Source: Candidatus Omnitrophota bacterium (GTDB lineage Bacteria; Omnitrophota; Gorgyraeia; Gorgyraeales; Gorgyraeaceae). From it: DNA of 34,581 nucleotides. Below the pieces are notes generated by a model, which was not told the origin of the DNA, did no database searches, and saw only the letters and a program-made list of their open reading frames with translations. The DNA lies in contig JAHIYJ010000024.1 of assembly GCA_018814825.1 (NCBI GenBank), positions 1-34,581 on the forward strand, in the 5' to 3' direction. Below are positions 1 to 34,581 of this stretch, one piece after another (position 1 is the stretch's first letter; each line of letters starts with the position of its first letter). The translations under genes and the position numbers were made by a program.

Positions 1-152
1 ACTACTTCCTTAGCTCTTTCATAGACATACATATTAATCTTTGCCCCTTTAGTGCTATCAATAGTAGTAAATTTTTCTACATTAGTTTCTGCGTATAACA
101 TCGCTGAAGAAAATAGCAAACAAAATACTATTAAAAGTGTAAATAGCTTCAT
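1..152 (-). CDS. Secreted protein, N-terminal fragment (runs off window)
   Basis: An open frame starts at the ATG at 150-152 and runs off the left edge, so only about 50 codons are visible. It begins MKLFTLLIVFCLLFSSAM, a short basic start followed by a hydrophobic core, then LYAET, which looks like a signal peptidase I site. The visible mature part (NVEKFTTIDSTKGAKINMYV) is hydrophilic and shows no family I recognise. There is no clear Shine-Dalgarno sequence before the ATG. The product is probably exported; its function is unknown because the body of the gene is outside the window. Confidence 0.6.
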   Translation of the reverse strand, partial: MKLFTLLIVFCLLFSSAMLYAETNVEKFTTIDSTKGAKINMYVYERAKEV

Positions 153-237
153 AAGGATAAAAAGATACTATTTAAACTAGCATACACCTATATTCTTCCT
201 GACAAGCTCAAGAAGTATTGGTGCCTGTGAGTCGAGA

Positions 238-813
238 CTATTGAATTAATTTTTTAGGGTTGGCCTCTCCAAAATTTAAAACCCAGAGGATATCATCTTT
301 AAGGAAAATCTTCTTTTTGTATTTCTCTGATTGGTCAGATATTATTGGTCTATTTATTAGGTCGAAAGGTTTTACTCGTACAATTTCATCTTTATCCGTC
401 TTTATCCTCTTGTCAGTCCCGTCTGTTTTTATTGTCAAATATCTCAGACCAGCGTTATTGACACCATAAATATGATATCTGGTTATATCCTCGCAAAAAA
501 CAATCCTCCCTTCCTTGGTCCACTCGGGAGAGCGCATATCTATTGTATAGAAATTCCTCCACCCATGTTTCCTGAAAAATCTTGCAATATGATTTGAAGG
601 AGATTGATCCTTAAAAGTAAGTTTTTTAAGATCTGTGCCGTCTATATTGACCACCCAGATATCACTATTACCAACAGGTGTTATCGCGCTGAATGCGATT
701 TTATCCTCGTCAGGGGAAAGTTGAAAATCTGTAACCTTTACTATTTGCGCAGGCCCTTGGTGGCAGCCGTATATTAACACGCTAAATATCACAATGACTG
801 ATATTCTCTGCAT
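238..813 (-). CDS. Lipoprotein with TolB/PD40-like beta-propeller repeats
   Basis: The protein has about 191 residues. The start at M (811-813) gives MQRISVIVIFSVLIYGC, a lipoprotein signal peptide with lipobox LIYGC, so the mature protein should be lipid-anchored. An in-frame start 8 codons upstream (837) is also possible; neither has a good ribosome site. After the Cys the sequence carries PD40-type repeats: LSPDEDKIAFS followed by SDIWVVNIDGTDLKKLT, then a degenerate copy (RSPEWTKEGRIVF, later YLTIKTDGTDKRI) and a third (DDILWVLNFGEANPKKL). Such repeats form propeller blades in TolB-like and dipeptidyl-peptidase-like proteins. With only three blades it is too short for a closed propeller and may be a remnant or a partial domain. 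It lies 9 bp downstream of the XRE regulator gene. Confidence 0.6.
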   Translation of the reverse strand: MQRISVIVIFSVLIYGCHQGPAQIVKVTDFQLSPDEDKIAFSAITPVGNSDIWVVNIDGTDLKKLTFKDQSPSNHIARFFRKHGWRNFYTIDMRSPEWTKEGRIVFCEDITRYHIYGVNNAGLRYLTIKTDGTDKRIKTDKDEIVRVKPFDLINRPIISDQSEKYKKKIFLKDDILWVLNFGEANPKKLIQ

Positions 814-846
814 ATTTTTATATTCTGACAATGTCATTTTGCAAAG

Positions 847-1203
847 CTAGAGCTTGATCTTGCGCTTTTTATACCTCTTATCTAAAACACCTAACAAATC
901 GGAGTACAATTCCAGACTGGCAGGTTTACTCTCATTGACAATATTTATTAATTTTTTACGCTTATAGTCCAAGGAAGCAACCTCTGCCTCGTCCATTAGT
1001 AGTTCGTGGGCATTTATTTCTAATGCATCGGCAATCTTGCAAACCATACGTACTGTGGGAATTTTTTTTCCACTTTCTATCCGGCTAATATATGTAGGGT
1101 GTATATCGACTTTCTCAGCGAATCTTTCCTGAGTCCATCCTCTGGAGTTGCGGAATGTTCTGATTCTACTTGGCAGAATAATTCGTATTTTTTCTATATT
1201 CAT
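847..1203 (-). CDS. XRE-family helix-turn-helix transcriptional regulator
   Basis: The protein has 118 residues. An HTH_3/XRE domain spans about residues 12-70: RTFRNSRGWTQERFAEKV (helices 1-2), HPTYISRIESGKKIP (recognition helix) and a following helix ending INAHELL. The C-terminal 45 residues are charged and end in a lysine-rich tail (KRYKKRKIKL). The start is the ATG at 1201-1203, with AAAGGA about 5 nt upstream. DNA-binding regulators of this size often control their own gene or a neighbouring one. The only local candidate site is the TGACAG-N14-CTGTCA dyad just upstream. No toxin-like partner is adjacent. Family assignment is secure; target genes are unknown. Confidence 0.85.
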   Translation of the reverse strand: MNIEKIRIILPSRIRTFRNSRGWTQERFAEKVDIHPTYISRIESGKKIPTVRMVCKIADALEINAHELLMDEAEVASLDYKRKKLINIVNESKPASLELYSDLLGVLDKRYKKRKIKL

Positions 1204-1250
1204 AATATTCCTTTATATTATATTGGTGAGTAACTAAGAAATGAATAGGT

Positions 1251-1276
1251 TGACAGTCACATAATAATGCCTGTCA
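1251..1276. promoter_or_regulatory. Possible operator dyad upstream of the XRE gene
   Basis: TGACAG (1251-1256) and CTGTCA (1271-1276) form an inverted repeat with 14 nt between. CAGTCA also occurs as a direct repeat (1254-1259 and 1275-1280). The dyad lies about 50-75 bp upstream of the XRE start, where an autoregulatory site would be expected. Assignment rests on symmetry and position only. Confidence 0.25.
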
Positions 1277-1292
1277 GTCATATTTTACCTAT

Positions 1293-1337
1293 GCTTAACT
1301 TGACGATTCTTACATTGTAAGTTTTGTCAAGTTAAGC
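1293..1337. repeat. REP-like palindrome, copy A (3' end of RAYT gene)
   Basis: The core palindrome at 1295-1335 has arms TTAACTTGAC and GTCAAGTTAA, extended here to 12 bp by GC on both sides. The centre contains a second palindrome, CTTACATTGTAAG. The two are separated by GATT on the left and TTTT on the right, giving a long hairpin with a small internal loop. The last eight codons and the stop codon of the RAYT gene are read from this copy. Four more copies occur at 2242, 2348, 14266 and 24017, all in the same orientation. Confidence 0.9.
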
Positions 1338-2221
1338 GTGTTATAAATAGCTGTTTTGCTTATTCTGAATCTATCTGCGATCTGCGGTATACTATAGCCC
1401 ATATTCATCAATCTTCTTATTAATAATCTTCGGATTTCCAGCTCTCTGGATCCTCTGAGCCGGCCTTTATTCTTTAATGCCTGGATCTGGTGCTCGAAAG
1501 ATTGACATTCCGACAGGCTTCCATTCGGAAGGACTAGCCCTTCAATGTCATTCAAGGCTTTATTAAAGGCCTTGACAATCTCTTCCGTCGCCTTTGGCTG
1601 TTTCATGGTGTCTGGTAATTTTTCTTTCCTCATGCCTTCCAATAACTGCCTGTAAGATACGCGTGCCTTTTGCGTGTCAAGATTTAACAAATCAAGCACA
1701 CTTGTGTAATCCACAAAACTAGCAATATTTGTATCTCTTGAGAATAAATTACAGGAGGACCATCTGTAACCCGCAGGATCTTCCACTATACCTGCCTTCA
1801 CAGGATTGAGATGTATATATAAAGAGGCGCTCAAGAGATAGCTATCATCCAAACACAATGCGGATCTAAAGGAACCGCTAAAGACATGGCCTTTCCTGTT
1901 ATATTTTGAATTAAAATAAAAGGCATATCTTTTAAATAGGCATTCCATGATCTCTGAAAGATTGGCTCCTCCCATCTCAATTAAAAGATGAAGGTGGTTT
2001 AACATTAAAGCAAAGCTCAATACTCCAAATTTAAAACTTTTTGATACCTCCTTTATTAAATACAACATATGCAGATAATCCACTTCTTCCAGAAACAAAG
2101 ACTCAAATCCAGTAGCATGCTGCGTAATATGCAGAATTGCCCCTTCAAACGCGATTTTGTTTCTAGCCCTGAAGTAACGTTTCAGCCTCCCTTCGTCTAT
2201 CAAATTCATCACATCCCCCAT
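1310..2221 (-). CDS. RAYT: REP-associated tyrosine transposase (Y1 HUH superfamily)
   Basis: The protein has 303 residues. The N-terminal Y1_Tnp domain shows the HUH metal-binding pair in MLNHLHLLIEM (H76, H78) and the likely nucleophile Y135 in YIHLNPVKAG, the position of the catalytic tyrosine in IS200/RAYT enzymes. Between them is the family stretch RKGHVFSGSFRS. The C-terminal region (about 255-300) holds a helix-turn-helix: RRLLIRRLMNMGYSIPQIA followed by DRFRISKTAIYNTL. Start: ATG at 2219-2221 with a strong GGGAGGG site 4 nt upstream. Enzymes of this class nick and join single-stranded hairpin repeats and are thought to disperse REP elements. Fittingly, copies of one palindrome flank the gene on both sides (1293-1337, 2241-2283), and the reading frame ends inside the downstream copy with residues LNLTKLTM. 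It looks intact. Confidence 0.88.
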   Translation of the reverse strand: MGDVMNLIDEGRLKRYFRARNKIAFEGAILHITQHATGFESLFLEEVDYLHMLYLIKEVSKSFKFGVLSFALMLNHLHLLIEMGGANLSEIMECLFKRYAFYFNSKYNRKGHVFSGSFRSALCLDDSYLLSASLYIHLNPVKAGIVEDPAGYRWSSCNLFSRDTNIASFVDYTSVLDLLNLDTQKARVSYRQLLEGMRKEKLPDTMKQPKATEEIVKAFNKALNDIEGLVLPNGSLSECQSFEHQIQALKNKGRLRGSRELEIRRLLIRRLMNMGYSIPQIADRFRISKTAIYNTLNLTKLTM

Positions 2222-2240
2222 TTTACCCTCCCTTCTCTTT

Positions 2241-2283
2241 TTTAACTTGACGATTCTTACATTGTAAGTTTTGTCAAGTTAAG
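2241..2283. repeat. REP-like palindrome, copy B (upstream of RAYT gene)
   Basis: The core at 2242-2282 is identical to copy A over the whole 41 bp. It ends about 20 bp before the RAYT start codon, leaving only the ribosome-binding site between. With copy A it brackets the transposase gene in direct orientation, about 0.95 kb apart. Confidence 0.9.
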
Positions 2284-2336
2284 GTGGTTTATATATAGTA
2301 GACACGGCTACATCCTGTTTTCTTTCAAAAATTTTT

Positions 2337-2393
2337 AAAAAAATAGCTTAACTTGACGCTTCTTACATTGTAAGTTTTGTCAAGTTAAGCTAT
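2337..2393 (-). terminator. Intrinsic terminator of hom-thrC built from REP copy C
   Basis: On the transcribed (minus) strand the 15-bp stem of copy C is followed directly by seven T residues (A-run at 2337-2343 on the plus strand). A long stem, an immediate U-tract and a position just after the last gene of the unit are the features of a Rho-independent terminator. The other four copies of the repeat lack a T-run in this position. Confidence 0.7.
2343..2393. repeat. REP-like palindrome, copy C (downstream of thrC)
   Basis: The core at 2348-2388 differs from copies A and B by one base (GCTT instead of GATT left of the inner palindrome). Its perfect arms are longer, 15 bp, because ATAGC on the left pairs with GCTAT on the right. 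It lies 33 bp after the thrC stop codon. Confidence 0.9.
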
Positions 2394-2426
2394 GGGATCT
2401 GCTTTAACTTATTTTAATTATTAGCG

Positions 2427-3482
2427 TTAGAGAGAGATTTCTTTCAGGATTGAGTCTAGGGTTGCTGGGACTACTTTGGGTTCTTTTATGGTTTTTATGG
2501 CGCGGTCTGGATCTTTTAGGCCGTGGCCTGTAAGGATACAGACTATTCTGGGGGATTTTACTTTTTTGAAATAGCCGGCTTTGTGGAGTTTTAATATGCC
2601 AGCTACTGACACGGCAGAGGCAGGTTCGACAAATACGCCTTCTTTGTCCGCTAGAATTTTATATGCTTCAAGGATTTCCTGGTCAGTTACCATGTCTATA
2701 AGGCCTCCTGATTCATCCCTGGCGGATTCCGCCTGTTTCCAGCTAGCCGGGTTTCCTATGCGAATGGCAGTGGCTATGGTCTCTGGTTCCTGGACTGGTT
2801 TTCCTCTTACAATAGGGGCAGCTCCTTCTGCCTGGAATCCCAGCATCTTAGGAAGGCTTTTTATTATACCTTTTTCTTTGTATTCTTTGTAGCCTTTCCA
2901 GTAGGCAGTAATATTGCCGGCGTTCCCGACAGGTATGGCGTGAAAGTCAGGGGCCTTGCCGTCAAGCTGGTCACAGATCTCAAACGCTCCTGTCTTCTGG
3001 CCTTCTATCCTGTAGGGATTTATTGAATTTACAAGCTGTATCGGGTATTTAGCGGTGATTTCTTTTACAAGGTTAAGTGCCTCGTCAAAATTACCATCCA
3101 CTGCTATGACCTGTGCGCCGTGAATAAGCGCCTGGGCAAGTTTACCAAGTGCAATGGCGCCTTTTGGAACCAGGACCACGCACTTCATCCTGGCCCTTGC
3201 AGAATATGCAGCTGCAGAGGCAGAGGTATTTCCGGTAGAGGCGCAGATAACAGCGTTTTTCTTTTCCTCCAAGGCCTTTGAGACAGCAAGGGTCATGCCT
3301 CTATCCTTAAAAGACCCGGTGGGATTAAGCCCTTCGTATTTTAAATAGACCTCTACCTTCAATAACTCTGACAGAAAACAGGAGTAAATAAGCGGGGTAT
3401 TGCCCTCGTTAAGAGTGATTACAGGAGTCTTGTCAGTTACCGGGAGGAATTTCCTGTATTTATCTATGAGGCCTTTCCACAT
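2427..3482 (-). CDS. thrC: Threonine synthase
   Basis: The enzyme (351 residues, usual length for the short bacterial form) converts O-phosphohomoserine to threonine with pyridoxal phosphate in the cytoplasm. The PLP lysine is K59 in [12 protein letters not shown]. The substrate and cofactor loops are [18 protein letters not shown] and the glycine-rich [15 protein letters not shown]. The C-terminal PLP-binding stretch is [11 protein letters not shown]. The start is the ATG at 3480-3482 with GGAAAG upstream. It follows hom by 4 nt, so the two are surely co-transcribed. No homoserine kinase (thrB) is in the unit, so the phosphorylated substrate must come from a gene elsewhere. Transcription appears to end at the terminator formed by repeat copy C. 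Confidence 0.95.
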
Positions 3483-3486
3483 AAAA

Positions 3487-4782
3487 TTATCTTTCCAGCC
3501 GCATTAGGACGCTTTTTCTTTTTATGGTCTTTAGCTTATCTATTTTCTTAAGCGCGTCCTGCATATCTTTTTCCCGCGCTTCATGTGTTAGCATTACAAT
3601 GGGTATGATCTGGTCTGCCCTTCTCTCTTTCTGGACAACGCTTGATATACTGATACCGTGCCTTCCCAAAAGGTCTGCTATCTGCGCCAGGACACCTGGC
3701 TTATCTATGGCAGAAAAGTGCACGTAATACCTGGCGCGGACATCGTCCATTTTCCTGATTTTTTTGATCTCTGCCCTGTCAGGGGCAACATATTTATTTG
3801 ATTCATTGCAGTAACAAATAGTGTACGCCAGGCCCATGATATCGCTCAGGATAGCGCTGGCAGTAGGGAGTCTGCCCGCGCCCTCACCGTAGAATACCTG
3901 TTTTCCAACGAGGTCTGCGTCTATAAAGATAGCGTTGTAGATACCTGAGACAGATGAGAGCAAGTTATCAGAAGGCAATAAAGTGGGATGCACCCTTACT
4001 TCCAGCTCCCTGCCGTAACGTTTTGCAATGGCAAGTAATTTCACGACATAGCCCAGTTCAGCCGCATACTGAATATCGATGCTGGAGATCTTCTCTATGC
4101 CCTCTACATGGATATCGTCCATGGAGACCCTTTTACCAAACGCCAGGAATGAAAGAATAGCCAGCTTGTGGGCAGAATCAAGGCCTTTTATATCAAGTGA
4201 CGAGTCTTTTTCAGCATAGCCTTTTGACTGGGCCTCTTTAAGGACTGATTTGAAACTAGACCCTTCAGTGCTCATACGGCTCAATATGTAATTTGATGTG
4301 CCGTTCAGTATGCCAAATATACTTGAAAAGCTATTTGCGACCATACCTTCTCGTATAGCCTTTACAATAGGCACTCCTCCAGCCACGCTCGCCTCAAAAA
4401 GTATCTGACGCTTGTTTTCCTCGGCCTGTTTAAATATATCATTGCCTTCGGCCGCGAGGAGATATTTATTGGCAGTGACCACGTGTTTACCTGCGCAGAG
4501 AGATTTTATTATGATTTCTTTAGCCGGGTGTATCCCCCCTATCAGTTCAATCACGATGTCTATTTCAGGATCGTTGATTACCCTGTCAGCGTCTTTAGTA
4601 AGCATAACTTTCGGAACATTAACATCGCGCCTTGACTTAAGGTCCTTGTCGCACACCATCGAAAGGTTCAGCTCTATACCGGTCCTTTCCCGGAAAAATC
4701 TGCGGCGTTCCAGAAGAAGTTTTACCACGGAAGAACCTATGGTCCCGAAACCTATTACCCCTACATTGACTTTACTTTTCAC
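3487..4782 (-). CDS. hom: Homoserine dehydrogenase with C-terminal ACT domain
   Basis: It reduces aspartate semialdehyde to homoserine with NAD(P)H, the branch step toward threonine and methionine. I chose the GTG at 4780-4782 as start (431 residues). It has GAGGTGG about 5 nt upstream and places [14 protein letters not shown], the Rossmann loop, at the N-terminus as in the family. A TTG farther up (4830) would overlap the PilZ gene. Visible motifs are [29 protein letters not shown] and [10 protein letters not shown], then [15 protein letters not shown] around the catalytic centre. The C-terminal 80 residues ([18 protein letters not shown] onward) are an ACT domain, which usually binds threonine for feedback inhibition. 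It is followed by thrC at 4 nt. Confidence 0.95.
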
Positions 4783-4801
4783 TGAAACCACCTCTTTAGC
4801 C

Positions 4802-5185
4802 TTAGCTATTCCTTTGAGTATTGTATTCAACCATCCTTTTTATCACGGCCCTGTCCTCGTCCTTTATGCCAATAAATCTCACGCTGGTATCATACATTAT
4901 ACCTCTTATTCTCTGCTTTGAATCTATTACCTTGACCTTGGCGTTAAGATACTCGGGTGAGCCAGGCAGCTTGATCTTGACCTTTAATATAGTTCCCGGT
5001 TTAAACTTCTCACCTGTGGTGAATAATATGCCTCCAAGGCTTATGTTTTTTGTCTGAGTAAGGTCGCTCTTTGCCTCAGCCGTACTTATATCGCTATAGG
5101 AAATTACAAAATTACCGCTAATCCTGACGAATTTCCTTCTCTCGAAAATAATATTGTTATTCGCGGCCTCAGGCCCTTCCGGCAT
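4802..5185 (-). CDS. PilZ-domain protein (probable cyclic-di-GMP sensor)
   Basis: The protein has about 127 residues. The single PilZ domain shows both nucleotide-binding elements: the arginine motif in FERRKFVR and the downstream NISLGG (the [D/N]xSxxG motif). PilZ proteins bind cyclic-di-GMP and change surface, motility or exopolysaccharide functions through protein contacts; the partner cannot be told here. Start: ATG at 5183-5185 has GAGG 9 nt upstream. A TTG at 5200 is a weaker choice. The gene begins only about 20 nt after the 3' end of tRNA-Pro and ends about 20 nt before hom, so it may be transcribed with both. Nothing links it by function to threonine synthesis. Confidence 0.85.
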   Translation of the reverse strand: MPEGPEAANNNIIFERRKFVRISGNFVISYSDISTAEAKSDLTQTKNISLGGILFTTGEKFKPGTILKVKIKLPGSPEYLNAKVKVIDSKQRIRGIMYDTSVRFIGIKDEDRAVIKRMVEYNTQRNS

Positions 5186-5205
5186 ATAAAATATCCTCAA
5201 AAGGC

Positions 5206-5283
5206 TGGTCGGGGCGACTGGATTCGAACCAGCGGCCCCCTGAACCCCATTCAGGTGCGCTAAACCAACTGCGCCACGCCCCG
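5206..5283 (-). tRNA. tRNA-Pro (anticodon GGG), CCA encoded
   Basis: On the minus strand the acceptor arms CGGGGCG (5277-5283) and CGCCCCG (5210-5216) pair fully. The D arm is GCGCAGTTGGTTTAGCGC and the anticodon stem CCTGA/TCAGG encloses the loop ATGGGGT, so the anticodon is GGG (5246-5248), reading proline codons CCC and CCU. The T arm is GCTGG-TTCGAAT-CCAGT with one G-T pair. Discriminator A is followed by an encoded CCA (5206-5208). The 5' end overlaps by three bases the terminal inverted repeat of the 96-bp tandem units. Confidence 0.95.
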
Positions 5284-5584
5284 TTCCAAATTCTTAAATA
5301 TCACCAAATAATTTATAAGAATTGACCACAGTTATTTACAAGTAATAAATTGATTATCGATTAGAATTTGGAACGGGGCACGATCCGTTCCAAATTCTTA
5401 AAGATCATCAAGCAATCCAGCATAATTGTCCGTAACCATCTACAAACAATATATTGATAATCGCTTAGAATTTGGAACGGGGCACGATCCGTTCCAAATT
5501 CTTAAAGATCATCAAGCAATCCAGCATAATTGTCCGTAACCATCTACAAACAATATATTGATAATCGCTTAGAATTTGGAACGG
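5281..5584. repeat. Three tandem 96-bp units bounded by 14-bp inverted repeats
   Basis: The units are 5281-5376, 5385-5480 and 5489-5584, each 96 bp, spaced by the same 8 bp (GGCACGAT), so the period is 104 bp. Every unit begins CCGTTCCAAATTCT and ends with its exact reverse complement AGAATTTGGAACGG. Units 2 and 3 are identical. Unit 1, next to the tRNA, aligns to them without gaps but its interior is only about 70% identical, while the ends are fully conserved. The layout resembles a small non-autonomous mobile element (MITE-like) or a tandemly copied tRNA 5' region. It fills the space between the GIY-YIG gene and tRNA-Pro. Confidence 0.9.
5312..5341 (-). promoter_or_regulatory. Candidate promoter of tRNA-Pro inside repeat unit 1
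   Basis: On the minus strand, TTGTAA (5336-5341) is followed after 18 bp by TATAAA (5312-5317), which lies 28 bp before the tRNA 5' end. The match is moderate. The homologous positions of units 2 and 3 have lost the TATAAA, so only the unit next to the tRNA looks promoter-active. Confidence 0.45.
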
Positions 5585-5585
5585 A

Positions 5586-5855
5586 TCACGCCCCCTTATT
5601 CCAAGCTTCCAAATAATACCTAAGTCTATCTCTTAAATATTTCTTGCCTCTGCCAGTCTTTAACTGCTTCTCTCTCGCTACGGCATCCTTTTTCGACAAA
5701 CACCCTTCAATGTAAACTAATCCAAACGGTATCCTAGGCCTCGTTGAAGGTTCATCTCCATTATTATGCTCCTTCACACGTCGCTCTAGATCATCCGTAA
5801 ATCCGGTATAAAACTTCCTATCTTTCAAGCTCTGTAACACATATACATAATACAT
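5586..5855 (-). CDS. GIY-YIG nuclease domain protein (YhbQ/UPF0213-like)
   Basis: The 89-residue protein is a single GIY-YIG domain. MYYVYVLQSLKDRKFYTGFT carries the Tyr-Val-Tyr strand and the YTG half of the motif. ERRVKEHNNG holds the catalytic arginine, followed by FGLVYIEGC and AVAREKQLKTGRGKKYL. GIY-YIG domains cut DNA; stand-alone forms of this size are widespread and mostly uncharacterised. The ATG at 5853-5855 has no clear ribosome site and lies only some 8 nt after the expected transcription start of a good promoter, so the mRNA may be nearly leaderless. The stop codon abuts the tandem inverted-repeat units, which suggests, without proving it, a link between nuclease and repeat. Confidence 0.85.
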   Translation of the reverse strand: MYYVYVLQSLKDRKFYTGFTDDLERRVKEHNNGDEPSTRPRIPFGLVYIEGCLSKKDAVAREKQLKTGRGKKYLRDRLRYYLEAWNKGA

Positions 5856-5869
5856 CTTACTATCGGAGA

Positions 5870-5898
5870 ATTATACCATATATATGAGGAGGTTTCAA
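5870..5898 (-). promoter_or_regulatory. Promoter of the GIY-YIG gene
   Basis: On the minus strand TTGAAA (5893-5898), a 17-bp spacer and TATAAT (5870-5875) form a near-consensus sigma-70 promoter with an extended TGG just before the -10. The start codon of the GIY-YIG gene follows 14 bp after the -10. Confidence 0.7.
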
Positions 5899-6114
5899 AT
5901 AATACAGATTATCATGATTATCATAATAAGGTTTGCCGATATGGCAAATATAGTAGTCCATAAAATAATATTTTTCCTTTACGATAAATAGCCATGACAC
6001 TCTCTCTTACATTTGGATGATATAGGTAAGGTAAAATGGCATTTAGAAACAGGTTCTTTAGCTGGGCATTAAATCTATTTGTTTCTTTCTAATGCAAAAT
6101 ATAGAGCATAAGAA

Positions 6115-7947
6115 TTATGCCTTATCTAAATACTTGCGGGCGTCTTGTAACTTCAATCCTTCTCCCTGCAATAGACTTTTATACTCTGGGTTAATAATCA
6201 TGTTCCTAAAATATGCGTCTGCATCTCCCTTTAAATTACGCAAATTTAAAATAATAACTTTATCGCCAAATCTTTCATCAGTTTTATCCTTGATTATATC
6301 CTCATTGGCATTGCTTGCTTCAATTAAGACTATTCCTATTTCATTGGGTTTAAGTTTTCTTGCCTCGATTTTTGTATAAATATCTCCTAATACCCCTAAT
6401 TGTATCTTGCCACGTTGTACTAAGTTTCTTCTGTGAAAGAAAATAGGTGTTAATTCAGATAAAGGCTTTCCTCGAATTACACTTGTTCTTTCACTCTTAT
6501 CTACTTCAGCGGTTAATGTATCAATCACCTTTCTCAAGACTATTTGCAGGTTGCCTTGTGGATTATTTTGAATATCAGGATAGTTTTCTGAAAAGACAGT
6601 TTGCGCTTCTCTTATTGCTTCATAGTGTCCTCTCACTGGACATATTGCTTCATGATAGATATATTCCTGTCTAATAGAAGAAATAGGATTATTCAGAACT
6701 TCTCTGGATAAAACTAATGTTGGCTGGGGAAATAGTTTATTAAAAGCCTCTTCACTTCCTAACAGACGAATTAGTTCTGCTTTTAGTGGTGGTGCATGGG
6801 AAGAAAAACCAAGAGAATAATCATCTTTTACGTTTAATACAACAGCGTCTGTTGCGATAATACGTAAGGGTTGGTCGCTATCAACAATTACTTGCAAGGT
6901 ATTATTTATCTTGTATTCTATTTCTTGAACATCTTCTTTTAGATTATCTGTTTCATCTGTAAAATTACCTTGAGACAAATTATACACCATCTGCTCAAAA
7001 GCAAGGTTACCTTTGCGGATAAAACCGTCGGGAGTAGGCTTTTTTAGTGACGAGTCTGAGAAATTGAAAGGCTCTTGATGAATAGGTGCTTGAGTTTCTT
7101 TTTTGGATTCTCTTTGAGCAAGGATTTTATAAATTCTGGCTCTATTATACCTCTGTAACATAATGGGATATATATTCATACAGATATTAGCAATTATAGA
7201 TCCTACCGCCCACAATGGCATATCTCTGTTAAAAAAAATATAAAAACCATAAAAGTAGATAACTACAAAAGGAATGTGTATACTTTCCCATATTCGTGTT
7301 CCTGTTTCAAGGTTTTTTAAGGATTCATTTATATTCCCATTAATAAATTCCTTCACCCCCAATAATTTATATAAGTTGCCGAAACTTAGGCGGAATACTT
7401 TCTGAAATAATCTAATACCCAATACTTCATACACTCTCCCGCTTCTTTCAAAAGATTTCGGCCTGAAATATAAGTCTGCAACCTTCGGAATCAAACTGAT
7501 TTTTTTCTTTGTTGTTGTAGAGGCTAATGCCGAGTCAAAATCTTCTCTTTCTTTAGGTCCAAATTGCCCGTCTTTATAGACTGCTATGTAAAGATTATCT
7601 GGCTCGTGAGATATCCAAATATTGCCTTCTTTGTCTATCTCTATTTGAATATTTTGTTTTTCTATCTCTTCTAATAAATTAGGCAATCTATATTTACTTA
7701 TTACTGCCCCTAAAATTTCTTCATAGGTCTCTCCCTGATGTCCATCTAATATACCCTTATGAATAGCCACTGCAAGCATAGTACATAGATAACGCGGAGT
7801 GATTTCTTCTTTATTATTAAAATCGATTTGTTTTCTAAGGTGTTGGGGAGGTAGAGTATCTGGATAGACGTTGGTGGTAACTAAAAACGATACCGCAACG
7901 ATAATCGAGATAACTTTTATGCTGAAAAGTTTTTTAAAGTTTAACAT
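6115..7947 (-). CDS. Exported/membrane protein with acyltransferase-like middle domain
   Basis: The protein has 610 residues. An N-terminal hydrophobic segment (KVISIIVAVSFLVTT) works as signal peptide or anchor. Residues about 30-150 (TPRYLCTMLAVAIHKGILDG and following) match no family I can name. Residues about 155-280 resemble the small membrane acyltransferases related to glycosyl-diaponeurosporenoate acyltransferase: LYFRPKSFERSGRVYEVLGI, then two membrane helices (IPFVVIYFYGFYIFF; LWAVGSIIANICM) ending in NIYPIMLQRYNRARI. The C-terminal 300 residues look soluble; they include YIYHEAICPVRGHYEAIREA and LTPIFFHRRNLVQRGKI and are unassigned. No good ribosome site precedes the ATG. A short hairpin (6106-6120) overlaps the stop codon. 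The acyltransferase resemblance comes from recalled motifs and is moderate. The 5856-6114 gap downstream holds the GIY-YIG promoter and nothing else I can name. Confidence 0.55.
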   Translation of the reverse strand: MLNFKKLFSIKVISIIVAVSFLVTTNVYPDTLPPQHLRKQIDFNNKEEITPRYLCTMLAVAIHKGILDGHQGETYEEILGAVISKYRLPNLLEEIEKQNIQIEIDKEGNIWISHEPDNLYIAVYKDGQFGPKEREDFDSALASTTTKKKISLIPKVADLYFRPKSFERSGRVYEVLGIRLFQKVFRLSFGNLYKLLGVKEFINGNINESLKNLETGTRIWESIHIPFVVIYFYGFYIFFNRDMPLWAVGSIIANICMNIYPIMLQRYNRARIYKILAQRESKKETQAPIHQEPFNFSDSSLKKPTPDGFIRKGNLAFEQMVYNLSQGNFTDETDNLKEDVQEIEYKINNTLQVIVDSDQPLRIIATDAVVLNVKDDYSLGFSSHAPPLKAELIRLLGSEEAFNKLFPQPTLVLSREVLNNPISSIRQEYIYHEAICPVRGHYEAIREAQTVFSENYPDIQNNPQGNLQIVLRKVIDTLTAEVDKSERTSVIRGKPLSELTPIFFHRRNLVQRGKIQLGVLGDIYTKIEARKLKPNEIGIVLIEASNANEDIIKDKTDERFGDKVIILNLRNLKGDADAYFRNMIINPEYKSLLQGEGLKLQDARKYLDKA

Positions 7948-7956
7948 AACGTAAGC

Positions 7957-7981
7957 AAAAAATTACCCTCTTTTTAAAGGG
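7957..7981 (-). terminator. Terminator-like hairpin in the leader of the 610-residue protein gene
   Basis: On the minus strand CCCTTT-AAAA-AAGGG-type pairing gives a 6-bp stem with one G-U pair (7966-7981), followed by TAA and six T (A-run at 7957-7962). It could end gpsA transcription. However, it lies downstream of a promoter-like site at 8018-8026 and only about 10 nt before the next start codon, so it may also attenuate that gene. Confidence 0.45.
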
Positions 7982-8017
7982 CTTGATTTACTTCCATATA
8001 CCTAATACCTAATATAA

Positions 8018-8026
8018 AGTATACCA
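8018..8026 (-). promoter_or_regulatory. Extended -10 promoter candidate for the 610-residue protein gene
   Basis: The minus strand reads TGGTATACT, an extended -10 element, about 70 bp before the start codon. No convincing -35 is visible. Confidence 0.4.
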
Positions 8027-8061
8027 CAAATATGGCAGATATAAAACCTAAATTTATAGTA

Positions 8062-9051
8062 TCACTCCGCCTTTGGTTCCCGCGTCATCAGTTCGTTTAC
8101 CGCAGCAAGCGGAGACTTATTTTCAAATATCACGGAATAGACTTCCTGCGTGATTGGCAGGTCTATTCTTTTCTTTATCCCGAGCTCTAAAGCCGCTTTC
8201 GCTGTCCAGGCCCCTTCTATTTCCATGATACTTTTTTTAAGGAGCTCTTCCGGGTTATTGCCTTTACCGAGCTTTTCCCCAAAGCCCCTGTTCCTGCCCT
8301 CAAGACTGGCGCATGTAGTCACGAGATCTCCGAGGCCGCCAAGCCCCATAAAAGTATCCCTGGCCGCTCCCAGCACGACCCCGAGCCGTGACATCTCCAA
8401 AAGTCCTCTTGTCAGTATCGCCGCCTTTGTATTGGCCCCGAAACCAAGGCCGTCGGAAATACCAGCGGCTATGGCGATGATATTCTTAAGCGCTCCTCCC
8501 AGCTCCACTCCTGTCATGTCAGAATTAGTATAAAGCCTGAACCTCTCTGTCCTGAAAATATCTCTTACCTTGCGGGCAAAGACTTCATCATGAGAGGCGG
8601 CCACCACAGCCGTAGGAACCCCCCTCGCTACTTCAGGAGCTATACTCGGCCCTGAAAGAACAGCTATATCCCTTTCGCCCAGGACATCAAGCGCTACCTC
8701 GCTCATGCGCTTGAATGTTTTCTGCTCGAGTCCCTTTGTCACGCTTACAAGTCCGCCGATTGACTCTTTTATGGCGTTTCTGTTCTTTGTAAGAACTCCC
8801 CTGAAAAACCTGGATGGGACAGCTATGACTATGAGATTAGTATCTTCGCAGGCGCTGTACGCGTCGGACGTAAAATCGATATTATCCGGAAGCTTTATTC
8901 CGGGCAGAAACTTTTTATTTTCCCTGTCCCTGCTTAAGGCTAGTATGTTTTCCTTAAACGCACCCCACAGGGAAACGTCAAATCCTTTATTTTTAAGAAG
9001 TGCCGCCAGGGCAGTACCCCAGCTCCCATCCCCTAAAACAGTTACTTTCAA
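8062..9051 (-). CDS. gpsA: Glycerol-3-phosphate dehydrogenase [NAD(P)+]
   Basis: This cytoplasmic enzyme (329 residues, standard length) reduces dihydroxyacetone phosphate to sn-glycerol-3-phosphate, the backbone for phospholipids. The N-terminal Rossmann loop is VLGDGSWGTALAALL. Family motifs follow: KFLPGIKLP, IAVPSRFFR, SVTKGLEQKTF, LSGPSIAPEVARG, then the catalytic-domain stretch GVELGGALKNIIAIAAGISDG and GLGGLGDLVTTC. The start is a TTG (9049-9051). It is supported by a strong GGAGGG 4 nt upstream, and no ATG or GTG fits the conserved N-terminus better. A sigma-70 promoter lies about 25-50 bp upstream, so the gene has its own transcript. Confidence 0.95.
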   Translation of the reverse strand: MKVTVLGDGSWGTALAALLKNKGFDVSLWGAFKENILALSRDRENKKFLPGIKLPDNIDFTSDAYSACEDTNLIVIAVPSRFFRGVLTKNRNAIKESIGGLVSVTKGLEQKTFKRMSEVALDVLGERDIAVLSGPSIAPEVARGVPTAVVAASHDEVFARKVRDIFRTERFRLYTNSDMTGVELGGALKNIIAIAAGISDGLGFGANTKAAILTRGLLEMSRLGVVLGAARDTFMGLGGLGDLVTTCASLEGRNRGFGEKLGKGNNPEELLKKSIMEIEGAWTAKAALELGIKKRIDLPITQEVYSVIFENKSPLAAVNELMTREPKAE

Positions 9052-9073
9052 TTAACCCTCCGTAATTTTATTT

Positions 9074-9102
9074 AGTTTATCATAGATGAATTCTTTAGTC
9101 AA
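9074..9102 (-). promoter_or_regulatory. Promoter of gpsA
   Basis: On the minus strand TTGACT (9097-9102), 17 bp, then TAAACT (9074-9079): five of six and five of six matches to consensus with ideal spacing. It is followed 13 bp later by the GGAGGG ribosome site and the TTG start of gpsA. Confidence 0.75.
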
Positions 9103-9122
9103 TCGCAAGAATTAATAAGTAG

Positions 9123-9174
9123 CGTCAAGTTAAGCAGCATCCCTCGACTGCGCTCGGGACAGGTAAGATGCTGC
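9123..9174. repeat. Half REP arm joined to a second palindrome
   Basis: CGTCAAGTTAAG (9123-9134) equals the right arm of the five 41-bp palindromes (as in copy D), but no left arm precedes it. It runs straight into an 8-bp inverted repeat GCAGCATC (9134-9141) / GATGCTGC (9167-9174). The loop of that repeat contains CCTCGACTGCGCTCGGGACA. It lies between the gpsA promoter and the terminator at 9225. The remaining bases of this 230-bp gap hold nothing I can name. Confidence 0.6.
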
Positions 9175-9224
9175 GACTACATTTTAGGCTGTAGCTTTCA
9201 TATTTAGCTGTAGGCCAGGTTAAT

Positions 9225-9284
9225 AAAAAACCCCGCATTCATATAGTCTCAACCGCGCTATTGATACGGGGTGATCGGGGTTTT
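9225..9284 (-). terminator. Terminator after the 119-residue unknown gene
   Basis: AAAACCCCG (9227-9235) and CGGGGTTTT (9276-9284) are perfect inverted arms of 9 bp around a 40-nt loop. On the minus strand the stem begins inside the stop codon of the upstream gene and ends in a run of six T followed by ATT. The symmetry means it could also work on the plus strand. Confidence 0.6.
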
Positions 9285-9642
9285 ATCTGGGATTTGTGGC
9301 CACAAAATCCACTTCAAATGTATGTTTGAACGCTATGGAATACACCTCATCCCTTACAACTGCGCAAAACTTCCCCACCACGTCACAGGTAAAACTGTCT
9401 TTTCCCTGCTTGGTATTCTTTTTCTTGTATATAAAGACATGGCGTTTATCGTAATTTGACGGAAGAATATTCTCCAGGAACAGGCTCTCGTCATTACAAA
9501 CCTTCTTACGATTACCTATAATATAGACAGAATGACGCTTAGTGATTGTCCTGATGCCGTTTTTTTCCACGGTCTCGGATATCAAAAGATCACGTCTTTT
9601 CTTATCCAGCGAGGTCAGGTTTTTAAAAACTAGCTCTCTCAT
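9283..9642 (-). CDS. Conserved-looking small protein of unknown function
   Basis: The protein has 119 residues, is basic and cytoplasmic, with no signal peptide or membrane segment. It opens MRELVFKNLTSLDKKRRDLL, continues with IRTITKRHSVYIIG, and has C-terminal beta-like stretches (DSFTCDVVGKFCAVVRDEVY). I recognise no family. Translation should be good: the ATG at 9640-9642 has AAGGCGG about 5-6 nt upstream. A near-perfect promoter lies about 80 bp upstream inside the lspA 3' end, and a terminator starts at its stop codon. It is therefore a strongly expressed single-gene unit. The strength of the signals argues that it is a real and abundant protein. Confidence 0.75.
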   Translation of the reverse strand: MRELVFKNLTSLDKKRRDLLISETVEKNGIRTITKRHSVYIIGNRKKVCNDESLFLENILPSNYDKRHVFIYKKKNTKQGKDSFTCDVVGKFCAVVRDEVYSIAFKHTFEVDFVATNPR

Positions 9643-9718
9643 CTTGTCCGCCTTCTGCTTAAAACTTTTTAAATCTTTTTAGTTAGATAATAAAAAAAAT
9701 GGCCTTTCTCTATTCAAT

Positions 9719-10234
9719 TTAATTATACCACACGCTTCTTGTTTTGTCAATTTGACACGGTTTTTGCCTGATAAAAGAGAGTATTAAAAGGACTGTCCCT
9801 ATGGTAATCGAGCTATCCGCTACATTAAAAACAGGCCATACTCTAACATCAATAAAATCAATAACATAGCTAAACAATAACCTGTCGAGAAGATTGCCAA
9901 TTGCCCCTGAAAGTATCAAAATAAGACTAAAGTTAAGCATCGGCTTTCTAAAAAATTCGGCCCGCTGGATGGTCTTGATTAACAAAGTGGCTATAAATAC
10001 CACTGCCACTATTGAAATCACGGCAAATACATGTGTAGCGTTCTTAAAAAGTCCGAAAGCCGCCCCAGTGTTGCTCACAAAGGTAATATGCAACGCGTTA
10101 CTTATTATAGGTATAGACTCGCCTACTGACAGATTCTGCCTTACCAGGTATTTCAGGCCTTGGTCGATGGAAAGTATCAGCAGGATAAAAAGCGCTGAGG
10201 CTACTGCTTGGCTTTTTCTTCCTTGGATTGACAT
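9719..10234 (-). CDS. lspA: Lipoprotein signal peptidase (signal peptidase II)
   Basis: This inner-membrane aspartic protease (171 residues, typical) cuts the signal peptide of diacylated prolipoproteins. Four membrane helices are visible, beginning with VASALFILLILSIDQGLKYLV. Motifs: FVSNTGAAFGLF, then the two catalytic aspartates in LSGAIGNLLDRL and FNVADSSITIGT. The ATG at 10232-10234 overlaps the end of the traR/dksA-type gene by 34 nt and has no separate ribosome site, so translation is probably coupled. The last codons double as the -10 box of the promoter for the next gene. The pair traR/dksA-lspA next to ileS is a common bacterial arrangement. Confidence 0.95.
   Translation of the reverse strand: MSIQGRKSQAVASALFILLILSIDQGLKYLVRQNLSVGESIPIISNALHITFVSNTGAAFGLFKNATHVFAVISIVAVVFIATLLIKTIQRAEFFRKPMLNFSLILILSGAIGNLLDRLLFSYVIDFIDVRVWPVFNVADSSITIGTVLLILSFIRQKPCQIDKTRSVWYN
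9722..9750 (-). promoter_or_regulatory. Consensus promoter inside the 3' end of lspA
   Basis: On the minus strand TTGACA (9745-9750), exactly 17 bp, TATAAT (9722-9727), with TGG directly before the -10 (extended -10). Both hexamers are perfect. The -10 reads the final lspA codons Trp-Tyr-Asn. It should drive the 119-residue gene at 9642-9283. Confidence 0.85.
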
Positions 10235-10575
10235 TGTATGCAGTATTTAGCGTAAGGTAAGGCTTTTAGCCGCTTCATGGGGATCTTTTTTGAACAACTG
10301 ACGCATATCCCGTATTTGCCTTCATCTATGAGCTTCAGTGTCTCGTCAATTTCATAGATAACTTTCTGTTCACTCGTCGCGATGTTCAGGCTGAGATCCC
10401 TGTCATAACTGTCGCTGGCCATGTCAGCCATGTGATAGCTGTAGCCGGAAAGGTCCCCTGAAGCCTCCTTAAGAGATTTCATGTTTTCCTTAGTTATTTC
10501 GTGTATCTCTTTTACTATCTCCGCCCTCTTTTTTAAAAGAAGTTTCTTGAATTCCGCGGCCTCTTTTTTTGTCAT
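10201..10575 (-). CDS. TraR/DksA-type C4 zinc-finger protein
   Basis: The protein has 124 residues. An N-terminal coiled-coil helix (KKEAAEFKKLLLKKRAEIVK and on) leads to a C4 zinc finger CVSC-X17-CIQC near the C-terminus. Between them is the family stretch ETLKLIDEGKYGICVSC, where the usual text is 'I..G.YG.C..C'. DksA-like proteins enter the secondary channel of RNA polymerase and tune transcription with ppGpp. Short family members next to ileS-lspA are common and less well understood. I chose ATG 10573-10575, two bases after the ileS stop, with GGGAG upstream; a longer frame overlapping ileS is unlikely. It overlaps lspA at its 3' end. Confidence 0.85.
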   Translation of the reverse strand: MTKKEAAEFKKLLLKKRAEIVKEIHEITKENMKSLKEASGDLSGYSYHMADMASDSYDRDLSLNIATSEQKVIYEIDETLKLIDEGKYGICVSCSKKIPMKRLKALPYAKYCIQCQSKEEKAKQ

Positions 10576-10577
10576 GT

Positions 10578-13367
10578 CTATTTTATCTCCCTTTCTTCTA
10601 CAACGCTTAAGCATCTCCGGCAAAGGGATGGATGGGTCTTGTCAGTACCCACAAAGGTGCTCCAGTTCCAGCAACGGCCGCATTTTTTACCGTCAGCCGG
10701 AACTACCTCTATTTTTCTCTCTTTTGCCTTTTCAAGCTCTACTTGCGACACTATAAAAAGCGCATGTAGGTCATTCAGGTATTTAGCCAAAAAATTATAC
10801 TCTAAATCCTCTTTTATGTAAAGCTTTATTTTTGACTCCAGGGGACTGCCTATAAGTTTGGCGATACGCTTTTCCTCTATGGCTTTAAGCGCTTCTTCCC
10901 TAAGCCTGAGCAGCTTAGCCCAGTTATCTTCAAGGCCCGCGTCTATAAGGGGTTCCTCTACCTTGGGCCAGTCCGCGAGATGTACCGAGCCTTTGCCCTT
11001 GAAATAACCCCATATCTCTTCCGCCGTAAACGGGATTAAGGGGGCCAACTCCCTGACCAGTATATCCAGTATTTTATATAGGGCCGTCTGGGCCGAGCGC
11101 CTGGCCGTTGAATTTTTGGCGAATGTATACAGCCTGTCTTTTAACATGTCCAGATAAAAACTCGACATATCGACAATACAAAATCTGTATATGGAGCTGG
11201 TGACTTCATGATAGGCAAACCGTTCAAACGCGCCTGTCACGTCCCTCAGGACACTATTCACCCGCGACAAAGCCCACCTGTCTATCTCGAGCATGTCCTC
11301 ATGCCGGACAGAGTGTGTTTTATGGTCAAAGTCGTTGATATTACCGAGTATAAATTTCGCGGTATTCCTGAATTTTCTATAAGCCTCGACTGTGCGCTGT
11401 AATATCTCTTCTGATATTTTCACATCGTCAAAATAAGAGGAAGAGCTCGCCCAGAGCCTAAGGACATCAGCCCCTTTCTTAGAAATGATCTCCTGCGGGG
11501 ATATAACGTTGCCGGCTGACTTCGACATCTTTTTGCCTTCCCCGTCTACCACGAAACCGTGGGTAAGGACATTTTTAAATGGCGCGCGGCCTACGGTTCC
11601 CATGCCTATAAGGAGGCTCGACTGAAACCAGCCCCTATGCTGGTCTGAGCCCTCCAGATACAGGTCCGCCGGGAAGGTCAGGTTTTCCCTTATCTTTAAA
11701 ACTCCCTGGTGGCTTGAGCCTGACTCAAACCATACGTCCAATATGTCTGTCTCTTTCTTAAATTCCCCTGAGCCGCATTTCGGGCACTTGAACCCGGCAG
11801 GCATCAGGCTGGAAGGGCTTTCAGTAAACCACGCGTCAGAGCCTGATTTGCCGAAAAGTTCCTCTATGTTTTTCCTGACCTTATCATCCGCTATCTCGTG
11901 ATCACATGATGAGCAATATATAACAGGTATGGGCACGCCCCAGTAACGCTGTCTTGACAGGCACCAGTCAGGCCGCAGTTCTATCATACTAGAGATGCGT
12001 CTCTGGCCTATATCCGGCACCCACTTTACCTTTTTTATCTCGTCAAGGGTCTTTGACCTCAAGCCGTTTTTGTCCACGCCCACAAACCATTGACGGGTCG
12101 CGCGGAACAATAAAGGCTGACGGCACCTCCAGCAATGAGGGTATGAGTGCTCTGTCTTTTCCGCAAGCAAAAGAGATTTTTTATCGCTCAGGATCTTAAG
12201 GACCTGATCATTGGCCTCAAAGACGTTTTTACCGACTATTAATTCCGGGACCTCATAGTCTTGTGACTTAAAGAACCTCCCTTTGTCATCGACGGGCATG
12301 ATGACCGGCAGGCCATATTTTAAACCCACCTCATAATCTTCCTGGCCATGGCCCGGGGCTATATGCACACATCCTGTCCCGTCCTGGTTAGATACATAGT
12401 CAGCCAGCACTACTTTTGAATAGCGTCCCAGGAAAGGATGGCGCGTCACCAGGCCTTCGAGCTCTCTGCCTTTGACTCTTTTAACGACTTTGCCTTGTAA
12501 TTTTATCTTTCCGCGCAACGTCTCAAGCAGGTCTTCCGCGAACATCAGTTCCTCATCTTTATCAGTCTTGAAAACAACATAATTCAGGTCAGGATGTACG
12601 GCAATAGCCACGTTTGAGATCAATGTCCAGGGCGTAGTGGTCCAGACCAGAAAGGCTGAAGGCTGAACCCCGAACCACTCACTTCGTTCGGGTACGGGGC
12701 ATGGGCTGAAGGCTGAAGGCTTCAACGCGAACTTTACATATATCGACGGAGAAAGGCGGTCCTCATATTCCACTTCTGCTTCGGCTAACGCGGTTTCACA
12801 TCTGGCGCACCAGTTTATGGGCTTTAGTCCGCGGTAAATGAACCCGTCTTTCGCCAGCTTGTTGAATGCCTTAACGACTTCCTTCTCATAAGTCGGGTCC
12901 AGGGTCAGGTAAGGATTGGCCCATTCCCCGAATATGGCCAGCCGTTTGAACTCTTCTCTCTGTATATTGACGAATTTCATCGCGAATTCATGCGCGAGCT
13001 TTCTGAACTCGACCTGGTCTATATCGTGCTTTGTCTTTCTCATTTCCTTGAAAAGCTGGTGTTCTATCGGCATGCCGTGACAGTCCCATCCTGGCACATA
13101 GGGGGCGTCAAATCCTTGCATTGTCTTGAATTTGACAACTATATCCTTGAGAGTCTTATTAAGGGCATGGCCTATATGGATATTGCCATTGGCGTATGGA
13201 GGGCCGTCGTGAAGCGTATACTTCGGCGCACCATTACGTATTTCCCTTATCTTTGAATAGAGATCCTCTTTCCCCCATTGGTCCAGGATGCGCGGCTCTT
13301 TATCCGAAAGGTTCCCCTTCATAGGGAAGTCTGTCTTAGGCAGATTCAAAGTCTTCTTATAATCCAT
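10578..13367 (-). CDS. ileS: Isoleucyl-tRNA synthetase
   Basis: It charges tRNA-Ile with isoleucine (about 929 residues, class I). The class I signature is [15 protein letters not shown], the signature KMSKS lies in [14 protein letters not shown], and the editing domain follows [14 protein letters not shown]. The C-terminal zinc finger is CGRCWNW...CRRC. Start: the ATG at 13365-13367 gives [20 protein letters not shown], the usual N-terminus; a GTG three codons earlier overlaps the mtnP stop. Anomaly: between KFALK and LVWTTTPW there are about 23 extra residues ([17 protein letters not shown] and repeat of QPSAF), encoded by a repeat-rich palindromic DNA piece at 12654-12720 that keeps the frame. 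The rest of the enzyme looks intact. Confidence 0.96.
12654..12720. repeat. In-frame repeat/palindrome insertion inside ileS
   Basis: Two direct copies of GGCTGAA (12654-12667) and two more plus GGC (12704-12720) flank a 36-bp centre. The centre has CCCGAAC (12669-12675) pairing with GTTCGGG (12686-12692). It encodes the extra residues PSAF...QPSAF just before the conserved VWTTTPW of the editing domain. Its repeat structure differs from all surrounding coding DNA, which points to an inserted element. Confidence 0.7.
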
Positions 13368-13372
13368 AACAC

Positions 13373-14233
13373 TCACTCTTTTATATATTTGCCTATTATT
13401 ATATCCAGGTTTTTCTTTGTCTTGGCCGGTATAAGTTTTTTGTCAGTTATAATAGCGTATTTGAGGGCCTCTTTGCAAGCGCATTCTTTCTTATCGCCTG
13501 CCAGGGCAGGGACTATCTTTTTTATCAGTCTCTTGGCGGCCTCTACATTTTTATTTAGATTTTCTATAACCATGTCGATTGTCACCATTTCATCGTGCCA
13601 GCAGTCATAGTCAGTTATAAAAGCGACTGTCGCGAAACACATCTCCGCTTCCCTGGCAAGCCTGGCCTCAGGCATATTGGTCATGCCTATTATATCCATG
13701 CCCCAGGCCTTGTGAAGGAGCGATTCGGCTCTGGTTGAAAACGCCGGACCTTCCATATTAAGGTATGTGCCTTTATCGTGCACGGTAAGGCCTAACTCCC
13801 TGCCAGCTTTCAAGACAGTCTTTCTTGTTTCAGGGCACACAGGATCCGCGAAACTTATGTGCGCCACAATGCCTTCGCCAAAAAAAGTCGTCTTCCGTGC
13901 CTGATTAGTCTTATCCACAAACTGGTCCGGGAGCATTATATCAAGGGGCTTTAACTCTTTTTTAAAACTACCCACGGCTGACATCGATACTATTTTCTCG
14001 ACACCCAGCTTCTTCATGCCGTAAATATTAGCCTTGTAGTTAAGTTCCGTGGGCAATATCCTGTGGCCCCTGCCGTGCCTCGGTAAAAACACAACCTCTA
14101 CCCCCTCAAGCCTGCCAGTAACATAACTATCAGAAGGATCGCCGAAGGGAGTGTCTACTTTGATTTCCTTCGCATCCTTTAATCCATCAATCTGATACAA
14201 CCCGCTGCCGCCTATTATACCTATCTTAGCCAT
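13373..14233 (-). CDS. mtnP: S-methyl-5'-thioadenosine phosphorylase
   Basis: It phosphorolyses methylthioadenosine, the by-product of polyamine synthesis, to adenine and methylthioribose-1-phosphate (286 residues, typical). Motifs in order: [13 protein letters not shown] (phosphate loop), [36 protein letters not shown] (nucleoside site), [20 protein letters not shown] and ITDYDCWH. The aspartates of DYDCW favour the 6-aminopurine (adenosine-type) enzyme over inosine/guanosine phosphorylases. The ATG at 14231-14233 has AAGGGGG about 7 nt upstream. It follows proC with repeat copy D in between, and its stop overlaps or abuts the ileS start, so it belongs to the same transcript. Substrate choice within the family is fairly, not fully, sure. 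Confidence 0.88.
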
Positions 14234-14264
14234 CTCGCCCCCTTTTTATTTACCATCCCCTTTT

Positions 14265-14307
14265 CTTAACTTGACGATTCTTACATTGTAAGTTTCGTCA
14301 AGTTAAG
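14265..14307. repeat. REP-like palindrome, copy D (proC-mtnP junction)
   Basis: The core is 14266-14306 with arms TTAACTTGAC/GTCAAGTTAA. It differs from copy A by one base: TTTC instead of TTTT right of the inner palindrome. That change adds a G-C pair and lengthens the stem. The stop codon of proC (14303-14305 on the plus strand) lies in the right arm. No T-run follows on the transcribed strand, so it should not terminate strongly. Confidence 0.9.
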
Positions 14308-15070
14308 TTAATAAGGAACGGGATTTGTCGCGGGCTGCCTTTACAGCTTGTTCTATTATATAGCCTAACTTTTTCTTTTTAAATACATTAAGCGCCGCTT
14401 CGGTAGTGCCGCCTTTCGAGGCTACCTTTTTCGCGAAATCCCGCATTGATACATTCGATGTCCTGGCTGATTCCGCCGCCCCTGTAAAAGTGGCCATGGC
14501 CAGCTTCCTGGCAAGCCCTTTTTTCAGGCCCGCTTTTATGCCCGCTCTTTCCAAGAGGTCCGTAAATAAAAAATAATACGCCGGGCCACTGCCGCTCACG
14601 GCGGTAACAGCGTCCATAAGGGTCTCCCTCACTTCGACCACTTCGCCTAATTTTGAAAAAACTCCCCGAGCCGTTACAATATCCTGTTTCCGGGCAAACC
14701 TGCCTGTCGTAACAGCGGAAATACCCCTGCCTACCAGCGCGGGCATGTTCGGCATCACCCTTATCACCCTGACTTTGCCAAGGGCTTTTTCTATAAAGAC
14801 GGACTTGACGCCTGCCGCGATGGAAATAACAAGTTTAGCGGATATATGAGGTTTAATTTCTTTTAAAACAGCCGCTATATCCTGGGGCTTGACCGCCAGG
14901 ATGACCACTTTAGAGCGTTTTACCAGGTCGATATTGTCCCTGGCCGGAGTAACTCCGATCTTTTTCGCAGCGTTCAGTTTTGACCTGACCGCGTCACTCA
15001 TCATCACTTTCTTGCCCATCCCGGAAGCTATGGCCTTTCCCATATTACCCGCGCCTATTATACCTATCAT
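14303..15070 (-). CDS. proC: Pyrroline-5-carboxylate reductase
   Basis: It performs the last step of proline synthesis, NADPH-dependent reduction of pyrroline-5-carboxylate (255 residues, slightly short but normal). The start ATG at 15068-15070 has GAGGTGG 3-4 nt upstream and yields MIGIIGAGNMGKAIASGM, the Rossmann loop. An upstream TTG (15091) would overlap ftsA and is not needed. Further motifs: VILAVKPQDI, ISIAAGV, VRVMPNMPALVG and the family signature VTAVSGSGPAYYFLFTDLL. The C-terminus ends SRSLLT with a stop codon provided by repeat copy D. It occupies the place directly after ftsA where ftsZ usually stands. Confidence 0.95.
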   Translation of the reverse strand: MIGIIGAGNMGKAIASGMGKKVMMSDAVRSKLNAAKKIGVTPARDNIDLVKRSKVVILAVKPQDIAAVLKEIKPHISAKLVISIAAGVKSVFIEKALGKVRVIRVMPNMPALVGRGISAVTTGRFARKQDIVTARGVFSKLGEVVEVRETLMDAVTAVSGSGPAYYFLFTDLLERAGIKAGLKKGLARKLAMATFTGAAESARTSNVSMRDFAKKVASKGGTTEAALNVFKKKKLGYIIEQAVKAARDKSRSLLT

Positions 15071-15087
15071 AATCCACCTCTTTTTAT

Positions 15088-16458
15088 TCAAAAGTACTCG
15101 GAAAATATCGACTGGATCCTTGACAATACCCTTCCGGCGAAGCTATTTACATTAAATATATTCCCGCATTTCTTTTCGCCTGCCTTGCAGACCCCGTATC
15201 TCATCAGGCCCAGCGCGCCGGCGAATCTCACGTCGTGAAAATCCCTGGAATCCCTGATTCTTCCCATGTCAACCGGTACCTCGAATATCTCCTCGACCGC
15301 CTCCACAAAACCATCCATCCTTGATACCCCTCCCACCACGTAAATACGCGGCAGTTTCTTTTTTTGTTTCAGGAACGGTTCTATTTTTTTATAGACCTCC
15401 TTCATTATCTCCTCGACTTTCGGGAAGAGCATGTTGTATATTTCCTGCCTTGAGACCGCGACTGCCCTATCGGAATTCGCGGATGAAAAGACCCCGGCAC
15501 CTGATGTTTCAGAATCTACCCAGTTTCCCCCCGATCTCTTATGATCAGACTGAGCATCTTCGCGGCCGGGGCCCCTTTCATCCTTTGACGACGGTATAAC
15601 TATCCGGGAGTCGTCAAATAATTCCCTGTTGTCTTTAGAGACTATACCGTATTTTATCCTGAGTTCTTCCGCCTCGCTAAACATGATCCTTAATTTATCC
15701 TGCAGCGCCTGTGTCAAATCGTCGCTGCCAAAAGGAAAATAGAAGCAATCTTTTAACATTTCCTCCATGAACAGCGCCGCCTCTATAAGGTCTTTGCCCA
15801 CATCTATGAGTATCGCTCCCTCCTCAAGTTCCTGGCGGTCAAATACTGCCAGGGCAGTCCCTACGCCTGAAGCTATAATATCCTCGACTTCGTAGCCGGC
15901 AAGGTTAATCGCCTTTGTGAGGTTCTGCAGGATACTGACCAGTGACGTGACAATATTCAAATCCACGTCGAGTTTTGAGCCGAAAAGCCCCAACGGGTCG
16001 TTTATTTCTATTTTGTCATCAATATAAAATTTCTCAGGTATCAAATGCACGACTTCCCTGTCGAGGGACATGGCGATAAGCTTTGCCGATTCCACGCACC
16101 TCTTGATATCCTGTTCCGTGATCTCGCTGGGCCTGTCAGATATATGGACAGACCCACGGCTTTTAAAATTCTTTATATGGGCCCCGGCTATATTGGTTAT
16201 AACCTTGCGGACTTTACAGTGAGCCGCGGCCTCCGCTTTGGATATCGTCTCTTCTATCGCGTCCGAGAGAAGACTGAGGTTTGAGACAACTCCCTTTGAG
16301 AATCCTCTTGTCGGGGATTCAACAAAACCCAATATCTCACTCTGTGAGTTCAGAGGCGTTTCTTTTTTAGACTTTGACGGGGCTCCGGAGGCGTGGCCTA
16401 CCAAAGCCCTTATCTCAGACGCCCCTATATCAAGCCCGCAAATTATATCAGCGCGCAT
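15088..16458 (-). CDS. ftsA: Cell division protein FtsA
   Basis: This actin-like ATPase tethers FtsZ filaments to the membrane and helps recruit the divisome. It has 456 residues, about 35-40 more than usual. Phosphate-1 loop: CGLDIGASEIRALVG. Phosphate-2 region: AILIDVGKDLIEAALF. Adenosine motif: IYVVGGVSRMDGFVEAV. The C-terminus GRVLSRIQSIFSEYF is the amphipathic membrane-targeting helix. The 1C domain is present (residues about 85-165). The extra length lies around residues 292-326, a hydrophilic Gly/Ser/Asp-rich stretch encoded by DNA bounded by inverted repeats. The ATG at 16456-16458 has AGGGG about 5 nt upstream. It follows ftsQ by 7 nt; downstream is proC, not ftsZ. Confidence 0.93.
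   Translation of the reverse strand: MRADIICGLDIGASEIRALVGHASGAPSKSKKETPLNSQSEILGFVESPTRGFSKGVVSNLSLLSDAIEETISKAEAAAHCKVRKVITNIAGAHIKNFKSRGSVHISDRPSEITEQDIKRCVESAKLIAMSLDREVVHLIPEKFYIDDKIEINDPLGLFGSKLDVDLNIVTSLVSILQNLTKAINLAGYEVEDIIASGVGTALAVFDRQELEEGAILIDVGKDLIEAALFMEEMLKDCFYFPFGSDDLTQALQDKLRIMFSEAEELRIKYGIVSKDNRELFDDSRIVIPSSKDERGPGREDAQSDHKRSGGNWVDSETSGAGVFSSANSDRAVAVSRQEIYNMLFPKVEEIMKEVYKKIEPFLKQKKKLPRIYVVGGVSRMDGFVEAVEEIFEVPVDMGRIRDSRDFHDVRFAGALGLMRYGVCKAGEKKCGNIFNVNSFAGRVLSRIQSIFSEYF
15481..15583. repeat. Inverted-repeat-bounded insertion inside ftsA
   Basis: GGATGAAA (15481-15488) pairs with TTTCATCC (15576-15583). After a small internal loop, CCCCGGC (15492-15498) pairs with GCCGGGG (15565-15571). 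The 103-bp segment encodes the low-complexity, hydrophilic extra region of FtsA between the conserved IVIPSSK and the SRQEIYNMLFPKVEEIM helix. The ends and the in-frame length suggest an inserted palindromic element; chance pairing cannot be excluded. Confidence 0.45.
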
Positions 16459-16465
16459 ATCACCC

Positions 16466-17296
16466 CTATTTAGGACCCATAATCGGGTCCTCGAAACGCA
16501 GGTCGATATATTTAAAATTATTTATGTCCTGGCCCAGTTGATCTATCACTGTGGCAAGGACATCGAGCCTGTCCCGAAAATCAGAATTACCTATTTTTAT
16601 CTCGACGTTTATAGTCTCCAGGGAAAATGTCAGATTGCCCGGGTCAGTGATGTCAACCAGCTTCAGCCTGTATTGCTTTAATTTTTCGTTTGTCTCCATC
16701 TCGTTTATCAAGCTTATGGCGTTCCGTAGTTTCTGTTCCTCGTATTCAGTCAGACGGAATTTCGAGACTTTGGCCAGGTTTATGCCGAGGCCCGTGACGA
16801 TTGGCAGGTCAGGCCCCGGGAAATTCACCACATCAGGAAGCAGGACTCCTTCCCGATCCACGGGATAATACCTGTCAGACCGTATCTGAGCAACAGCCCT
16901 GCGCAGCATGCCCTCCACCACCAGCATATTAGGCAGGAGCCTTCTTACGACTACTTCCTTGTATTCAGGGTGATTAGTCTCTATCTGTTCCTTCATAGCG
17001 TCAAGATCCACGAAAAATATATTGGAACCGATAATGCCCACGTCTCCCAAATCTTTAAGAGAGAGATTTCTCAAAGCCCCGCTCTCGTCGTGGATCTTCA
17101 CGTCAACACCCTGAACGAGAAAATGGTCAGAATCCACAAACATATATTTAAGCCTGACCAGCCCAAAACCTATAAAACCCAGCACCGCCAGGCCTATTAA
17201 AAATTTAAAAACAGTTTTCGGCTCCAGGGGTCTTTTTCCCTGAAATATGTGATTTTTGTTCCTTGCGCGGATTTTCTGCTTTTTCACTTTTACCAT
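16466..17296 (-). CDS. ftsQ: Cell division protein FtsQ/DivIB
   Basis: This bitopic divisome protein has 276 residues: a basic cytoplasmic N-terminus (KVKKQKIRARNKN), one membrane helix at about 29-48 (VFKFLIGLAVLGFIGFGLV), then the periplasmic POTRA domain (HFLVQGVDVKIHDESG and on) and the beta domain. In the latter, RRLLPNMLVVEGMLRRAVAQ and YYPVDREGVLLP match the family text 'R.lP..l.i.v.Er.PvA...vD..G'. FtsQ bridges FtsL and FtsB to other divisome parts. The ATG at 17294-17296 overlaps the ddl stop by 7 nt. Identification rests on domain layout, the VDREGVLLP motif and the slot between ddl and ftsA, since the family diverges fast. Confidence 0.88.
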   Translation of the reverse strand: MVKVKKQKIRARNKNHIFQGKRPLEPKTVFKFLIGLAVLGFIGFGLVRLKYMFVDSDHFLVQGVDVKIHDESGALRNLSLKDLGDVGIIGSNIFFVDLDAMKEQIETNHPEYKEVVVRRLLPNMLVVEGMLRRAVAQIRSDRYYPVDREGVLLPDVVNFPGPDLPIVTGLGINLAKVSKFRLTEYEEQKLRNAISLINEMETNEKLKQYRLKLVDITDPGNLTFSLETINVEIKIGNSDFRDRLDVLATVIDQLGQDINNFKYIDLRFEDPIMGPK

Positions 17297-18240
17297 AATG
17301 CCGACTCCAGTATTTTAGCTGCAAGCTGGTTAAAGTCTATGCCCGCTGCATGGGCCGCCTTTGGCAAAAGGCTTGTCTCCGTAAGGCCAGGTATGGTGTT
17401 TACCTCTAGTACCATGGGGATGTTGTCCCTGGTTAATATCATATCAACGCGTGAAAAAAATCTGGCGCCAAGCGCATTGTGAGATTCCAGCGCTATTTTC
17501 TGGGAGACGTCGTATACCTCTCTCTCCATGTCAGCGGGTACCCTGTATTCTGTCATGCCTTTTTGATATTTAGCCTCAAAATCAAAAAATCTTTTACCCG
17601 GGATAATCTCCACCACAGGCAAAGCCCTGTCTTCCAGTATACCTACCGCGATCTCCCGCCCCGCGATATATTCCTCTATTACTGCCCTGCCGCCGTGCTC
17701 CAGGGCTTTGTTTAGGGCTTCTGTAAATTCCTTTTCCAATTCTATCATAGACAGGCCTATGCTTGAACCCTCGCCCGAAGGCTTTATGACAAGCGGCGAA
17801 CCCAATGATTCGAAATATTCCCGCGCGTCTAGCGGACGACATTTATCGGTTATTATTTTATAGCGCGGAGTAGGGATGCCGCGCGACTTAAAGATCGCCT
17901 TCGACCCAATCTTATCCATACCCAGGGTTGACGCATCTACTCTGCTCCCCGTATAAGGTATGCCCAGGTCTTCCAGGATCTCCTGGACACGGCCGTCTTC
18001 CCCAAACTCTCCGTGAAGCGCTATAAACGCTACATCTATATTTGACAGCCGTATCATGTCTGAGGCCTGATTCCTGTAACCATTCAAGGTGGATGCCTTT
18101 ATCAGTTCCAGGGGCACGGGTTTTAAGCCGTTACTCTCCAACGCCCTGCATACAGCCCTGCCTGACTTCATTGATATGTCTCGCTCTCTGGAAGGACCAC
18201 CCATTAAAACACCGATACGTTTTCCTTTTACACCACCCAT
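17290..18240 (-). CDS. ddl: D-alanine--D-alanine ligase
   Basis: This ATP-grasp enzyme (316 residues) makes the D-Ala-D-Ala dipeptide used by MurF. Motifs: GVLMGGPSRERDISMKSG, ALHGEFGEDGRVQEILE, IPYTGSRVDASTLGMDKI, LVIKPSGEGSSIGLSMIE, EEYIAGREIAVGIL and the metal/ATP site MVLEVNTIPGLTETSLLPKA. The ATG at 18238-18240 has AGGGG 4 nt upstream. A 41-nt perfect hairpin separates it from murB, and it overlaps ftsQ by 7 nt. The murB-ddl-ftsQ-ftsA order is a usual dcw arrangement. Confidence 0.96.
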   Translation of the reverse strand: MGGVKGKRIGVLMGGPSRERDISMKSGRAVCRALESNGLKPVPLELIKASTLNGYRNQASDMIRLSNIDVAFIALHGEFGEDGRVQEILEDLGIPYTGSRVDASTLGMDKIGSKAIFKSRGIPTPRYKIITDKCRPLDAREYFESLGSPLVIKPSGEGSSIGLSMIELEKEFTEALNKALEHGGRAVIEEYIAGREIAVGILEDRALPVVEIIPGKRFFDFEAKYQKGMTEYRVPADMEREVYDVSQKIALESHNALGARFFSRVDMILTRDNIPMVLEVNTIPGLTETSLLPKAAHAAGIDFNQLAAKILESALW

Positions 18241-18258
18241 ATGCCCCTATTTACCCTT

Positions 18259-18299
18259 TTCAAACCCGCATCGCAATTAAATTGCGATGCGGGTTTGAA
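18259..18299. repeat. Perfect 20-bp inverted repeat between murB and ddl
   Basis: The arms TTCAAACCCGCATCGCAATT (18259-18278) and its exact complement (18280-18299) are separated by one base. It starts directly after the murB stop codon. On the transcript there is no U-run behind the stem, so a simple terminator is unlikely. An RNA-processing or stabilising hairpin, or a mobile palindrome, is more likely. Its sequence is unrelated to the 41-bp REP-like family, although the length is the same. Confidence 0.85.
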
Positions 18300-19184
18300 T
18301 TATATTATCTTTAGTTCCAACTCCAAGTCTATGCCAAATTTCTCACTTACCTTCTTTTTCGCCAGTTCTATTAATTGCATTACATCCTTTGAGGTCGCGC
18401 CTCCTATATTCACTATAAAATTAGCATGGGCCTTTGAGATTTCCGCACCGCCCACTCTCACGCCCTTAAGACCACTTTTTTCTATCAGTCTGCCAGCCGT
18501 CGCGGCTCCGTCAGGATTTTTAAATACACTCCCCGCTGAAGGAAAACCGATTTTTTCTATCCACTCGCGCTTCTTTATAAAAGACCTTGTCCTGTTTTCT
18601 ATTATTTCTCTACCGTCTTTATTCAATTTTAACCTTCCTGAAACTACGCACTTTCCGTCAAGTCCTGAAGAGCGGTACGCGAACAGGATATCCTTTCTGG
18701 ACAGAGTCTCCTTTTTTATATTTTTCACATTAATGACTTCCACGTCAACTACTATATCTTTTACTTCTCTCATGGTTTCGGGATCTTCCGTGTCACGCGC
18801 CCCGGCGTTCATGAAGAGCGCTCCGCCAAAAGAACCCGGTATACCGGCCAAAAACTCACAACCTGCCAAGCGCCATTCAGCGGCCTTCTTCACCAGGAGA
18901 GCCAGTGGCACACCAGCCCCAACTTTGACAACATCCTCTCCCTCTTTTTCTATTGAATCAAACCCCCTGCCCAGGTAAACTGCAATCCCGCCAAAGCCCT
19001 GCTCGCTGGCCAGGATATTGGATCCCCCGCCTATTATAGCGAGATCCTTCTGTGTATCTTTCGCTATTTTAATGGCGTCGAGTAAATCGCCGATATTTTC
19101 AGGTTCGAGCCAACAGAATACAGGACCGCCTATCTTCAATGTCGTGTGACGCGATAAAAGTTTTCCGTATTCACGTCTTAACAT
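18300..19184 (-). CDS. murB: UDP-N-acetylenolpyruvoylglucosamine reductase
   Basis: This FAD enzyme (294 residues) reduces the enolpyruvyl group to make UDP-MurNAc. Motifs: RHTTLKIGGPVFCWLEP, LAIIGGGSNILASEQGF, CEFLAGIPGSFGGALFMNAG (FAD binding), then DILFAYRSSGL. The proton-donor serine lies in PSAGSVFKNPDG, and the late motif is GAEISKAHANFIVN. The AYRSS form and the short length fit the type II (Gram-positive-like) subgroup. The ATG at 19182-19184 overlaps murC by 14 nt. The stop codon is followed at once by the 20-bp hairpin. Confidence 0.95.
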   Translation of the reverse strand: MLRREYGKLLSRHTTLKIGGPVFCWLEPENIGDLLDAIKIAKDTQKDLAIIGGGSNILASEQGFGGIAVYLGRGFDSIEKEGEDVVKVGAGVPLALLVKKAAEWRLAGCEFLAGIPGSFGGALFMNAGARDTEDPETMREVKDIVVDVEVINVKNIKKETLSRKDILFAYRSSGLDGKCVVSGRLKLNKDGREIIENRTRSFIKKREWIEKIGFPSAGSVFKNPDGAATAGRLIEKSGLKGVRVGGAEISKAHANFIVNIGGATSKDVMQLIELAKKKVSEKFGIDLELELKII

Positions 19185-20559
19185 TGTCCGGACATACTCC
19201 TTTAAGGGCCCTGACTATTACCTCAGGCATCTCTCCTATATCGCCGGCTCCGAGGATAAAAACCACATCTCCCGGCCGGACGACGCCTACAAGATGTTTT
19301 ATTATATCATCTTTGGGCACAAAATGAACGTTTTTATGGCCGCATCTCCTCGTGCTTTCGCATAAGTCCATCGCTGTCACGCCGTCTATCGGCTTCTCAT
19401 ACGCTGAATATATGTCAGTAATCACCAGGTGATGGACGAGATCAAAACACCTGCCGAACTGCTCCTTGAGATACTTTGTCCTGGAATACCTGTGAGGCTG
19501 GAATACGGCCACTATCCTTTTGCCAGAATCTTCCATTATTTTTAATGTCGCTTTTATCTCGGTGGGATGGTGCGCGTAGTCATCTATTACCACGATATCC
19601 GAACCTATGTTGGTGATCTTAAACCTTCTCTCAGCTCCTCTGAAATCCCTTATCACATCCTGTATCAAGGAAAAATCAACGCCCAGCTCCATGGAGACTG
19701 CTATCGCCGCAAGGCTGTTCAGGACATTATGGATGCCCATTATAGGCAGGCTCACCCTCCCCATGGCCCTGCCACGGGCAACAAGGTCAAATCTGGAACC
19801 GTTCATGCCCATTAACTCGATATTCTCGGCCCTTACGTCTGATCCACTGGAAAACCCGTAACGCGTAATCCTCTTCCGGCTGTCCGTAGTCAATCTTCTC
19901 AATAGATTGTCTTCCGCGCATATGAACGCCATGCCATCATCCCTTGTGTTTTCTATAAATCTGCCGTAGGATGTCATGACTTCGTCCATACTGGCGTAAT
20001 AATCCATATGTTCCATATCTATGTTTGTAGTGACGCTGTGGAACGGCCTGAGATACAGAAAAGACCCGTCTGACTCGTCAGCCTCTGTCACCGCTATATC
20101 TCTCCCGCCATAACGCGCGTTGCCGTCCAGAAACTCCACGTCCGCGCCTATAAACACAGTAGGGTCCACTCCGGCCTTTATCAATAGATACGATATAAGC
20201 GACGTGGTAGTGGTCTTGCCGTGGGTGCCTGATACGGCTATGAGTTTTTTGCCGCCCGTCAGCATATTCAGCGCCTCTATACGCCTCAATATCTTTATCC
20301 CACCGTGTCTCGCCTCTTTAAGTTCCGGGTTTTCTTCCTTTATGCATGAGGAATAGACGACATAATCCGCGCCTTTTACGTTTTCAGCGGAATGTGACTC
20401 ATTTACGCGCACGCCAAGGTCTTTTAACCTTCCCGTAACCTTTGTCGCTTTTATATCAGAACCCTGTACAGAGTAACCATGCCGGAAAAACACTTCCGCT
20501 ATCCCGCTCATGCCGGCTCCGCCTATTCCTATAAAATGTATTGTCTCTTTTTTATCCAT
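19171..20559 (-). CDS. murC: UDP-N-acetylmuramate--L-alanine ligase
   Basis: It adds L-Ala to UDP-MurNAc with ATP, the first amino acid step of the peptide stem (462 residues). Motifs: FIGIGGAGMSGIAEVFF (N-terminal Rossmann-like), ISSCIKEE-type loop seen as VVYSSCIKEENPE, the P-loop VSGTHGKTTTTSL, TNIDMEHMDYY, GIHNVLNSLAA and IDDYAHHPTEIKATL. This is the full three-domain Mur ligase. The ATG at 20557-20559 overlaps the murG stop by 8 nt, and its own 3' end overlaps murB, so translation through this part of the operon is probably coupled. Confidence 0.96.
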   Translation of the reverse strand: MDKKETIHFIGIGGAGMSGIAEVFFRHGYSVQGSDIKATKVTGRLKDLGVRVNESHSAENVKGADYVVYSSCIKEENPELKEARHGGIKILRRIEALNMLTGGKKLIAVSGTHGKTTTTSLISYLLIKAGVDPTVFIGADVEFLDGNARYGGRDIAVTEADESDGSFLYLRPFHSVTTNIDMEHMDYYASMDEVMTSYGRFIENTRDDGMAFICAEDNLLRRLTTDSRKRITRYGFSSGSDVRAENIELMGMNGSRFDLVARGRAMGRVSLPIMGIHNVLNSLAAIAVSMELGVDFSLIQDVIRDFRGAERRFKITNIGSDIVVIDDYAHHPTEIKATLKIMEDSGKRIVAVFQPHRYSRTKYLKEQFGRCFDLVHHLVITDIYSAYEKPIDGVTAMDLCESTRRCGHKNVHFVPKDDIIKHLVGVVRPGDVVFILGAGDIGEMPEVIVRALKGVCPDNVKT

Positions 20560-21610
20560 TTAACGCCTCTTTCATCAGGATACTACACGCGTCTTTACCG
20601 TTTACGCGGCCAGCTTTTTCTGACATAAGGCTCAGTGTCTTTTTATCCATAAACTTTATTATGATATCACGCAAGACTTCGGCCTTCAGGTCATGTTCCT
20701 CCGCCATTACAGCGAGGCCTGAGCGTTCCAGGACCATCGCATTCAGCTTCTGGTGGCCTTGGGCGAAAGGATAAGGTACTAATATCGAGGGCTTGCCCAG
20801 ATACATCAGCTCCGATACTGTCGTAGCCCCTGCCCTGGCTATAACAAAATCACTCTCGCCGTAAATTTCGCCCATGTCATGAGTAAAGGTAAATACCCTG
20901 TTAGCGATACCCTTGTCCTTATACAAGTCCTCAACAGCTTTTTTTTCCCTGTGGCCCGCAATGTGTATTACGTCCAACGTGTTTTTTCTAGAGGTTTCTA
21001 TCATGTTTAAGGCCTCAGGCACAAGCATGTTCAAGGCGTGGGCCCCCTGACTCCCTCCCATCACAAGGACAGTGAACCTATCTCCTGATTTCTCAGTCCT
21101 TTTCAGGCCGCGGCGCAAAGGATTGCCCGAAACAACGATCTTTGACTCAAATCCTCTCAGATATTCCTTTGACTCCTCGAAATTCACCGCGATCCTGTCC
21201 ACGAACCTGGCAAGCAATAGATTCGCCTTCCCGGGAAACACGTTTTGCTCATGTATCACTGTCCTCACGCCTGACAAAGACGCCAAGAGCACTATCGGGC
21301 CTGAGGAGAATCCACCGAAACCTATTACGCAGCCAGGTTTGAAACGCGCCAATAGATACGCTGACTTCAGCGTTCCGATAAAAAGCATCGCCAGAAAATT
21401 TAAGATAGCGAATATGTTTCTCCGCTGTATGCCTATTATCGGAAGTGTCCAAAATTCTATGTTCTTCTCCCGCAGGATGTCACTGTCCTGTTTACGCGAC
21501 GACGCGATAAACAAGACCTCTGCGGCCGCACGCGATATAATCTCCTCCGCCAGCCTTATGGCCGGAAATAAGTGCCCGCCTGTTCCTCCTGCGACAATAA
21601 ATATCCTCAT
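20552..21610 (-). CDS. murG: UDP-GlcNAc:lipid I N-acetylglucosaminyltransferase
   Basis: This peripheral membrane GT-B transferase (352 residues) turns lipid I into lipid II on the inner face of the membrane. The start ATG at 21608-21610 gives MRIFIVAGGTGGHLFPAI, the canonical N-terminus; longer frames run back into the hairpin after ftsW. Other motifs: IGFGGFSSGPIVLLASL, HEQNVFPGKANLLLA, VMGGSQGAHALNML and the donor site VIARAGATTVSELMYLGKP. GGGG 3 nt before the ATG is the only ribosome-site candidate. It lies between ftsW and murC as in most dcw clusters. Confidence 0.95.
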   Translation of the reverse strand: MRIFIVAGGTGGHLFPAIRLAEEIISRAAAEVLFIASSRKQDSDILREKNIEFWTLPIIGIQRRNIFAILNFLAMLFIGTLKSAYLLARFKPGCVIGFGGFSSGPIVLLASLSGVRTVIHEQNVFPGKANLLLARFVDRIAVNFEESKEYLRGFESKIVVSGNPLRRGLKRTEKSGDRFTVLVMGGSQGAHALNMLVPEALNMIETSRKNTLDVIHIAGHREKKAVEDLYKDKGIANRVFTFTHDMGEIYGESDFVIARAGATTVSELMYLGKPSILVPYPFAQGHQKLNAMVLERSGLAVMAEEHDLKAEVLRDIIIKFMDKKTLSLMSEKAGRVNGKDACSILMKEALNG

Positions 21611-21618
21611 AACCCCGC

Positions 21619-21657
21619 TAACTTTACACTTTTGCGACACAGAAAAGTGTAAAGTTA
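21619..21657. repeat. Perfect 15-bp inverted repeat between ftsW and murG
   Basis: TAACTTTACACTTTT (21619-21633) and its exact complement (21643-21657) enclose a 9-nt loop. It begins 3 nt after the ftsW stop codon and ends about 8 nt before the murG ATG. There is no U-run, so RNA processing, pausing or control of murG translation is more plausible than full termination. The sequence differs from both the 41-bp REP-like family and the murB-ddl hairpin. Confidence 0.85.
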
Positions 21658-21660
21658 TTG

Positions 21661-22755
21661 CTATTTTTCCGCTATGTTCAGCAAAAGCGCTACCCCTATC
21701 ATGTTTAATATAAGGGCTGTGCCGCCATAGCTTATAAAAGGCAGCGGCAGGCCTTTTGTGGGTATAGCGCCTGTTGAAACAGCTATATTAACGAACGCCT
21801 TCAGCCCGATGCTCACTATAATGCCCAAAGCCAGAAATTTTCCAAACAGGTCCCTGGCCTTTATTGAAATCTTTATACCCAGCCATATAAGGATAACGAA
21901 TAAAACCACTATACTGAGAGTCCCTATAAGCCCTGTTTCTTCCCCTATTATGGAAAATATAAAATCCGTATGCGCCTGAGGCAGATAAAAAAGCTTTTGC
22001 CTGGAAGCGCCAAGACCTAACCCTAAAATACCTCCTGAGCCAAGCGCCAGAAAAGACTGGATTATCTGGAAACCCGCCCCCTGCGTATCACTCCACGGGT
22101 CCAGATAACCTACTATACGCCTGAGCCTATAAGGGACCCTGACTATCAAAAAATAAAAAGCCGGGACTGAAATCACTATAAAAGGTATTAGATACGCTAT
22201 GTTCGCACCCGCCGCAAATAGCATGATAATCGAGACGCTTAAGAGCGTAGCCGCGCTGCCAAGGTCAGGCTGGGCCAGGATCAATAAAACCACCGTGCCC
22301 GCCGCAAATAGCGGAGGCATAAAACCATAAAAAAAATTCCTGATATACCCCTGTTTTTTCTCAAGCGCGCCAGCCAGATATATGATCAAAAAAAGCCCCG
22401 CGAACTCTGACGGCTGAAACCCGAAACCGCCAATCTTGACCCATCTCTTCGCCCCTCCCGCCTCATGTCCTATGCCTGGCACAAATGAAAACAAGAGTCC
22501 CAATATAGCCAAGAGGAGCAACGGCTTAGTATAGCCCTTCAGTTTTCTGTAATCCAGCCTTATCGTAGCTATTGCCAGAAAAAGCCCTATTATAAAATGA
22601 ATCAAATGTCTTTTTAGATAATACGCGCTGTCATAAAACTTTTCATACGCGTAACAGCTGGAAGAAGAATAGACCATGATAATCCCTATAGAGGCAAGCG
22701 CCGTCGTGACAATCATGAGCCAGTGAGATTCTTTTTTCATCTCAATTTTAGACAT
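21661..22755 (-). CDS. ftsW: Peptidoglycan polymerase FtsW (SEDS family)
   Basis: This polytopic SEDS protein (364 residues) polymerises lipid II at the septum together with FtsI. Ten hydrophobic segments are visible. Motifs: GIGHEAGGAKRWVKI, FQPSEFAGLFLIIYLA, LAQPDLGSAATLLSV (catalytic aspartate region), IIGEETGLIGTL and GAIPTKGLPLPFISYGGTAL. The start is either ATG 22753-22755 or the ATG at 22738-22740, which forms a classic ATGA overlap with the murD stop; neither has a strong ribosome site. It could also be called RodA by sequence alone, but the position between murD and murG supports FtsW. Confidence 0.93.
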   Translation of the reverse strand: MSKIEMKKESHWLMIVTTALASIGIIMVYSSSSCYAYEKFYDSAYYLKRHLIHFIIGLFLAIATIRLDYRKLKGYTKPLLLLAILGLLFSFVPGIGHEAGGAKRWVKIGGFGFQPSEFAGLFLIIYLAGALEKKQGYIRNFFYGFMPPLFAAGTVVLLILAQPDLGSAATLLSVSIIMLFAAGANIAYLIPFIVISVPAFYFLIVRVPYRLRRIVGYLDPWSDTQGAGFQIIQSFLALGSGGILGLGLGASRQKLFYLPQAHTDFIFSIIGEETGLIGTLSIVVLFVILIWLGIKISIKARDLFGKFLALGIIVSIGLKAFVNIAVSTGAIPTKGLPLPFISYGGTALILNMIGVALLLNIAEK

Positions 22756-24002
22756 AATTCTTTAAAAATCCTGCCGCGATCTTCGTAATTCTTAAACATA
22801 TCAAAACTAGAGCAACCCGGCGACAACAATATCTTCTCGCCTTCTCTGGCGTTACTAAAGGCGCTTTTCACCGCGGATTCCAGGTTTTCTTCCTCGAATA
22901 CATTTTTAAGGCGCCTTAAATCCTTTTTAATCCTTGGTCTTGCCTCGCCTATGGCGATAACACGGCTGACCTTCTCGTTTATGGCTTTCTCGAGTATCGA
23001 GAAATCCCCGCCTTTGTATTTCCCACCCATGATAAGGATTATGCGGCCATCAAGGGATTTTAAGGCCCACTCAACGCTTGAGACAGTTGTGGCCTTTGAG
23101 TCGTTTATAAAGTCTATCCCCTTGACATTCGCCACATGCTCCAGCCTGTGCTCTATGCCTTTAAAACCGGCTATTGCCTCAAGTATCTTTCCCTCTTCCA
23201 CTCCTGCCAGGGACGCCACTGACATAGCAGCCAGAAAATTTTCATTGCGTATATCGCATTTTACACGAAGATTTTTATATTCATCGAAAAACTCGACTCT
23301 GGACTTGACGCACGGAGCCAGTGACCTGAGCGTCAGGTCTTTCCCATTCAGAAAAACCGTGTCACCCGCGCCCTGATTGACGAATATCCTGGACTTCAGC
23401 GATATATATTCTTCCATGTCTCTGTGTCTATCCAGATGATTCGCTGAAATATTCAATATCACGCTGATCCACGGTTTAAACGTCTCTATGCCCTCGAGCT
23501 GAAAAGAGCTTACCTCAAGGACAACTATAGAGTCTTTCCTTATCCTGCCTATCTCGCCGGAAAAAGGGTTACCTATATTCCCACATACTACCGCATCAAG
23601 TCCCTGTTTTTTAAGCATCTGGCCTATCAGAGTGGTGACAGTAGTCTTGCCGCTAGTACCGGTCACCGCTATAACAGGAACCGGGCACACCGAATACGCC
23701 AGTTCTAATTCGCTTATTACCGGTATATTATTATCGCGGGCTAACTTAACGGGCAAAGAATCCATCGTCACTCCGGGGCTGATCACCATGATGTCCGAAC
23801 ACTCAATAAGCCTCTGACTGTGAGAACCTAATTCAACATTATCCTTCATGACCACGTTCTCTTTAATCAGTGAATCCCGAACGGCCCGCGTCGCGCTGTC
23901 GTCTTTTATCTCGGTAATAAAAACAGTATCCCCGCGCCCTGCCGCCAATCTGGCCGCGGCAATCCCGCTCTTAGCCAAACCAACAACTACTACCTTTTTC
24001 AT
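22737..24002 (-). CDS. murD: UDP-N-acetylmuramoylalanine--D-glutamate ligase
   Basis: It adds D-Glu to UDP-MurNAc-L-Ala (421 residues). Motifs: VVVGLAKSGIAAARLA, MVISPGVTMDS, the P-loop AVTGTSGKTTVTTLIG, VLEVSSFQLEGI, LNISANHLDRH and FINDSKATTVSSVEWAL, then ILLSPGCSSFDMFKNYEDRG at the C-terminus. The ATG at 24000-24002 has a good GGAAGGGG site that sits right beside repeat copy E. The repeat hairpin therefore lies immediately 5' of the murD ribosome site and could affect its use. Confidence 0.96.
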   Translation of the reverse strand: MKKVVVVGLAKSGIAAARLAAGRGDTVFITEIKDDSATRAVRDSLIKENVVMKDNVELGSHSQRLIECSDIMVISPGVTMDSLPVKLARDNNIPVISELELAYSVCPVPVIAVTGTSGKTTVTTLIGQMLKKQGLDAVVCGNIGNPFSGEIGRIRKDSIVVLEVSSFQLEGIETFKPWISVILNISANHLDRHRDMEEYISLKSRIFVNQGAGDTVFLNGKDLTLRSLAPCVKSRVEFFDEYKNLRVKCDIRNENFLAAMSVASLAGVEEGKILEAIAGFKGIEHRLEHVANVKGIDFINDSKATTVSSVEWALKSLDGRIILIMGGKYKGGDFSILEKAINEKVSRVIAIGEARPRIKKDLRRLKNVFEEENLESAVKSAFSNAREGEKILLSPGCSSFDMFKNYEDRGRIFKELCLKLR

Positions 24003-24016
24003 CTACGCCCCTTCCC

Positions 24017-24057
24017 TTAACTTGACGATTCTTACAATGTAAGTTTTGTCAAGTTAA
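24017..24057. repeat. REP-like palindrome, copy E (mraY-murD junction)
   Basis: The 41-bp core has arms TTAACTTGAC/GTCAAGTTAA and differs from copy A only in the central base (CTTACAATGTAAG). The mraY stop codon (24054-24056 on the plus strand) lies inside the right arm. No T-run follows on the transcribed strand; the murD ribosome site does. Confidence 0.9.
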
Positions 24058-25151
24058 CGAAGCTTTAGGGAAGCGAAACTCAGGAGCATCAATATTATCG
24101 CTATGATCCAGAACCTCACCGTAACCTTTGGCTCTTTCCAGCCGCACATCTCAAAATGATGATGGAGCGGCGCTATCTTGAATATCCTCTTACCTGTGAG
24201 CCTGAAAGAGACTATCTGCATCAAGACCGAAACAGACTCTATCACGAATATCCCGCCTACCAGCAGCAATATTATCTCTTTTTTTATGAAAACCGCGACC
24301 GTGCCTATCGCGCCTCCGAGGGCCAGGGCGCCTGTATCACCCATAAATATTGAAGCCGGGAATGAATTGTACCATAAAAATCCCAGCCCAGCTCCGGCCA
24401 TCGCGGCGCAAAAAACACTGAGCTCCGCAGCCTCGGGAAGGTAATATATGCCAAGATAATGGGCAAACTGACTATGCCCCGCCACATAACTCAGACCAGC
24501 ATACGTCATGGCGGTCAATGTAATGCAGCCTATGGCGAGGCCGTCCAGCCCGTCAGTGAGATTTACTGCGTTTGAGGAGGCTGTTATCACAAGCATGACA
24601 AACAATATATAAAAAATACCCAGGTCAATGGCCAGCTCTTTTAAAAAAGGCATTTCCAGCATGGTAGTCGTTTTAGGGTTAGTGTAAAGAAAGGCCCCTA
24701 TGATCAAGCTCACGAATATCTGGGCGAAGAGCTTCGTCCTTTTATTCAGCCCCCTTTTGCCTTTTCCGGGCTTGGATGTAAGTTTTTTATAATCGTCAAG
24801 AAAACCTACGCCTCCGAGCCAGCCGGTGACCATAAGAGCAAGTAATACAAAATTATTTTTTATATCAGCCCATAATAGAGTCGAGGCGAAAATACCGAGC
24901 AAAATCAATATGCCACCCATTGTAGGCGTGCCCTGCTTTTCCTTGTGCAGGTCATAAAGGCCCGGGCATTCCTTCTGTCGTATGGTCTCTCCTATTTTCA
25001 GGGCCTTTAATTTTTTTATTATAGGGGGGCTGAAAATTACTGTTATTAGAAACGCCGTGACGCTGGCAAGGGCCGCCCTGAACGTTATATATTTAAAGAC
25101 ATTAAAAACAAACAGGTATTCTCTTAAAGGGTATAATAAGTGATACAACAT
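24054..25151 (-). CDS. mraY: Phospho-N-acetylmuramoyl-pentapeptide transferase
   Basis: This polytopic membrane enzyme (365 residues) moves phospho-MurNAc-pentapeptide onto undecaprenyl phosphate, giving lipid I. Motifs: KEKQGTPTMGGIL, the DD of FLDDYKKLTSKPGKG, NAVNLTDGLDGLAIG, SFPASIFMGDTGALALGG and the histidine stretch APLHHHFEMCGWKEPKVTVR. The protein ends ASLKLR, close to the usual C-terminus, and the next codon, TAA, comes from repeat copy E. The ATG at 25149-25151 is 2 nt after the murF stop. Confidence 0.97.
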   Translation of the reverse strand: MLYHLLYPLREYLFVFNVFKYITFRAALASVTAFLITVIFSPPIIKKLKALKIGETIRQKECPGLYDLHKEKQGTPTMGGILILLGIFASTLLWADIKNNFVLLALMVTGWLGGVGFLDDYKKLTSKPGKGKRGLNKRTKLFAQIFVSLIIGAFLYTNPKTTTMLEMPFLKELAIDLGIFYILFVMLVITASSNAVNLTDGLDGLAIGCITLTAMTYAGLSYVAGHSQFAHYLGIYYLPEAAELSVFCAAMAGAGLGFLWYNSFPASIFMGDTGALALGGAIGTVAVFIKKEIILLLVGGIFVIESVSVLMQIVSFRLTGKRIFKIAPLHHHFEMCGWKEPKVTVRFWIIAIILMLLSFASLKLR

Positions 25152-25153
25152 GT

Positions 25154-26533
25154 CTATGCCTTAAACTGCGCTTCGAGTTCGGTTACTATCTGCTCCATTT
25201 TCATTGCCCTGGAGCCTTTTACCAGTATAGTGTCTCCTTTTTTTATCAGCTGTAACACAGCCGCGCACGCCTCTTTCGTAAGGTTGCACATCTTTATCTT
25301 TTTATCGCTCATGCCTGCCTCCTGAGCGCCTTTCGCGATATGCTCCGCGAGTTTCCCGACTGCCACTATAAGGTCTATGCCTGATTCCGCCGCCTGTCTG
25401 CCTACAAGGTGGTGAAACCTGCCTGACAAGGTGCCGAGCTCAAGCATGTCGCCCGCTACCAGTATCTTCCTGCCCTTCGTAGTCATGTCTTTCAGAGACT
25501 CTATCGCCTGCCTCATGGACAGCGGGTTAGAATTATAGGTATCATTTATTATCCTTATGTCCCTTAATCTCTTGACCTCCATTCTCATATTAGGCACCCT
25601 GAATTCTTTAAGGGCATCCTTTACGTCTTCAATCGATACGCCAAAACCCCAGCTGGCGGCTATGGCCGCGAGGGCATTGTAGATATTATGCCTGCCCACG
25701 AGCCCTATCTCTATATCCCATTTCCCATTGAGCCTGAAGTTGATACCGTCTGGCTCGAGGTTGACCTTGTCAGCGTAAAAATCAAACTCCTTGTTCAGCC
25801 CGAACCTCACGACCTTTAAATCAGTCTTTAAGCCGGACAGGGTTTCGTCATCGCCATTAATAACGACCTGCGCACCTTCCCCGCTGAGGGATTCGAGTAT
25901 CTCGCTTTTGGCCTTTAACACAGTCTCCAGGTCTTTGAGGTGATCAAGGTGTGATGGCCCTATATTTGTGATAACCGCCATACTCGGCATGGCTATCTCA
26001 GAAAGCCTCCTGATTTCGCCCAGGTGATTAGCGCCCATCTCAAGGACGATTAGCTTATGCTCAGGCTTCAACCTCATCAGGGTAAGGGGGACGCCTATAT
26101 GGTTGTTCTCAGTGCCAAAATTTTTAAGGACATTGAGTTTTCTCGCGAGTATCGCTGAGGTCATCTCCTTGGTCGTGGTCTTGCCGTTAGAGCCTGTAAT
26201 GCCTATCAGGGGTATCGAAAACCTTGCCTTGTGAAACCGCGCGATATCCCCGAGCGCCTTGATGCTATCGGGGACGGAGATAAAAGAGACCCCTCGCATG
26301 TCAAAGTTGGAATTCGTGATACATCCGTACTGAACGAGCGCCCCGCCGGCCCCTTTGGATACAGCGTCCAGGATGAAGTTGTGACCGTCAAATCTGTCGC
26401 CTTTTATGGCCACAAAAAGCTCGCCCGGCTTTAACCTGCGAGTGTCGGTGGAAACTCCGACCAGTATATCTTTTTCTTCTCCTGACAGCATAGTGCCCTC
26501 GGTTGAAATCAGGATGTCTTTGACTGTAAACAT
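25154..26533 (-). CDS. murF: UDP-MurNAc-tripeptide--D-alanyl-D-alanine ligase
   Basis: It adds the D-Ala-D-Ala dipeptide made by Ddl, completing the pentapeptide precursor (459 residues). Motifs: GVSTDTRRLKPGELFVAIKG (N-terminal Mur ligase domain), GITGSNGKTTTKEMTSAIL (P-loop), MGANHLGEIRRL, ITNIGPSHLDHLKD, INDTYNSNPLSMRQAI and the C-terminal ILVKGSRAMKMEQIV. The ATG at 26531-26533 has AGGGGG 6 nt upstream and overlaps murE by 25 nt, which suggests coupled translation of the two ligases. Confidence 0.96.
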   Translation of the reverse strand: MFTVKDILISTEGTMLSGEEKDILVGVSTDTRRLKPGELFVAIKGDRFDGHNFILDAVSKGAGGALVQYGCITNSNFDMRGVSFISVPDSIKALGDIARFHKARFSIPLIGITGSNGKTTTKEMTSAILARKLNVLKNFGTENNHIGVPLTLMRLKPEHKLIVLEMGANHLGEIRRLSEIAMPSMAVITNIGPSHLDHLKDLETVLKAKSEILESLSGEGAQVVINGDDETLSGLKTDLKVVRFGLNKEFDFYADKVNLEPDGINFRLNGKWDIEIGLVGRHNIYNALAAIAASWGFGVSIEDVKDALKEFRVPNMRMEVKRLRDIRIINDTYNSNPLSMRQAIESLKDMTTKGRKILVAGDMLELGTLSGRFHHLVGRQAAESGIDLIVAVGKLAEHIAKGAQEAGMSDKKIKMCNLTKEACAAVLQLIKKGDTILVKGSRAMKMEQIVTELEAQFKA

Positions 26534-28017
26534 AAATTCCCCCTTTTCAGTATTTTTCTTACCACCTCTCTATCATCAAAAGGAAGCGTAACGTTTTTAA
26601 ATATCTGGTACGCTTCGTGGCCTTTGCCGGCCACAAGCACTATATCTCCTTTACGCGCTTCTTTAAGTGCCTCTTCTATGGCCCTGAATCTGTCCTGCTC
26701 CACAACATAATTATTTTTCCCGTCGGCTATACCGCTGATGATTTCGTTTATGATATCCGCAGGGTTTTCGTGCCTGGGATTATCACTTGTTATGAACACC
26801 TTGTCTGAGAGATCAGTCGAAACCCTGCCCATGGCCGGTCTTTTTATCCTGTCTCTGTCTCCGCCGCACCCAAATACGGAAAAAAGCCTGTTCGGGCCCA
26901 TTTCCCTGAGTGCCATTAACGCGTTTTCAAGCCCATTTTCCGTGTGGGCGTAATCAACGAATACCAGGAAATCCTGGCCACAGTCTATTCTCTCAAGTCT
27001 ACCGGGTAAGGTCACTACTTTTGCCGTAGCCGCGCGTATACTCTCAAGGCTCATGCCCATCGCTATGCCACAGGCCGCGCTGGCCAGTATGTTGTAGACG
27101 TTGTGCCTGCCTATTAACCGGGATTCTATAACAGTTTCGGAACCAGCGGCGCGCAGTTTAAACCTCAGGCCCCGCGCCGAAAGCTCAATACCTGCGGCCA
27201 TGACATCTGATTCTTTGTCTATGCCGTAAGTGATTAATGTGACTTCCTGTTCTGACTTAACGCTTTCAATAATCTTTACCGACGCCGGGTCATCCGCGTT
27301 TACCACAGCGCGGCCGCCTCTTTTTATCTTTGTAAAGAGCCTCTGTTTGGAATCTAAATAACCTTTCATGTCTTTATGGTAATCCATGTGCTCGCTGGTG
27401 AGATTCGTGAACACCGCTATATCAAACCGCAGGGTGTCTACCCTGCCCTGTTCAAGTGAATGGGATGACACCTCAAGCACGCAGCTATCTACTTTGTTTT
27501 TTCGCATGCTGCTCAGAAGAAAATACAGGTCAAACGCCCCAGGCGTGGTATTCGTGGCGGGTATCAGGCGCTTACCAAACCTGTAATTTATGGTGCCTAT
27601 CACACCTGTCTTTTCATGTTTCTCGGATAGAAGAGCCTCCAATAGATATGTAGTGGTAGTTTTACCATTAGTCCCTGTCACCCCTATAAGACGCATCTTT
27701 GAGGAAATGTCTCCGTAAAATTCCCTGGCGACCTCTGAAAGTGCGCGCCTCGCGTCTTCTGTATATATAAAGGTAGGGCCTTTTCTGTGCAGAAAACCCG
27801 GGGCCTTTACCGCGTCCGATAATATGGCGGACGCCCCTCTGTCTGTCGCCTCTCCTATAAATTCCGAGCCATCGCGCCTGGAACCCTTTACGGCCACAAA
27901 CAGATAGCCGTCTTTTACAGCCTTGGAATCGCTCGCGATGCCCTTTATGTCCACAGAAAGCTTTCCTTCGGTTTTTATCACTCCATTGACATTTTTAAGT
28001 ATCCTGCTCAATTTCAT
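26509..28017 (-). CDS. murE: UDP-MurNAc-L-Ala-D-Glu--diamino acid ligase
   Basis: It adds the third residue of the peptide stem (502 residues). Motifs: GIASDSKAVKDGYLFVAVKG, the P-loop GVTGTNGKTTTTYLLEALL, NTTPGAFDLYFLL, LTSEHMDYHKDMKGY, VDYAHTENGLENAL and FGCGGDRDRIKRPAMG. The substrate-selecting loop reads TSDNPRHENPADI; DNPR is the form found in meso-diaminopimelate-adding enzymes (lysine-adding ones differ), so the cell wall is predicted to be DAP type. The ATG at 28015-28017 has GGAAA nearby and starts 15 nt after ftsI. Confidence 0.96.
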   Translation of the reverse strand: MKLSRILKNVNGVIKTEGKLSVDIKGIASDSKAVKDGYLFVAVKGSRRDGSEFIGEATDRGASAILSDAVKAPGFLHRKGPTFIYTEDARRALSEVAREFYGDISSKMRLIGVTGTNGKTTTTYLLEALLSEKHEKTGVIGTINYRFGKRLIPATNTTPGAFDLYFLLSSMRKNKVDSCVLEVSSHSLEQGRVDTLRFDIAVFTNLTSEHMDYHKDMKGYLDSKQRLFTKIKRGGRAVVNADDPASVKIIESVKSEQEVTLITYGIDKESDVMAAGIELSARGLRFKLRAAGSETVIESRLIGRHNVYNILASAACGIAMGMSLESIRAATAKVVTLPGRLERIDCGQDFLVFVDYAHTENGLENALMALREMGPNRLFSVFGCGGDRDRIKRPAMGRVSTDLSDKVFITSDNPRHENPADIINEIISGIADGKNNYVVEQDRFRAIEEALKEARKGDIVLVAGKGHEAYQIFKNVTLPFDDREVVRKILKRGNLCLQSKTS

Positions 28018-28032
28018 AAATTTCCAGTCGCT

Positions 28033-29712
28033 TTAAGACGCAGGTTCTATTTTGTAATACCGCATTAACTGGCTCGCCACGCTTTTAAAGACAGGGGCGC
28101 ATACAGTACCGCCGTAATAATACGGGCGCGGCTCATCCATAATAACCACTATCACGAACTTCGGTTTATCATAAGGCAGGAAACCCACGAAAGAAGCCAT
28201 GAATTTTCTATGCGAATAAGAACCGTCCGATTCTATCTTCTGGGCAGTCCCAGTCTTCCCGGCCGGGAAATAACCTTTTACCTCAGCGAGCTTGCCTGTT
28301 CCCCCCTCGACCACTCTGCGCAATATGGCCCTCAATTCCTCGGCTGTTTCCTCGGATATCACCCTCTGCATCTGTTCCGGCTTAAACTCTTCTATGACCT
28401 CTCCTGTCTTATCTTCTATCCTCTCGACTATCCTAGGCTTTACATAATAACCGCCGTTCGCCACGCTTGATACGGCGCACGCCATCTGTATCGCCGTAAC
28501 CGCTACTTCCTGACCCATAGCTATACTGCACAGGGAAAGCTTTGACCATTGTCTTGTCGGCCGGGTAACGCCTTCCACCTCGCCTGGCAGGTCTATGCCG
28601 GTTTTGCTCCCAAAACCAAAACGCTTGATATACCTGTAAAACCTTTTCTCTCCGAGTTTCATGGCGGACTTCATGGTCCCTATGTTCGACGAATGTTTTA
28701 TCACGTCCCTGAAGGTAAGCCAGCCATGAGGAATATGGTCGTGATATGTATGCCTGCTCCACTTAAATTCCCCGTTCTCGCAGAAGAATTCCTCCTCTGG
28801 CTGGACAACGCCTTCATCGAGGACCGCGCTGGCCGTTACTATCTTAAAACTCGAGCCGGGCTCAAAAAAATCACACACCGCGCGGTTACGCCTGGCCTCT
28901 ACGGGGAATTCTTTTATATTATTCAGGTCATATGTAGGCCTGTTCGCAAGGGCCAATATATCTCCGTCGTAAGGGTCCATTACTATTATGGTGCCGCCCC
29001 TGGCCTTGTATTTCTCAAAAGCGCTTTCCAGCTCCCTTTCGGCGAATGCCTGCACAATGCTGTCTATCGTGAGGATTATATCGTTTCCGTCCGCCGGCGG
29101 AATTTCTTTATATTCATAGCCCGGGACCTCGCGTCTCTTAGCGTCCCTTATTGAATAACGCCATCCTACCGTACCTTTAAGGAACTTGTCAAACTTAAGC
29201 TCTATGCCCTCAAGGCCTTTGTCGTCTAGGCCCACAAAACCTATTACATGGCTAGCCAATTCGCCGTTAGGGTAAACGCGCTTAGGCTCCTTTATAAAAC
29301 CTACCCCTTTAATAGACAGCTCTCTCGCGGCTTTTTCTGTCTTTGGCTGGACCTTGCGCTCCAGCCATACAAAGCGTTTATCTTCACTGAGTTTGGCAAG
29401 GATATTATCTTTATCCTGCCCCAGGACTCCAGCTAGCTTGTCAGCCGCGGATTCCTTATCTTCCACCATTAGAGGGTCCGCGAATATTGAATTGAGGTTT
29501 ATGGATATGGCCAGTTCTTTTTTCTGGTGGTCGTAAATAATACCGCGCCGAGGCAGGAGACAAAAGTAGGTCTTGTACTGGTCTGAGGCTAATTTCGACA
29601 GGGGTTTCGCCGCGCCTAGCTGCACGAAAAAGAGCCTTACAGCTAAAAGCACAAACAATGACACTAAAAAATACGCGACCTTCTTGATCCGGGGGGTAAT
29701 CAGCTTGTACAC
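28033..29712 (-). CDS. ftsI: Septal peptidoglycan transpeptidase FtsI/PBP (class B)
   Basis: This class B penicillin-binding protein (559 residues) cross-links septal peptidoglycan with FtsW. One N-terminal membrane helix (VAYFLVSLFVLLAVRLFFV) is followed by the pedestal domain (LPRRGIIYDHQKKELAIS) and the transpeptidase domain. Its three motifs are the SxxK serine in PGSSFKIVTAS, SSN in KHSSNIGTMKSAM and KTG in PAGKTGTAQKIE. There is no C-terminal PASTA domain. The start is a GTG (29710-29712) with AAGG about 5 nt upstream; it keeps the expected short basic N-terminus. A 42-nt gap separates it from the ftsL-like gene. Confidence 0.94.
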   Translation of the reverse strand: MYKLITPRIKKVAYFLVSLFVLLAVRLFFVQLGAAKPLSKLASDQYKTYFCLLPRRGIIYDHQKKELAISINLNSIFADPLMVEDKESAADKLAGVLGQDKDNILAKLSEDKRFVWLERKVQPKTEKAARELSIKGVGFIKEPKRVYPNGELASHVIGFVGLDDKGLEGIELKFDKFLKGTVGWRYSIRDAKRREVPGYEYKEIPPADGNDIILTIDSIVQAFAERELESAFEKYKARGGTIIVMDPYDGDILALANRPTYDLNNIKEFPVEARRNRAVCDFFEPGSSFKIVTASAVLDEGVVQPEEEFFCENGEFKWSRHTYHDHIPHGWLTFRDVIKHSSNIGTMKSAMKLGEKRFYRYIKRFGFGSKTGIDLPGEVEGVTRPTRQWSKLSLCSIAMGQEVAVTAIQMACAVSSVANGGYYVKPRIVERIEDKTGEVIEEFKPEQMQRVISEETAEELRAILRRVVEGGTGKLAEVKGYFPAGKTGTAQKIESDGSYSHRKFMASFVGFLPYDKPKFVIVVIMDEPRPYYYGGTVCAPVFKSVASQLMRYYKIEPAS

Positions 29713-29754
29713 GGAACCTTTTTACAGCGCCAACAGGCGCCAATTACATAATGA

Positions 29755-30153
29755 CTAATAACTTAAATGAGCAAAACCAGTTATACTCGGGCTGGCCTCA
29801 GCTTCCCGGCCTACGATAAACAGATTGGCAAAGAGACCTTTTTTCGCTGCTTCTTTATGAACAAACTTCTTCGGTGAGCTTTCAAGTTTGACCACCTGCC
29901 ATTTGTGGGGCATATCCAATTCTACCTTTTTGGCTAAAAGTTTTGTCTGAAGGTTGACAGGTGATTTTAAATTAAGGACATTATATACCAATATCTTATT
30001 GTGGTCAAACAACTTCGAGTAAACCTGGTAATTTTCCTTGACCTTCAGGCCCATCTGATATATAAGGACCTGCTGATTTACATACATCAGCATAGTAAAA
30101 GTCAGTATGAATATAAAACCTATGGCCCTGTACGTCCTAAGAAAGTCTTTCAT
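29755..30153 (-). CDS. ftsL: FtsL-like divisome protein
   Basis: The protein has 132 residues: a short cytoplasmic start (MKDFLRTYRA), one membrane helix at about 11-29 (IGFIFILTFTMLMYVNQQV) and an extracytoplasmic part that begins with a helical, coiled-coil-like region (KVKENYQVYSKLFDHNKILV). NLKSPVNLQTKLLAKKVEL follows; FtsL proteins often have a similar 'l.sP..le..A...l.m' stretch. FtsL joins FtsB and FtsQ and activates FtsWI. The ATG overlaps the rsmH stop as ATGA. The family is poorly conserved, so topology and the slot between rsmH and ftsI carry the call. Confidence 0.78.
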   Translation of the reverse strand: MKDFLRTYRAIGFIFILTFTMLMYVNQQVLIYQMGLKVKENYQVYSKLFDHNKILVYNVLNLKSPVNLQTKLLAKKVELDMPHKWQVVKLESSPKKFVHKEAAKKGLFANLFIVGREAEASPSITGFAHLSY

Positions 30154-31049
30154 GCCGTTCTTTCCCCTGCGCGCAGCTTAGAACTTCTCGCGCGCGGATT
30201 CCGTGACAGCTCCGCGTCACCTGCCGTCACGGGCTTTTTTGTGAGAATACGGAAGATGCCTTCTGACTTAAACTTTTTTAACATGTTCTTGGCTATCCTG
30301 TCCTCAAGCGAGTGAAATGATATCACACAAAGCCTTCCTCCTAACTTGAGAAGGTCAGGGACCGCGTTGAGCGCTTCTTCTATAGCGGCGAGTTCGCCGT
30401 TGACCTTTATGCGAAGCGCCTGAAAAGTGCGGGTTGCCGGATGAATCCTCTGCCACCTCCTTCCGCGCGGCATGCCCCGAACGACTATCTCGGCTAATTC
30501 CGCGGTAGTCTCGATAAGGCCTTTCTCTCTCTGTGTGACTATACGCCGTGCTATCCTCTTATAAAATCTTTCTTCCCCAAAATCCTTTATGAGACTTGAA
30601 AGCTCCTCTTCGCTCAACGTGTTTACGAGATCCTTCGCGGTAAGGCGCTGGTTCCTGTCCATGCGCATATCCAAAGGCCCGTTCTGTTTTATACCGAATC
30701 CCCGCTCTTTTGCATCCAATTGGATGCTAGATATACCCAGATCAAATAAAATTCCATCTACCTCTCCTATTCCTAAGTCTAGTATGGTTTCCCTTATATC
30801 TTTAAAATTTTTATTTACAAGTTTTACTGCGGCTTGAAAACCCTTAAGTCTTTCGTGCGCGAGCCTCAATGATTCAGAATCCCTATCCATGCCTATAAGC
30901 ATCCCGCCAGGACATATCCGGCGGACAATCTCTTCGGCGTGGCCTCCTCCGCCTAAGGTGGCGTCTATGATAATTTTCCCAGGTGTCGGGTTTAAGAAAT
31001 GCAGGACCTCCTCCAGAAGGACCGGATTATGCAAACATCTTTCTCCCAT
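30150..31049 (-). CDS. rsmH: 16S rRNA m4C1402 N4-methyltransferase
   Basis: It methylates the N4 of C1402 in the decoding centre of 16S rRNA with S-adenosylmethionine (299 residues). Motifs: HNPVLLEEVLHFLNP, the SAM loop IDATLGGGGHAEEIV, FDLGISSIQLDAKERGF, GPLDMRMD, HPATRTFQALRIKVN and the late VISFHSLEDRIAKNML. The ATG at 31047-31049 lies inside the 3' end of a 60-codon ORF (23-nt overlap) and ends in an ATGA overlap with the ftsL-like gene. Near mraZ at the head of the dcw cluster is the standard position. Confidence 0.96.
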   Translation of the reverse strand: MGERCLHNPVLLEEVLHFLNPTPGKIIIDATLGGGGHAEEIVRRICPGGMLIGMDRDSESLRLAHERLKGFQAAVKLVNKNFKDIRETILDLGIGEVDGILFDLGISSIQLDAKERGFGIKQNGPLDMRMDRNQRLTAKDLVNTLSEEELSSLIKDFGEERFYKRIARRIVTQREKGLIETTAELAEIVVRGMPRGRRWQRIHPATRTFQALRIKVNGELAAIEEALNAVPDLLKLGGRLCVISFHSLEDRIAKNMLKKFKSEGIFRILTKKPVTAGDAELSRNPRARSSKLRAGERTA

Positions 31050-31209
31050 TACCGCTTTTCATTATCTTGTACACTTCCCAGCTCACACAACGGGAACGTA
31101 TGTCTATGTTCAGACTCCTGGTCTTACGGATGCATTCAATAGGAATATTAAAACAATGCATGTCCGGCCTTCTCTGTCTTACATAATCAGTATGAGTGCG
31201 AGAATCCAT
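31027..31209 (-). CDS. Small unknown protein between mraZ and rsmH
   Basis: A 60-codon ORF fits exactly between mraZ and rsmH. Its ATG (31207-31209) has a strong AGGGGG site about 8 nt upstream, overlapping the mraZ stop region, and its 3' end overlaps the rsmH start by 23 nt. The protein is basic, without membrane segment: it starts MDSRTHTDYVRQRRPDMHCF and ends EVYKIMKSGNGRKMFA. Three cysteines (MHCF, IECI, SRCV) might bind metal or be incidental. I know no family for it. Without this ORF the mraZ-rsmH gap would be 172 bp, long for this compact operon. Confidence 0.6.
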   Translation of the reverse strand: MDSRTHTDYVRQRRPDMHCFNIPIECIRKTRSLNIDIRSRCVSWEVYKIMKSGNGRKMFA

Positions 31210-31221
31210 AAAAACTACCCC

Positions 31222-31662
31222 CTATCCCAGTTCTATTAATTTTTCCGCTATATCCTCAAAGCCGTCCTTTGACGTAGAATAATAATCATTCCAACTGTCG
31301 CGGCTCCATATCTCTATGCGGTTTGATACGCCGATAATGTACACTTCTCTTTTTATGGCGGCGTACTCTTTGAGATATGATGGAATAAGAATCCTGCCCT
31401 GCTTATCAGGGACGATTTCACAGGCACCTGAAAAATACAATCTGTTGAAACGCCTGGATTCAGACTTGGTAAAAGACATGGACTTAAACTTCTGCTCCTG
31501 CGTCTTCCACTCGTCCTCGGCGAACATGAACAGGCACTTATCAAGGCCGCGCGTAATAAAAAAGCGCTCTATGTAATGTTCCTTGAGCGCGTCCCTAAAT
31601 TTAGAGGGTATTATAAGCCGGCCTTTTCTATCAAGCGTGTGTTCGTATTCTCCGTAAAACAT
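31222..31662 (-). CDS. mraZ: Transcriptional regulator MraZ
   Basis: The protein has 146 residues with two tandem SpoVT/AbrB-like (MraZ) domains: MFYGEYEHTLDRKGRLIIPS with KFRDAL at the N-terminus, and GACEIVPDKQGRILIPSYL in the second half. The paired 'D..GR..iP' motifs are diagnostic. MraZ forms a ring-shaped oligomer that binds repeats upstream of its own gene and controls the dcw operon. The ATG at 31660-31662 has GGAGGA about 5 nt upstream. The three-part repeat at 31664-31693 and the promoter at 31705-31733 are in the right place for autoregulation. Confidence 0.95.
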   Translation of the reverse strand: MFYGEYEHTLDRKGRLIIPSKFRDALKEHYIERFFITRGLDKCLFMFAEDEWKTQEQKFKSMSFTKSESRRFNRLYFSGACEIVPDKQGRILIPSYLKEYAAIKREVYIIGVSNRIEIWSRDSWNDYYSTSKDGFEDIAEKLIELG

Positions 31663-31663
31663 C

Positions 31664-31693
31664 TGTCCTCCACTTCACTCTACTTTTCACCAC
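31664..31693 (-). promoter_or_regulatory. MraZ box: three 10-bp repeats
   Basis: Read on the minus strand, GTGGTGAAAA, GTAGAGTGAA and GTGGAGGACA follow one another without gaps, each starting GT[G/A]G. A string of GTGG-type boxes with about one helical turn of spacing, between the promoter and mraZ, is what MraZ proteins bind. The third box contains the mraZ ribosome site, so binding could also hinder translation start. Confidence 0.6.
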
Positions 31694-31704
31694 TATGCAA
31701 TAAG

Positions 31705-31733
31705 AGTTTACACGAACGCCATATTAGTGTCAA
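31705..31733 (-). promoter_or_regulatory. Main promoter of the dcw operon
   Basis: On the minus strand TTGACA (31728-31733), 17 bp, TAAACT (31705-31710). The -35 is perfect and the -10 has five of six matches. An A/T-rich stretch with a run of seven A lies just upstream of the -35 and may act as an UP element. It is the only strong promoter I see between ribF and lspA. Confidence 0.8.
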
Positions 31734-31793
31734 GCCAAAAATTTCTTTTTTTCAAATTATACTACATAATGGGGTTACGTTGATAGGAAGGTA

Positions 31794-32708
31794 CTAAATA
31801 TTGCGTGGATGGCTGGCCTTTAAAATGTCTTTTTTTATCTGTTTTTTTAACGCCTCAGCTGAGCTGAATTTTTTCTCATCTCTTATCTTGTCTTTAAACA
31901 TAATCTCCACGTCTTTTCCGTAAATATCCCTGTTAAAGTTAAATATATATAATTCTATCGTGGGTTCTTTTTTTATGTTAAATGTAGGGCGTGTCCCGAT
32001 GTTTAATATAGCCCCGTAGGTCTTGCCGCTCACGCGGGCGTTTACCGCGTAGACCCCGCTTGGCGGGATAGCCTCGTGGTGCGGGTTGATGTTCGCCGTA
32101 GGAAAGCCGAGTTCCCTGCCTACCCTCCTGCCTCTTACCACAGTGCCCAGCACAGACACAGGCCTGCCCAACATGAGGGAGGCAGTCCTTAGTTCCCCTC
32201 TCTCGATCGCCCTGCGTATAGTCGTGCTTGATACCTGCGCGTTGTTTATCCTTAAAGGCTCGACGCCAAAAAGCCTGAACCCATATCTTTCGCTCATCGC
32301 CTTTAATAATTTAAAATCCCCCCTGGCTTTAGAGCCGAATAAAAAATTCTTTCCCACCACGAGCGCCCTGATATCCAGCTTCTCCATCAATATCTTCCTG
32401 ACAAAATCCTCGGCGTTCATCCTCGCCAGGCTATCAGTAAATTTTAAGTCGAGCAGGAGGTCCATCCCTATCTTTTCTATCAAATTGTGTTTATGCGCGG
32501 TGGAGGTAAGAAGTGGTATTTTCAGGTCTGGATTAAGGACCTCCCTGGGATGAGGATGAAAACTTATCGTGAGGCTCCTCATCCCCATCTTGGAAGAGAG
32601 GGCTACTGTTTTTTTGAGTATTTTCTGATGACCGCGATGCACGCCGTCGAACACGCCTATGGCCGATACTGTTTTCCTGATTTTATACGGGGCGTATATC
32701 TTTTTCAC
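31794..32708 (-). CDS. ribF: Bifunctional riboflavin kinase/FMN adenylyltransferase
   Basis: It makes FMN and FAD from riboflavin (304 residues). The N-terminal nucleotidyltransferase half shows IGVFDGVHRGHQKILKKT and later SSTTIRRAIERGEL. The C-terminal kinase half shows GRPVSVLGTVVRGRRVG, ELGFPTANI, NIGTRPTFN and ELYIFNFNRDIYGKDVEI. The start is a GTG (32706-32708) with GAGG 6 nt upstream; it overlaps the truB end by 26 nt. The rbfA-nrnA-truB-ribF order is common in bacteria; rpsO, which often follows, is not here. Confidence 0.95.
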   Translation of the reverse strand: MKKIYAPYKIRKTVSAIGVFDGVHRGHQKILKKTVALSSKMGMRSLTISFHPHPREVLNPDLKIPLLTSTAHKHNLIEKIGMDLLLDLKFTDSLARMNAEDFVRKILMEKLDIRALVVGKNFLFGSKARGDFKLLKAMSERYGFRLFGVEPLRINNAQVSSTTIRRAIERGELRTASLMLGRPVSVLGTVVRGRRVGRELGFPTANINPHHEAIPPSGVYAVNARVSGKTYGAILNIGTRPTFNIKKEPTIELYIFNFNRDIYGKDVEIMFKDKIRDEKKFSSAEALKKQIKKDILKASHPRNI

Positions 32709-33345
32709 TGATATCCTCTAATTTTTTCGCATCCTGAAGCGTGAACCTGCCCGAGGCTGTCCTTACAAGAGCTGACATATGGGCGGGATAACCCATCGCC
32801 TTTCCGATGTCCTCACATAACGTCCTGACATAAGTGCCCTTTGTGCACTTCACGCGAAACACTATCTCAGGAGACTTAAAATACAGTAATTCTATCTCGC
32901 GTATCTCTATGGCCCTTGGTTCTCTTTTTACTGTCTGGCCTCTCCGAGCCAATTGATAGAGCTTTCTGCCTTTATATTTTTTCGCCGACACCATAGGCGG
33001 TGTTTGCCATCTCTTCCCAGAGAACTCTCTCAAAGTCTTTTTCACGGCGTCGATGTCAGGAAAATTGCCGCTGATATTTTTTTCTTCCACTGTTTTTCCC
33101 GTCGAATCCTGCGTGTCAGTGCTCCTGCCGAGAAAAAGAGCGGCCACATATTCTTTGTCGTCGTTGATAAAGCTTAATGACAGCCTGGTCGCCCTGCCGA
33201 GAAGAACGACAAGCACTCCTGTTGCCATAGGATCCAATGTTCCCGCATGACCAGCTTTTTTTATTTTAAACTTTCTTCTGATTATATCTATTACGTCGTG
33301 TGATGTAATCCCTGCGGGCTTATTTACAATCAATATACCTTCCAT
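32683..33345 (-). CDS. truB: tRNA pseudouridine-55 synthase
   Basis: It forms pseudouridine 55 in the T loop of tRNAs (about 220 residues). The N-terminus MEGILIVNKPAGITSHDVID and the catalytic aspartate motif AGHAGTLDPMATGVL are clear. KKYKGRKLYQLARRGQTV and CTKGTYVRTLCEDIGKAMG follow. Start: ATG 33343-33345 with AAGGG 5-6 nt upstream; the longer TTG frame overlaps nrnA and is less likely. The protein is shorter than the roughly 300 residues of Escherichia-type TruB: the C-terminal PUA-like part is missing, which occurs in other bacterial TruB as well. Confidence 0.94.
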   Translation of the reverse strand: MEGILIVNKPAGITSHDVIDIIRRKFKIKKAGHAGTLDPMATGVLVVLLGRATRLSLSFINDDKEYVAALFLGRSTDTQDSTGKTVEEKNISGNFPDIDAVKKTLREFSGKRWQTPPMVSAKKYKGRKLYQLARRGQTVKREPRAIEIREIELLYFKSPEIVFRVKCTKGTYVRTLCEDIGKAMGYPAHMSALVRTASGRFTLQDAKKLEDISEKDIRPV

Positions 33346-33359
33346 AAATCCCTTCTCTT

Positions 33360-34322
33360 TCAACCCAGCATACCAGAGGCCTTCTCAAGCACTTTTTTCT
33401 CCACCTCTTCTATCTTTCCGAAGACAGTACAGCCGCTCGCCGTGGCGTGCCCGCCTCCGCCGAAAGACGCGGCTAGCTTATTCACGTCCACGTTTCCCTT
33501 GGAACGGAAACTGACCTTTACCCTGTTCTCAGTGCCGGTCTCCCTGAAAAGGATGGCTATATCCGAGCTCTCTATTGAACGCGCGAAATTTATTATACCC
33601 TCGGTGCCCTCCAGAGACGCCTTTGTTTTCTTAAGCATCTCCCTGGTGACCCATAGCCACGCTATCTTCCCGTCATCACTGACTTTTAAAGTCTGGAGCG
33701 CCTCGCCAAGAAGGCTTGTGTTCTGGATACTGTTGGTCTCGTATATGCGTCCGTATATCTCATAAGGCCTTACGCCGGCGTCAATAAGCTCGGCTGTCAC
33801 GCTATGGGTCCTTGAGGTGGTGTTGCTGTATTTAAAAGAACCCGTGTCAGTCATCATGGCCACATAGATCGCCACCGCGTCGTCGTAATCCAATTTTAAT
33901 TTAAACGCCTTAAAGAGCTCGAATACCATCTCGCCGGCGCTTGAACGTTCCGTATCCACCCAATTATACTTTCCGAAATTCTCATTTGAAACATGATGAT
34001 CTATATTTATGATATTTTTTTCCTTGGTAATGTGTTCGGCTGCATTGCCTACCCTGCTCAGATCCGGGCAATCCAGTATAACAGCCGCTTCAAAATCAAA
34101 ACTGGCCGGCATCTCTTTCATGATCTCTTCGGTGCCTTTCATGAACTGCAGTATGTACGGCACCGGACCCTCATTAAGGATTATGGCGCTTTTCCCGAGT
34201 TTTTTAAGGAGGGACGCCATTGCGACCTGGCTCCCTATGGAATCCCCTTCCGGATTTATATGGGCTGTTATAAGAAATTTATTGAATTTTCTTATCGCTG
34301 TCTTTATTGTCTTCGCGCTCAT
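33360..34322 (-). CDS. nrnA: DHH-family oligoribonuclease / pAp phosphatase (NrnA-like)
   Basis: This DHH-DHHA1 phosphoesterase (about 320 residues) degrades short oligoribonucleotides and removes phosphate from 3'-phosphoadenosine 5'-phosphate. Metal-binding motifs: LITAHINPEGDSIGSQ, AVILDCPDLSRVG, the DHH triad in INIDHHVSNENFG, and MMTDTGSFKYSNT. The DHHA1 end has LAASFGGGGHATASGC. Start: ATG 34320-34322 with AAAGGA about 6 nt upstream; an upstream frame only lengthens the overlap with rbfA. Position between rbfA and truB is the usual one for this gene. Confidence 0.9.
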   Translation of the reverse strand: MSAKTIKTAIRKFNKFLITAHINPEGDSIGSQVAMASLLKKLGKSAIILNEGPVPYILQFMKGTEEIMKEMPASFDFEAAVILDCPDLSRVGNAAEHITKEKNIINIDHHVSNENFGKYNWVDTERSSAGEMVFELFKAFKLKLDYDDAVAIYVAMMTDTGSFKYSNTTSRTHSVTAELIDAGVRPYEIYGRIYETNSIQNTSLLGEALQTLKVSDDGKIAWLWVTREMLKKTKASLEGTEGIINFARSIESSDIAILFRETGTENRVKVSFRSKGNVDVNKLAASFGGGGHATASGCTVFGKIEEVEKKVLEKASGMLG

Positions 34323-34581
34323 TGTGTATCCTTTCAAATGTTTTTTCAAGGCCGATGCTGTAATCTAAAGACCTGTCAAGCCTGAAAGAAAGCTCGGGCA
34401 CATATTTTAATTTTAGTCTATCCCCGACCAATTTCCTTATAAAACCGGACGCGCTCTTGATACCTTCCTCGCCTGCCTTGCGGCCCGCCTCATCCCCCAA
34501 TATGCTGTAATAAACCTTCGCGTGCCTCAGATCGCCTGTCAGGTCTATCCTGGTCACGGTAACAAACCCCACGCGCGGATC
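34279..34581 (-). CDS. rbfA: Ribosome-binding factor A, C-terminal part (cut by window edge)
   Basis: The frame enters from the right edge with DPRVGFVTVTRIDLTGDLRH, which matches the RbfA core 'DPR.GFvTVT.V..s.DL..A', and continues AKVYYSILGDEAGRK. A helical region and the family ending FRLDRSLDYSIGLEKTFERI follow. RbfA is a KH-type protein that helps 16S rRNA 5'-end maturation on 30S subunits. About the first 25-30 residues lie outside the window. The tail (HNEREDNKDSDKKIQ) overlaps the start of nrnA by 44 nt. Confidence 0.92.
   Translation of the reverse strand, partial: DPRVGFVTVTRIDLTGDLRHAKVYYSILGDEAGRKAGEEGIKSASGFIRKLVGDRLKLKYVPELSFRLDRSLDYSIGLEKTFERIHNEREDNKDSDKKIQ

Follow-up and report, generated by a model that had tools for sequence, protein, structure and literature searches.

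The locus and its palindromes

The stretch of Omnitrophota DNA analysed here (34,581 nucleotides, hereafter the window) carries a RAYT transposase gene lying among near-identical palindromes, which raises the question whether the enzyme and the palindromes form a REP system of their own, distinct from the classical enterobacterial one with its GTAG foot. The features that bear on this question are the following, with strands given relative to the window.

847-1203, minus: XRE-type helix-turn-helix regulator (HTH_3, 62.9 bits), downstream neighbour of the RAYT gene by synteny
1295-1335, plus: palindrome copy A, overlapping the 3' end of the RAYT gene and supplying its stop codon (1310-1312, inside the palindrome)
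1310-2221, minus: RAYT, a TnpA-REP-like Y1 transposase of 303 aa with a Y1_Tnp Pfam match and a C-terminal helix-turn-helix (HTH)
2242-2282, plus: palindrome copy B, upstream of RAYT at a distance of 20 bp from its start codon
2348-2388, plus: palindrome copy C, in the gap between RAYT and thrC, its dyad reaching 2343-2393
2427-3482, minus: ORF that we take to be thrC (threonine synthase), constant upstream neighbour of RAYT across the family by synteny in loci L043-L050 and in the thrC loci of RAYT-less relatives
14266-14306, plus: palindrome copy D, over the stop codon of ORF 14303-15091 (minus), in the gap before ORF 13373-14233 (minus)
24017-24057, plus: palindrome copy E, over the stop codon of ORF 24054-25151 (minus, presumably mraY-like), in the gap before ORF 22737-24002 (minus, presumably murD-like)

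The original prediction had named five palindromes, and all five were found, at 1295, 2242, 2348, 14266 and 24017. They are 41 bp long with perfect 10-bp arms and lie in one orientation; A and B are identical and C, D and E each differ from them by one base, in agreement with the claimed maximum of one difference from copy A. The palindrome pattern had no match in 100 dinucleotide shuffles of the window (0 expected). The RAYT gene, said to lie between two palindromes, is indeed bracketed, but the palindrome at its 3' side overlaps the gene and holds its stop codon.

Within 238-1203, the XRE gene and a small lipoprotein-like ORF (SPDE-KIAFSAITP) remain next to thrC in some relatives that have lost the RAYT gene. 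As the XRE gene is retained there, the regulator is probably not part of the RAYT/repeat system. The window also holds a tRNA gene (5209-5283, minus) and, nearby, a small GIY-YIG nuclease ORF (5586-5855).

The RAYT protein

The protein matched Pfam Y1_Tnp with 34.8 bits (cut-off 23), and its C-terminal helix-turn-helix matched HTH_23 (E 3.6e-5). The catalytic residues named beforehand, H76 and H78 (H76-L-H78) and Y135, are invariant, together with N139 and P140, in an alignment of 16 sequences from Omnitrophota and Desulfobacterota. The tyrosine motif, Y135-I-H-L-N139-P140, is of the Y---NP type. A structure model built from the 16 aligned sequences (mean pLDDT 78.9, with a weak linker at about residues 200-240) had as its nearest PDB fold 4er8, the E. 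coli TnpA-REP with a REP hairpin (E 4e-6, TMt 0.75, rmsd 2.2 Å).

In E. coli TnpA-REP, the GTAG is contacted by W94, Q95, E100, H101 and R104 (PMC6006769). These align to F114, S115, S120, A121 and L124 of the window RAYT, all five being replaced; with an overall identity of just 18% between the two proteins, single aligned positions are provisional. F114, however, does not vary among the 16 aligned sequences. The system thus appears to depart from the textbook REP on both sides, in a repeat without GTAG and in a matching loss of the putative GTAG-contact residues.

The match to NCBIfam REP_Tyr_transpos (52.9 bits, cut-off 80) marks the protein as a relative outside the curated equivalog, whose cut-off does not define the wider class. 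The protein has the traits of subclass 2.1, namely NH-u-H, F for W, YIHLNP, SS after the tyrosine (YRWSS) and the C-terminal HTH. By these features, compared with Table 1 of PMC6006769, it fits TnpA-REP subclass 2.1, the equivalent of RAYT group 1 and of most TIRYTs. For this subclass, REP-like sequences are given as 'no' (Quentin et al. 2018, PMC6006769). The source genome has one RAYT of this type, at a thrC locus that is constant among the relatives examined; the gene is single-copy and vertically inherited. Its matches to PADLOC defence models were negligible.

The repeat family in the source genome

Copies were counted by pattern searches in the source genome (1.30 Mb in 103 contigs, 92% complete). 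With up to three arm mismatches, 33 palindromes were found on 23 contigs, whereas the reversed control pattern gave none; one more sequence, at C84:5447, matches the core motif and brings the number to 34. The repeat is therefore not confined to the five sites of the window. Both orientations occur genome-wide, and the common orientation claimed earlier holds for the window copies only. In full, the repeat measures about 43 bp (C-N41-G); the sequence beyond it is unique, except that a few copies adjoin other repeats; in two of the genome's copies (L036 and L037) the right flank is one common second repeat (GCAGCATCCCTCGACTGCGCTCGGGA).

In the 31 copies that were oriented, only the outermost base of the arms varies; the remaining variation falls at positions 11-15 and 18-31, chiefly at the central base and position 31. 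T13 and T14 are kept in 28 of the 31, so that a TT/TT internal mismatch recurs in the hairpin. Folded computationally as single-stranded DNA, the repeat reached -11.3 kcal/mol (z -6.5), the predicted hairpin having a base of 10-11 bp, a 3-nt loop and, in most copies, the short TT/TT mismatch.

By simple ORF calling, no copy lies within an ORF. Thirty-one were placed between two ORFs, 26 of them between ORFs in the same direction, 3 between convergent and 2 between divergent ones, and 22 of the 26 same-direction copies start at most 10 bp from the upstream stop codon or overlap it. About half of the genome copies carry the stop codon of the adjacent ORF, and the palindrome has stop codons at positions 2-4, 7-9 and 24-26, one in every frame. 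GTAG REPs likewise lie near gene 3' ends and lend stop codons (PMC3733652). No common GTAG or CGTC tag flanks the source-genome copies, which bears out the absence of a GTAG foot. Neither was a T-run found consistently after these copies, nor a terminator predicted at the three copies near RAYT; no Rfam family covers the repeats, and nothing was found for reading them as promoters. With REPs, which are palindromes of 20-40 bp, they share their short length, their dispersal, their extragenic position and the flanking of their own RAYT gene.

Linkage of gene and repeat in the order and phylum

Of the 19 genomes of the order, 9 have a full-length RAYT orthologue. The motif TTGAC-N5-9-ACAWTGT-N5-9-GTCAA is present in all nine (3-100 copies each) and in one of the ten without an orthologue, with no match to control patterns (one-sided p 1e-4 for the exact motif, uncorrected for kinship). 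The sole exception, G007, has 19 motif copies, and its thrC contig stops just past a palindrome, at the expected RAYT position; given this contig end and an assembly that is 79% complete, the gene may merely be missing from the assembly. Among 384 genomes of the phylum, the multi-copy motif is confined to this family, and two isolated matches outside it appear to be due to chance. The contrast also holds within genera: G091 has 13 copies against 0 in the RAYT-less G071 and G148, and G381 has at least 18 strand matches to a structure-sequence (covariance) model against 0 in the RAYT-less G194.

In every orthologue locus read (L043-L050), the RAYT gene comes after thrC. In RAYT-less relatives, RAYT fragments occupy the same thrC-side site in G003 and G005, and a single palindrome does so in G015, which indicates that the gene was lost there rather than originally absent.

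The wider subfamily was collected by searching genome contigs with an alignment query, a single-sequence RAYT query having given no match. In the phylum, its members (E < 1e-65, mostly full-length) stood apart from generic RAYTs (E > 1e-42). Strong palindromes flank 20 of 46 5' sides and 22 of 48 3' sides (42 of 94, a count that includes some duplicates, as a few loci were entered under two names), compared with 12 of 522 control windows from the same loci, and weaker palindrome pairs are visible at most of the remaining flanks. The RAYT-flanking palindromes, 33-45 bp long, have a common length and layout and a lineage-specific sequence in Omnitrophota and some Desulfobacterota, with a nearly constant ACA...TGT step. 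In an alignment of 20 of them, 97% of the cells are paired, and both sides changed in 16 of 20 pairs; these statistics are inflated by the selection of the sequences as palindromes, and the alignment only shows turnover of sequence with the hairpin kept. Similarity between proteins correlates with similarity between palindromes (Mantel r 0.52, 0 of 5000 permutations, uncorrected for phylogeny like the other comparisons between genomes), as expected from joint descent. Since the hairpins of relatives match their genes but are differently spelled, RAYT and repeat evolve together.

Copies away from the RAYT gene were confirmed in G381, G091 (13) and G181 (28). The covariance model counts both strands, with a ceiling on the matches per genome, so that copies amount to about half of the strand matches and are lower bounds; at least three strand matches were obtained in 21 of 38 subfamily-bearing genomes against 8 of 40 without the subfamily (p 0.001, uncorrected for kinship). 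The expectation that this RAYT possesses its own family of palindromes, different from the GTAG REPs, is thus supported, both the presence and the sequence of the palindromes following the gene across genomes.

Genomes in which the pairing is broken

The strongest departure is G002 (97% complete). It has no subfamily RAYT and yet at least about 27 palindromes with this layout (CTAAAGTAGACAAAACAG...), several of them inside larger repeats; gene loss after spread, or use of the palindromes by another RAYT, would explain this. Fewer related palindromes, and no intact subfamily RAYT, were found in G001, G003, G005 and G015, of which G003 and G005 retain remnants of a RAYT. The original prediction had hung on the repeat not being equally common where the gene is lacking. 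Overall it is not, but these five genomes have related palindromes although they lack an intact gene of the subfamily, and in some genomes the repeats persist after RAYT loss. Conversely, the covariance model gave no matches in several RAYT-bearing genomes, whose repeats are then either limited to the flanks of the gene or too divergent for the model.

At five G002 loci (L289, L290, L293, L294 and L295) larger paralogous repeats carry the palindrome at their tip, in the order GGGCACGGTGC-palindrome-GCGAGCGAG. The same repeat context holds two unrelated palindromes, as if the tip were exchangeable.

Mobility and turnover of the copies

The near-identity of the window copies had been attributed to recent or continuing dispersal, which is unproven, nearly all sites compared being common to the nearest testable relatives. 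Between G009 and G013 (about 85% DNA identity), all sites for which both flanks were found are common. Most of the sites compared in G011 and G014 are common as well, and a few are vacant or occupied by another palindrome (L212 and L224 in G011; L222 and L227 in G014). A search for empty counterparts of 17 G009 sites in three relatives yielded no clean pair of empty and filled sites, the junctions being too diverged for the target to be read. As most sites are common to relatives, near-identity in the window is by itself no proof of recent dispersal.

In G014, the orthologous palindrome at two sites carries arms of the G014 type on either side, a pattern that hints at replacement in place. Concerted evolution gave no clear signal in G009 and G013, where orthologous copies are 0.895 identical and random pairs 0.861; among G009, G013, G011 and G014 it is a suggestion only, wholesale replacement being seen at only the two G014 sites. 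At one site orthologous between G009 and G013 (L231 2107-2135, compared with L239), AGTTGAC/GTCAACT is changed to AGGTTAC/GTAACCT, a symmetric change of both arms suggesting hairpin-templated correction or replacement of the copy. A strict rule of direct orientation for the flanking pair, as for the ends of IS608, was rejected, direct comparison being better in more than half of the members and inverted comparison in the others.

Proposed mechanism and alternatives

We consider it likely (probability about 0.8) that the locus is a REPtron-like unit, in which a single-copy, HTH-bearing HuH/Y1 transposase of subclass 2.1 is paired with a cognate palindrome of about 43 nt. On the model of E. coli TnpA-REP and IS608, whose catalysis underlies this scheme (PMC8266576), the hairpin would form on single-stranded DNA at the replication fork and RAYT would bind it by contacting the hairpin base and the ACA/TGT step, which is nearly universal. 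Tyr135 would then nick at the hairpin foot, and strand transfer would spread or replace copies. With both the GTAG foot and its contact residues missing, recognition and target choice would have to follow another rule, perhaps aided by the HTH domain. Copies would survive in intergenic positions, and an insertion at the end of a gene would be tolerated, since the repeat provides a stop codon in all three frames.

A bolder version, which we hold only tentatively and regard as rather doubtful, is that HTH-bearing RAYTs make up a separate REP system without a guide tetranucleotide, the hairpin being read by its base and the fixed ACA/TGT, and that existing sites are mainly rewritten in place instead of new ones being seeded. 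Such rewriting would let the repeats of each genome drift together.

The palindromes might instead be the terminal inverted repeats of a small insertion sequence, the 33 copies being MITEs or solo ends. The bracketing of the gene, about 20 bp upstream and over the stop codon, agrees with this, as do the TIR-flanked TIRYT genes of subclass 2.1, some of whose TIRs are self-complementary (PMC3733652). A jumping insertion sequence would not, however, be expected as the only such RAYT of the source genome, at a thrC locus fixed in the relatives examined, and the window pair matches better in direct than in inverted orientation (42 vs 21), other members being mixed; we therefore think this explanation unlikely. 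A main role as RNA hairpins (terminators or mRNA stabilisers), kept by selection and tied to RAYT by history, would account for the position directly 3' of stop codons in tandem operons, for sites long conserved among relatives and for repeats that outlast the loss of RAYT. Yet the lack of a consistent T-run, of a terminator call at the three RAYT-near copies and of an Rfam family, the mixed orientation relative to the gene and the absence of the repeats from most RAYT-less genomes make it improbable.

The palindromes could also be operators for a DNA-binding regulator, for instance the XRE protein encoded next to RAYT, the latter being incidental. Perfect dyads with conserved arms would suit that role, and the XRE gene is adjacent in most of the family. 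But the copies are found within operons at the 3' ends of genes and not at promoters; G004 has 35 copies although its RAYT is followed by pgk and not by XRE; G015 keeps XRE, has lost RAYT and has few repeats left; and similar palindromes flank RAYTs at unrelated loci in another phylum. This possibility is accordingly very remote.

The pairing of transposase and hairpin proposed above matters beyond this locus, as RAYT group 1 (subclass 2.1) is among the largest branches of REP transposases and has been reported without a REP-like partner. The many natural variants within the group would offer ready cognate and non-cognate pairs for the study of GTAG-free recognition, and the pairing is relevant to the puzzle of why domesticated transposases present in single copy are maintained jointly with their repeats.

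Comparison with known systems and other Y1 genes

The protein resembles E. coli TnpA-REP (rayT, b0228; RAYT group 2, subclass 2.2) in its HuH/Y1 core, its Y---NP motif and its nearest fold, 4er8. As in E. coli, a single-copy gene is flanked by its own repeats, whose copies lie near gene 3' ends, and the hairpin is imperfect with a recurring mismatch, like that of GTAG REPs. It differs from the E. coli system in the absent GTAG foot, the five replaced GTAG-contact positions and the extra C-terminal HTH, and the repeats are mostly lone copies and not REPIN/BIME pairs, their number of about 33 being below the typical one.

With the TIRYT/TIRtron group (Di Nocera 2013, PMC3733652; Quentin 2018, PMC6006769) the system has in common the protein subclass, judged by features, and flanking repeats without GTAG, some published TIRs being self-complementary and repeated. 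Here, however, the repeats are full hairpins with TTGAC/ACA motifs: the window RAYT is flanked by TTAACTTGAC palindromes, and the GGGGWSAS TIRs of most published TIRYTs are absent. Unlike what is reported for subclass 2.1, said to be without REP-like sequences, the repeats are also dispersed, one relative having as many as 100 copies. Genes for subclass 2.6 and class 3 TnpA-Y1 proteins are likewise known to be flanked by atypical secondary structures that lack GTAG and have copies elsewhere in the genome, but subclass 2.6 (mainly Bacteroidetes) is a different protein subclass with a different repeat, and class 3 (Y----Q; Planctomycetes, Acidobacteria, Proteobacteria) a different protein class with a different repeat (PMC6006769). 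IS200/IS605 elements (IS608, ISDra2) share the HuH/Y1 chemistry, the hairpin ends and a related fold and differ in having Y---Q where this protein has Y---NP, and in lacking its single gene copy at a fixed locus; in contrast to these elements, no tnpB was seen beside RAYT and no short guide tetranucleotide was found.

A second Y1 transposase gene, of 235 aa, occurs in the source genome (in the region L040 1341-2831, C64:11505-12995) and is bracketed by inverted repeats (AATAGGGGACAGCGACCTATT; GGGGACAG and AGGGGACAG), which fit the published TIRYT consensus GGGGWSAS, so that two Y1 systems with different repeats are present in one genome. In G009, the flanks of L219 and L221, with matches in G013, G011 and G014, contain dispersed palindromes with GTAG feet (GTAGGG...CCCTAC types), which are apparently ordinary GTAG REPs beside the new family.
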